Below are positions 1-49,140 of a DNA stretch of 49,140 nt, piece by piece. Made by a program: the position numbers and the translations under genes. The stretch is from assembly GCF_014202945.1 (NCBI RefSeq), contig NZ_JACHHW010000015.1, positions 1 through 49,140 of the forward strand. Reading direction: 5' to 3'. The notes beneath the pieces are model-generated. The model did not search any database and was not told the DNA's origin. It saw only the letters and a program-made list of their open reading frames with translations. The stretch's first letter is position 1. Each line of letters begins with the position of its first letter. The DNA comes from Zhongshania antarctica (GTDB taxonomy: Bacteria > Pseudomonadota > Gammaproteobacteria > Pseudomonadales > Spongiibacteraceae).

Positions 1-78
1 TCTGGCAACCAACTAGGCGAATATTTTGATGAAGCCAAACTTCAGGCGGCACGTTTTTTTACTCAACTCAGCGCATAG
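1..78 (+). CDS. 3' end of a gene cut by the window edge, possibly acyl-CoA dehydrogenase
   Basis: An open frame enters from outside the window and stops at the TAG at 76-78, giving a 25-residue C-terminus that contains EYFDEAKLQAARFFTQL. An amphipathic helix with an AKLxxARFF pattern resembles the last helix of acyl-CoA dehydrogenases of the DmdC-like type, but 25 residues are too few to be sure. No promoter or start is visible because the gene begins upstream. Confidence 0.35.
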   Translation, partial: SGNQLGEYFDEAKLQAARFFTQLSA

Positions 79-340
79 TAAAAACCTTCGCTTCGCGCTA
101 CCACAACTCCTGCAGTCACCCCACCTATACAATCAATCCACAAAATCTTTGCCGCACAATTCATTCTCGGGAGAGATTTGAAGTTTTGGCTTATGATGCC
201 CAATATTTATTTCCCAAAATGGTTTCGGCAAGTTGGCCAAGACATGAGCTACTCCCTCATCCCCCATTAGAGAATGATATTTATTAAAAAATAAAACTTG
301 TGTTGCTATGGGTCTAGAATACTTTATCAGTGATTGCGCA

Positions 341-488
341 CTAGCCAAGCCCTACATTATTCTTTTGCAGCACCTGTTCCGCGCGGTAACTAGAGCGCAC
401 CATAACGCCAGAAACCACTTCTAGGAATCCCTTTTCCAAGCCTAATTGGCGATAGTTTTCAAACTCCGCGGGCGTCACATAGCGCGCG
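341..488 (-). pseudogene. lipA: 3' remnant of lipoyl synthase (lipA)
   Basis: Read on the minus strand from about 488 to the TAG at 343-341, this stretch encodes a 48-residue C-terminus with [20 protein letters not shown] followed by a [13 protein letters not shown] motif. This is the characteristic end of lipoyl synthase: the RYVTPAEF helix and the (G/S)PxVRSSYRA segment with its C-terminal radical-SAM serine. The N-terminal three quarters, including both Fe-S cysteine motifs, are absent. It joins a glyoxalase-like remnant with no start codon or ribosome site of its own, so it is a dead fragment. The family match is seen in the translation; origin by deletion or recombination is inferred. 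Confidence 0.75.
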
Positions 489-815
489 CATAAGCGGCGT
501 AGGCGTTAGGTGCCCAATCTCGGGTTCCCGGTGCGCCTTCGTCTTTAGCCCAGGCAAGCAATGCTGCAGCATGAAATGCGTCGATAGCGGTGCGGCTAGG
601 TGCTTCAAAACTAACAGTAACGCCGTTACCAACGCTGGCTGGCCGTTAGCAGGATTTAACACGAAGAATGGCGGTGCATCTTCACCCCATATAGAACCGT
701 TTTCACCAAGGTCCGCAATACGCTTAAGGCCCAGTGCGCCAAGGACAGTGTCGTAGAAATTACGCGCCTTATTTAGATCGTTGGCACCAGCTGTAATGTG
801 AGTAAAAATGCTCAT
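475..815 (-). pseudogene. Glyoxalase/VOC family protein, frameshifted and 3'-truncated
   Basis: The minus-strand frame opens with MSIFTHITAGANDLNKARNF and continues through a typical vicinal-oxygen-chelate N-terminal half (GENGSIWGEDAPPFFVLNP, NGQPA). Near position 640 the similarity jumps to the next frame, where VGNGVTVSFEAPSR, AIDAFHAAAL and [16 protein letters not shown] continue the family. One missing base accounts for this. The usual family ending with its last metal ligand (DPDGNK-like) is missing, because the sequence switches into a lipoyl synthase tail at about 488. The uncorrected frame instead runs out to 459. It is most likely non-functional; a sequencing error could explain the frameshift but not the chimeric 3' end. 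Confidence 0.8.
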
Positions 816-1029
816 GTGGTGTTCTCCGTATATGAATAGTACTTCTATCGAGGTGCGGCAAGTTTGCCGCTTCGCCTGTCGATGGAAAGCATCATATATT
901 GCTCCACACGAATAATAATTACCGTAAATGTAAAATAACTTTTACCATGCGGTAACAGTTATCGACCGTGAATTATGGCCGCCGCGTGCTCGATATAGCA
1001 AACGCAGCAAGGAATAAATACCGCTACTA

Positions 1030-1899
1030 TTAGGGTAAACTCTCTGCCAGGTAATCCACCAGTAGTCTTATTTTCGGCGACAAATGACGGTTTTGAGGAT
1101 AAACCGCCCATATTCCCTCTTCAGGTTCCCGGTAATTATCCAGCAACGTCACGAGCTCACCTGCTTCGAGGTGTTTTTGAACATAATAGTCCGGCAGCTG
1201 AACGATGCCGAGGCCCTTTAAGGCGGCGTCCAATAAACTGTAGCCGCTGTTATACCGCACTTTACCGGTTACTCGAATATTCCGTTCTTTCGTTGCCTCC
1301 TTAAAATGCCAGTAATCCGGCGTGCCTAACAGGCAATTGTGCTTGCTCAGCTCCGTCAAAGAATGTGGTATGCCGTATTTTTCAACATAAGTGGGCGAGG
1401 CGCACACAAAATTAGTACGCTTACTGAGTTTTTTAGCCATCAAGGTCGAATTACTTAGCTTGCCGATTCGAACCGCTAAATCATAGCCACCTTCAACGAG
1501 ATCGACTTTCTGATTACTTAAAAAAGCCGTCACCTCAATATCACTATATTGCATCATGAAGTCATTTACTAAAGGCAGTAACTGCTGCTCCCCGTAAGTG
1601 ACTGGAACAGTCAGTTTGATCCTGCCCTGAGGTGTGGAGTTCAGGTTGCTCACCGCCTGCTCGGCCGCGTCTAAACTATCAAGGACACCACGACAGTGCT
1701 GATAGAAAACCCGCCCCTCCTCGGTTAAGGAGACGTTGCGCGTGGTCCGGTACAGTAATTTGATATTAAGACGCTTTTCTAACGCACTGACCTGCCGACT
1801 GACCTGCGCGGTGGAAATCGCCATCTCCTTCGCGGCCCGAGTAAAGCTTTCGTACTCGGCGACGTATACGAACTCGCTAATACCATCCCACTTCATCAT
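1030..1899 (-). CDS. LysR-family transcriptional regulator
   Basis: A 289-residue protein with an N-terminal winged helix-turn-helix (about residues 4-62: FTRAAKEMAISTAQVSRQVS, then an LxxRTTRxVxLTxEG wing). A LysR-type effector-binding domain fills residues 90-289. Size and order are normal for the family. It is divergently transcribed from the SMR transporter/frmA/frmB genes, the usual arrangement for a LysR activator of glutathione-dependent formaldehyde oxidation in marine gammaproteobacteria, so it probably controls those genes and itself from the 133-bp intergenic region. Two adjacent ATGs (1899 and 1896) can serve as start. The inducer is not predictable from sequence. Confidence 0.93.
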   Translation of the reverse strand: MMKWDGISEFVYVAEYESFTRAAKEMAISTAQVSRQVSALEKRLNIKLLYRTTRNVSLTEEGRVFYQHCRGVLDSLDAAEQAVSNLNSTPQGRIKLTVPVTYGEQQLLPLVNDFMMQYSDIEVTAFLSNQKVDLVEGGYDLAVRIGKLSNSTLMAKKLSKRTNFVCASPTYVEKYGIPHSLTELSKHNCLLGTPDYWHFKEATKERNIRVTGKVRYNSGYSLLDAALKGLGIVQLPDYYVQKHLEAGELVTLLDNYREPEEGIWAVYPQNRHLSPKIRLLVDYLAESLP

Positions 1900-2032
1900 T
1901 ATTACTCACAAGTAAAAGATATTTTCAAAATAAGCACATTATCATTTCCTGAGAAACAAATATAATGGCAAGCATAAATTCAACGGTGCTTCCGTTATTT
2001 AAACTGAAGCAGGTCAATACAAGGGACACAAA

Positions 2033-2359
2033 ATGAGCTGGTTATTTCTTTTTTTCGGGGTGGCGGCAGAAGCCATGTCTCACGTTGCGTTAAAAGAGAC
2101 CGATGGCTTCACTAAGCCGCTAGCAAGTGTTTTAGTCGTATTAGGCCACTTAGCCGCATTTGTGTTCTTAGGCCAAGCAATGAAAGGCATGCCGGTGGGC
2201 ATTGTTCATGCGCTATGGGCCGGCCTGGCAATAATGACCGTAACATTACTGTCTGCGGTAATATACCGCCAGCACCTAGACCTAAGTACGTGGCTCGGCA
2301 TGGCACTGGTTGCGGCAGGTGTTGCCACAATCAACCTGTCGCAAGGGCATAGTCATTAA
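2033..2359 (+). CDS. Small multidrug resistance (SMR)-type membrane transporter
   Basis: A 108-residue, four-helix membrane protein. The first helix carries the conserved membrane glutamate (E13, in FFGVAAEAMSHVALK) that couples drug and proton movement in EmrE/SugE proteins. The third-helix signature GMPVGIVHALWAGLAIMTV matches the family's P-x-G-x-x-(Y/H)-A-x-W-x-G pattern. A ribosome site (AGGGA) lies 9 nt before the ATG. It is the first gene after the divergent LysR promoter and precedes formaldehyde dehydrogenase, so it may export a toxic adduct or aldehyde-related compound. The substrate is unknown, and the tie to formaldehyde stress is inference from neighbourhood. Confidence 0.85.
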   Translation: MSWLFLFFGVAAEAMSHVALKETDGFTKPLASVLVVLGHLAAFVFLGQAMKGMPVGIVHALWAGLAIMTVTLLSAVIYRQHLDLSTWLGMALVAAGVATINLSQGHSH

Positions 2360-2471
2360 GCTAAGACACTAGACTGTGTCGCTGAATAAGAATAGGCATC
2401 GACCTATATAGGAGAAGCCATCAAAACACCGTAAGTGAACACCACACGCATCAAGGCTAGGTAGCCTGTAA

Positions 2472-3632
<1,161 letters not shown>

Positions 3633-3680
3633 CTAGTTAGCTAGCTGCTCCGTCACTGGGGCAGCGTTTGGAGTTTCAGT

Positions 3681-4520
3681 ATGTCCATTGAAAATATTAG
3701 TGTAAACAAAAGCTTTGGGGGTTGGCATAAGCAGTACAGCCACCACTCGAGCGCGCTGAACTGCAAAATGCAGTTTGCAATCTACCTACCGCCGCAGGTC
3801 TCTAGTGGTAACAAGGTGCCAGTACTCTATTGGCTTTCCGGCCTGACCTGCACCGATGAAAACTTCATGCAGAAAGCGGGAGCGCAGCGCATCGCCGCAG
3901 AATTGGGAATTGCCATTGTTGCGCCGGACACCAGCCCACGAGGTGACGGCGTCGCCAATGATAATGCCTACGACTTAGGCCAGGGCGCCGGATTTTATGT
4001 CAATGCCACCGAAATGCCCTGGAGCAAGCACTACCAAATGTACGACTACGTGGTAAATGAATTGCCCGAGCTGATCGAATCGGCATTTCCCGTATCAGAC
4101 AAAAGAGCCATTGCCGGACACTCTATGGGTGGTCTTGGCGCCTTAAACATTGGCATGCTAAACCCCTTGCGGTATAGCTCAATGTCGGCGTTTAGCCCGA
4201 TAAGCAATCCCGTAAACTGCCCTTGGGGCCAAAAAGCGTTCACAACGTACTTGGGAAAGGATAAATCGACTTGGTTGAACTACGACGCCAGCGAATTAAT
4301 GAAGCAGGCAACGCAATTTGTGCCTGCTAAAGTTGATCAAGGCGAGTCAGACAACTTCCTGGTGGAGCAGTTAAAGCCTGAAGCGCTACAAGCGGCAGCA
4401 AGTGCAAGCGGCTACCCATTGGACTATCAGCTACACGAAGGCTACGACCACAGCTACTACTTTATCGCGAGCTTTATTGAAGACCACTTGCGATTTCACG
4501 CAACGCATCTCAAGAAATAA
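3681..4520 (+). CDS. frmB: S-formylglutathione hydrolase
   Basis: A 279-residue alpha/beta-hydrolase of the esterase D family that hydrolyses S-formylglutathione to formate and glutathione, the second step of formaldehyde detoxification. The nucleophile sits in GHSMGG (S148) and the catalytic histidine in GYDHSYYF (H257). The oxyanion-region motif YWLSGLTCTDENF is typical of the family. It is co-directional with and directly behind frmA, so the two are presumably one transcript. Full length, no irregularity seen. The symbol fghA is equally used for this family. Confidence 0.95.
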   Translation: MSIENISVNKSFGGWHKQYSHHSSALNCKMQFAIYLPPQVSSGNKVPVLYWLSGLTCTDENFMQKAGAQRIAAELGIAIVAPDTSPRGDGVANDNAYDLGQGAGFYVNATEMPWSKHYQMYDYVVNELPELIESAFPVSDKRAIAGHSMGGLGALNIGMLNPLRYSSMSAFSPISNPVNCPWGQKAFTTYLGKDKSTWLNYDASELMKQATQFVPAKVDQGESDNFLVEQLKPEALQAAASASGYPLDYQLHEGYDHSYYFIASFIEDHLRFHATHLKK

Positions 4521-4529
4521 AGTCGCCTC

Positions 4530-4567
4530 GATAAAGCGTTTGATCGCAAGCTTGCAAGCGCTTTATC
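4530..4567. repeat. Inverted repeat after frmB
   Basis: GATAAAGCG (4530-4538) and CGCTTTATC (4559-4567) are perfectly complementary around a 20-nt loop that itself contains the palindrome GCAAGCTTGC. It sits just downstream of the frmB stop. There is no T-run, so a factor-independent terminator is not supported, although transcript 3'-end stabilisation is possible. Confidence 0.45.
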
Positions 4568-4657
4568 ACCTCCCGCAACCCCGTAGCAAATAAACCTAAC
4601 GCCAACATTCCTGTATTAGCGGGCAATGCAACAGGCACGCAGCCATTAGGTACCGCC

Positions 4658-5584
4658 ATGATTGTTCGTAAAAAAACCAATATATTTAAGTTATTCTTTA
4701 TCCTACGCGGCTCCATTGTGCCTAAGATTTTGCCACAAATTTTGTTTGTCGCATCACTGGGTGGCGCGGTGGCCATAGCACATCGTCATTATGCGCCCAT
4801 CTTTCCAAACATCACGGTAGCGCCGTTCGCCCTACTGGGGATTGCACTATCACTATTTCTCGGCTTTAGAAATAACGCAAGCTATGACCGTTGGTGGGAG
4901 GCAAGAAAGGAGTGGGGCCAGCTCTTAGTCGATTCACGAAGTCTTTCTCGGCAAGTTACGTCTTATATAGATGGCGACACAGAGAGCGGAAAATGGGCCC
5001 AAGTACGCATGATCAGGCTGACGATCGCCTTCAACCATGCACTGCGCCATCGCCTAAGGAAAACAGATCCATGGGACGATATTAGCCAGCACCTTGAGGC
5101 TGACGATATTGCGCCATTAAAAAAATCGCGCAATCTACCTGACGCACTGCTACGAATGATGGCCGGCAAGCTCGGTGCATGCCGTCAAAAAAACATGTTA
5201 TCTGAATTCTTGATACAGAGTTTGGATGATCGAATTACATCAATGGCCGGGGTTCAGGCTGCGTGCGAAAGAATAGAAAGTACACCGCTACCCTTTGCCT
5301 ACTCCCTGCTGGTACAGCGCACCGCGTACTTATATTGTTTTATATTGCCCTTTGGTATTGTCGCTTCACAGGGCTTTGCAACACCCCTATTCTGCGCCAT
5401 TGTAGCTTACGCTTTCTTTGGACTGGATGCCTTAAGTGACGAGCTAGAGGAACCTTTTGGTCATTCGGCCAACAATCTACCTTTGGCCGCGATGGCCAGA
5501 GCCACCGAGATTAATTTATTGGAAATTCTCGGGGAGGAGATTTTTCCAGAGCCCATTCTTCCTATAAAACATCTACTTGAGTAG
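4658..5584 (+). CDS. Bestrophin-like chloride channel (RFP-TM/UPF0187 family)
   Basis: A 308-residue membrane protein with the bestrophin-family signature FALLGIALSLFLGFRNNASY followed by DRWWEARKEWGQLL (about residues 55-90). A later membrane pair spans about residues 215-250, and the C-terminal FFGLDALSDELEEPFG motif is the acidic cytosolic segment conserved in bacterial bestrophins. Known bacterial homologues form pentameric anion or cation channels in the inner membrane; ion selectivity cannot be told from this sequence. It lies 137 nt after frmB on the same strand with a hairpin between them, and is probably separate from the formaldehyde genes. Confidence 0.9.
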   Translation: MIVRKKTNIFKLFFILRGSIVPKILPQILFVASLGGAVAIAHRHYAPIFPNITVAPFALLGIALSLFLGFRNNASYDRWWEARKEWGQLLVDSRSLSRQVTSYIDGDTESGKWAQVRMIRLTIAFNHALRHRLRKTDPWDDISQHLEADDIAPLKKSRNLPDALLRMMAGKLGACRQKNMLSEFLIQSLDDRITSMAGVQAACERIESTPLPFAYSLLVQRTAYLYCFILPFGIVASQGFATPLFCAIVAYAFFGLDALSDELEEPFGHSANNLPLAAMARATEINLLEILGEEIFPEPILPIKHLLE

Positions 5585-5740
5585 AGAGTGTGCCAATCGG
5601 TCTTTTTTAAAATTGCCTTAACGCGGTTCAGATTGCACGCAATTTACAATTAGGCGTTGGGCTCTGCTATCGATAATTTACCTTAGGAAATGCTATAAAC
5701 TTAATTCAATGATTGTCAGCTACTACCACTTAAGTGGTTA

Positions 5741-6337
5741 TTACTCCCGAGGGAGCAGGTATCGAGAACATATTAAAGAAATTTCTTTTGCTAGGCGCGA
5801 AGGAGGAATCTCCGCTGAGGCATTGAGAAATATGCCCTCTATGGAGTTCATGCAAATATTCAGCGAAATATCGAGGTCTTCAACGTCTACGATTTCATTT
5901 CTATCGTCGAGGAAACCACTAAAGTAACTTACTACATTACTTTTTAACTCAGAAATTTTCTCATGAAAGTGGGCACCAGGTGCCTGTCTCAGCTTCCTGA
6001 GTAGCTCTGGACCTTCAGGCCACTCACCGTATATTTTTCCCACCAGCAGCTCAATAATTGCAACAAGCGCTAAATCGTTCTTGAGTTCCATACAAAAAAT
6101 AGCGTCTACTATCTTAGATAGATAGTAATCCAACACCGCGTCGTAAATTTCGTTCTTATTATTAAAGTACTGGTAAATACTCCCAACGCTGACGCCTGCG
6201 CGTTCTGCAATGCGATTAGTGGTCGTAGAGATATAATCACGCTGCAGTAAAACCTGAGCAGCCGACTCTACAATGATGTTATGCGTTACCACCGACCTTT
6301 CTTGTTTTGGCTTTCTTTTCAATACCTTAGACGCCAT
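5741..6337 (-). CDS. TetR-family transcriptional regulator
   Basis: A 198-residue regulator with an N-terminal HTH at about residues 16-62 (IIVESAAQVLLQRDYISTTT, then RIAERAGVSVGSIYQYFNNK). The divergent C-terminal half is the ligand-binding part. A ribosome site GAAGGGAG precedes the ATG at 6337. It is divergent from the SDR/monooxygenase cluster that starts at 6499. By analogy with many TetR-controlled hydrocarbon-oxidation loci it is the likely local repressor, acting through the palindrome in the shared intergenic region. The ligand is unknown. Confidence 0.92.
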   Translation of the reverse strand: MASKVLKRKPKQERSVVTHNIIVESAAQVLLQRDYISTTTNRIAERAGVSVGSIYQYFNNKNEIYDAVLDYYLSKIVDAIFCMELKNDLALVAIIELLVGKIYGEWPEGPELLRKLRQAPGAHFHEKISELKSNVVSYFSGFLDDRNEIVDVEDLDISLNICMNSIEGIFLNASAEIPPSRLAKEISLICSRYLLPRE

Positions 6338-6376
6338 TTTTGACTCCCTTCAAGCCCGTCTAAAAGACGAGTTTAA

Positions 6377-6397
6377 TGAACATGAAACATGTCTCAT
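6377..6397. promoter_or_regulatory. Candidate TetR operator between divergent genes
   Basis: ACATG-AAA-CATGT (6380-6392) is an exact inverted repeat. The flanks TGA and TCA extend it with one extra base. It lies in the 161-bp region between the TetR gene and the SDR gene, where an autoregulatory operator is expected. The symmetry is seen directly; binding is inferred. Confidence 0.4.
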
Positions 6398-6498
6398 AAT
6401 AATCTCATTGCTATAGCATCACAAGTTATCGCGGCATTGCTTCGCCGATAGTTAAATAATAATCCTAACAGCAAACATGGTATAGGAAGGGATATTGT

Positions 6499-7260
6499 AT
6501 GGACCACAAAGTGGTTTTTATCACCGGTGCGGGTAGTGGCATGGGGCAACTCTACGCTCGCAAAATGCTCGCGCAAGGTTGGAAGGTAGCTGCACTAGAT
6601 GTGAACCAATCTGGCCTAAATGAACTGCCCGACAGCCCGAATTTACTACGTATAAATGTAGATGTTAGCGACTCCCAGGCTGTTTTAGCTGCCGTGCAGC
6701 AAACCGAATCTGAATTGGGACATATTTATCGGGTAGTAAATGCCGCTGGCATTATGCCCTTATCCAGAATACTTGATCAGGATATAAGCTTGATTAAGAA
6801 AATAATGGATATAAATTACGGCGGCCTAGTGAACGTAGCACATGCAACACTGCCCGGCTTGCTAGAACGAAAAAGTGGCGAGTTCGTAAGTTTTGCCTCG
6901 CTGGCGGGGCATCTTCCGGTGTTCTATGTCGGCGCATACAATGCATCGAAGTTCGCCGTCATCGCCTACACCGAGGTCTTGTACCAAGAAAATAGAGGCA
7001 GAGGCGTTAATTTCACTTGCGTATGCCCCCCGCCAGTTCAAACACCGCTACTGAATCAGGCGCGCGAAACCGTATGGCCGAAGATTTTCGGCATACTGCC
7101 TGCGATATCGCCTGAAACCGTCATAACGAAGATTGATCGCGCATTAAGTAAAAATAAATTTTGGGTATTTCCTGGTCCTGTTACTAAATTGAGCTGGGTA
7201 TTTCGCAGATATTTCCCGGCACTTACGTGGCGATTCGTTCGTGCATATGAAGGGCTATAA
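6499..7260 (+). CDS. Short-chain dehydrogenase/reductase (SDR)
   Basis: A 253-residue classical SDR. The cofactor loop is TGAGSGMG (residues 9-16), the structural NAAG is at 81-84, and the catalytic serine S134, tyrosine Y147 and lysine K151 (YNASK) are all present. A strong ribosome site (AGGAAGGG) precedes the start. It is the first gene of the cluster that continues with ferredoxin/reductase and a XylM/AlkB-like hydroxylase. A plausible role is oxidation of the alcohol that the monooxygenase would make, which is an inference from position. Residues around the active site do not identify a substrate. Confidence 0.92.
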   Translation: MDHKVVFITGAGSGMGQLYARKMLAQGWKVAALDVNQSGLNELPDSPNLLRINVDVSDSQAVLAAVQQTESELGHIYRVVNAAGIMPLSRILDQDISLIKKIMDINYGGLVNVAHATLPGLLERKSGEFVSFASLAGHLPVFYVGAYNASKFAVIAYTEVLYQENRGRGVNFTCVCPPPVQTPLLNQARETVWPKIFGILPAISPETVITKIDRALSKNKFWVFPGPVTKLSWVFRRYFPALTWRFVRAYEGL

Positions 7261-7272
7261 GGAGACATACCC

Positions 7273-7566
7273 ATGCTCAATTTTTTCTCAAAAAAAGACC
7301 ATAAACTTGTCATCAATGGGAATCAGGAACTGATTTTAGAGAATAAGGAAACCGTCTTAAACGGCGCATTGCGCCACGACATTAAGTTTCCACATAGCTG
7401 TAAGGTCGGTGGGTGTGGCACCTGTAAATGCCGTTTAATTTCGGGAAAAGTCAAAGAATTTACTGATAAATCATATCTGCTTAGCAAGCAAGAAATAGCA
7501 GAGAATTATATATTGGCTTGTCAGAGTATGCCTAAAAGTGACGTTGTTATTGAAATCCCCAATTAG
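7273..7566 (+). CDS. [2Fe-2S] ferredoxin domain of a split XylA-like electron-transfer reductase
   Basis: A 97-residue plant-type ferredoxin with ligands C43, C48, C51 and C83 in the C-x4-C-x2-C...C spacing. GGAG lies 9 nt before the ATG and the SDR stop is 12 nt upstream. The frame ends at TAG 7564-7566, but the very same frame continues without interruption into a complete ferredoxin-reductase domain ending at 8310. The whole 7273-8310 frame (345 sense positions plus final stop, one internal amber) has the length and domain order of xylene monooxygenase reductase XylA. The gene is therefore probably one reductase broken by a nonsense codon; alternatively the ferredoxin may still act alone. 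Confidence 0.88.
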   Translation: MLNFFSKKDHKLVINGNQELILENKETVLNGALRHDIKFPHSCKVGGCGTCKCRLISGKVKEFTDKSYLLSKQEIAENYILACQSMPKSDVVIEIPN

Positions 7567-7614
7567 GATGAAAACAGCCACGAAATTGCTGGGTATATTT
7601 CAAAAATTGAAGCG

Positions 7615-8310
7615 TTGACCCACGATATATCCAAAGTCAGTGTCTCGCTGGAATCACACATACACTATAGGGCCGGACAATACGTATCTATCCAATCTTC
7701 AGATACTGATATTCCCGCGCGGTGCTACTCCTTTGCACAGAGCAATACACCAGGCGGCAATCAACTAGTGTCGTTTTTTGTCCGTGGCGTGACTGGTGGC
7801 CGCATGTCAAATTGGTTAATTGACCCGCTGAATGTTAATTCCAAGGTGACCTTGTCGGCAGCCAATGGCGATTTTTACCTTCGCGACCAATCTGCCCCAG
7901 TGTTATGTGTCGCTGGTGGAAGTGGCCTAGCCCCTATCATCGCACTGATCGAGGAAGCAATCCAAAACAACAGCGCCATTGTTGATCAACCGTTAACGCT
8001 GTTAATGGGCGTCAGGTCACAGCGCGACATCTACTATCAAGACCAGATCAATAGCCTTGGCACGCAGTGGAGAAATGAATTTCGATTTACTCCAGTCCTT
8101 TCAGATGAACCGGTAGCCAGTAATTGGCTGGGGCATCGCGGCTTCGTTACTAATTATATTGACCAGAAAACCAGCCTAGGCGCCACCGGATATTTATGTG
8201 GACCGCCGCCGATGATTGATGCCGCAATGATAAAGATGCAAGAAAATGGCATGGATTTAAATAGGATATTTTTTGACAAATTTCTGGATCAGTCCGGGAT
8301 AAAACCCTGA
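7615..8310 (+). CDS. FAD/NAD(P)H reductase domain of the split XylA-like protein
   Basis: The domain shows the FAD-binding motif RCYSFAQ (RxYS-type), the NAD(P)-binding core VAGGSGLAPIIALIEE and the C-terminal GYLCGPPPMIDAA motif, so it is a complete ferredoxin-NADP-reductase-type module supplying electrons to a diiron hydroxylase. Homology already begins at 7567, straight after the amber codon, with DENSHEIAGYISKIEAL. The first formal start is the TTG at 7615, which has no ribosome site and would cut the first beta strand. The nearby ATG at 7568 is in another frame and ends after 16 codons. Independent translation is thus doubtful. Confidence 0.75.
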   Translation: MTHDISKVSVSLESHIHYRAGQYVSIQSSDTDIPARCYSFAQSNTPGGNQLVSFFVRGVTGGRMSNWLIDPLNVNSKVTLSAANGDFYLRDQSAPVLCVAGGSGLAPIIALIEEAIQNNSAIVDQPLTLLMGVRSQRDIYYQDQINSLGTQWRNEFRFTPVLSDEPVASNWLGHRGFVTNYIDQKTSLGATGYLCGPPPMIDAAMIKMQENGMDLNRIFFDKFLDQSGIKP

Positions 8311-8362
8311 CTTACTTGAGTTTAATTAGCCTCCAAATATTGTACACAGTAAGGAATTTATC

Positions 8363-9533
8363 ATGTTTCGTTATCTTAAATTTTATATTTTTCCGGCAGC
8401 GATAATGCTTGTTGCGTTTTCCATGCTGTTCGGCGGGGTATGGTTGTGGCTTCCAGGCGTTTCACTTGTTTTTATTAGTTTCTGCTTTGGATAACTTAGT
8501 TCCAAAAGATCTCGATGAGAAAAAGTATAAATATCCCTTTTTCTTAGATCTAGCCCTGTATATGTCTACACCAGCAAGTTTAGCAATATTTTTCGCTCTT
8601 TTTTGGGTCGCAGGCAGCGGCAGCCAGGATGTATTTGGTGTTGGCGGCCTTATTCAAAGCATGACAAATGTCGATGTTGTTGATTTGCGAAATAACACTC
8701 CATGGTACCACTATGTATTAATGGTTTTTGCCTTAGCGATGCCTGTTACCGGCGCTGGTGGCCTTGCCGGTCACGAGCTTACCCACAGAACATGGCGCCC
8801 ATTCGATCTCTGGCTGGGCCGCTTCACAATGGCACTGAACTGGGGAATTGCCTTTCCGATAGAGCACGTTTACGGTCATCATTCCTATGTTGGTACAGCC
8901 AAAGATCCAGCCACCGCAGCCCGCGGTGACAGCGTCTACCAACATTTACCGAAGGCAATGTACCTAACGGTACTTAATGCATGGGAAATAGAGAGTTCAA
9001 GACTGGATAAGATCGGGGCGTCCGTTTTATCACCAAAAAATGTTTTGCTGCAGCTCGCATCTATAGCAATGGCAACCACCGTGGTAGCGTACTTATGCGC
9101 TGGCTGGGTGGGTGTTATGTTTCATTTAACCATATGTTTGATGACTAAAATCGCATTAGAAATTCTTAATTATGTAGAGCACTACGGCATCGTGAGAGTA
9201 CCCACGGAGCCGGTAAAGCCGCATCACTCTTGGAATTGCAACCATTTAGTTAGCGGTGTGTTTACCTACAATCTGACTCGACATAGTCATCACCACGCAG
9301 ATGCTCAGGTCCCGTTTCAAGACTTGCAGTCCTATCACGGTCAGCCGGAAATGCCAGGTGGTTTTATGACCGCATACTTAACCACACTGATTCCAACACT
9401 ATGGCAAAAGCGTATCACGCCAAAATTGAATGAGTGGGACGAGAAGTTTGCTTCAGCAGCAGAGCGTGACTTAGCAAGAAAGGCAAATAAAGTGAGTCAT
9501 TGGTCTGGGCTAAACCGGCGAACGTTGGCCTAG
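8363..9533 (+). CDS. XylM/AlkB-like membrane diiron hydroxylase, frameshifted near its 5' end
   Basis: The catalytic part reads in one frame to 9533 and has all the histidine boxes of alkane/xylene/p-cymene monooxygenases: GHELTHR, EHVYGHHSYVGTAKDPATA, NYVEHYG and TRHSHHH, between several membrane helices. The natural start is ATG 8363 with MFRYLKFYIFPAAIMLVAF, but that frame stops at about 8490. Similarity resumes in the other frame at VSALDNLVPKDLDEKKY. One surplus base in the T5 run at 8469-8473 would restore a protein of about 390 residues, the normal size. The longest uninterrupted frame starts at 8409 but its first 25 residues are nonsense. It is the electron acceptor expected for the preceding reductase. 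Confidence 0.85.
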
Positions 9534-9671
9534 CATCGACGCCAATAAAAACGAGTCACCTCGCAGCAGCAAGTGATACAGATACATTATTACCGTCAGC
9601 AAGATTAATAGAAGCACAATATTAGCCTCTTCAGCTTAATTTTGCGCCGGTGATTATTACGAGAAATAGCT

Positions 9672-10850
9672 ATGCATACAAAATTAAGCCACCAGGAATT
9701 GGCGTTCCAAGAAGATGTCCGCGTCTTCATGCGTGAGAATTTCACGCCAGAACTTGCGGAAAAAATTGCGCACCCCGCTACGTTTAAGTCAGCGACTATT
9801 GAATGGCAAAAGCGTCTGGATTCTCGTGGCTGGGCCGCAAATGGCTGGCCAGAAGAACACGGCGGCGGCGCATGGAGTGCTACACAGAAATACATCTATT
9901 GTAATGAATTAGCTGCAGTGGGTGCACCTGACGTGATTCCAATGGGTATCAAGATGCTTGGTCCTGTTCTGTATAGCTATGGTAGCGAAGAACAAAAGCA
10001 AAAATTTCTTCCTGCGACAAAATCCTCTGATATGTGGTGGTGCCAGGGTTATTCAGAAGTCGGTGCGGGCTCAGACCTGGCAGCGCTTAAAACTCGCGCG
10101 GTGCGCGACGGCGATGACTATATCGTCAATGGCGCCAAGATATGGACCACCTATGCACAATACGCCGACTGGATATTCTGCTTAGTAAAAACAAGTGATG
10201 AGGGGCGTCCACAAGGGTGTATTAGCTTCCTGCTCATCGACATGAAAACGCCAGGCATAAGCGTCTCGCCGATTATCTCTATTGACGAAGAACACCACCT
10301 GAATGAGGTTCACTTTGAGAATGTTCGAATACCCGTCGGAAATAGAATTGGCGAAGAAAACCAGGGTTGGACTTACGCAAAAGCCCTGCTGACTTATGAG
10401 CGTACAGCAATAGCCGGTGTCGCCTACTGTAAGCATACCTTGGAAAAGGTGCGAAAACTGGCATCGCAAGGTGGTGAAGAATCTCTTAGCCTCTTAGACG
10501 ACGTCGATTTTCAGGCACGCTTAGCTGATGTCGAAATTGAGTTTATGGCCCTGGAGTTTTTAGAACTAAGGGTACTTAGCAGCATCGACAACGGCGAAGC
10601 GCCCGGCATGGAATCCTCTCTGTTAAAACTAAAAGGCAGTGAAGTGCAACAACTTGTACAGACCCTCCTTTGGGATATCGCCGGCAGCAGTGGTGGCATG
10701 GTGCCCGACATGCACGATGCGAAGGCGCTTTGGGAATGCCAGGGTAATGTCGCCCGTCGCGAATACATGTTCGGACGCGCGGCTACTATTTACGGTGGTA
10801 GCAATGAAGTACAGCGCAATATCATCGCAAAATATGCGCTGGGTTTGTAA
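9672..10850 (+). CDS. Acyl-CoA dehydrogenase (FadE-like, subunit 1 of an adjacent pair)
   Basis: A 392-residue FAD-dependent acyl-CoA dehydrogenase with the helical N-terminal domain, the FAD motif WCQGYSEVGAGSDLAAL-KTRA (about 120-140) and the C-terminal IYGGSNEVQRNIIAKYALG. In this subfamily the glutamate of the usual YEGT motif is replaced by glycine (YGGS), so the catalytic base must lie elsewhere. It is 138 nt after the hydroxylase and 20 nt before a second acyl-CoA dehydrogenase; such tandem pairs often form heteromeric enzymes acting on bulky or branched acyl-CoAs. Whether it works on the product of the hydroxylase is an inference. Confidence 0.93.
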   Translation: MHTKLSHQELAFQEDVRVFMRENFTPELAEKIAHPATFKSATIEWQKRLDSRGWAANGWPEEHGGGAWSATQKYIYCNELAAVGAPDVIPMGIKMLGPVLYSYGSEEQKQKFLPATKSSDMWWCQGYSEVGAGSDLAALKTRAVRDGDDYIVNGAKIWTTYAQYADWIFCLVKTSDEGRPQGCISFLLIDMKTPGISVSPIISIDEEHHLNEVHFENVRIPVGNRIGEENQGWTYAKALLTYERTAIAGVAYCKHTLEKVRKLASQGGEESLSLLDDVDFQARLADVEIEFMALEFLELRVLSSIDNGEAPGMESSLLKLKGSEVQQLVQTLLWDIAGSSGGMVPDMHDAKALWECQGNVARREYMFGRAATIYGGSNEVQRNIIAKYALGL

Positions 10851-10870
10851 GCACTCTAGAGAGATAAATA

Positions 10871-12007
10871 ATGAATTTTTCAATGACAGAAGAACAACTG
10901 ATGCTGAAAGACAGCGTCGCGAAATATCTCCAAGATACTTACAGCGCCGAGCATCGTGTAAATATATTGAAACAAACGCGTGGGTATAGCGCAGAGAACT
11001 GGCAGACCTTTGCCGATCTAGGTTGGCTGACAGTACCTTTCGCTGAAGAGGATGGCGGCTTTGGCGGCAATATTAGTGATGTGTCCATAATTATGGAAGA
11101 GTTTGGCAGCGCTCTAGTCATTGAACCGTTCTGGTCTGGCGTCGTATTAGCGGGCCAACTAATAGCGCGATCTAACAACGACTCGCTTAAAAAACATCTC
11201 ATGCCAACGTTAATGTCCGGCGAACAGCTAGTAAGTTTTGCATTCTTAGAACCGCAGTCAGTGTTTATGCTCAACCACCTCACTACCACGGCGACAAAGG
11301 TAGGTGACAACTACTTGTTAAGCGGCGAGAAAAGGGTAGTTCTCAATGCAACAGCAGATTCAATCTTAATTCCCGCTCGGACTGCCGGTGACGGTAGTAG
11401 TGAACAAGGCATTAGCCTTTTTTTAGTCGACGCAAATGGTCCTGGGCTGCAGCGAGACGTCTATCGTCTTATGGATGGCCAGCTGGCGATGGATATCCGT
11501 TTTGATGGTATTCAAGTTAGTAGCGCCAGAATGTTAACCGCAGAAGGGGAGGCATTTCCGCTGATCTCCGAGGTCGTCTCTGAGGCGCTTGTTGCGCTCT
11601 GCGCCGAAGCTGTTGGCGCCATGAATCACTTGTACAAGGCAACAGCAGACTACTGCAGGACACGTGAACAGTTTGGCGTGGCGATAGGCACGTTTCAGGC
11701 ATTGCAACACCGCATTGTCGATATGTTTATGGCAACCGAGCAGTGTCGATCGTTATTAATGCGCGCGCAGTGTTCAATTCTCGACGGCAGTAGTGACATT
11801 CAACGTGACGTAGCGGCGCTGAAAGTAATGATTGGAAAACACGGTCGGCACGTCGCAGAGGAGGCAGTACAGTTACACGGCGGCATGGGAATGAGTAATG
11901 AAATGCCTATAGGCATTTATTTGAAACGCCTCATGATGATTGACAGCTACCTTGGCAATAAGGACCACCATCGTCGACAGTTTTGTAAGTTACGCTATTG
12001 CGCATAG
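10871..12007 (+). CDS. Acyl-CoA dehydrogenase (subunit 2 of an adjacent pair)
   Basis: A 378-residue acyl-CoA dehydrogenase-fold protein starting at MNFSMTEEQLMLKDSVAKYL, with a conserved C-terminal LHGGMGMSNEMPIGIYLKRL. It lacks the canonical GGS/YEGT end segment and finishes with SYLGNKDHHRRQFCKL, as seen in the partner subunits of alpha2beta2 acyl-CoA dehydrogenases. A ribosome site GAGAG lies upstream, 20 nt after the previous gene. Likely partner of the 9672-10850 product; neither is certain to be active alone. Confidence 0.91.
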   Translation: MNFSMTEEQLMLKDSVAKYLQDTYSAEHRVNILKQTRGYSAENWQTFADLGWLTVPFAEEDGGFGGNISDVSIIMEEFGSALVIEPFWSGVVLAGQLIARSNNDSLKKHLMPTLMSGEQLVSFAFLEPQSVFMLNHLTTTATKVGDNYLLSGEKRVVLNATADSILIPARTAGDGSSEQGISLFLVDANGPGLQRDVYRLMDGQLAMDIRFDGIQVSSARMLTAEGEAFPLISEVVSEALVALCAEAVGAMNHLYKATADYCRTREQFGVAIGTFQALQHRIVDMFMATEQCRSLLMRAQCSILDGSSDIQRDVAALKVMIGKHGRHVAEEAVQLHGGMGMSNEMPIGIYLKRLMMIDSYLGNKDHHRRQFCKLRYCA

Positions 12008-12052
12008 CCCGCTCGGCCATGCCGAATTATTTACATTATAAGGTTAATAATA

Positions 12053-13603
12053 ATGAAGTTATTGAATAATCTAATTGATCACATTCAGTTTCACGCCCAG
12101 CACCGTCAAGAAACGATGATGGCGAGCGATTGCAGTAAATCTTTAAATTACGGACAGGCCTGGCAGCACATTAATAGGATTGCCGCGCGCCTGCAAAACG
12201 TCGGTATTGGCAAAGGCGACCGAGTCGGCATTTTGGCGAAGAATTCGGTAGATAATCTTTGTGTTTTACTTGCTTGTGCCAGAGTAGGCGCAGTCGCCGT
12301 TGGCATTAACTATCGACTGACACAAGATGAAATTAACTATATCGCTACCGATGCAGGAATCCAATTTCTCTTTTTCTCTAATGAATTTAACAGCCTCCGG
12401 GGCGACTATCTAAGCGGTAAGCCCGCAGTTTGCTTTGATGGTAATAGCTCCCCAACGCTATTTGAAAACTGGCTCAGCGACAACGAAAATGTCATCGACG
12501 CGAATGTAAATGGTGACGATATTCTCTTCCAAATGTACACCAGTGGCACGACGGGGCGACCTAAAGGGGTTCTTATCAGCCACAGCAATGTTTTGTCTAA
12601 TTGCTTTCAAGCGCCGATGAGTACCGGACTGGGTATGCGTACCGGTGAACGTGCACTTATTATCGCGCCGTTTTTTCACGCAGTAGGATTGGTCGGCTCT
12701 TTATTAGGGTTAATCTATGGCGTTTCACTGGTTATTCATAGTGACTATGATCCGATCGGCATGATTGAAACCCTAGCAAACGATGACATCCACACAGTCG
12801 CGCTTATCCCGGTCATGCTGCAGTTTTCCTTGGCCATGGTGCCTAATATTAAAGATTACGATTTTTCTAGCCTTCATACTATTAGCTATGGTGCCTCCCC
12901 TATTTCAGAAACCCTGCTGCGTGAATGTATCGATGTTTTTGGCTGCGATTTCACGCAGGGCTATGGTCAGACAGAGGCGACAATGGCGTTAACCTTTTTA
13001 ACGGCGGATGATCACCGGCGCGCATTAGCGGGAAAACCAGACCTCTTACGTTCCTGCGGACGAGCTGTATTTGCTAGCGAGGTAAAGATTGTCGACGCCG
13101 AAGGAAACGAATTGCCGCACGGCGAGATCGGCGAAATTATCGCCAATGGTCCGCAGATAATGCAGGGATATTGGAATCAAGCGGATGCCACGAAACACAC
13201 CATTATAGACGGCTGGTTACACACTGGTGATGCTGGGAGAATGGACGAAGAAGGCTATATTTACATCCACGATCGCCTTAAAGATATGATTATTTCCGGT
13301 GGAGAAAATATTTATCCCGCAGAAATTGAGAATATTCTAGTGTCCCATCCGCAGATACAAGATGCCGCAGTAATAGGTGTGCCCGATGTAAAATGGGGGG
13401 AAGTTCCTCTCGCAGTACTTATCGCGAACGACGATCAGCGATTGACCAGTGATGAACTTGAAAATTACTGCCAAGGAAAACTGGCGCGATACAAAATACC
13501 GCGAAAGCTAGAATACCTCGACAGCTTGCCCCGCAACCCAACAGGTAAAGTGCTAAAGAAAAGCATTCGGGAATTAATGAAAGATAAATATCCGGCAAGT
13601 TAA
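12053..13603 (+). CDS. Acyl-CoA synthetase / AMP-dependent ligase
   Basis: A 516-residue ANL-superfamily ligase that activates a carboxylic acid to its CoA thioester using ATP. Motifs in order: the phosphate-binding loop MYTSGTTGRPKG, the aromatic YGQTEA, the adenine-binding GWLHTGDAG, the hinge DRLKDMIISGGENIYPAEIE and the catalytic-lysine tail PRNPTGKVLKKSIREL. All key elements are present and the length is normal. It follows two acyl-CoA dehydrogenases and would feed them. The substrate (medium-chain, aryl or isoprenoid acid) cannot be decided from sequence alone. Confidence 0.94.
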   Translation: MKLLNNLIDHIQFHAQHRQETMMASDCSKSLNYGQAWQHINRIAARLQNVGIGKGDRVGILAKNSVDNLCVLLACARVGAVAVGINYRLTQDEINYIATDAGIQFLFFSNEFNSLRGDYLSGKPAVCFDGNSSPTLFENWLSDNENVIDANVNGDDILFQMYTSGTTGRPKGVLISHSNVLSNCFQAPMSTGLGMRTGERALIIAPFFHAVGLVGSLLGLIYGVSLVIHSDYDPIGMIETLANDDIHTVALIPVMLQFSLAMVPNIKDYDFSSLHTISYGASPISETLLRECIDVFGCDFTQGYGQTEATMALTFLTADDHRRALAGKPDLLRSCGRAVFASEVKIVDAEGNELPHGEIGEIIANGPQIMQGYWNQADATKHTIIDGWLHTGDAGRMDEEGYIYIHDRLKDMIISGGENIYPAEIENILVSHPQIQDAAVIGVPDVKWGEVPLAVLIANDDQRLTSDELENYCQGKLARYKIPRKLEYLDSLPRNPTGKVLKKSIRELMKDKYPAS

Positions 13604-13660
13604 ATTGACTTGTCATTAAAGCAGTGGCCATTCCAACGTAAAATGAATAAGGAAGATAAA

Positions 13661-14071
13661 ATGAAAGTCATTAAAGTACTTGCCCTCAATGCCGCCTTAA
13701 TCAGTGCGGCGGGTCCTTCGATTGCACAACTTAATGGTACAAATTCGCTCCTTGGCAGCATCTCCAGCGTGCCGGCTATTGGCGGACTGCTCGGCACCGT
13801 TACCGAATTGCCCATTGTAGGCGGATTACTTGATCCAGCGCTGGAATTGGGTGGCATAGACTCACTTCCTCTCACTAATTTATCGCCGTTGCTGGCACTA
13901 GAAAACGGAGTTCCCATAGTTGAAAGACTCCCTGTTATAACTCGAATTCCAGTGGTGGGCGAGCTCCTTGGTGATGGGAAAGGTCAGGATCCTATCTCCT
14001 TAATTGGAGAAGTTTTAGGCCTTGAAGTATTACCACTGACCTTTCTTTTTGATGGCAGTATCCCGCTCTAA
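13661..14071 (+). CDS. Small exported protein with degenerate Pro/Gly/Leu repeats, function unknown
   Basis: A 136-residue product when started at the ATG at 13661, which has GGAAG upstream; a longer frame begins at 13610 but lacks a ribosome site. The N-terminus MKVIKVLALNAALISAAGPS followed by IAQ is a Sec signal peptide with AXA-type cleavage. The mature part is built of variants of a unit like (V/L/I)P-(A/I/V)-(I/V)-GG-LL: SVPAIGGLLG, ELPIVGGLLD, RIPVVGELLG. No known domain recognised. It sits between the acyl-CoA ligase and a TonB-dependent receptor, so it may be periplasmic or surface-associated and help handle the imported substrate; that is inference. Confidence 0.8.
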   Translation: MKVIKVLALNAALISAAGPSIAQLNGTNSLLGSISSVPAIGGLLGTVTELPIVGGLLDPALELGGIDSLPLTNLSPLLALENGVPIVERLPVITRIPVVGELLGDGKGQDPISLIGEVLGLEVLPLTFLFDGSIPL

Positions 14072-14086
14072 TGCTGTGGATAGCCG

Positions 14087-14105
14087 ATTAACCGTCTCGG
14101 TTAAT
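14087..14105. repeat. Hairpin between small exported protein and TonB receptor
   Basis: ATTAACCG-TCT-CGGTTAAT is a perfect 8-bp stem with a 3-nt loop, 16 nt after the stop of the small exported protein. No T-run follows, so it may tune processing or partial termination ahead of the receptor gene and is not a clear intrinsic terminator. Confidence 0.5.
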
Positions 14106-14232
14106 GTCATGTTAGGCCGGTCCTAAAGGCTGATTTATCGATCTGTTAGCAAGATGGGCGCCTTATAAATTAATGTATAACTAATTTTTGGAAAAAATAA
14201 TGAAATAAGCAACATGGTTAATACCAACACTT

Positions 14233-16698
14233 ATGGGGATTTCATCACTGGCTCATACTGCGGTATTAGAGGAGGTAGTCGTGACCGCCCAGCTTCGTGC
14301 GGAAAACTTACAGGACGTCCCAGTTTCGGTAACGGCTATATCTGGCGCCAAGTTGATGGAAGCAGGCCTAGGAAGAATAGAAGATGTTCAGGCCTATGTG
14401 CCGAATCTAACAATGTCCAAGGCCGGTATTAGCACTGACATATTTATTCGTGGAATCGGTTCCGGTGCGAATCAGGGCTTTGATCAAAGTGTAGGACTTT
14501 ATGTCGACGGCGTTAACTATGGTAAGGGACCACTATTCCGAGCCCCCTTCCTCGATGTCGAGCGCGTCGAAGTATTGCGTGGCCCACAGAATATATTGTA
14601 CGGAAAAAGTGCAATTGCCGGGGCGTTGAGTCTGACCACCACCGCTCCGTCGTTTGAAGACGCTGCCTCAATAGCCTTGTCTTATACTCCTGAATTTGGG
14701 GAGCGCTCCGTTGATCTTGTACTGAACAGCCAGATTAACGACACCATGGCCCATCGTTTAGCCGTACGAAAACTTGATACTAACGGGTATTATGAAAACC
14801 CAATCACCCAGCGTGACGAAGCTGCTCAGGACGAGCTGACCGTTCGCTACAAAGTCATTTGGGATAATACGGCTAATTGGTCTACCCAGATTAAGCTTGA
14901 GTACAGTACTATTTCAGTCGCCGGTCGCAATGGCGAAACAATTCTAGCACTACCTTCAGATTCATCTAATCCAGTATTTGCCAACCGTACTTGGTTAGAA
15001 ATATTGGATAAAACCACGGTACCAATATTGGGCACCCTTCTACCCAATGTTATTGATATTGATGCACCGTCGGAGGTGAATGACCCTGACCAGGACTACT
15101 CGCGCGCCATCAATTACGACGCTAGCGACACACAGACCTATAACATTACAATGAATAATAATTTTGCCTATAACGATCATCAATTTATAGCGACAACAGC
15201 ATATCTAAAATATGATTACGTTGATTACTGCGACTGCGATTTTACCGGCGCAGATTTATTCCACGCCTATTTCAATGAACAATATGAGCAGGTTAGTCAG
15301 GAATTTCGCTGGGTATCGCCCGAGGGTGAACGCTTTGAATTTATTGGTGGCGTCTACGCTCACTACACAGACTTCTATTTCTTTGACACGTTTATCGCCG
15401 ACTCGGATATTTTCCGGGCAGCGCTAAATGCTCTTGACCTACTGGCACTAGGTGCTCGGGGTGATTTGGACCCGGTCGGGCTCGGCGGCGGCGCGGGCCT
15501 AGCTCCTGAGGAAATTTTGGGAATTGGTGATGCTGGCACGGCGATTGTAGGTTTAAGATCGCCCCGTGACTTTGTTACCGAAGACCTACTTGGAACGATA
15601 TTCCTACAAACCACTTACAACATCACTCAGGCTTTGAGACTTCAGCTGGGACTACGCTACTCTCACCAAGAAAAAGAAGGCGCTCGTGAGCTTAGGCTTG
15701 GCCGGGGAGAGGGCGATAACTTTGTCGCCTTTCAGCCTGGGGAGGAAGCGAACACTGTCATTGCTAATAACTTGGCGGCTGAGTCACACAACTTAAGCGG
15801 TAGCCGGGTAGAGAGGCATTTTTCACCGGATGTGAAAGTGCAATACGACATCGGCGAAGATGTGATGACCTACGCCAGCTTCACAAAAGGCCAAAAACCC
15901 GGTGGTTACGATGCCAGATCCAATTCCTCGCCAGCGGCGAACGTAGCCAATCCAGAGAATTATTTGGGTGTGCCTGTGGTATTGCTGGGCACATTTGAAT
16001 TCCAAGAAGAGGTCGTTACCAGTTTTGAAATCGGTGCTAAATCCACACTTTTTGACGGCGCAGTTGAATTTAATATTACCGCATTTTATTCCCAATACGA
16101 TGATCTTCAGGTTTCGATCTTTGACGGAGTTGTAGGATTTAATGTGGTAAATGCGGCGTCCGCTATCTCAAAGGGTTTGGAAATTGATGGGCGAGCAGCG
16201 CTCAGTGAATCGTTAATTTTCACCTACTCCTTAGGCCTATTGGATTTTAGTTTCGATAATTTTGAACTAGGTACTTGTCGGCAGGGTCAAGTTTCCGACA
16301 GCCCTGATGGCGTGCATTGTGATTACTCAGGCTTTACCAACCAGTATGTTGCAGACTGGTCAGGTAATATCGGAATTATTTACGATACCACTCTAATGGA
16401 TCGCTTCGTGTTTAGAGCCAATGCCGACTTTGTGGGCACTGGCGATTACAATCCTAGCCCTACTCTTGATGAACGGGTCGATCAAGATGGTTACATAAAA
16501 ATCAATGCCGGTATCGCCTTATCCAGTTTGGATGAAGTATGGCGTGTTGCCCTATTGGGCAAAAACTTAACTGATGAGCACACCATCGCTTATGCGTCAG
16601 AAATGCCATTAGCCTACAACGAAACCGGCGCAGCGACCTGGACAGGAATGGTTGATGCACCTAGAAGCTTCTCGGTACAACTCAGCTATAAATGGTAG
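14233..16698 (+). CDS. TonB-dependent outer-membrane receptor, signal peptide interrupted
   Basis: An 821-residue receptor by the first available ATG. It has a TonB box/plug start EEVVVTAQ, the plug motifs VPVSVTAISG, DIFIRGIGS and VERVEVLRGPQNILYGKSA, and a long beta-barrel ending in aromatic YKW, as needed for outer-membrane insertion. The annotated start leaves only MGISSLAHTA before the plug, not a signal peptide. The natural start is the ATG at 14200 (after GGAAAAAATA), whose frame reads MK, stop (TAA 14206-14208), then ATWLIPTLMGISSLAHTA, a good signal peptide. A lysine-to-stop change at codon 3 would explain this. It closes the catabolic cluster and is followed by a terminator. Confidence 0.9.
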   Translation: MGISSLAHTAVLEEVVVTAQLRAENLQDVPVSVTAISGAKLMEAGLGRIEDVQAYVPNLTMSKAGISTDIFIRGIGSGANQGFDQSVGLYVDGVNYGKGPLFRAPFLDVERVEVLRGPQNILYGKSAIAGALSLTTTAPSFEDAASIALSYTPEFGERSVDLVLNSQINDTMAHRLAVRKLDTNGYYENPITQRDEAAQDELTVRYKVIWDNTANWSTQIKLEYSTISVAGRNGETILALPSDSSNPVFANRTWLEILDKTTVPILGTLLPNVIDIDAPSEVNDPDQDYSRAINYDASDTQTYNITMNNNFAYNDHQFIATTAYLKYDYVDYCDCDFTGADLFHAYFNEQYEQVSQEFRWVSPEGERFEFIGGVYAHYTDFYFFDTFIADSDIFRAALNALDLLALGARGDLDPVGLGGGAGLAPEEILGIGDAGTAIVGLRSPRDFVTEDLLGTIFLQTTYNITQALRLQLGLRYSHQEKEGARELRLGRGEGDNFVAFQPGEEANTVIANNLAAESHNLSGSRVERHFSPDVKVQYDIGEDVMTYASFTKGQKPGGYDARSNSSPAANVANPENYLGVPVVLLGTFEFQEEVVTSFEIGAKSTLFDGAVEFNITAFYSQYDDLQVSIFDGVVGFNVVNAASAISKGLEIDGRAALSESLIFTYSLGLLDFSFDNFELGTCRQGQVSDSPDGVHCDYSGFTNQYVADWSGNIGIIYDTTLMDRFVFRANADFVGTGDYNPSPTLDERVDQDGYIKINAGIALSSLDEVWRVALLGKNLTDEHTIAYASEMPLAYNETGAATWTGMVDAPRSFSVQLSYKW

Positions 16699-16741
16699 TG
16701 CCTTACTTTCAAGGTTATTAAGGTTTGATTGGTCTCTTATT

Positions 16742-16764
16742 AGCCGACGAAAGTCGGCTTTTTT
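16742..16764 (+). terminator. Intrinsic terminator after the TonB receptor gene
   Basis: AGCCGAC-GAAA-GTCGGCT is a perfect 7-bp stem with a stable GNRA-type loop (16742-16759), followed by five further T residues. It lies 43 nt past the receptor stop and marks the end of the + strand cluster. Confidence 0.9.
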
Positions 16765-16801
16765 GCAATTCTGTTGTACTGAATTTCATTGACAGTAAAC
16801 A

Positions 16802-17806
16802 CTATAATTTACGGTACGCCATTGGTGTTGTGCCCATCCAGCCCTTAAATGCCCGAACAAAGGCACTGGTTTCTGAAAATCCGAGCTGGTCAGAAATATC
16901 CTGAATTCGATATTGCGTGTTACTCAGCATGTAAATCGCAACATCTCGACGGGCTTGAGTCCGCAGCAGCATGAAATCTGTAGACTCCTCTTGTAGCCGA
17001 CGACGCAGCGTTTGAGGGTGTATTGACAGCTGCTCCGCAATTTTTTCCATATTTGGCACATCACGCTCTTTATGTATACAGCGTAGTATCTCGGCGCGAA
17101 TTTTGGTGCTGTAACTCAGGTTTTCATGTGGCGTGAATATATTGCGAGGCGCACGCGCCACATAGGCATGGAGTCCACTGAAGTCTTGTTTGTTTGGCAG
17201 TAACATATCGCTTTCATGAAACGTTAGTTCAATACACTTCTCATTAAACTTTACCGGAAATCCATAAAAAACAGAGCGGTATTCTGCAGACCAATCTGGC
17301 GGCGGATAGTCAAGATGGACACTGACGAGTGGGACGCGGGTCATACTGATCCAGCATAAAAAGCGATGAATCGTCATTGCACTCGATGTCGCTATATAAC
17401 TATTTTTAACGGCACCAGGGTGACGGCGATGCAGCTGGTAAGTAATGTACTTGTCATGGATTTCAATAGCGTGGATGAAGCCGACTTCGAATAAGTTATT
17501 GTAATGGCACATACGCTCCAAAATTTCGCCAATGGTTTCAAAAGCCATCATTGCGTGCGCCATTAGATCAAAACTACCTAACCGTAAAGGCCTGTCAAAA
17601 AGCCCCATACCCTCGTCGTTCATTACCTTCATGATACGTTGCTGAAGCATTACAAAGTTATCTAGGGCAATGCGAGCCTGATTTTGTTCTAAGAGTGCAG
17701 GCGAGATCCCACACTCTTTTAAAAACAGCTTGGTGTCGCAGCCGGCGGCGGCGGCGCCTTCTAGAGACTGGATCACAAAGGGCATGGCAATGGTAATGTC
17801 TGTCAT
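16802..17806 (-). CDS. AraC-family transcriptional regulator (arabinose-binding-like N-terminus)
   Basis: A 334-residue regulator. The N-terminal 200 residues resemble the arabinose-binding-type domain found in OruR/MmsR-like AraC proteins (LDNFVMLQQRIMKVMNDEGM, LGSFDLMAHAM). The C-terminal 95 residues contain two HTH motifs (AEQLSIHPQTLRRRLQEEST and DISDQLGFSETSAFVRAFKG, then TTPMAYR). It is divergent from the thiolase-led beta-oxidation operon with 135 bp between the two starts, and so probably activates that operon in response to a catabolite. The effector is unknown. Confidence 0.93.
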   Translation of the reverse strand: MTDITIAMPFVIQSLEGAAAAGCDTKLFLKECGISPALLEQNQARIALDNFVMLQQRIMKVMNDEGMGLFDRPLRLGSFDLMAHAMMAFETIGEILERMCHYNNLFEVGFIHAIEIHDKYITYQLHRRHPGAVKNSYIATSSAMTIHRFLCWISMTRVPLVSVHLDYPPPDWSAEYRSVFYGFPVKFNEKCIELTFHESDMLLPNKQDFSGLHAYVARAPRNIFTPHENLSYSTKIRAEILRCIHKERDVPNMEKIAEQLSIHPQTLRRRLQEESTDFMLLRTQARRDVAIYMLSNTQYRIQDISDQLGFSETSAFVRAFKGWMGTTPMAYRKL

Positions 17807-17941
17807 GGAGGAAGTGTAACCCGAAAGACTAATTTTTGTAATCTAATGTCTGTTTTTGGTGGCTGCCGTCATTGTTGATAATGGTTCAGGTGTAGACACT
17901 GTGTACCGCAAGAAAACGCTTACCCACTACACGAGGTTTCT

Positions 17942-19162
17942 ATGAGTACTCAATCTGCACATACAGCATACATTTTCGACGCTGTACGAACGCCACGATC
18001 AAAAGGAAAAGCTGACGGGTCACTGCACGAGGTTAAATCAATCGACCTAGGTGCCGGCCTATTACAGGGCCTGCAGCAGCGCCATGATCTGGATACCAGC
18101 TATGTTGATGACGTCATTTTAGGCTGCGTAGCACCAATTAATGAGCAAGGTTCCGACGTCGCTAAAATGATTGTGCAAAATGCTGGGTGGGATGAATCAG
18201 TCGCGGGAGTACAGCTTAATCGGTTTTGCGCATCGGGCTTAGAAGCGGTCAATATGGCCGCGCAAAAAATCGCGTCGGGGTGGGAACACCTAGTTGTCGC
18301 CGGTGGTGTAGAAAGTATGTCTCGTGTGCCAATGGGCGCTGACGGCGGCGCCATGATTCAGGATCCGGGCTTCGCACTGAAAGTCGGCTTTGTCCCCCAA
18401 GGTATCGGCGCAGACACCATTGCCACACTGGAAGGATATAGCAGAGAAGATGTCGACGCATTTGCGGCTGAGTCGCAGCGCCGCGCAGCCCACGCTCGTG
18501 ATAGCGGCTATTTCGATAAATCAGTATTGCCGGTACGCGACAAGAATGGATTGATGATTCTTGAGCGCGACGATTTCATTAAACCTGATTCAACCGTGGA
18601 AACACTGGGTCGTCTGCGTGCCTCTTTTGGCGATATCGGTGGGTTTGGCTTTAATGACATTATTCTTAAAAAATACAACCAATTGGACAAGATCAATCAT
18701 GTCCACACCCCCGGTAACTCGTCTGGCATTGTCGACGGTGCCTCTGCTGTACTCATCGGCTCAGAAAAAGCGGGAAAGGACTTAGGTTTAACACCTCGTG
18801 GCCGTATTCTAGCCACCGCCGTACTCTCCACGGATCCCATCATCATGCTAACAGGCCCTGGCCCAGCCGCACTGAAATGTCTTAAAGCAGCGGGGTTAAC
18901 TGTAGCCGACGTTGACCTATGGGAAATTAATGAAGCATTTGCCTCGGTCGCCATGCGCTATATGAAAGACCTCAATATTGATCACGAGATTACCAATGTG
19001 AATGGTGGATCTATCGCCATGGGACATCCATTGGGCGCAACCGGCGGCATGTTGGTGTCAATAATGCTCGACGAGCTGGAGCGACGTAATTTGAAACGCG
19101 CGATGCTTTCACTTTGCGTGGGCGGCGGCATGGGCATCAGCACACTAATCGAGCGAATTTAA
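17942..19162 (+). CDS. Acetyl-CoA C-acyltransferase (thiolase)
   Basis: A 406-residue thiolase that cleaves 3-ketoacyl-CoA with CoA, the last step of beta-oxidation. Visible are the acylated cysteine C96 in [12 protein letters not shown], the GGVESMSR motif, the NEAFA loop, [18 protein letters not shown] with its catalytic histidine, and LCVGGGMG with the second cysteine. It opens an operon with a FadJ-like enzyme (about 96 nt later), an acyl-CoA dehydrogenase and a racemase-type protein. Start taken at the ATG following CACGAGGTTTCT. Confidence 0.95.
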
Positions 19163-19258
19163 GTTTATCCGCGCCGTATTAACTGTATGAACAAATATGT
19201 AGCGGCTGAAGGTGTAGTGAGTAGGTCGCAGACAGAAATCGAATTTGAGAGACGTAAC

Positions 19259-21397
19259 ATGAGCGTATTTAAGTACGAAAAAGATGCTGAAGGTATTGTC
19301 ACCGTAACGATGGACATGACGGGTCCCGTAAACTCCATGAATGACGAGTACGATGTCGCCATGGGTGAAACCGTGGCTAAACTGGAGGCGGAAGAAGGCC
19401 TGACCGGCGTTGTACTGGCGTCCGCAAAAAAGGTGTTTTTCGCCGGCGGCAACATAAAAGATCTGTTAACCATTGAGAAAGGCCAAGAAGGCCTAATGAT
19501 GGAAAAATTAAGTAAGGTTAAATCACAACTTCGTCGTCTTGAGAAACTGCCAGTGCCAGTCGTAGCTGCCATTAATGGCGCGGCACTGGGTGGCGGCTTT
19601 GAAATCTGTCTCGCGTGTAATCACCGTATTGCCTATAACCATAAGACCGTACAAATCGGTCTACCGGAAGTGAGTTTGGGACTGCTGCCTGGAGGCGGTG
19701 GCATCGTACGCATGGTGAATCTTTTAGGCCTACAAACCGCCCTTCCTTTTCTGGTTGAAGGCAAAAAGTTAACACCAGAAATGGCGCTAGCGGCTGGCAT
19801 GATCCACGAAACAGTTGGCAGTATTGAAGAGTTAGTACCACGCGCCAAAGCCTATATCTTAGAAATGAAAGGCAATGACAGTGCGGCTGTTCAGCCTTGG
19901 GATGTTAAAGGCTTTAAAATTCCCGGTGGCAAGGCCTGTGATTCACAAAACACCCAAGTGCTGCCTGTTATTCCGGCAATGCTTTTTAAACAGACGCGAG
20001 GTTTGTTGCCCGCCCCCGCAGAGATTTTAGATTGCGCGGCACAGGCCGCCACCGTGGGATTTGATGCGGCAATGCTAATAGAAAGTCGCGGTTTAGCCTA
20101 TTTGGTCACCACACCAGAAGCGAAGAATATGATCACCACTTTCTTCTTTGGCTTAAACAAGATTAATGCCGGCTCAAGTCGCCCAGAAGGTCAAGCCAAA
20201 AATCTCACTAAGAAAGTCGGTATTCTTGGCGCAGGCATGATGGGCCAAGGTATCGCGTACGTATCTGCGATGGCGGGTATCGACGTTGTTCTGAAGGACA
20301 TCTCACAGGAGAGTGCAGACAAAGGCAAGGCCTACACTCAAAAGCTCTTAGATAAGCGGGTCGCTAAGGGCCGCATGACAGAAGAGAAGCGAGATCAAGT
20401 ACTGGCTTTGATAAAGCCCACTACTGATAACGAAGACTTACGTGGTTGTGACCTCATTATTGAGGCGGTGTTTGAGAATGTTGAACTCAAGCAGAATATG
20501 ACCAAAGACTTAGAACCGTATTTGGCAGAGAACGGCGTATGGGGCTCCAACACCTCAACGCTACCCATCACGACATTGGCAGAGGGCAGCAGTAAACCTG
20601 AAAACTTCATTGGTATTCATTTCTTCTCACCTGTAGACAAAATGCCCCTGGTGGAAATTATCTGTGGAGAGAAAACCAGTGACGAAGCACTTGCCAAGGC
20701 CTTTGACTTCACCCAGCAAATTCGCAAAACACCGATAGTCGTTAACGACTCTATGGGATTCTTCACCTCTCGCACCTTTGGTACCTATCTCGACGAGGGC
20801 GCTCGGTTGATTCATGAGGGCTTACACCCCGTAAAGATTGATAACATCGGCAAAGCTGTTGGGATGCCGGTTGGCCCGCTAACGATTACTGATGAAACCA
20901 GCCAGCAGCTACAGCACAAAGCAAGCGCTACCTGGAAAGCCATGGGCCTGGATTTGGGCGATCGCGGTCAGATCATGGAAATCATCAATTTGATGGTGGA
21001 AGAACACGGTCGCGGCGGTCGCCATCACGGCGGTGGCTACTACGACTGGAATGAATCCGGTAAAACAGTATGGCCAGTAATTTTGGAAAAGTACTACAAG
21101 CCTGAGGTTGCTATTGCCAATCAAGAAGTGAAAGACCGTCTACTTTTCCGTCAAGTCATTGAGTCTATTAAGTGTTTCGAGGAAGGCGTGTTACGCACGG
21201 TTGTCGACGGCAATATCGGCTCAGTAATGGGTATTGGCGCACCACTGTGGACTGGTGGTTTCCTGCAGTTTGTTAACACCTATGGTCTTCAGCGCTTCAG
21301 TGACCGTTGCGATGAACTCGAAGCAAGCTACGGTGAGCGCTTTAAGGCCCCAGCAATAGTGGCAAGCATGTTGGCCAAGGGCGAGACCTTTGTCTAG
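19259..21397 (+). CDS. 3-hydroxyacyl-CoA dehydrogenase / enoyl-CoA hydratase (FadJ-like bifunctional enzyme)
   Basis: A 712-residue fusion. The N-terminal crotonase domain (about 1-190) has the oxyanion motifs FAGGNIKDL and GAALGGGFEICLACNHRIA and the catalytic glutamate in GLPEVSLGLLPGGGG. The 3-hydroxyacyl-CoA dehydrogenase part (from about 310) begins with the NAD motif GILGAGMMGQGIAYVSAMAG, includes IHFFSPVDKMPLVEI and a C-terminal helical domain. The open frame begins at 19187, but ATG 19259 has GAGAG upstream and matches family starts (MSVFKYEKDAEGIVTV). It would hydrate and then oxidise enoyl-CoA intermediates. Confidence 0.95.
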   Translation: MSVFKYEKDAEGIVTVTMDMTGPVNSMNDEYDVAMGETVAKLEAEEGLTGVVLASAKKVFFAGGNIKDLLTIEKGQEGLMMEKLSKVKSQLRRLEKLPVPVVAAINGAALGGGFEICLACNHRIAYNHKTVQIGLPEVSLGLLPGGGGIVRMVNLLGLQTALPFLVEGKKLTPEMALAAGMIHETVGSIEELVPRAKAYILEMKGNDSAAVQPWDVKGFKIPGGKACDSQNTQVLPVIPAMLFKQTRGLLPAPAEILDCAAQAATVGFDAAMLIESRGLAYLVTTPEAKNMITTFFFGLNKINAGSSRPEGQAKNLTKKVGILGAGMMGQGIAYVSAMAGIDVVLKDISQESADKGKAYTQKLLDKRVAKGRMTEEKRDQVLALIKPTTDNEDLRGCDLIIEAVFENVELKQNMTKDLEPYLAENGVWGSNTSTLPITTLAEGSSKPENFIGIHFFSPVDKMPLVEIICGEKTSDEALAKAFDFTQQIRKTPIVVNDSMGFFTSRTFGTYLDEGARLIHEGLHPVKIDNIGKAVGMPVGPLTITDETSQQLQHKASATWKAMGLDLGDRGQIMEIINLMVEEHGRGGRHHGGGYYDWNESGKTVWPVILEKYYKPEVAIANQEVKDRLLFRQVIESIKCFEEGVLRTVVDGNIGSVMGIGAPLWTGGFLQFVNTYGLQRFSDRCDELEASYGERFKAPAIVASMLAKGETFV

Positions 21398-21494
21398 CGC
21401 TCAGCCTTAGACATTGCTTAAGCGCTACAAGGCTAAACGGTGGTCTGAAAAAGGCCACCGTTTTATGGATGCATCATCTGCTAGGAAACGAATA

Positions 21495-22655
21495 ATGCGT
21501 AATTTTACAGAAGAACAAAATTATTTTCGCGAATCTGTTCGTAAATTTTTTGAAACAGAAATAGCCCCCCATGTAAAACAAGCACGTATAGATGGAATTT
21601 TTGATAGGGAATTTTTTAGAAAAGCCGGTGAACAAGGTTTTCTTCTGATATGGGCAGACGAAGAGTTCGGCGGTATGGGCGACAAAGATTTCCGCTGGGA
21701 GCAAATATTTATTGAGGAGTCAGTCCGCGCTGGGTGCGCAGAGCTATTTTTGACTCTGCACAGCCGCTTGGTTGCACCCTACATCGGCAACTTTGGTACG
21801 GCTGAGCAAAAAGAACGCTGGCTGCCCAAGTGCGCTAGTGGTGAGTCTATTCTCGCGGTAGCTATGACTGAGCCTGACGCTGGAAGTGACCTGGCAGGTA
21901 TGCGCGCGTCACTTATTGATGCCGGGGATCACTTTATACTCAATGGTTCAAAAACCTTTATCTCTAATGGCATCAACGCCGACTTGGTTATCGTTGCAGC
22001 TAAATCCGATCCAGATAACAACCCTCACGCAATGACCCTTGTTGTTGTAGAGCGAGGCATGGAAGGCTTTGAACGCGGCCAGAATTTAGAAAAAATGGGA
22101 ATGCACGCGCAGGACACTGCGGAATTGTTTTTCAATGACGTAAAAATCCCCAAGGAAAATATACTGGGCGAGCGTGACCTTGGCTTCCTACATCTCATGC
22201 AGGGCTTAGCCGAAGAACGACTGATCGCGGCGGTAGGTAATATTGCTAGCGCAAGAACAGCATTCAACCTGACGCGCGCCTATGTTATGGAGCGTAAGGT
22301 GTTCGGTAAGCCGCTGTCTAAAATGCAAAACACGCAATTTAAAATGGCCGAGATGGAAGCTGAGATTGATGTTCTTGAAACCTATGTCGACCAGTGTGTG
22401 CAGCTCTCTAACGCGGGTTTGCTAACCGCCGAGAAAGCCGCCGTCGCGAAGCTACAGTCCAGCGAGATAGAGTGGAAAATGCTCGACCTGGGCGTACAGC
22501 TACACGGCGGTAATGGCTATATGAGCGAATATGAAATATGTCAGATGTTTCAGGGATCGCGAATTAATCGTATTTTAGCGGGTAGCTCCGAGATTATGAA
22601 GCTGATTATTAGTCGTCATATTTTCTCCGATAAATATAACAACAACCTCGACTAA
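21495..22655 (+). CDS. Acyl-CoA dehydrogenase
   Basis: A 386-residue single acyl-CoA dehydrogenase starting at MRNFTEEQNYFRESVRKFFE (ATG 21495, AGGAAACG ribosome site). The longer frame from 21414 has no support. The FAD motif AVAMTEPDAGSDLAGMRAS and the C-terminal QLHGGNGYMSEYEICQMFQG-(S) and AGSSEIMKLIISR are intact. It is third in the AraC-controlled operon and would make the enoyl-CoA for the preceding bifunctional enzyme. The usual YEGT is LAGSS here, as in several long/branched-chain bacterial enzymes. Confidence 0.94.
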   Translation: MRNFTEEQNYFRESVRKFFETEIAPHVKQARIDGIFDREFFRKAGEQGFLLIWADEEFGGMGDKDFRWEQIFIEESVRAGCAELFLTLHSRLVAPYIGNFGTAEQKERWLPKCASGESILAVAMTEPDAGSDLAGMRASLIDAGDHFILNGSKTFISNGINADLVIVAAKSDPDNNPHAMTLVVVERGMEGFERGQNLEKMGMHAQDTAELFFNDVKIPKENILGERDLGFLHLMQGLAEERLIAAVGNIASARTAFNLTRAYVMERKVFGKPLSKMQNTQFKMAEMEAEIDVLETYVDQCVQLSNAGLLTAEKAAVAKLQSSEIEWKMLDLGVQLHGGNGYMSEYEICQMFQGSRINRILAGSSEIMKLIISRHIFSDKYNNNLD

Positions 22656-22752
22656 GGATGATATGCACGCGGTGGCGTCATCACAAGATGCTTGCCACTT
22701 CATTATAGATACTAAAAATTCAAATCAAAGTGTGTGGTTAGGAGAATTGGCT

Positions 22753-23889
22753 ATGGGTCCGTTAACAGGTATTAAAATAATTGAAATCAAAGGCATTGGC
22801 CCCGGTCCATACGCCGGTATGCTGCTGGCTGATATGGGTGCAGAAGTAACGGTTGTTGAACGGTCATCAACGCCCGGTGGAATTAGCCTACCACCTGACT
22901 TCGACTGCAACTCCCGTGGTAAAAAATCTATTGCACTTAATTTAAAAACCAAGGAAGGCATAGAAGCCCTGCTTAAATTGGTGGAGCAGTCCGATGCTAT
23001 TTTTGAAGGTTTTCGTCCCGGTGTTGCTGAGCGCTTGGGCATAGGCCCGGAAGTCTGCATGGCCCGCAACCCCAAAATTGTTTACGGGCGCATTACCGGT
23101 TGGGGCCAAACCGGACCGTTGGCACACGCTGCCGGTCATGATATTAACTATATATCTATAACTGGTTCACTTGCGGCCATCGGTCGAGAGGATTCGCCGG
23201 TACCACCGTTAAACTTAATCGGTGACTACGCAGGCGGCAGCCACTTTTTAGTGATGGGCATGCTGGCAGCACTCTTAGAGGCCAAAACTTCCGGTAAAGG
23301 CCAGATTATTGATGCCGCTATTACCGATGGCTCAGCAAGCCTGATGTCCATGTTTTACTCAATGGATGCACTTGGGATCTGGGGGCCAAAACGAGCCAGT
23401 AATTTATTGGATGGCGCCACTCACTTTTACGATGTGTATAAAACGCTCGATGGAAAGTTTGTGTCTATTGGCTCAATAGAACCCCAATTCTATGCTCAGC
23501 TTATTGAGCAGCTGCAGTTAAACCCAGCTGAATTTTCCGGACAGGGTAACGCCAATGAGTGGCCGGTTCTGAAAGAAAAAATAGCAGCCGCGTTTAAAAC
23601 CAAAACCCAGGCGCAGTGGTGCGACATAATGGAAGGCAGCGACGTATGCTTTGCGCCGGTATTAGATTATCGCGAAGCAGTAGCGCACCCGCACAATATT
23701 GCGCGCAAAACCTATATAGAGATTGCTGGCCAGGTCCAACCAGCGCCAGCACCACGTTTTAGCCGCACAGTTTCTGAGGTGCAATTTTCACCCCGCAAAG
23801 CCGGTGTTGATACCCAGTCAGTGCTAGCCGATCTGGGTTATGGCGAGGACGAGCTACGGGAACTGAACGACTTAGGCGTCCTTAGCTAA
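22753..23889 (+). CDS. Alpha-methylacyl-CoA racemase-type CaiB/BaiF family protein
   Basis: A 378-residue family III CoA-transferase fold protein. It carries H129 in AAGHDINYISITG and D158 in NLIGDYAGG, the catalytic pair of alpha-methylacyl-CoA racemase, so epimerisation of 2-methylacyl-CoA esters is more likely than CoA transfer. The start at ATG 22753 is chosen because TTAGGAGAA precedes it and homology begins at MGPLTGIKIIEIKGIGPGPY; the frame upstream to 22663 lacks both. Its presence in a beta-oxidation operon implies methyl-branched substrates such as isoprenoid or steroid side-chain acids. Confidence 0.92.
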   Translation: MGPLTGIKIIEIKGIGPGPYAGMLLADMGAEVTVVERSSTPGGISLPPDFDCNSRGKKSIALNLKTKEGIEALLKLVEQSDAIFEGFRPGVAERLGIGPEVCMARNPKIVYGRITGWGQTGPLAHAAGHDINYISITGSLAAIGREDSPVPPLNLIGDYAGGSHFLVMGMLAALLEAKTSGKGQIIDAAITDGSASLMSMFYSMDALGIWGPKRASNLLDGATHFYDVYKTLDGKFVSIGSIEPQFYAQLIEQLQLNPAEFSGQGNANEWPVLKEKIAAAFKTKTQAQWCDIMEGSDVCFAPVLDYREAVAHPHNIARKTYIEIAGQVQPAPAPRFSRTVSEVQFSPRKAGVDTQSVLADLGYGEDELRELNDLGVLS

Positions 23890-23902
23890 TAACGATAATA
23901 TT

Positions 23903-23945
23903 GACGAGGCGCGCCTTGCTGCCTACCGCACAGGGCGCCGTCTTT
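23903..23945 (+). terminator. Weak candidate terminator after the racemase gene
   Basis: GGCGC (23908-23912) and GCGCC (23935-23939), extended by GAC/GTC across a bulge, can form a stem before TCTTTC. The T-run is poor and the loop is long. This is the only stem I see near the end of the beta-oxidation operon. Confidence 0.3.
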
Positions 23946-24301
23946 CAATAGAATATTAATAATTTGAGACATCGACAGAATTATTCTGTGGGTACAATCG
24001 CAAGCAAAAACCTACACTTACCTCCCCACCGAGCTAACATTGCCACTGGCTCAGAAATTAATGCATAGGCTAAAAAGCACTCGTTATTATTCCTAGCCTC
24101 TCTCCACTACGCCGAAATAAATTCTTAAAACAGACAGCAACTTCGATTGACATCATTGTCACCAGTTGGTTACACACATCGTGTCACCATACGGTGACAC
24201 GATGTGTGTACCTAGCTAGATTAGGTCATCAATAGAAAAATAAAAACATATACTGCTCAGCCTGAAAACGGCTTGCGCGGACAATTTCGGAGATAAACCG
24301 C
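23946..24301. other. Non-coding stretch upstream of the beta-helix lipoprotein
   Basis: I see no gene here. It contains the long palindrome at 24171-24210 and, immediately before the next gene, the ribosome site CGGAGATAA. It is presumably the promoter region of the 24302 lipoprotein. Confidence 0.6.
24171..24210. promoter_or_regulatory. 40-bp near-continuous palindrome, likely operator
   Basis: TACACACATCGTGTCACC (24171-24188) and its exact reverse complement (24193-24210) flank ATAC. The two 18-bp arms have no mismatch. There is no T-run on either side, which argues against a terminator. It lies 92-131 bp upstream of the lipoprotein start. Its core GTCACC-N4-GGTGAC recurs with one change upstream of the TetR gene at 33589, suggesting a shared regulator. 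Confidence 0.65.
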
Positions 24302-25630
24302 ATGATTATTAAGAACGTGATGCCGCGCTACACGCTGGTGAAATCAATCACCGTATTACTTACAGCTCTGACACTTAGCGCCTGCTCCGATGGCCACTCT
24401 GCTCCGAATGTCGGGACACCCGTGAGCGTATCGGCTGACAACGAACCCCCGTTTAACAGGCCAGCAAGGCCCGGTAGCTTTCTGGTCAACAGCGAAGGGG
24501 ATGAGCCGGATGCTCTACGTGGAGATGGTCGGTGCGAATCCGCGAAGGGCGAGTGCACCTTGCGGGCGGCCGTACAGGAGTCCAACGCCCTGGTCATGCA
24601 AACCACCAGCCCACTTACGCGCACCAATGTCATCATCGTGCCTGAGGGACATTACCGCTTCATCGAATCACCCGTGGTAGCTACCGCGGCGGGGGTCACT
24701 CTGGATGCGGGGAGATTAGTAATTCTGGGGAACACCAATATTAGAGGAGCAGGTGCCCGCAGAACCATCATTGATGGCAACAACATTGACCGCGTTTTTG
24801 AGGTCTCAGCAAATTCTACTTTCACCATTTCCGACGTGACTATCACTGGAGCGACCGCCAGTGGCATCTACAATCATGGCCAGCTCATAGTGACGCGTTG
24901 TTTGATTACCGAAAATTACAGTGGTTATGGTGCAGGTATTTTTAACACACCCTGGAGCTCTGCGATTATTGATTCGAGCACGATCAGCAACAACACTGCA
25001 GAGAGTGAGGGTGCCGGCATTCGGTTTGATTCAGCTGGCCTAGTGATTAACTCGACGATCAGCGGCAACCGTATTCTCGAGTCCTGCTGCGACGACACAA
25101 CCTATGACGGAGGTACGCAGGGGGAAGGCGGTGGCATCGACGCTCGGAATGGAAGCGCGGTGACCATTATGAATTCGACGATAGTGAACAATCACGCGGT
25201 CATTGGTGGCGGTGGCGTCAACATTGCGAAATCCTACCAAGGGGATCCCGACGACCTCGTCGAAACATACAGTAATGGCACTCAGGGTCACCCGCTAGAA
25301 CTGATCAATACGATCATCGCCGGCAACACCTCGACCCGAGGACGCGCCAACTGTAGCCAGGTAATTTCGCCAATTTATTCCCTGGGAGGGAATGTCTCGG
25401 ACGATGACAGCTGTGAGCTTAACGCCGAGAATGATCTACCTAATACAGACCCCAAAATTAAGGCCCTTGCCAACAATGGCGGTCCAACCGACACGCACGG
25501 CCTCGCTATTGACAGTCCCGCGCGACGCAATGCTCTGCAGGAAAACTGCTCTCCGCAAGATCAAACAGGTGCCGAGCGTTTGCGTCCCTGCGACACCGGC
25601 GCTGTTAATAGCAGCGGTACAGCACCTTAA
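24302..25630 (+). CDS. CSLREA-domain, right-handed beta-helix lipoprotein (choice-of-anchor Q type)
   Basis: A 442-residue exported protein. A lipoprotein signal ends in TLSAC (cysteine about residue 28). A CSLREA-like domain follows (NSEGDEPDALRGDGRCESAK, then CTLRAAVQESNA), then parallel beta-helix repeats with recurrent N-S-T-I-S/V-x-N ladders (about 130-350). A C-terminal NNGGPTDTHGLAIDSPARRN motif is typical of choice-of-anchor Q proteins. Such proteins are envelope-anchored and of unproven function (adhesion or polysaccharide interaction is often supposed). A damaged paralogue lies at 34703-35368. Confidence 0.88.
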   Translation: MIIKNVMPRYTLVKSITVLLTALTLSACSDGHSAPNVGTPVSVSADNEPPFNRPARPGSFLVNSEGDEPDALRGDGRCESAKGECTLRAAVQESNALVMQTTSPLTRTNVIIVPEGHYRFIESPVVATAAGVTLDAGRLVILGNTNIRGAGARRTIIDGNNIDRVFEVSANSTFTISDVTITGATASGIYNHGQLIVTRCLITENYSGYGAGIFNTPWSSAIIDSSTISNNTAESEGAGIRFDSAGLVINSTISGNRILESCCDDTTYDGGTQGEGGGIDARNGSAVTIMNSTIVNNHAVIGGGGVNIAKSYQGDPDDLVETYSNGTQGHPLELINTIIAGNTSTRGRANCSQVISPIYSLGGNVSDDDSCELNAENDLPNTDPKIKALANNGGPTDTHGLAIDSPARRNALQENCSPQDQTGAERLRPCDTGAVNSSGTAP

Positions 25631-25784
25631 GCTTGCATAGCGATTTTACGAGCCTTAATGAACCTATAAAAACCAAATTCTGGCAGGCATTGATAAAAAT
25701 AGAACGGAGTTGGAGATATTTATGAATTAAAAATTCATCACGTCTAAATTCACTTTTTTACGACTGTAAGTGCTCTTGAGAAAC

Positions 25785-25819
25785 GTCGGCGGCCGCAGTA
25801 AATCTAGCAGCCCGCCGAC
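25785..25819. repeat. Inverted repeat between convergent genes
   Basis: GTCGGCGG (25785-25792) and CCGCCGAC (25812-25819) are exact complements around 19 nt. They lie between the convergent beta-helix and rhombosortase genes. There is no T-run, so only a possible 3'-end structure. Confidence 0.4.
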
Positions 25820-25859
25820 AGTGCCGGGCAGATCTCCAGGCTAATCTTGATCGACAATT

Positions 25860-26447
25860 CTATCGACGCTTATACGAAAAATACAAATACTCTAGGGAAA
25901 AAATAATCCCCGCAGCAATTACACCAGCAAGATGAGCTTCGATCGCAACCCGCAAACCGATTAATTCCTCAGTCGCTGCGCGAGGGTATAAATCAAACTG
26001 CTCTAAAGCTATTTTCGCTAGCACCACAACAATACCAACGTAGACAAATAGCGGTTTCTCTTGGCGTATAGACAGTAACACCAACAGTAAATAGCCGTGC
26101 AATACCCCTGACAAACCAAGATAGTAATCCAGCGCTGGACAAAATAAATAAACCGCAGCACCACAAAGGCCAGACAAACTAATAAACTCGACCATCTTGC
26201 GCGTAACCGCCCGGCGATCTAGGTAAATTAAGCACGCCAACACGAGGCAATTACTAAAAAAGTGGTAGGCATTGCTATGTACCCACTGACCACTCACTAA
26301 TCGCCACCACTCGCCGCGATCGACTGCTGAGCGTATTAATGCCAAATCGAGAACATTAATATGAACCAGCTGCAATATTGACAACGCAAGCAATAACAAA
26401 GGTATGCTGCGACCGAATTTAACCGAATATAACGCCAAGTAATTCAT
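25860..26447 (-). CDS. Rhombosortase (rhomboid-family intramembrane serine protease of the GlyGly-CTERM system)
   Basis: A 195-residue polytopic membrane protein. It has the rhomboid histidine/asparagine cluster WVHSNAYHFFSNCLVL, the serine nucleophile S113 in YYLGLSGVLHGYLL and a catalytic histidine H172 in IEAHLAGVIAAG. The short length and the GLSGVLHG motif fit the rhombosortase subfamily better than GlpG. Its known role is cleavage of GlyGly-CTERM tails on exported proteins. A protein with exactly such a tail ends at 27547, about 1.1 kb upstream on the same strand. A tiny membrane ORF ends one base before its start codon. Confidence 0.88.
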   Translation of the reverse strand: MNYLALYSVKFGRSIPLLLLALSILQLVHINVLDLALIRSAVDRGEWWRLVSGQWVHSNAYHFFSNCLVLACLIYLDRRAVTRKMVEFISLSGLCGAAVYLFCPALDYYLGLSGVLHGYLLLVLLSIRQEKPLFVYVGIVVVLAKIALEQFDLYPRAATEELIGLRVAIEAHLAGVIAAGIIFSLEYLYFSYKRR

Positions 26448-26448
26448 G

Positions 26449-26568
26449 TTAGCTACCCTTTGTGTTTGACGAACTCAAGTAATGATCTTCTTTAAGTCGG
26501 TACAACAAAACCAGAACAACAACCTCGACAACTATTAACATTAAAGCAATAGTCGGGATTATTGCCAT
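26449..26568 (-). CDS. Tiny predicted membrane protein upstream of rhombosortase
   Basis: A 39-codon frame, MAIIPTIALMLIVVEVVVLV then LLYRLKEDHY and a polar tail, forms one strong transmembrane helix with a charged cytosolic end. Its TAA is separated by one base from the rhombosortase ATG (TAA-C-ATG), which suggests translational coupling. The only upstream ribosome signal is a weak AAAGG and the 5' end abuts the aldehyde-dehydrogenase remnant, so it might be fortuitous. If real it could be an accessory subunit of the sorting protease. No homology recognised. Confidence 0.5.
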   Translation of the reverse strand: MAIIPTIALMLIVVEVVVLVLLYRLKEDHYLSSSNTKGS

Positions 26569-26570
26569 TG

Positions 26571-27015
26571 GCCTTTTACTTTGGCAGAAGCCTTATTGAC
26601 CATAGAGCCAATCGATACTGAAGGGTCGAACTCTTTATCTAACATCAGTTTTTACTTCGATGGTTAACTTCTCGGCAAAACGGGCATAAATACCATCCTG
26701 AACTAGAATCCGGTTACTGCACTCCGATTTTTCCAACATTGCGGATATTGATGCCATTGCCCCTGCGGCAGCATTATCAATACTCACGTCATCAAACACA
26801 ATGAAAGGCGCGTTACCACCAAGTTCCTTTAGAGTCTTTTTCACGGTAGCCGCGCCTACCACAAACAATATTCAATACCCAAAAATGTGCCCCGGCTTCT
26901 TCGGCCAGTACCCCTAATGAGGTAGACGACAAGGGCGTTTCGATTGCCGGTTTGCCAACCACCGTGCAGCTGGCGCCAGCGCGATTTTGCGGGTAATCAT
27001 CGCATTAGGGAAATT
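26571..27015 (-). pseudogene. Remnant of a GabD-like aldehyde dehydrogenase
   Basis: Minus-strand translations in three frames give successive pieces of succinate-semialdehyde dehydrogenase: FPNAMITRKIA at about 27015, then in another frame CTVVGKPAIETPLSSTSLG and VLAEEAGAHFW. After a gap of some 40 residues comes VKKTLKELGGNAPFIVFDD (within the open frame 26635-26868) and ANRILVQDGIYARFAEKL-like sequence, finally FDPSVSIGSMVNKASAKVKG. The catalytic cysteine region is deleted between SAMLEKSECSNR and its usual context. Several frameshifts and deletions make it a clear pseudogene. An IS110 fragment abuts its 5' side. Confidence 0.85.
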
Positions 27016-27059
27016 TCAGAGAGTAATAGTTGCCACGACCCAAATAAGATGGCAAATGA

Positions 27060-27369
27060 CCGTGCCATACTTCGCAGATTGCTACCGCATCGACTCGATC
27101 ATTCTTGTGACTTTTACGTAGGACTTCACAAACTGAGGCGATATCAATTTAACAGTGTATCTCCGCCGCTGTAGCTCTCGCCGCCAACGGCGGACAGAAA
27201 CGCACGCGTCTATACCAACCTCTGCTTCGATTGGTACGCACTGACCGAGCATATCAATCCAATGATGACGCTTGAGCATTGCTTGCCACTAAGCCTATTC
27301 AAGCGAATCAACATCGTGAATATTAAAAATAGACTTTGCGATATCGACTCTAACGCTTGCAATGTTCAT
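27060..27369 (-). mobile_element. IS110-family transposase remnant (N-terminal part)
   Basis: From ATG 27369 (GAGGAGAAG ribosome site) the minus strand reads MNIASVRVDIAKSIFNIHDV, two in-frame stops, then VGIDACVSVRRWRRELQRRR and YTVKLISPQFVKSYVK. After a frameshift it continues KSHKNDRVDAVAICEV. This is the DEDD-type N-terminal domain of IS110 transposases, including the VGIDAC and PQFVKxYVKSHKNDxxDA motifs. The rest of the transposase is missing and the sequence runs into the aldehyde-dehydrogenase remnant. It is inactive. Confidence 0.85.
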
Positions 27370-27490
27370 ATAGGGCTTCTCCTCATCCGCTCAATGGCTA
27401 GTTGACACCTACCATTCTGGCGCAATGACGCCGAATTACTAGACTGAGGAGGAGTCCATCCCATTGTTTAAAATCTAAAGGAAAGCTAAA

Positions 27491-27530
27491 TCCAAAAAAG
27501 TATTTTAGCAGCGGTCAGAAGACCGCTGCT
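27491..27530 (-). terminator. Intrinsic terminator of the large hydrolase gene
   Basis: On the minus strand, AGCAGCGGTC-TTCT-GACCGCTGCT is a perfect 10-bp stem (27507-27530), followed by AAAATAC and a run of six T. It is 17 nt past the stop of the 27547-30606 gene. Confidence 0.85.
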
Positions 27531-27546
27531 ATGTAATAACTTTTTA

Positions 27547-30500
27547 CTATGAGTATCGACGGGACCATCGGCACACAACGGCACCTAAAACCATCAAGAT
27601 TGTTAGCCAACCCATAGAGCCACCACCACTGCCACCACTGGCAGGCTTGAGCACTACCGGCGGCGCGCTTGGCTGCGATACCCTTACGTTAACGGTAGCC
27701 TGCTTTTGCATGTTACCAGTATCAGTAACACTTACAGTGGGCATATAGCTCCCTGCATCATTGTAGGCGTGAGTCGCAATACCGGCCTGGCCACCGAACT
27801 CAGAAACCGTACGAGTTTCGCTAATCCCATCTGCATAATCAAAATGATAGCTTGTGATGCTAGTGCCTTCAGCGGCTATAGAAGCACTTGCATCAAACCT
27901 AATAAGCTCCCCAATACTGGCGGTAGTTGGCGTCACTACCAGCTGGACCGTGGTTTGCTGGCCTGACCCCACACGAATAACTGCAGTTGTACTATCGGAA
28001 TTATTGGCGTCATTTGATGCGGTTACAATTAGTGTAACGGTGTACTCGCCTGCCAGTGCATAAGAGTGTGTTGCAAACTTCTCAGTTCCTTCCTGAAATT
28101 CGCCGTCGCCAAAAACAAACCGGTAGCTTGCGCCTTCGGGTGCACTTGATCCAGATGCATCAAACATGGCTGTCACGGGCGCACGGCTATTCGACAATTC
28201 CACACTTAACACAGCATTAACAAGCACTGGATCCTCTTCAACCGTAACCGTAGTGGTAGTGTTGATAGTAATCGTATCTTCGGCGCTATTGCTGTTCTCA
28301 TCCACCACTACAACACGCGCCTCATAGGACCCTGCTTTGTCATAATCATGACTGATCACTGATTCAGAAATTTCGCCTGAATTACTACCATCTCCGAAGT
28401 AGAAAACGTAGCGAGGAGAACCACCTTCCTGATCTGTATTATCAATAGTGGCGGTAAAGTTGACGGTTAATGGACCATTGGTAACATCACCCGAAGTTGG
28501 GGTGGCATCAAGAGCCACCGACAATGGGGCCTCATAAAGATCGCAACCGTTAGCATCTACTTCCATCCCTGCTGCGGTACCGGGGCACTGGTCAGTAGCA
28601 TCGTTTACACCGTCTCCATCGGTATCTCTCTGCGAAGCAGAGCAACCGTTTAGATCGACCGATTCTCCAGTGGGCGAATTCGAACATTGGTCAATACGGT
28701 CATCAACACCATCTCCATCCGAGTCTATGGGAGCATCTTCTCCGCTTAGACCGGTCGGTGTTGTAGTGTCTGGTTTTCCTTCATCGTCGACTGCGTAAAG
28801 CGGTAGACCAACTGTCCCGGTTACTCGAACAGCGGGAACTGTCACGTCACGCGAAGTAGAACTAAAGAATTGTGGATGAGAGGCGTAAAATAACAAGGCC
28901 AAGTCCGTGCCCTCTGCGACACGCTCGGCAATACCAACTAGACTGACGTTATGTTCCCCTAGGCCGCGTAGTGGGGTAACTTGATCGTCAATCAAGCTAT
29001 AGATCATGCCTCCATTTCGCTTCCCTACCCCTACAAATATAATACTGTCGCAGCCAGTCCGAGTTGGCAGTGCAGGATTAGCGCAATCCTGTACCATTTC
29101 GTTAATACCAGTCACGCTAGCAACCGTTAAATTAACCTGTGGTATCCCTGCCAATATGCCTTCAGCTTCCATCGTTCCAAGCTCAGCAACGAACGGGGCA
29201 TTTCCAGTCGTATTCGCAATACCCGTCAAACCGTTTGCTACGACTGTCAGTGCAGGAACCTCGCGGACGGTGAAATTGCCACTACCGCCAGGAGCAAGCA
29301 CTTTGTCGGCATTCAGTGACACGGTATCGCCACTCGTGCCGAGCGCAAAGCAAGTTTCATCAAGTACAAGCGGCAAAGCATCTGGCCGCAACCGCGATTC
29401 AAACCAATCTAATTGGCTGTAGCTACAACTACCACTATTTGCAGGAAATTGTCCTGCCTGTATTCCAGAAAATGCATGACCGCCGTTGTGCGTATAAAGT
29501 GAAACGTTTGCCCCAGCCGCTGATAAGCACTGCCGGTTCCACCACGCTTCATTAAAATTAAAAAGCGTATCAATCATCCCCTGAGTAAGCAGCACATCAA
29601 GCCCTTCGAGATAGCTCTCAGGGCTTGGGGCGGCGACCAGATAATCGCCAATTGCTAAACTGCCATCTTCATTGCGATCTGGTACGTTATAAGAGTTAAC
29701 TACATCAACAAGTGGTACCGCATCAGGTAAATATTTTGGGTATGGCATCGCAGGTAAACCATTCGCCGCACACCAATAGCCCATTCCGCGATAATGAAAC
29801 CAATCTAGGGCTTCCCGCGGAAACTCATTGGTTGCAGCGCCTCTTGCCAAGGTCTCCTTAACATACGGATCCATACCATCATTGGTCAACCCGCCCATAC
29901 TTGCGTTCCCGCCGACCTCACCAAGTGCCGTTAGCGCTAGGTCCCACAGTGTTTTTACCGTATCGCCCGGGTTTAGGGAGTAACGCAAGTCGTGCCATGT
30001 AATATCCGGCGCGATAGCATCTAAGCGTTTCTTGTGATCCGTGGTTAGCAAAAGAAGCTGGAACCCGCCACCATAACTTCCACCTTGTGCGCCAACAACC
30101 AGATTCACTCCGCCCGCTACGCTTGTTTTGCTTTGAGGACGAGCAACGAAAGCATTAGTGACTTCGTCTTTCCACGCAAGATAATCAAGATTATTCTCAG
30201 CCCAATCTAGAATTTGGACGAGATATTGACCTTCAAATTCTGGATCCATAGTCCGAACAGTACCGCTCGACCCTCCAAATCCTCGAGGGTCCCAAGAAAT
30301 AATGGTGTACCCTAAGTCTCGATAGTTGGCAAACCCACTTGTCGCCCCGCTTCCGCCAAACCCAGGTCCGTGTAGCATCAAGGGGTGCGCGCCATTACTT
30401 CTGTTTGCACAATCAAAATTGCTAGGTTCAAGAATATTGAACGCAACAACTTGCCCGTCATGAGTAGGCAAAGAAACCTTATATGATCGGTTTCCTTCTA

Positions 30501-30606
30501 AATTTAACTCGCTATCACACGATGCGTCATTTGCGGCATTTGCATACATAGCAAAAAAGCCGATCGCTAAGGCCGCGAATAGGCGGCCAATGTTTCTAAT
30601 TATCAT
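27547..30606 (-). CDS. Exported S15/CocE-like hydrolase with TSP3 repeats, PKD domains and GlyGly-CTERM tail
   Basis: A 1019-residue protein starting at the ATG at 30606 (CAGGAGA upstream); the longer frame to 30666 lacks a ribosome site. Signal peptide with ANA-AND cleavage. An X-Pro dipeptidyl-peptidase/CocE-type alpha/beta-hydrolase domain follows, with nucleophile in GAQGGSYGGGF (S177). Calcium-binding thrombospondin type-3 repeats (DSDGDGVDD, DTDGDGVND, about 605-670) and three PKD-like domains (about 690-965, each with FxFGDG/HxY patterns) come next. The end is ASGGSGGGS, one membrane helix and an arginine cluster: a GlyGly-CTERM sorting signal. It is the expected substrate of the nearby rhombosortase. 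The true substrate (peptide or ester) is unknown. Confidence 0.92.
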   Translation of the reverse strand: MIIRNIGRLFAALAIGFFAMYANAANDASCDSELNLEGNRSYKVSLPTHDGQVVAFNILEPSNFDCANRSNGAHPLMLHGPGFGGSGATSGFANYRDLGYTIISWDPRGFGGSSGTVRTMDPEFEGQYLVQILDWAENNLDYLAWKDEVTNAFVARPQSKTSVAGGVNLVVGAQGGSYGGGFQLLLLTTDHKKRLDAIAPDITWHDLRYSLNPGDTVKTLWDLALTALGEVGGNASMGGLTNDGMDPYVKETLARGAATNEFPREALDWFHYRGMGYWCAANGLPAMPYPKYLPDAVPLVDVVNSYNVPDRNEDGSLAIGDYLVAAPSPESYLEGLDVLLTQGMIDTLFNFNEAWWNRQCLSAAGANVSLYTHNGGHAFSGIQAGQFPANSGSCSYSQLDWFESRLRPDALPLVLDETCFALGTSGDTVSLNADKVLAPGGSGNFTVREVPALTVVANGLTGIANTTGNAPFVAELGTMEAEGILAGIPQVNLTVASVTGINEMVQDCANPALPTRTGCDSIIFVGVGKRNGGMIYSLIDDQVTPLRGLGEHNVSLVGIAERVAEGTDLALLFYASHPQFFSSTSRDVTVPAVRVTGTVGLPLYAVDDEGKPDTTTPTGLSGEDAPIDSDGDGVDDRIDQCSNSPTGESVDLNGCSASQRDTDGDGVNDATDQCPGTAAGMEVDANGCDLYEAPLSVALDATPTSGDVTNGPLTVNFTATIDNTDQEGGSPRYVFYFGDGSNSGEISESVISHDYDKAGSYEARVVVVDENSNSAEDTITINTTTTVTVEEDPVLVNAVLSVELSNSRAPVTAMFDASGSSAPEGASYRFVFGDGEFQEGTEKFATHSYALAGEYTVTLIVTASNDANNSDSTTAVIRVGSGQQTTVQLVVTPTTASIGELIRFDASASIAAEGTSITSYHFDYADGISETRTVSEFGGQAGIATHAYNDAGSYMPTVSVTDTGNMQKQATVNVRVSQPSAPPVVLKPASGGSGGGSMGWLTILMVLGAVVCRWSRRYS

Positions 30607-31129
30607 TTGCTTATCTCCTGTAGAAACTGGACTAGCGCCGAGACCTTGGTTGTAGTCAATAGGCACGTCCGTTTCGCATTTTTATTAAACTTAATAATAC
30701 CCACTGCGACCGACCTTCAAACCACGACACATACCATGGAAAGAAATTTCATGGATTATCGCGGATAAAGGATTACTCCACTCTGAGTTATTGGCAAAGT
30801 ACTTTGCGGCTTTTTATAGAATGTCGCACTCCTCCGGTAATCCCACCGTCATACGCCGCAGCTCCGACGCAGGCCAAACACTTTTAGCAGAAATATCAAT
30901 TTCTCTGACGCCTTGGGATTGGGTTCATCACCCTTTAGGCCATACGCATAAATTAAGTACAGTAACCTCAAGGCACTGGGCGACTCTACAACCGAATAGA
31001 CATGCCGGAATTCTGGATGACGAATATCCCCCCTTTAGCCAACTGTATAAAAAGCTATCCTCATTGCCTTGTCCCATTCAACGAGTAAGCGCAGATAAAC
31101 CTCAATTAACAACTCAGAATCATCCTCAC
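30607..31129. other. Intergenic region upstream of the GlyGly-CTERM hydrolase
   Basis: I recognise no gene. An open plus-strand frame from 30791 runs antisense into the next gene and has no ribosome site or known domain. Minus-strand pieces such as EIDISAKSVWPASELRRMTV look protein-like but are broken by stops and I cannot assign them. CCATG (30734-30738) and CATGG (30750-30754) form a small inverted repeat that might be an operator for the 30606 start. Confidence 0.4.
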
Positions 31130-33346
31130 TCAGCAACCTATCAGCCCCACCTCGACTGGACCATCCGCCTCAATTCTAATATCAGGAAAACAACTCAAGC
31201 CCGCGCGAGTGGGATCTATTTGCAGATATTTTACATTTCGAGCCTTTATATGTACGCGATCGGTAGGCGGAATTGCAGTACTCGAACTCCAACCACGCTG
31301 ACGACGGACATAAGGCGCTGGCTCGTGGCTACCTCCAGAAAGGACACCGACGTTTGAACTGAGCGGCGTTGGCTCACCCTGAGCCACACCAAGCCCCTCT
31401 GTAACAATATCAATTTCGCCAGTTAAAAGTTGCTCATCATTAAGCTCTATATTAGAAACCCAATACGCTCCACTTGGCGCAACGACTCCCGCGCGCGGAC
31501 TATCTTGCGAGCGATCTATAATATACCGCACCCTAGCCGGGTTACGTTCCACCAAATGCTCCCCAAGAAACGCAGTTGCCTGGGGATAGTAATCATAGGT
31601 TGACGGGGAAAGGTGGTCCCAGGTTGGGAAGCTTAATACATCATATCTTAAGCCAGCACTGTCTAGCGCTTGCACTGTAAGCTCAGTTAACGGCAATGAT
31701 TGCAGCTCATCCAGAGCTGAAACCCACATCATAACGGGGACATTATGCATACTCGCCACGAGGTGCTCGACTGGTGTGGTCGCGACTACCGGCGCAATTC
31801 GAGCAAATAAATCAGGGTAGCGTGACGCAAGGCGGAAACTTCCAATGCCACCCATAGAGATCCCGCTCATAGCAACCCATTCTGGGTCAAGTTTATAATG
31901 ACGCGCAACATCAGCCCAGACTTCGAATACATCAGCTTCAGCCATGTCGATGTAAAAACCATCAGGCCCTCGCGCCGCAGGCGTTATAACAATACTACCG
32001 CGACCGCGCTCACCATACTGCTCTGCGTGCCGACTACCTAAATACTGATTAAAATTAGCCGACAGGGCATGTAGTAATAATGTTAGGCCATAACCCTCCA
32101 CGGAAGGGGGCGTTCGCGGCACATAGATCGCATAGGGCTGCAATTGCCCAATAAGAGGCCCATCACACTCCCCCGTCGTTCCAATTCCACATTGACGAGC
32201 GTAATCAACGCCTTGCCCGTACTCAAACCTACTAGCAAAGATTCGGTTCATGTGTCCCGTTAACGGCACACCGGATTCATCCGTGATGGAGTCCATAAGT
32301 TTTGCAAAATCGACAACCGCATAGAACGCGCTTATATCGCCTGAGCTGAGCGCATCCGCCTGCGCTCGTTCCCGCCAAAAATGCGCTTCAGCTAACGCCT
32401 GCGCAGCAGCATCAACAATTGTTCTACCGCTCTTAGCAGTAAATTGCGGCATGGGTTCTTCACGAAATGCTACGTTATACAGTGCCGCCCCAGAAATGGC
32501 TGCGCCGCCTGGCGTAGTGTCATTTGCGATCAACCCAGGCTGAAGATACTGGCCAGACTCCAAATCCCATAATCCTACACCCGCAGCCAAACGAACTTTA
32601 CCTCGACCTGGACGCCATATACCGTGGGGAACTCTTACCTCAATCTGACGCCGCACTCGATCCACATTTACAGTGATATCAGCCTCTATAACAGTTAAGT
32701 CACTTGCTTTATGGGCAACAGCTTCATTGCCATGTACTGTGACAAAGATAGCTGCAGGCGACCTAACTCCCGCGCCGAGAGGCCAATCTACGGGTTCATC
32801 GGAGGCGCCAATCGCAAGCGTGAATGCGGAAAGCTCTGGCTCCATCATTGTATTTAGCGTTAGCCGAAAAGCCGTCGCATTGTTTAATGCTTGTACCCGC
32901 AGCTCAACGAGATCGGCAGCATTATTGGCATAGGCCGAATTCGTCGGATACGTTAATGTTCCCGCTTTACGAGAAAAAATATAGCTGGTGCTCCCCAGTC
33001 CTTGAGGGTCTGTGAAATCCTGAGTTCCAGCAGCACCGTGATCGTCAAACAGCCAATCCTGATAGATAAATTCTCCTGAGCGATAAGCAGTCGCGCCGGA
33101 AATCAATATAGGCTGCGCATTCCAAACACCGGTATTGCTAAGCTGCGGAGCGACTGGCGGTGGCGCGTAAAGAATTGGCGGGCCAGGTCTAGGAATGAGA
33201 TCTGATGGCAAACCAGCCAATTGATCGACATCAATCGACTGACTTTCATTAATTTTATTATTTTCCCGACAACCTTGAATTGACAATACAGCGAATACAA
33301 AAAGCGCGAAGGGCCTTACCTTCCAGACGTTTAAAAACTTAATCAT
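31130..33346 (-). CDS. Exported lipoprotein alpha/beta-hydrolase (prolyl-oligopeptidase/esterase-like)
   Basis: A 738-residue lipoprotein: signal peptide ending in SIQGC with acylated cysteine C26. A beta-rich N-terminal part (about 60-330) precedes a C-terminal alpha/beta-hydrolase with LLLHALSANFNQYLG, the nucleophile elbow MSGISMGGIG (S497) and a likely catalytic histidine in TWDHLSP (H578). The closest recognisable type is a secreted S9/esterase-like hydrolase. It is divergent from a TetR regulator (start-to-start about 240 bp) whose operator-like sites lie between them, so it is probably controlled by that regulator. Substrate unknown. Confidence 0.85.
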   Translation of the reverse strand: MIKFLNVWKVRPFALFVFAVLSIQGCRENNKINESQSIDVDQLAGLPSDLIPRPGPPILYAPPPVAPQLSNTGVWNAQPILISGATAYRSGEFIYQDWLFDDHGAAGTQDFTDPQGLGSTSYIFSRKAGTLTYPTNSAYANNAADLVELRVQALNNATAFRLTLNTMMEPELSAFTLAIGASDEPVDWPLGAGVRSPAAIFVTVHGNEAVAHKASDLTVIEADITVNVDRVRRQIEVRVPHGIWRPGRGKVRLAAGVGLWDLESGQYLQPGLIANDTTPGGAAISGAALYNVAFREEPMPQFTAKSGRTIVDAAAQALAEAHFWRERAQADALSSGDISAFYAVVDFAKLMDSITDESGVPLTGHMNRIFASRFEYGQGVDYARQCGIGTTGECDGPLIGQLQPYAIYVPRTPPSVEGYGLTLLLHALSANFNQYLGSRHAEQYGERGRGSIVITPAARGPDGFYIDMAEADVFEVWADVARHYKLDPEWVAMSGISMGGIGSFRLASRYPDLFARIAPVVATTPVEHLVASMHNVPVMMWVSALDELQSLPLTELTVQALDSAGLRYDVLSFPTWDHLSPSTYDYYPQATAFLGEHLVERNPARVRYIIDRSQDSPRAGVVAPSGAYWVSNIELNDEQLLTGEIDIVTEGLGVAQGEPTPLSSNVGVLSGGSHEPAPYVRRQRGWSSSTAIPPTDRVHIKARNVKYLQIDPTRAGLSCFPDIRIEADGPVEVGLIGC

Positions 33347-33483
33347 GGCGGACCCCAGCCTTGTTCTTATAGGATTTATTAATTTTGCCGTTTAATTTAA
33401 ATTTTTCTAAGCAATTACTTGGGGTAGGTAATACAAAGCAATTACGTGCCCAGCAAACCTCAACTGCGCCCCTCAGTCACAAA

Positions 33484-33526
33484 GTAACCAGATGGTGACT
33501 TAGGGCAATGTAACCACTGAGGTACA
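33484..33526. promoter_or_regulatory. Candidate TetR operators between divergent hydrolase and TetR genes
   Basis: AGTAACC-AGAT-GGTGACT (33483-33500) is a 7-bp inverted repeat with one mismatch and a 4-nt spacer. A second, weaker ATGTAACC-ACTG-AGGTACAT (33509-33528) follows. The first matches the core GTCACC-N4-GGTGAC of the long palindrome at 24171-24210. Position between divergent start codons fits autoregulation. Confidence 0.5.
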
Positions 33527-33588
33527 TAATTGTCAATATGAGTGGCGCTGTGATTTAATTCGATGCACAAAATGGACAGGACAAAGGC

Positions 33589-34257
33589 GTGAGCTTAAAT
33601 ATAGATATCAAAAAACCCCAGGCCCGCAATATACGCAACCCAATTGGCGGACGTGACCGACTACTGAAGGCGGCGCTGCGGCTTGGCGAAAAACATCGAT
33701 CTATTTCAAATGTTGGACTGCGCGAGCTAGCACGCGAGGCCGGCATGCACCACACAGCAATTTATCGACACTTTCAATCAATAGAAGAGATTGCCCTAGC
33801 ACTAGTAGAGCTGTTAGCAAGCGAGCTGAGGGCTGAACTTCAATTGGCTGCGAAAGCCTTTAGAGGTAACACCCAGGATATGATTAGAGCCTCAACACAA
33901 CACTATTTTAATTACGTCAGCGAACATCCTTTAGGCGTAATATTCTGCGCTAGAGAAATACATGGCAGCTTGCCGAGCTTACGGGGAGCATTACAAAGCA
34001 TGCTGGATGATTTTGCGCTAGATAGAGCGGAGGATCTAAGCAAACTTGGTAAAAACGACTCACTACCAAATTTCGAAACACTTTTAATGCTGACACGCCT
34101 AATAGCGCAACATACACTATTTGCAGCCCTAGATTATTTAGAGGAGCCCAAAGATAGAGCGCGAATAGTAGAACAAACTATTATTTTCGTCGGCTGGCTT
34201 ATAGAAGGCGCCAACTCTTCTTCAAATCCTAACATCACCCAGATACCGAAAGCCTAA
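33589..34257 (+). CDS. TetR-family transcriptional regulator
   Basis: A 222-residue regulator starting at GTG (AGGACAAAGG upstream; the ATG at 33572 is out of frame). The HTH lies at about residues 23-70 (GLRELAREAGMHHTAIYRHF), and the C-terminal half resembles the ligand domain of TetR_C_33-like proteins (MIRASTQHYFNYVSEHPLGV). It is divergent from the 31130-33346 lipoprotein hydrolase and is a candidate repressor of that gene and, judging from the shared motif, of the 24302 lipoprotein. Ligand unknown. Confidence 0.9.
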   Translation: MSLNIDIKKPQARNIRNPIGGRDRLLKAALRLGEKHRSISNVGLRELAREAGMHHTAIYRHFQSIEEIALALVELLASELRAELQLAAKAFRGNTQDMIRASTQHYFNYVSEHPLGVIFCAREIHGSLPSLRGALQSMLDDFALDRAEDLSKLGKNDSLPNFETLLMLTRLIAQHTLFAALDYLEEPKDRARIVEQTIIFVGWLIEGANSSSNPNITQIPKA

Positions 34258-34316
34258 CATTATCCCGAAACACGCCTCTACTTTGCAAAAATTAATCTAT
34301 ATTCAATTAATCGTAA

Positions 34317-34676
34317 TTAACCTTCCCACCGCGGCCTTGAGCGCTCAAGCTCAATTAGCCGCCTATACCGATTTGGAGTAGTATCGAGCCATTGTTTAGG
34401 TGCACTTCCTAAGGCACCTTTTTCAGAGTATCCTTAAAATAGCGCCATTTCTGCCAACTCAAGCTGCCTGTTACCCAAATATTACTTTACTAACTGATAA
34501 CGCAGTGTTTGCAAAAAATTCCTATAATTTATACTTCGCTGATCTAAGCGCCGATAAAAAGACCGGAGCGGAATATCTAAATTTTTTGCAACACCCACAG
34601 CCCCTGAGGCATCGCTCTCAGAATATGGATTTCTAGAGATTCTAAGAACTGACCTGGTTGCAGAACAGGAATCCAC
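34317..34676 (-). pseudogene. AraC-family regulator remnant (C-terminal HTH domain)
   Basis: Minus-strand translation gives SASGAVGVAKNLDIPLRSFY-like sequence, RRLDQRSINYRNFLQTLRYQ, then a stop, YLGNRQLELAEMALF, another stop, and GYSEKGALGSAPKQWLDTTP-NRYRRL. This is the complete double-HTH C-terminus of an AraC regulator of the AraC/OruR type, interrupted by two stop codons and lacking its N-terminal domain. It is non-functional. It lies tail-to-tail with the TetR gene. Confidence 0.85.
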
Positions 34677-34702
34677 AACACATCAATATAATAATGTAGA
34701 TA

Positions 34703-35368
34703 CTAGAAATCCGCCTCAAAAGCGCCTATATCACACTTACCTTTTTCTCCACGAGCGACACCCCTTTGGTCTGCCATTGTGCAGGTACCGAGATTACCTG
34801 CATTACGCGCCGCACTAGATGGCAATAGGGCGTGCGTATCGGTATCACCACCATAATCCTCAAGGTCAGCCAGCATCGGGTTTACCCCAGGTAGGTCGCT
34901 CGATTGATTCAGTCCGCAGCTATCATCCGAATCAAGATTATTTCCCCGAGAAAGAATTCTTGATAAACCGAGAGTTGTCAAACAATCGGCACTCGGCACG
35001 TCTGACGAATTATTCGCTACGATGGTATTTTCAAGAATAAGGTCAAATAAAGGAACTTCAGCAGCCCCCGTTATAGGGTCGGGAAGCGCGTCAAAATAAG
35101 TTGAATCAAAATGAATACCAGCACCACCATCAGCCGCACGATTAAATGCTATAGTTGAATTTCGTATAATTACATTTAAGCCGCGTATATCAACACCACC
35201 ACCTTGCGCGAACAAAAATGGAACACCAGTCCCTTCAGCCACAGGTGCAGCTGTGCCAAGCGCCTCGTTATGGCTAATAGTAGAATTTGTGATTGTACCT
35301 CGCGTATCAATACGAATACCGCCAGCCTGACTATCAGCTGTATTGTAGCTTACTGTACTATCATTCAT
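34703..35368 (-). pseudogene. 5'-truncated beta-helix / choice-of-anchor Q protein
   Basis: An open frame of 221 residues shows parallel beta-helix repeats (NDSTVSYNTADSQAGGIRID, NSTISHNEA, NSTIAFNRAADGGAGIHF, LENTIVANNSSD) and a C-terminal YGGDTDTHALLPSSAARNAG and IGAFEADF tail, as in choice-of-anchor Q proteins. It is paralogous to the C-terminal two thirds of the 24302 lipoprotein, but the signal peptide and CSLREA domain are missing. The 5' end runs straight into an AraC fragment on the opposite strand, so no proper start exists. Probably a dead fragment, although an internal start could still make a cytosolic product. Confidence 0.75.
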
Positions 35369-35536
35369 CTCCAGGCTACCCTGAGGAACCTCAAACTTAC
35401 GGAAGTATCTTCTTTACTCGGCTACTCTGAACAAAGCGCTTTTGGTAGGGCCTTCAAACAATGGCATGGCACAACACCCAATCGATATAGGGATCTTATA
35501 AAATCTGAAGGATTAAAATATCAGAATAAAATATAG
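35369..35536 (+). pseudogene. Second AraC-family C-terminal remnant
   Basis: On the plus strand about 55 codons read LQATLRNLKLTEVSSLLGYS, EQSAFGRAFKQWHGTTPNRY and RDLIKSEGLKYQNKI to a stop at 35536. This is the last helix-turn-helix of an AraC regulator. The frame's earlier part (from 35204) is only the antisense of the beta-helix fragment. Orientation is opposite to the AraC remnant at 34317-34676 and the sequence differs, so two different regulator genes left debris here. Confidence 0.75.
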
Positions 35537-36034
35537 TCTTGAGGTGGATCTTCCAGAATATCACTGAGGTATCTACTTTGCTCGGGGAGGTCCACGCACC
35601 CAGACAGGACCTTCACCTTGGATATCAAGGTACGCCACAAAATTAATGAAAGAGTATCGATTAACTGGCGACTGCCGGATTACCCCCGTTCACATTAAAG
35701 AAAAATACTTATGGCGAGCATCTGTGACGAGGTAAATATATCATTCGATGTGATGGAGGTAATGCTGACTTAACACCAACGCTAGCAACCCTGAAGCCGC
35801 GAGCCTAGTCATCATTAGATTGCGGGCTAGAAACTAAAATCTGATACGCCTGCTGATTATAAATTTGTATTTATAGTCAGGAGTTTTTAAATAACGTGCA
35901 TTAACCGCTGCAACAGAAACCGTTCATCCAGAGCATTAGAAGATAAAAAACTACAACGCAATAATTACAACAGTATCTAACCCAGTCTTATATTACCGCC
36001 ATAGCAGAAACTACTTTATAATCAACTTTCAATT
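35537..36034. other. Gene-free, degenerate stretch
   Basis: I see no gene. At 35550-35640 the plus strand can be read as NITEVSTLLG followed later by GYQGTPQN, which faintly resembles a third decayed AraC C-terminus. The rest is AT-rich without recognisable signals. Confidence 0.35.
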
Positions 36035-36445
36035 TTAGATTGAAAATATCTCGTCACACTTGCCTCATTCGGAAACTCATCAGATCCAAACAGTATCAAC
36101 TGACCCTCAATATTTGTTTTGCCCTTTCCCCGACGGCATGTCGTCGATTAAACAATCACCTTTATTGAGATTCTAATGTGGACTGATAATTAAGTTCTCA
36201 ACGTCAGCCATGCCTAAGTATTTTTCTACCCAAATTCGCTTTTCAGCATAGCTATGAGGATTCTTTATCGAGGGCGCTGTTAAGATGTAAAAATCCAACT
36301 TTGGGTGCTCATGCAACCACGTGTACGATTCGATTACATCGGACATAGGATCAAGGCTTTCATAAAGACCAGGTATGCTTTGTGGAAAAGCAAATTCCGG
36401 ATACTTAGCTTTATGACTCACAAAGCCGGCAGCATAATCACAGGT
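36035..36445 (-). pseudogene. Remnant of a 5'(3')-deoxyribonucleotidase (NT5C-like, HAD family)
   Basis: Minus-strand sequence reads CDYAAGFVSHKAKYPEFAFP, QSIPGLYESLDPMSDVIESY, TWLHEHPKLDFYILTAPSIK, NPHSYAEKRIWVEKYLG and NLIISPH. After a frameshift comes NLNKGDCLIDDMPSGKG, and after another EGQLILFGSDEFPNEA. These are the cap, TAPS and DD-R motifs of bacterial NT5C-type nucleotidases. The N-terminal DxDGVL nucleophile motif has been replaced by the IS21 transposase fragment that joins at about 36445. At least two frameshifts confirm inactivation. Confidence 0.8.
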
Positions 36446-37248
36446 CCACCGCTGCACAATCAGTACCGCGTTTTCTGCCTTAGCCTTGTCTTTTGGTTTA
36501 AGCGGTCGCGCAGGAATGACCGCGGTTCGATAGTGTGAGGCCATGTGTTTATAACTGGCATTGATGGCTGGTTCGTAACGGCAAGGTTTGCTCACCGCGC
36601 TACGAAGCTGATCAGGCACAATGATCTCCGGCACAACACCAAAGAACTCGAAGACCTTAACGTGGGCATCAACCCAATCCGCTCTGCGTTCCGTCCAGCA
36701 GGCGGTGGCAAAGGTGTAATTGCTGGCACCGAGCGTCGCCACAAAGATCTCAGCGCTGCAGCCCCCCGGTATCGGGCTTAACAATGGCGACCGTTGCACC
36801 GCTGTAATCCACAAACCGTTTTTCACCGGCGCGCTGTATCTGCCGCATAGAGTGTTTTGCGGGGTGCACCATTCGCGGTAATACCCACAAGACTGCGAGC
36901 ACTGATAGCCCGCGTCCCCATAGGCTTGTTTGTACTCCTCCCACAGCAGCTGTTTGGTGAGCCTTTGCGCTTTAACTCCAGATGTATGCCTGCGCAATCA
37001 GGCATAACGCGGCCATGTCGGGCGCTCAGCTGAGGTGAAGGAAACAGCAGCGGCTCAAGGTCGCTGCCTGACATCTCAGCGGGCAGTGGCCAGCAAAGGC
37101 CCAGTACAGCGGCGCGCTTGCCGTAGGTTGATACAGTGCCCACGCCGATGCCTAGGCTGCGCGCTATCTGCCTGTGACTTAGCTTTGCCTCAAGCTTAAG
37201 GCGGCGGATTTCTTTGATATGTCGCATTGCTAATCTCGTGTTTAGCAT
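36446..37248 (-). mobile_element. istA: IS21-family transposase IstA, multiply frameshifted and 3'-truncated
   Basis: From about 37248 the minus strand encodes MLNTRLAMRHIKEIRRLKLE, AKLSHRQIARSLGIGVGTVS (HTH). In a second frame follows LTKQLLWEEYKQAYGDAGYQ, in a third SMRQIQRAGEKRFVDYSGAT with the first catalytic aspartate, and back in the second GASNYTFATACWTERRADWV, FEFFGVVPEIIVPDQLRSAV and the catalytic-glutamate region KPKDKAKAENAVLIVQRW. This is IstA with at least three frameshifts. The C-terminal part and istB are missing; the frame fuses at about 36445 to a nucleotidase remnant. The element is dead. Confidence 0.88.
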
Positions 37249-37329
37249 CGTTATCCCAGCGCAAAAGCGGCAAGGATAACGTGCAGTACAGGATGAATTC
37301 AATGCATGAGGTGGTGTGGAAATTGATGA

Positions 37330-37400
37330 TGATCAGTCATTGCGACAGTGTGATCACCCGTTGCGATAAGTCCCGCAAAGTAATCACCTTGAATCGCAGG
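37330..37400. repeat. Iterated sites at the IS21 transposase end
   Basis: TGATCAGTCATTGCGA (37330-37345) is repeated 21 bp later as TGATCACCCGTTGCGA (37351-37366), and a weaker TAATCACCTTGAATCGCA starts at 37381. IS21-family elements carry such multiple terminal transposase-binding repeats upstream of istA, so this is likely the left end of the element. Its exact border was not determined. Confidence 0.55.
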
Positions 37401-37925
37401 CGATGACCAGGTTGGGCCGGAATACGCAAAACGCACTAAAGTAACACGCATGCGCGTCATTATTGCGCTTTGATAATAGAACAAATTATCACCACGCCAC
37501 TACCACCCAAATCACAATTACCGTGAACCCAAGGGCAATTACCACCAAACTACCTCAATCCACCCTATTGCAATATTCTTAATATTTTACTAATTAGTCT
37601 TCGCGCGACAAAAATTCACAAAATTAATCCCGACCATAAAAAATAAAAATAATATTGATACAAAAAAAATCACATCATCGCACCAACTTGGTTCGCGAAA
37701 ACTTTTTCGCTGTTCAAATAAAAATAGGACATCTATTAATAGTATGCATGTTCTGTATAAATTTTATCTAAATGTAGAACAAGGACTACATATCAAAGTA
37801 CTGCCTAATTTACCGCCTGGCAATGTGATATACCGCTCATACTCAGCCGCAAAACGCCGGAACACAGATTCATGGCACGCCGATTGCTCCCGCATGGAAT
37901 TGAAATCAACCGGAGAATTTTTACT
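37401..37925. other. AT-rich intergenic region upstream of the amidase gene
   Basis: No convincing gene is seen. The stretch 37590-37700 is very AT-rich with runs of A and T and could hold the amidase promoter. The IS21 end presumably lies near the left side of this region. Confidence 0.45.
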
Positions 37926-39542
37926 ATGTTAGTTAATCGAAAAATCTCGCAGTCGGCTTTGGGCATTGTACTTTCGGCAACGCTACTAACCGCCTGCGGG
38001 GGAAGTTCTAATCATACAAAAGCAAGCGCAACCCCAGGCGGGGAAACTCCAAAAAACTTTGAGTTACTGGAAGCGACTGTCGCCGATATTCATGCAGCAT
38101 TTAAAGGTGAACAGGTAGCTGAGTCTGGACAACCCCTTAGCTGCGTGGCTCTAGCAGAACAATACTTAGCTCGTATCGAAACCCTCGATAACACCACAGA
38201 GACAGGCTTACCCATCAGCAGCATAGTTAGTATAAATCCAGCCTGGCGGGAGCAAGCTAAAGCGCTAGACACAGCATTCGCTAGTAATGGTTTGGTCGGC
38301 CCGCTGCATTGCGTGCCGGTATTATTAAAGGATCTGTACGATACCTTTGACTTCCCGACAACTGCATCATCGCGGGCATTGGCAGGCTCCCAGCCGCCAG
38401 ATGATGCCTTTACGGTGGCTCGCCTGCGAGAGGCTGGCGCACTTATTTTAGGTAAAGCGGGCATGAGTGAATATGCCTTTTGGACACAAAGCCTTAACAG
38501 CGTATCCCTGCGAATCGGCACCCCCTATGACACCAGCAGAGATGCCGGCGGCTCCAGCGGTGGCAGCGCTGCGGCGATTGCCGCTAATTTTGGTTTATTG
38601 GGTACTGGCTCAGATACCTGCGCCTCAATCCGGCTACCGCCATCCAATAACGCCCTAGTAGGCGTACGCTCTACTGTTGGTCTTGTTTCACAAGATGGCC
38701 TTGTACCCCTCTCTCACACCATGGACGTAGGCGGCCCAATTACTCGCACCGTTCGGGACGCAGCGTTGATGCTAAATATCATGGCGGGTGTGGACCCGGC
38801 GGACCCGCGCACCCATGCGGCCGACCGTTATCAACCGTCTAGCTACCTAGATTATCTCGATAAAAATGCCCTAAAGGGTAAACGAATCGGCGTGCTACGT
38901 AGCTATGGCGGTACTGACGCCTTTGGCAATAACACTGATGTAAACGCCGCCATGGAACAAGCCTTGATTGATCTCGCAGCCGCAGGCGCAGAAATAATCG
39001 ACCCTATTACCCTCCCGGATTTCAACGACATTTCTAATTCACTTATTGTTCAGGAATTCGCCGACCACATGGATGAGTACCTAGCAAGTTTTGATGCTCC
39101 TCGCACTGATACAGTCGACATATTTACCAGTGGTTTGGTACACCCCTTCATTGAAGCGATTATCGGTGTCAGTATTGCCGCGCGCGACACAAGCTCATCA
39201 CGCTACATTGCTCAACTGGACGAACGCAAAGCCCTACGCGACTACGTTGAAGCCGAGATGGACGCACTCGGCCTAGATGCTTTAGTCTACCCGCCAGCCC
39301 AACAACCTGCGCGACCTACTGGGCTCGTGCAAACTAACAATTGCGGCTTTGGCAGCACAACCGCCATGCCCTCTATTGTTGTGCCCGCTGGATTCTCCTC
39401 TGATCAACCAGCACTCCCTATCGGCATCGAATTTTTTGGTCGCAGCTGGGATGAAGCAACGTTATTTGGCATTGCCTATGCGTATGAACAATCCACCCAA
39501 CACCGACGCCGGCCAATATTGCCTGGCGATCCTGCACCGTAA
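37926..39542 (+). CDS. Amidase-signature lipoprotein
   Basis: A 538-residue amidase with a lipoprotein signal (LTACGGSS, C24), so it is probably envelope-anchored. The Ser-cisSer-Lys triad is visible: K135 in VLLKDLYDTFDFPTTASS, the glycine/serine loop DAGGSSGGSAAA (S210/S211) and S234 in GSDTCASIRLP. The CAS in place of the usual GGS leaves the nucleophile intact. The start at ATG 37926 (CGGAG upstream) gives the signal peptide; the frame from 37872 does not. Related proteins hydrolyse amides such as acyl-amino acids. It is convergent with an S15-type hydrolase across a hairpin. Confidence 0.93.
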   Translation: MLVNRKISQSALGIVLSATLLTACGGSSNHTKASATPGGETPKNFELLEATVADIHAAFKGEQVAESGQPLSCVALAEQYLARIETLDNTTETGLPISSIVSINPAWREQAKALDTAFASNGLVGPLHCVPVLLKDLYDTFDFPTTASSRALAGSQPPDDAFTVARLREAGALILGKAGMSEYAFWTQSLNSVSLRIGTPYDTSRDAGGSSGGSAAAIAANFGLLGTGSDTCASIRLPPSNNALVGVRSTVGLVSQDGLVPLSHTMDVGGPITRTVRDAALMLNIMAGVDPADPRTHAADRYQPSSYLDYLDKNALKGKRIGVLRSYGGTDAFGNNTDVNAAMEQALIDLAAAGAEIIDPITLPDFNDISNSLIVQEFADHMDEYLASFDAPRTDTVDIFTSGLVHPFIEAIIGVSIAARDTSSSRYIAQLDERKALRDYVEAEMDALGLDALVYPPAQQPARPTGLVQTNNCGFGSTTAMPSIVVPAGFSSDQPALPIGIEFFGRSWDEATLFGIAYAYEQSTQHRRRPILPGDPAP

Positions 39543-39624
39543 GATAACAAGGGACGCGACCTACTAAATATTAAACTTCAGCGGCTTTTCGGCGCGTTAT
39601 TAGCCCCTTAAGAAAATCATTATA

Positions 39625-39658
39625 AATTAGCGCAGTAGGAGGACCTACTCCGCTAATT
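39625..39658. terminator. Hairpin between convergent amidase and S15 hydrolase genes
   Basis: AATTAGCGCAGTAGG (39625-39639) pairs with CCTACTCCGCTAATT (39644-39658) with a single mismatch and a 4-nt loop. It lies between two convergent genes and so may stop transcription from both sides, though neither side has a strong T-run. Confidence 0.5.
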
Positions 39659-39760
39659 CTACGTTAACGGCAAATCACCTTAGCCTAGCCGTAATGGCTA
39701 TATCACGTTGAACTCAGAAAGAAACCTATAGCGAGCCAACCTAGCTGAGGCTTAAACCGG

Positions 39761-41662
39761 CTATTCACTAACAACCGGTATCGCGCTGATTGGCACAACC
39801 GGAAATACCACACTAGATGGATGCTCTGCATCACTATAGATAGTTAGCACACCGGCCAATTGGTCTAGTAAGTCTAATACCGGTGGTATCCCACGCGGGA
39901 AGTCGCTGGCACCAACTGAGATACGTAATGCATGACCCTCTTTGATTACTGCACTTGTAGAAAATATCTCTACATTTATCGCTACGATTTGGTTAAACCC
40001 AGGGGTTTGGCGACTCTCCTTCGTATACAGATGCCAAGGCTGAATCATTTGCCCACCTAAATAGCGTGAACGCTCTGGATCTAGCGCTCGGGCGGAGGCG
40101 GTGAGCAGGCCGCTAGTGAGCTGTTTCGAAACGCCATTCGGAGCCACATCTGTCACACGCACAACTACACCCGCATCTAAAGCAGTAGTTGCAATCCACA
40201 AGTCCGCTTGAATTGGACCATTGATAAAATAGTCCTGATCCATTGGCGCACTGGTGTAGGTAGATTCTAGAACTTCCGCAATACGGTTATCCTCATAACA
40301 GGGCAAAGGAACAACACCGAGAATACCCGCCGACCATTGCGCTGCGCTATCCGAGCAAACACCGCCGACAGGTTGCTGAAGAATTATATTGGAACTTTCA
40401 CCTGTACCAGCTGCAGTCAGCGTTAGGCTACCGTCACCACGCAGGTGCCAGCGTTCCGCCCGCGCCTGTGGATGAGGCCAGTCTTCCATCACCGCATAGC
40501 GTTCCTCGCCGTAGAGATATTGTGTGACCTTGGGCATAGCCTCCGCACCATTGTCCACGTCTTTGAGGTAATGATCGAACCAAGCTAAGGCAATGTTATC
40601 CATGCTAGGCAAACCGTCAGCGGGCAAGCCGGCACCTCCAGAGCCTTGCAGATGATCCCAAGGACCGATCAACAGCTTTGCATTGGTATTGTTCTTTAAT
40701 CCTTCGTAGGTCATCGGTTCGCTGCGCTGGAATATATCGCGCAGGCCGCCGACAACAAAGGTCGGAATGGTCACTTCATCGATGTGCGTAAGTGGCGAAC
40801 GTACAGACCAGAACTCGGTATTGTAGGCCTTATCATCAAAACCGGTCAGACCTCCCACCAACGTCGGGGTTTGGAAAGCAGTAACGGCGTTGATCGCATG
40901 TTCGGTGAGTAGCTGCACGAACAGAGCAGGGTCTTGGATATTTTCCCTAGCAGGGATTAGCGACAGGCCCGTCACCAGATACAGCCAAGCCGGCACAAAG
41001 GCGCCGTTGATTTGCCCACCCGCAAAGGTAATATCGCGATATACATCACCAGGTGGCACGATAGCGAACAAGGCTTTATGGGCAGGGTGATTATGGCGAG
41101 CGGTAAGTAACTGGGTAATAGCCATAAAAGATGGCCCCCAGGTCCCGACATTGCCATTTGACCACGACTGAGTCGCAACCCATTCCATGACTTCGGCGTA
41201 ATCTTCCTGCTCAATCGGACCCCAGGCCTCCCATACTCCTTCGGAATTTCCTGTGCCACGGACATCGACATTCACATGCGCATACCCGCGCTGGATAAAG
41301 TGGGCATTGGGTGCAGCTATTGCGCCGAGACTGCTGTTGTATCCAGTTTGAGTCAATATAACCGGTAGCGGCCGCGCTACCGGATTACCCTCCGCATCTG
41401 TGGGCAACGAAACATGCGCAGCTAAACGTATACCGTCGCGTAGAGTAATATATTCAATCGGGAGCGTAGTGAAACTGCTATATTCCTGCTCACGCTCATA
41501 GGGTTGCCAGCGACTTTGTGCTGACGATTGCTCGCCGGGCGATACCGCGATGCCTGTGCGGCCACTATTTGAATTACCACCGCAGGCACTCATCAGGAAT
41601 AGCAGCAAGCTAAGCAGGCCAACTTTGATACGAAGCGAGGGGTTTAAGTGAGTCATTATCAT
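39761..41662 (-). CDS. CocE/NonD-type (S15) hydrolase lipoprotein
   Basis: A 633-residue lipoprotein (signal ending FLMSAC, C27). The X-Pro dipeptidyl-peptidase-like alpha/beta-hydrolase carries the nucleophile S178 in VGTWGPSFMA, the DVRGTGNSEG motif, a catalytic aspartate region in GGLRDIF and histidine in IGPWDHLQGSGG. A C-terminal jelly-roll domain (from about 410) has the LRISVGASDFPR motif. Known relatives cleave acyl esters or proline peptides. Its ATG overlaps the TAA of the upstream TetR gene by one base (TAATG), so both are one translationally coupled unit. A second in-frame ATG at 41656 is possible. Confidence 0.93.
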   Translation of the reverse strand: MIMTHLNPSLRIKVGLLSLLLFLMSACGGNSNSGRTGIAVSPGEQSSAQSRWQPYEREQEYSSFTTLPIEYITLRDGIRLAAHVSLPTDAEGNPVARPLPVILTQTGYNSSLGAIAAPNAHFIQRGYAHVNVDVRGTGNSEGVWEAWGPIEQEDYAEVMEWVATQSWSNGNVGTWGPSFMAITQLLTARHNHPAHKALFAIVPPGDVYRDITFAGGQINGAFVPAWLYLVTGLSLIPARENIQDPALFVQLLTEHAINAVTAFQTPTLVGGLTGFDDKAYNTEFWSVRSPLTHIDEVTIPTFVVGGLRDIFQRSEPMTYEGLKNNTNAKLLIGPWDHLQGSGGAGLPADGLPSMDNIALAWFDHYLKDVDNGAEAMPKVTQYLYGEERYAVMEDWPHPQARAERWHLRGDGSLTLTAAGTGESSNIILQQPVGGVCSDSAAQWSAGILGVVPLPCYEDNRIAEVLESTYTSAPMDQDYFINGPIQADLWIATTALDAGVVVRVTDVAPNGVSKQLTSGLLTASARALDPERSRYLGGQMIQPWHLYTKESRQTPGFNQIVAINVEIFSTSAVIKEGHALRISVGASDFPRGIPPVLDLLDQLAGVLTIYSDAEHPSSVVFPVVPISAIPVVSE

Positions 41663-42321
41663 TATTCTCCAGCAACTGGCGCTAGGCCACGGATCAGTAT
41701 CTTGAGTATATCGTTGAAATAAGCATCGCCTTGATCCTGACTTTGTGCGGGATCAAGTTGCCAAGCCTGCTGGAACAGCGTTCGATACCTAAACCACGAC
41801 GCGATGAGGGAATAGGCTAATAAATGTGCATGACGGGCATCTACGTCTTCACGCAGAGCACCGGCTTGTTGCGTTTGGCTAAAAGCCGCACCTGCGCCCT
41901 GTAACAGTCGGGACATTTCCGGAGGGATGCCGACACTATTGTCGACGGCAATCCAATCGGCGATTTGAGTGTAATCAGGGTGAGTTTGAAAGAAGCGAAA
42001 AGTGCGCCGAAGAAACAATTCGATGCCAGGCATATCCAGCGTCGAGTTTTGGTTAATGAACTCACTGCCCTCAGCCAGACTTGCGTAGTAATCTATAACC
42101 GCTTGCCAAAGCTGCTGCTTTCCACCGAAATAATGCACCACTAAACCCTTGGTGCAGTTTGCTTCCTTGGCTATAGCATCCAGTGATGTCCCGCTAAACC
42201 CCTGTTCAGAAAACACCCTCCGTGCGGCCCCGAGAATTCGATTATAAGAATCCTCCCGCACTTTCTGTCGGCTGGTTTTCTTGGCTGCTTGTGTGCTCGT
42301 AGTGTTTGCCGAAGAAGACAT
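41662..42321 (-). CDS. TetR-family transcriptional regulator coupled to the S15 hydrolase
   Basis: A 219-residue regulator with a basic N-terminal tail and HTH at about residues 25-70 (ILGAARRVFSEQGFSGTSLD, AIAKEANCTKGLVVHYFGGK). Its C-terminal domain is TetR_C-like. It is the first gene of a two-gene unit with the hydrolase (stop/start overlap). A palindromic CCAATTGG lies just upstream of its start and could be its operator, so the pair would be autoregulated. Ligand unknown, possibly the hydrolase product. Confidence 0.92.
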   Translation of the reverse strand: MSSSANTTSTQAAKKTSRQKVREDSYNRILGAARRVFSEQGFSGTSLDAIAKEANCTKGLVVHYFGGKQQLWQAVIDYYASLAEGSEFINQNSTLDMPGIELFLRRTFRFFQTHPDYTQIADWIAVDNSVGIPPEMSRLLQGAGAAFSQTQQAGALREDVDARHAHLLAYSLIASWFRYRTLFQQAWQLDPAQSQDQGDAYFNDILKILIRGLAPVAGE

Positions 42322-42333
42322 AAATTAACTTCG

Positions 42334-42349
42334 CTGCCCAATTGGTCAA
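42334..42349. promoter_or_regulatory. Candidate operator upstream of TetR/S15 hydrolase unit
   Basis: CCAATTGG (42338-42345) with the right flank TCAA approximates the symmetric TTGACCAATTGGTCAA used by many TetR proteins; the left flank is imperfect. It is 13-28 bp before the TetR start codon. Confidence 0.35.
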
Positions 42350-42783
42350 CGAAAAATACACCAGCACCCAATTAATTACAAGTAGCCCCAGCTTGGCGAC
42401 AATAAGGATGAGCGGTCGTCATAGCGCCCCGCTATACCAACAGAAAATCGCCAGAGACCATCCCTTACTTATCTTCTATTTGATCCACTCCGAGCGCCAG
42501 CGTCGGGCTTACAATGCCTAGATTACAGAGGAAAGTAATCCCGCGACGCGAAGGTAATCAACAGCAACCTATCAACGCGCTACAGCGATGAACTAGTCCT
42601 TATTCTCGGTACCAGCCACTAATCGAATTACGTAAAAACAGAACAATCTTGACCAATGTATTGCTTCACCAACATCGAAGCTGGGCGCATCGCGATGCTG
42701 ATGGAGTACACACCCTAGGTATAGATCACCGCTATCAATCGCGACTCACGTTTTTTTGCACAAGACTCAATTTTCAGGGTCAC
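42350..42783. other. Gene-free region between TetR and DMT transporter genes
   Basis: I see no supported gene or strong hairpin. It contains the upstream region of the TetR/hydrolase unit and the 3' side of the transporter gene. The short plus-strand frame at 42649 overlaps the transporter antisense and lacks a ribosome site. Confidence 0.4.
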
Positions 42784-43743
42784 CTACGTCCGCAGAATCT
42801 GCCGCAAAAATTGCTGTACCGCGCGCCAGCGATTCACGATCAATGCCAAAAAGATCAGTAGGCAACCCACTAATTGTATTGCGGACATACTTTCTTTAAA
42901 CCACATGGCTGCGATCAACGCTGTCCACACTGGTTCAAGCACCATAATAACCACGCCATTGCTATAGGGAGAAAGGCTCTGAGCATAAGTTTGGATATAG
43001 AAACGCATCGCCGTGCCAATGGTGGCGGAAAGCATCACCCACAACCACACCATAGGCGCTGAAACCAATTCCCCAACCTCCCAGCTTTCCGTCAGCGCGG
43101 AAAAAATTCCCGTAACAAGACCAACAACCGTCAGTACCAATGTCGTCAGTAGCAGCACAGGTACTTGCGGCGTATCCAGTGTTAGCCCATCCCGGCCTGT
43201 TTGCGAAATTGGGTTTGCCGCGCGGGCATTGAGATTAAAATAGACCGCAAAGAGGCTTGCGGCTGCCAGTAAAAGCAATTGTGCGGTCTCTAATTTAAGC
43301 TCTTGATTAAGCGACAATAATGCAAGACCACAACAGGCTATTGGCAATGCTAGCCAGGTGCTTTGTGGAACGGCCTCTTTAAAGACTAGTCGCGCAATAA
43401 CGGGGACGAGCACAACGGCCAAGCTGACTAGGAAAGCTGCCTCGCCAACATGGTTCGATGCAGCGAGTCCTAGGACCCATAAACTCATGGCGAAGCCGAA
43501 CACAACACCAACTTTAACGCAGCGCCAAAGGACGGCCGAACTAAGTACACGTAATTGGCTCCGCGCCACCAGCCCCAGCAATACTGCGGCAATAAAGAAA
43601 CGTAGCGACATGAACAATAGCGGCGGCATAATGGCCACGGCTTCTTTGGAAAAAATCCAGCTTATCGCCGCAAGCAAGGTAACCACAACGAAAAGCACGT
43701 CTGCAGACATTGTGCCTTTAAAATCGGCGCGCATACGTTTCAT
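42784..43743 (-). CDS. DMT-superfamily transporter (EamA family)
   Basis: A 319-residue protein with about ten hydrophobic helices arranged as two EamA repeats (about 12-145 and 160-305). Typical motifs are present: MPPLLFMSLRFFIAAVLLGL in the first half and YSNGVVIMVLEPVWTALIAA (the P-V-W-T of EamA repeats) in the second. It is an inner-membrane metabolite/drug exporter of unknown substrate. Starts at 43743 or 43734 are both possible. It stands alone between the S15 hydrolase unit and the acyl-CoA dehydrogenase operon. Confidence 0.92.
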   Translation of the reverse strand: MKRMRADFKGTMSADVLFVVVTLLAAISWIFSKEAVAIMPPLLFMSLRFFIAAVLLGLVARSQLRVLSSAVLWRCVKVGVVFGFAMSLWVLGLAASNHVGEAAFLVSLAVVLVPVIARLVFKEAVPQSTWLALPIACCGLALLSLNQELKLETAQLLLLAAASLFAVYFNLNARAANPISQTGRDGLTLDTPQVPVLLLTTLVLTVVGLVTGIFSALTESWEVGELVSAPMVWLWVMLSATIGTAMRFYIQTYAQSLSPYSNGVVIMVLEPVWTALIAAMWFKESMSAIQLVGCLLIFLALIVNRWRAVQQFLRQILRT

Positions 43744-43794
43744 AATCTACTGTTTAGCCCCTAAAATATGACGTCTTTACAGCGCAATCTTGCT

Positions 43795-43810
43795 GGGCAA
43801 TAAATTGCCC
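43795..43810. repeat. Short hairpin upstream of the DMT transporter
   Basis: GGGCAA-TAAA-TTGCCC is a perfect 6-bp stem with a 4-nt loop, 52 bp before the transporter start codon on the opposite strand. It could be an operator or leader structure. Confidence 0.35.
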
Positions 43811-43957
43811 TTGGCGCGCCAGCCACTTACCTCAATACACAACACTGTTTTCACTAAACTTTTCGACTTTTCAGTGAAGGTTAAAAGCTGCTAGCTAAGT
43901 ATTTATGAATCCCGCGTACACACGGTGAATCTACAGTATTGATGACATCTTGATGTG

Positions 43958-43985
43958 ATGGCGCCAATTAAGACGCCATTTTTTT
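43958..43985 (+). terminator. Plus-strand intrinsic terminator without an upstream gene
   Basis: ATGGCG (43958-43963) and CGCCAT (43974-43979) enclose a 10-nt loop and are followed by six T (43980-43985). The T-run is only on the plus strand, yet no plus-strand gene is seen within 4 kb upstream. It may end a small RNA transcribed from about 43750-43957. Confidence 0.55.
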
Positions 43986-44072
43986 GATTATTTAATACCC
44001 GTCTCATCGCCTAAATTAACATTACACTCGGAACAGACCCTGGATGCATTTCTAGCGACGCTAGTTCAATAC

Positions 44073-44192
44073 TCACGATTTTAATTTGCGCAGTAAACTT
44101 TCTATTTCTTCGGCTTTCCAATAGAAGGCGAGCGGAATAGACACCGCCACCATCACTAAACCGCAGGCTAAGAGTGCATTTAACATCGGCAT
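44073..44192 (-). CDS. 39-residue predicted membrane peptide
   Basis: ATG 44192 has a strong ribosome site (GAGGAGATAT) and opens a 39-codon frame: MPMLNALLACGLVMVAVSIP, LAFYWKAEEIESLLRKLKS. One transmembrane helix (about 5-24) precedes an amphipathic charged helix. It is 94 nt after the acyl-CoA dehydrogenase gene on the same strand and is probably the last cistron of that operon. No homology recognised; the ribosome site and composition argue for a real gene. Confidence 0.65.
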   Translation of the reverse strand: MPMLNALLACGLVMVAVSIPLAFYWKAEEIESLLRKLKS

Positions 44193-44286
44193 ATATCTCC
44201 TCTGTTTAGGGCTAGTGCCAAAAACCCCACAATCCAAGCTCATCATAGCGCTAAGTCCATCTACCCGAAAGACTAACGCCCGAACG

Positions 44287-45489
44287 CTACTTCAACTCAC
44301 TGGAGTTTTTGCCCAAAATCTGCCGCGCAATAATCAATTGCTGTATTTGCTGGGTGCCTTCGTAAATATCGATAATTTTCGAATCCCGCGCAAACTTCTC
44401 CAGCAACTCGGTTTGGCTATAACCCAACTGCCCGCAAATCTCGACGCATTTTAAGCTTACTTCGTTGCCCATACGGCCCGCTTTGGCCTTCGACATAGAG
44501 GCGTTCATTGAGTTTGGCTGCCGATTATCGGCCATCCACGCGGCTTTCAATACCAGTAGGCGGGCAGACTCCCAGTCGGCCTCTAGGCCATAGAGATCAT
44601 TTTCAATGGCAGAGAGCTGATGGTAGTTCTTGCTGTAGTCCAGCGTTAGGCCCTGTTCTTTCAGTAAGTCTAGCGTTAAATCTAAAGCGGCACGGGCCAA
44701 ACCAACCGCCTGCGCGGCAACAATGGGCCGCGTGTTATCAAAGGTTTGCATTACGCCGCCAAAGGCCTTTTTGCGCGCTTCAGCGGTCTTTGCTATTTCA
44801 GGGTTGCCAAGCAAATTGGCTTTGGGCACCCGGCAATTTTCAAACACGATCTGCGCCGTGTCGGATGCGCGAATCCCGAGCTTATGCTCTACCCGCGTTA
44901 CCGTCATGCCCGGCGTCCCCTTGGGCACAAAGAAGGACTTAATCGCAGCCTTGCCCATCGTGGTATCAAGTGATGCCCACACCACAACTTGGCGGCAGCG
45001 GTAGCCGTCAGTTACAAATATTTTCTCACCGTTAAGCACCCACTCGTCACCGTCTAAAGTCGCAGTGGTTTTAATATTGGCGGAATCCGAACCACAACCT
45101 GGCTCGGTGATCGCCATGGCGGCAAACAGCTCGCCCCACTCCGCTTTTTGTTCATCGCTGGCAACAGCTTCAACAGCCGCATTACCAAGACCGATGGTGG
45201 GCATGGCCAGAAACAAACCCACATCACCCCAACACATTGCTTCGGTGGCGACCGTCATCCGCATATTATTGCCGTTGCGATTGCCCTCTGGTTTGCTGGC
45301 GCCCTCCTTCTTGCTGGACGATGACCTGCCTGCTTTTAACAGTGCACCCAGCTCCACCAATTCCTCGGGCAGCTCTTTTTGCTCCAAAGAGTCGTACTTA
45401 CGGGAAATCGGCCGCAAACCGCCCTCTGAAAATTGGCGCATCAGTCCGCTTAAATCTTGTAAATCTTTAGGGAGTTCTAAATTAATCAC
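44287..45489 (-). CDS. Acyl-CoA dehydrogenase with YEGT catalytic motif
   Basis: A 400-residue acyl-CoA dehydrogenase starting at GTG 45489 (AAGGAATACC upstream). An unusual lysine/serine-rich insertion (GRSSSSKKEGASKPEGNRNG, about 54-73) interrupts the N-terminal helical domain. The FAD motif AMAITEPGCGSDSANIKTTA and the catalytic glutamate in IIDIYEGTQQIQQLIIARQI are intact. It follows a second acyl-CoA dehydrogenase that lacks this motif (51 nt spacing) and an FMN-dependent oxidoreductase; the pair may form a heteromer. Such pairs occur in steroid-ring and other polycyclic acid degradation, but the substrate here is not shown. Confidence 0.94.
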   Translation of the reverse strand: MINLELPKDLQDLSGLMRQFSEGGLRPISRKYDSLEQKELPEELVELGALLKAGRSSSSKKEGASKPEGNRNGNNMRMTVATEAMCWGDVGLFLAMPTIGLGNAAVEAVASDEQKAEWGELFAAMAITEPGCGSDSANIKTTATLDGDEWVLNGEKIFVTDGYRCRQVVVWASLDTTMGKAAIKSFFVPKGTPGMTVTRVEHKLGIRASDTAQIVFENCRVPKANLLGNPEIAKTAEARKKAFGGVMQTFDNTRPIVAAQAVGLARAALDLTLDLLKEQGLTLDYSKNYHQLSAIENDLYGLEADWESARLLVLKAAWMADNRQPNSMNASMSKAKAGRMGNEVSLKCVEICGQLGYSQTELLEKFARDSKIIDIYEGTQQIQQLIIARQILGKNSSELK

Positions 45490-45539
45490 GCGGTATTCCT
45501 TTTTATAATTAGGCAGGTCATGAACTCAATAAGTCCGAC

Positions 45540-46664
45540 TCAAGCGACCACTAAACCAGTGAGAATGGCGAGCGCGCGTAAATTCCGATACCACAATTCA
45601 ACGGGGTGCTCACGCGTAAAACCATGCCCGCCCAATAACTGCACGCCATCGGTACCTATTTTCATACCCACCTTGACCGCTTGTCGGTGTGCAAGATACG
45701 CCATTCGACTGCAATCCAAGCCCTGCACGGCTTGCGACGCCGCGCGATACACCATCAAGCGCAAACCCTCTAGCTCCGTGGCCATGTCAGCGACCATAAA
45801 AGCAACTGACTGGCGATGTGAGATCGGCTCACCGAAAGCAACGCGCTCGTTGACGTAGTCTTTCACGTAGTCTAATACCGACTGGCAGGTGCCCACCGCC
45901 AGCGCTGCCGTTGCGATGCGGCTTAGCGACAGAAATTGTTCAAGATTAAAATCATCCGTTAACACGGCGTCAGCGGGTAGGGCGACATCGCTAAAGTTCG
46001 CGGCATACAATGGCAACGGCCGCAGCCCCATATATTGCTCACGCGCAAAACTGCAGCCCGCCAGCGACGGCGCCAATAAAAACCCGCGGGTTCCCAAAGA
46101 CTCACCGGCAGTGCTCACCGCCTTCGCAAAAACCAGCAGAAGCTTGGCCTCAGGTCCAAAGGGCAGCAGACTCTTTTTACCGGACAAGTGCCAAGTCCCA
46201 TCTGACTGCTGCTGCGCAGTCGCGCTTAGATTTGCCGGATCACAGCTAAGCCCCGGCTCCAGTAACGCGATCGCCGCCGGTGCAAACTGATCAAGTAACA
46301 AGGTATCCGCCACACGAGCTTGCTGAGCGCTACTGCCCCATTTCATCACGGTGTTGATCACCGCTAGTGGGGCGAGAACCGCCAGCGCCATCGACATATC
46401 ACCCTGGGCAAGATCTTCTATCGTCAGGGTATTGGATATCGGCTGGTGGCCGGCGCCCACACCGCCAAGCGCCTCCGGCACGGGCATAAAATTTAAACCC
46501 AGCTCTACCGTTTTTTGTAGAAAATCATCGGGCAAGCTCGCCGCCTCATCTGCCGCGCGCGCTTTGGGTGCCATTTCCTCTGCTGCGAAGCGACGCATTA
46601 CTTCGCGCGTCATAAACTCTTCTTCAGTGGGCGTTAAATCAAACATCGGTGCAGATTCGCTCAT
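45540..46664 (-). CDS. Acyl-CoA dehydrogenase family protein lacking the canonical catalytic glutamate
   Basis: A 374-residue protein with acyl-CoA dehydrogenase fold: N-terminal FMTREVMRRFAAEEMAPKAR, a middle domain with a weakened FAD motif (IALLEPGLSCDPANLSATAQ) and C-terminal QLLGGHGFTREHPVELWYRN-LRALAILTG. The YEGT/GGS segment that carries the base in active homologues is replaced by RALAILTG. It is therefore a candidate non-catalytic or complementary subunit for the neighbouring 44287-45489 enzyme. A GAGG ribosome site precedes ATG 46664. Confidence 0.92.
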   Translation of the reverse strand: MSESAPMFDLTPTEEEFMTREVMRRFAAEEMAPKARAADEAASLPDDFLQKTVELGLNFMPVPEALGGVGAGHQPISNTLTIEDLAQGDMSMALAVLAPLAVINTVMKWGSSAQQARVADTLLLDQFAPAAIALLEPGLSCDPANLSATAQQQSDGTWHLSGKKSLLPFGPEAKLLLVFAKAVSTAGESLGTRGFLLAPSLAGCSFAREQYMGLRPLPLYAANFSDVALPADAVLTDDFNLEQFLSLSRIATAALAVGTCQSVLDYVKDYVNERVAFGEPISHRQSVAFMVADMATELEGLRLMVYRAASQAVQGLDCSRMAYLAHRQAVKVGMKIGTDGVQLLGGHGFTREHPVELWYRNLRALAILTGLVVA

Positions 46665-46731
46665 TACTTAACCTCGGCGGCGCCCCTTTATACGGGGCTA
46701 TTATTGTTAAAACACTGCGCCTGCGATGGCA

Positions 46732-47679
46732 CTAGCGCAGGTATTGGGTACTCAGCTGCTTCATGATCTGGTGAAATTCGGTCATCGTCTCACTCAAAAT
46801 GGCTTGTGCAGTTTTAACGCTGTCGATGCGGCCTGCCACCTGACCAGACAATGGAATAGCCGCCTCCATATCACCACCAAAATACAATTCATTCACGCCA
46901 GCAAAGTGCTCCATGGCATTGAATTTACCCAGCGGTAAAAGTTGCTCGGTACGCTGGGTTCTAAGCGCACGCAAAGCCGGACGCGATGCTTGATTAAGAA
47001 AAACCGTGTCGGTTTCTTTGGCACTAACAACCGCATTTTTCCAATTGTCGTGAACCGGCGACTCCGCGCACGCCAACATCCGCGTACCCATTTGCACGCC
47101 CTCAGCACCCATGGCAAAAGCACCGGCCATCGACGCGCCATCAGATATGCCACCTGCGGCGATAATCGGCACATCTACTCGGCTGCGAATCAGCGGCAGC
47201 AATACCATTGTTGATACCGGACTGGGATTTTTAAAACCGCCACCCTCGCCGCCTTCAACTACCAGGCCATCCACCCCCGCATCGATGGCTTTAAGCGCCA
47301 TATCGAGTGTTGGCACCACGTGAAAGACAGTAATACCCGCCTCTTGAAATGCCTTGGTACACACATTTGGGCTGCCCGACGACGTGGTCACAAACTTAAT
47401 GCCCTGCTCGATCACAAAATCGACAATATTCGTGCCCTTCACATAAGACAACGCGACATTCATACCAAAGGGCTTGCTGGTGAGTTCCCGCATTTTGGCC
47501 ACTTCAATTTTTATATTGTCGAGTTCACCCGACGAGGTCTCGATGATGCCCAACCCGCCCGCGTTACTCACCGCGGCGGCCAACTGTGCCCGCGCGATCC
47601 AGCCCATTGGGGCCTGAATAATCGGGTATTCGGTGCCGGTCATTTCGGTAACACGGTTTTTTATCGCCAACTCACTCAT
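46732..47679 (-). CDS. FMN-dependent nitronate monooxygenase / 2-nitropropane-dioxygenase-family oxidoreductase
   Basis: A 315-residue TIM-barrel flavoprotein; the start at ATG 47679 has GGAG upstream, whereas the frame to 47712 does not. Motifs: YPIIQAPMGWIARAQLAAAV with N-AGGLGI, a phosphate-binding VPIIAAGGISDG and GAEGVQMGTRML. The active-site segment reads VVEGGEGGGFKNPSP, where nitronate monooxygenases usually have a histidine (GGH); here it is phenylalanine, so classical nitronate oxidation is unlikely. Family members clustered with acyl-CoA dehydrogenases include IpdC/ScdK-type steroid-pathway enzymes, a possible but unproven role. First gene of the three-enzyme operon. Confidence 0.93.
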   Translation of the reverse strand: MSELAIKNRVTEMTGTEYPIIQAPMGWIARAQLAAAVSNAGGLGIIETSSGELDNIKIEVAKMRELTSKPFGMNVALSYVKGTNIVDFVIEQGIKFVTTSSGSPNVCTKAFQEAGITVFHVVPTLDMALKAIDAGVDGLVVEGGEGGGFKNPSPVSTMVLLPLIRSRVDVPIIAAGGISDGASMAGAFAMGAEGVQMGTRMLACAESPVHDNWKNAVVSAKETDTVFLNQASRPALRALRTQRTEQLLPLGKFNAMEHFAGVNELYFGGDMEAAIPLSGQVAGRIDSVKTAQAILSETMTEFHQIMKQLSTQYLR

Positions 47680-47712
47680 ACAAAAACTCCAAATTAGTAA
47701 ATCTAGGCGCAC

Positions 47713-48487
47713 TCAGCCCCCAGTAAACAAAGCATCACAATCTGTGCCGTTCAGTACGCGGTCAAGCCCCGCCCAACCACCGCCGCAAAGCGACTTATAT
47801 TCTTCGTTAATCCAAGCTAAGCGCACGCTTGTCACCTTAGGCCCCGACCTTATCGAGATAAGCGTAAGGCACCCCATGTCACAGCATAGTGGCTATGACG
47901 ATATCGCCTTAGGGCAATCAATTTTTGGGGATTAGGCGAGGCGCCACCAGCAATCAGACCCAATAGTTTCACTAAAGACACCGTCACCACTGATTGCAAC
48001 GACTGTTTCGGGCGCGTTTACTGATCAAGCTCAGCACGAGCCTCTACCTTATTCGATTGCGCTTTTCATACCAAAAGCTAGAGCAAGCCTAGCCAATCAA
48101 AATTGTATTGTCACTACTAATGACAAATTATATTTCACGCAGAGCGAGTACACACCCCAAAGCGCTAGAACGCGACCTAGGCGAGCGCCGGAACTAGCCC
48201 GGATCAATTGTGCAAGGAAGGCTTTGATCGAAACCTCCCCGTTTCAGTAGCCGCGGGCTCACTCTCACAGATTGGGTGGCACCAACTCATTGATTATTAA
48301 TGCGGCAGGTATATGATCAAGCGAAAGGGAATTCAAAATTGATAGAGGGAACTTGCCTTGTTAACACCGCCAACTAATTCCTCGGCCTCAACAAAACCCA
48401 TTGCAAAGTATGGCTTATTCCATTTTCGTCGGAAATTCCTTTCTGTGATAGGAGGCCTCGGCCCCCAAAATCAAGCTATTAGCCACG
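47713..48487. other. Gene-free region between the FMN-oxidoreductase operon and the HEPN gene
   Basis: About 775 bp with no gene I can support. The operon promoter presumably lies near 47700-47900 on the minus strand. A plus-strand frame ending at 47935 overlaps the oxidoreductase antisense. No clear RNA or IS ends were recognised. Confidence 0.4.
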
Positions 48488-48499
48488 GTGGAGATCAAT

Positions 48500-49048
48500 A
48501 TGCTTACCAAGCTAGAAATGGAATTCGCGCAAATAAAGTATCGCTGGCAAATGCACGATAAATTGTTTGAAGATAATGACACAGTTGATCTTCTTAATCG
48601 TTGTGGTGGCAAAGTATTCGCGTTACTTCAGTCGTTGCTGGTCTATGATACCTTAGCGGCCCTTTGTCGGCTTACTGATCCGAAAAAATCGTCGGGTCAA
48701 GAAAACAACAGTATTTATAACCAATTTGAAAAACAGAAAGTAACTCTATCAGTAAAAGAGATTCAAGAAATTGATTCTCTTTTGCTGTCACTGGAAGACA
48801 AAATTAAAAATATAAGGAATTTACGAAACAAAGCAATTTCACACAATGACTTAAAAGTAGCTAAAAATGTGGTTCAGCTTCCAGCCGTAACTTATGGTGA
48901 AATTGATGAAGTAATAAATCTCGTGTGTATGGCTTTAAACAAAGTATTTAAAACTAGTGGTGACTACGAGTCAGTTGAAGAATTTGGGCCTGGGGTAAAC
49001 AAGTTGCTTAGGCTATTAAAAGTCGCAGAGGCTAGCGAAAATGTGTAA
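48500..49048 (+). CDS. HEPN-like protein resembling AbiU2
   Basis: A 182-residue all-helical protein (ATG 48500, GGAG upstream; a GTG at 48488 is an alternative). Residues 103-115, KNIRNLRNKAISH, give an R-x5-H motif (R109, H115), the RNase signature of HEPN domains, followed by ND. Overall pattern and length resemble AbiU2-type proteins (LVYDTLAALCRLTDPKK), which belong to abortive-infection/toxin-like families. It stands alone, without an obvious antitoxin, next to a strongly structured sequence at the window edge. Family placement is moderate; an RNase role is inferred from the motif only. Confidence 0.65.
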   Translation: MLTKLEMEFAQIKYRWQMHDKLFEDNDTVDLLNRCGGKVFALLQSLLVYDTLAALCRLTDPKKSSGQENNSIYNQFEKQKVTLSVKEIQEIDSLLLSLEDKIKNIRNLRNKAISHNDLKVAKNVVQLPAVTYGEIDEVINLVCMALNKVFKTSGDYESVEEFGPGVNKLLRLLKVAEASENV

Positions 49049-49055
49049 TCGGGTA

Positions 49056-49133
49056 GCCGAGGGTCTCTAACCCTCAGCCCCCACAACACCCTGCATGCGG
49101 ATCCGCACAGGGCGTTTCACTAAGAATGGTGAA
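49056..49133. repeat. Cluster of three consecutive hairpins at the window edge
   Basis: GAGGGT-CTCTA-ACCCTC (49059-49075), CCCTG/CAGGG enclosing the palindrome TGCGGATCCGCA (49089-49112) and TTCAC/GTGAA (49116-49133) follow each other directly after the HEPN gene. Such density implies a structured RNA or a mobile-element end that continues outside the window. It is reminiscent of segments near bacterial reverse-transcriptase/group II elements, but I cannot confirm this. Confidence 0.5.
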
Positions 49134-49140
49134 GCTTGAT

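Follow-up and report, generated by a model that had tools for sequence, protein, structure and literature searches.

The XylA-XylM pair of pWW0 (NC_003350.1), a ferredoxin-FAD-NAD reductase encoded beside an AlkB-like membrane hydroxylase, is to our knowledge the nearest characterised system to the locus described here, which has the same two parts. In the record, the reductase beside xylM is described only as a 2Fe-2S protein; we take it to be XylA. In intact relatives, the reductase moves electrons from NADH through FAD to its [2Fe-2S] ferredoxin domain, and the AlkB/XylM-like membrane hydroxylase uses those electrons to hydroxylate a hydrocarbon. Among the relatives with solved structures, the reductase BenC has a Rieske dioxygenase as its partner, and the electron donor of the alkane monooxygenase AlkB is a rubredoxin.

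The locus lies in a window of 49,140 nucleotides, the whole stretch of DNA that was analysed (contig NZ_JACHHW010000015.1 of Zhongshania antarctica, assembly GCF_014202945.1, positions 1 to 49,140). Its features are collected in Table 1, and none of the papers listed by literature searches named this locus in its title or in the opening of its abstract. Both genes of the pair are interrupted, and the locus very probably represents a two-component monooxygenase of the membrane di-iron type, inactivated recently by ordinary pseudogenisation.

Table 1. Features of the monooxygenase locus and of other damaged or mobile sequences in the window
Feature	Coordinates	Strand	Basis
Relic with glyoxalase-like N-terminus, seemingly continuing in another frame	330-830	-	Pfam, E 0.017 (under cut-off)
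TetR-like regulator (assumed), divergent from the operon	5741..6337	-	ORF
Short-chain dehydrogenase (SDR), first gene of the presumed operon	6499..7260	+	Pfam adh_short, E 1.8e-41
Reductase N-terminal part (ferredoxin, 97 aa), cut short by the amber	7273..7566	+	Pfam Fer2, E 9.8e-17
In-frame amber (TAG), in the ferredoxin-FAD interdomain linker	7564..7566	+	Translation; linker placed by alignment to 1krh
FAD/NAD(P)-binding half in the same frame, without a usable start of its own	7567..8310	+	Pfam FAD_binding_6, E 1.6e-9; NAD_binding_1, E 3.1e-16
Hydroxylase N-terminal 43 codons, mostly in the original frame, then stop at 8492-8494	8363..8494	+	Matches P0121 residues 1-38 at 89%
Remaining hydroxylase in the shifted frame, first residues out-of-frame nonsense	8409..9533	+	Pfam FA_desaturase, E 3.5e-29
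Run of five T where the hydroxylase frame slips by one	8469..8473	+	P0121 tracks frame 8363 before and frame 8364 after
Acyl-CoA dehydrogenase, open frame	9672..10850	+	Pfam Acyl-CoA_dh N, M and C
Acyl-CoA dehydrogenase, second gene, frame open	10871..12007	+	Pfam Acyl-CoA_dh
Probable acyl-CoA synthetase (assumed), downstream	12053..13603	+	ORF
Transposase-like gene, broken into two overlapping frames	36173-37302	-	rve integrase core, E 2e-8; helix-turn-helix-like start weak, under cut-off
Group II intron end	49048-49117	-	Rfam RF00029, 48.6 bits

When the reductase frame (7273-8310) was translated, 97 residues were followed by the TAG, at residue 98 of 345, and then by 247 residues and a TGA. 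A good ribosome site, AAGGAGA, precedes the start at 7273, and the SDR gene ends 12 bases upstream of this start. All four cysteine ligands of the ferredoxin (C43, C48, C51 and C83) are kept, and they were invariant across the 21 sequences of an alignment. The Pfam domains FAD_binding_6 and NAD_binding_1 both lie C-terminal to the amber, within 7567-8307. An earlier note on this DNA, made from the letters alone, had described a ferredoxin stop followed in frame and with no gap by an FAD/NAD reductase domain, and the domains found on both sides of the stop confirm this. Its further statement, that the whole frame has the length and domain order of a xylene-monooxygenase reductase, also agrees with our results, and XylA-like is correct as a kind.

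The joined frame, with the stop entered as an unknown residue, gave 1858 protein matches in a search restricted to proteins with 0.55-1.75 times the length of the query. The best 120 of these 1858 were all one-piece proteins of 323-397 aa (median 345). P0001, the nearest among the matches listed, has 345 aa and is 96% identical over 100% of the query. Because the frame aligns end to end with single-chain homologues, its continuity across the amber is not a matter of chance.

At the column of the amber, the best 120 of the 1858 proteins showed 63 N, 16 D, 14 W, 11 gaps and 16 other residues. These relatives are biased evidence, as database proteins cannot contain a stop, and genomic loci represent a fairer test. 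Of 61 such loci, the 28 with a clean frame were aligned; the others were L097, which is frame-shifted, the partial L101, and L103-L133, where most matches cover the ferredoxin alone. The 28 loci contained 26 sense codons, two gaps and no stop at this column, and in all of them the reductase is continuous. Set against these loci, the window gene, with its TAG at residue 98, is not one polypeptide and is therefore a broken relative of the XylA-type reductases. The column itself is, judging from the alignments, a variable linker position. CAG, AAG and GAG had been suggested in the earlier note as examples of the ancestral codon at 7564, which is not what the relatives indicate: the four nearest proteins (P0001-P0004; 96, 86, 73 and 67% identical) all carry Trp there, and Q or E was observed only in 3 of the 120 listed proteins, which are distant relatives, and in 1 of the 28 loci.

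A wider count was made in 96 genomes (own included) with stops read through and counted. Of the 47 matches other than the window reductase, 46 were without an internal stop and none had an internal TAG. The sole other internal stop among the 48 matches is a TGA in a 33%-identical reductase paralogue from another genome of the order (G056:C1:959300-960247). Separately, the reductase orthologue of a Nevskiales MAG (L097:10001-11022) is frame-shifted too, with two stops in the first frame, and its match resumes in another. Closer DNA loci of the reductase were not found, the scan of genomic contigs giving at most 56% identity.

The second lesion, which had not been reported in the earlier note, concerns the AlkB/XylM-like hydroxylase gene at 8363-9533, next to the reductase. 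When this gene was compared with P0121, an intact hydroxylase relative of 389 aa (99% identical over 95% of the query), four residues were found to differ outside the slip, two before it and two after it. P0121 is an entry without a source mark, like the window-encoded proteins, yet its sequence is not identical to the window's. The hydroxylase shares its locus with the reductase in 29 of the 30 loci scanned (L073-L102), and the exception, L101, stops at a contig edge. Going by these loci, the reductase and hydroxylase pair is a conserved module.

In the window, two disabling lesions stand against full-length homologues that are close at the protein level (96% for P0001, 99% for P0121), and the genome has no other close copy of either gene. 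We infer that the lesions are biological and that the enzyme activity has been lost. A nonsense substitution in the inter-domain linker would cut the reductase and leave a free ferredoxin domain to which its own chain could no longer deliver electrons from NADH. The one-base slip in the T-run would put the hydroxylase out of frame after approximately 36 residues. Lost selection after the first hit, whichever of the two it was, may then have let the second lesion arise.

Leaving the stop aside, 13 positions distinguish the reductase from P0001. Among the columns that are at least 90% uniform the reductase is off-consensus at one, where P0001 and P0002 deviate as well. There is no decay signature in the reductase beyond the lesions and no excess of protein-level change at conserved sites. 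Since there are few differences from P0001 and P0121 beyond the lesions, the loss, if real, is recent. This agrees with the first of two explanations offered in the earlier note, that the enzyme was recently killed: the close relatives are intact, the stop was seen at this position in no examined relative, and the partner hydroxylase is broken too.

We also analysed whether the two halves could serve as a functional two-gene system, either through a restart at TTG 7615 or with the free ferredoxin recruited by another reductase. The ferredoxin domain is whole, all four cysteines included, and other ferredoxin-reductase-like frames (23-29% identity) are present in the genome. A restart has little to work with, as the earlier note had already recognised. 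TTG 7615 is the sole in-frame ATG, GTG or TTG in the 193 bases past the stop (7567-7759 scanned), and it is without a well-placed Shine-Dalgarno-like site: 6-mers with at least 5 of 6 matches to AGGAGG occur in 7530-7759 at 7565 and 7752 only. The ATG at 7568 is in another frame, which runs for 16 codons. A protein started at TTG 7615 would, from the 1krh alignment, also drop the beginning of the FAD domain. No split orthologue with its own starts was found among the 28 aligned loci, so the pattern of consistently separate genes that would have spoken against a broken single gene is absent there. As for recruitment, the ferredoxin would have a broken hydroxylase as its electron acceptor. A working two-gene arrangement of either type is thus highly improbable.

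When the ferredoxin half was used as a query, 21 proteins were obtained. The top row is the window product itself, and the other 20 (at most 71% identical) may be ferredoxins that naturally stand alone or pieces cut off at contig ends. In the protein database, the 97-aa product is recorded on two contigs, the longer of which is the window's (49,140 bases), and the two could be copies of a single assembly.

The second explanation of the earlier note was read-through of the amber, programmed or leaky, yielding the free ferredoxin along with the complete reductase. The frame past the stop is clean and conserved, and any residue inserted at the variable linker column would probably be tolerated. 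In a survey of bacterial in-frame stops (PMC7918605), functional-looking cases are reported, and the focus there is on stops common to several species with dN/dS below 1. Such sharing between species was not observed for the amber of the window: none of the 28 aligned loci has a stop at the column, and the 47 other matches are free of internal TAGs. Read-through via a suppressor tRNA, loss of RF1 or an RNA structure was examined and found no support. RF1 is encoded in the genome. The search for suppressor tRNAs suggested in the earlier note gave no CUA anticodon among the 38 tRNA genes found (150 of 152 candidates scored, each typed by ARAGORN), a list that is incomplete, as no isoleucine tRNA is in it. 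No stimulatory RNA structure was found at the stop, where three stretches folded no better than their shuffles (z-scores of -0.07, 0.47 and 0.24). Reading through the TAG would also be of no help to the hydroxylase, because that gene is frame-shifted. We consider amber read-through very unlikely as an explanation of the locus. A combined scheme, in which the amber is a tolerated leaky stop and the hydroxylase is rescued by slippage at the T-run, would give low amounts of full reductase, excess ferredoxin and a monooxygenase throttled by decoding; its probability is likewise slight. The interpretation in the earlier note is supported for the recent kill but not for the read-through or for the ancestral codons it guessed. 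In appearance the locus is a case of ordinary, recent decay of genes, not a new mode of stop-codon reading.

The most probable of the other explanations, though still an unlikely one, is that the operon of the strain is intact and that errors of sequencing or assembly account for one lesion or for both. The slip in the hydroxylase falls in a T-run, a classic place for a sequencing artefact, and the conserved positions of the reductase are kept. The two database contigs with the 97-aa protein need not be independent, and further broken frames are found on the same contig. A stop made by substitution is an atypical error, however, and two partner genes of the same enzyme would be unlikely both to be hit by chance. 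The assembly, in 26 contigs, has a completeness rating of 100%. As same-genome controls, 40 of 40 acyl-CoA dehydrogenase matches (all frames at least 361 aa) and 58 of 58 SDR matches were without an internal stop; some genes were counted in two rows in these controls, and frame slips were probed only via frame length. A generally poor assembly is therefore unlikely, while an error in the T-run is still compatible with these controls.

With respect to the further broken frames, the relic at 330-830 appears to continue from its glyoxalase-like part in another frame, and a stretch that we take to be a lipoyl synthase C-terminus follows; Pfam gave no match for the latter two pieces of the relic. 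The broken transposase-like gene at 36173-37302 is, we assume, similar to that of IS21. Because of these two relics, damage on the contig is not confined to the monooxygenase operon. The contig breaks at 49140, by the group II intron end. Its last 100 bases or so are 91-95% identical, among the matches listed, to plasmid sequences that are mostly annotated as ltrA, several of which adjoin resistance cassettes. Positions 1-25000 had no match to plasmids, and for the other half the intron end was the sole one in the eight listed of 17 matches.

The SDR gene upstream of the pair and the two acyl-CoA dehydrogenase genes downstream were checked with Pfam and their frames are open. From their translations, we presume the product of 5741..6337 to be TetR-like and that of 12053..13603 to be a probable acyl-CoA synthetase. 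A homologue of the former (51% identical) is found beside the same reductase/hydroxylase pair in the Nevskiales MAG L097. The substrate of the monooxygenase was presumably a hydrocarbon, given its family and the adjoining acyl-CoA dehydrogenase genes.

In 17 other genomes of the genus, no close orthologue was found for the reductase (at most 44% identity among the matches listed, E up to 1e-30) or for the hydroxylase (at most 39% among the matches listed, E up to 1e-20). In the same genome, the next reductase is 29% identical and the next hydroxylases are 34-36% identical. Replacement of the lost enzyme by a second copy was considered and rejected, as no close copy was found in the genome. In the case of the acyl-CoA dehydrogenase at 9672-10850, relatives of up to 77% identity are present in the genus; these may be orthologues of the genome's own second copy, because that copy is 74% identical to the window gene. 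The second copy is the first gene of another acyl-CoA dehydrogenase pair (G000:C3:329203-331506), which suggests a paralogous operon. From this distribution the reductase/hydroxylase pair looks accessory, either gained by this lineage or lost by others.

Read as decay, the locus is a small and clear case of the loss of an accessory catabolic enzyme, in which both partners are hit and the adjoining acyl-CoA dehydrogenase genes remain open. For annotation, this monooxygenase should not be counted among the enzymes of the genome, and the 97-aa ferredoxin on the contig should be treated as a truncated product and not as a separate gene.

When the locus was compared with solved and characterised systems, the best solved relative of the joined reductase frame was BenC, the reductase of benzoate 1,2-dioxygenase (PDB 1krh; residues 22-337, E 9.8e-42). 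BenC has the same Fer2-FAD-NAD order. The cut-off for BenC is 430 bits, and the two halves of the window frame, scanned separately, reached 60 and 150. For P0121, the sole solved relatives found were structures of AlkB alkane 1-monooxygenase (PDB 8f6t and 8sbb; E 1.3e-42 and 4.1e-36). The window pair has a [2Fe-2S] reductase where AlkB has rubredoxin.

Compared with XylA-XylM, the pWW0 reductase is 38.9% identical to that of the window over residues 26-340, and XylM of pWW0 is 31.4% identical to P0121. In pWW0, xylM is directly followed by the reductase gene, whereas in the window the order is reversed and the pair is broken in both genes. The neighbours also differ, with alcohol and benzaldehyde dehydrogenases in pWW0 and the SDR and acyl-CoA dehydrogenases in the window. 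Higher similarities were observed with four uncharacterised pairs from Gammaproteobacteria, L073, L075, L079 and L082 (the last from Solimonas aquatica). Their reductases are 46-56% identical to that of the window, and their hydroxylases, each matched as one tblastn segment, are 59-68% identical to P0121. The reductase precedes the hydroxylase in L073, L075 and L082, as in the window, and the hydroxylase comes first in L079. L082 also has an SDR (59%) together with HADH and thiolase homologues. In all four pairs, unlike in the window, the reductase frame is free of stops.
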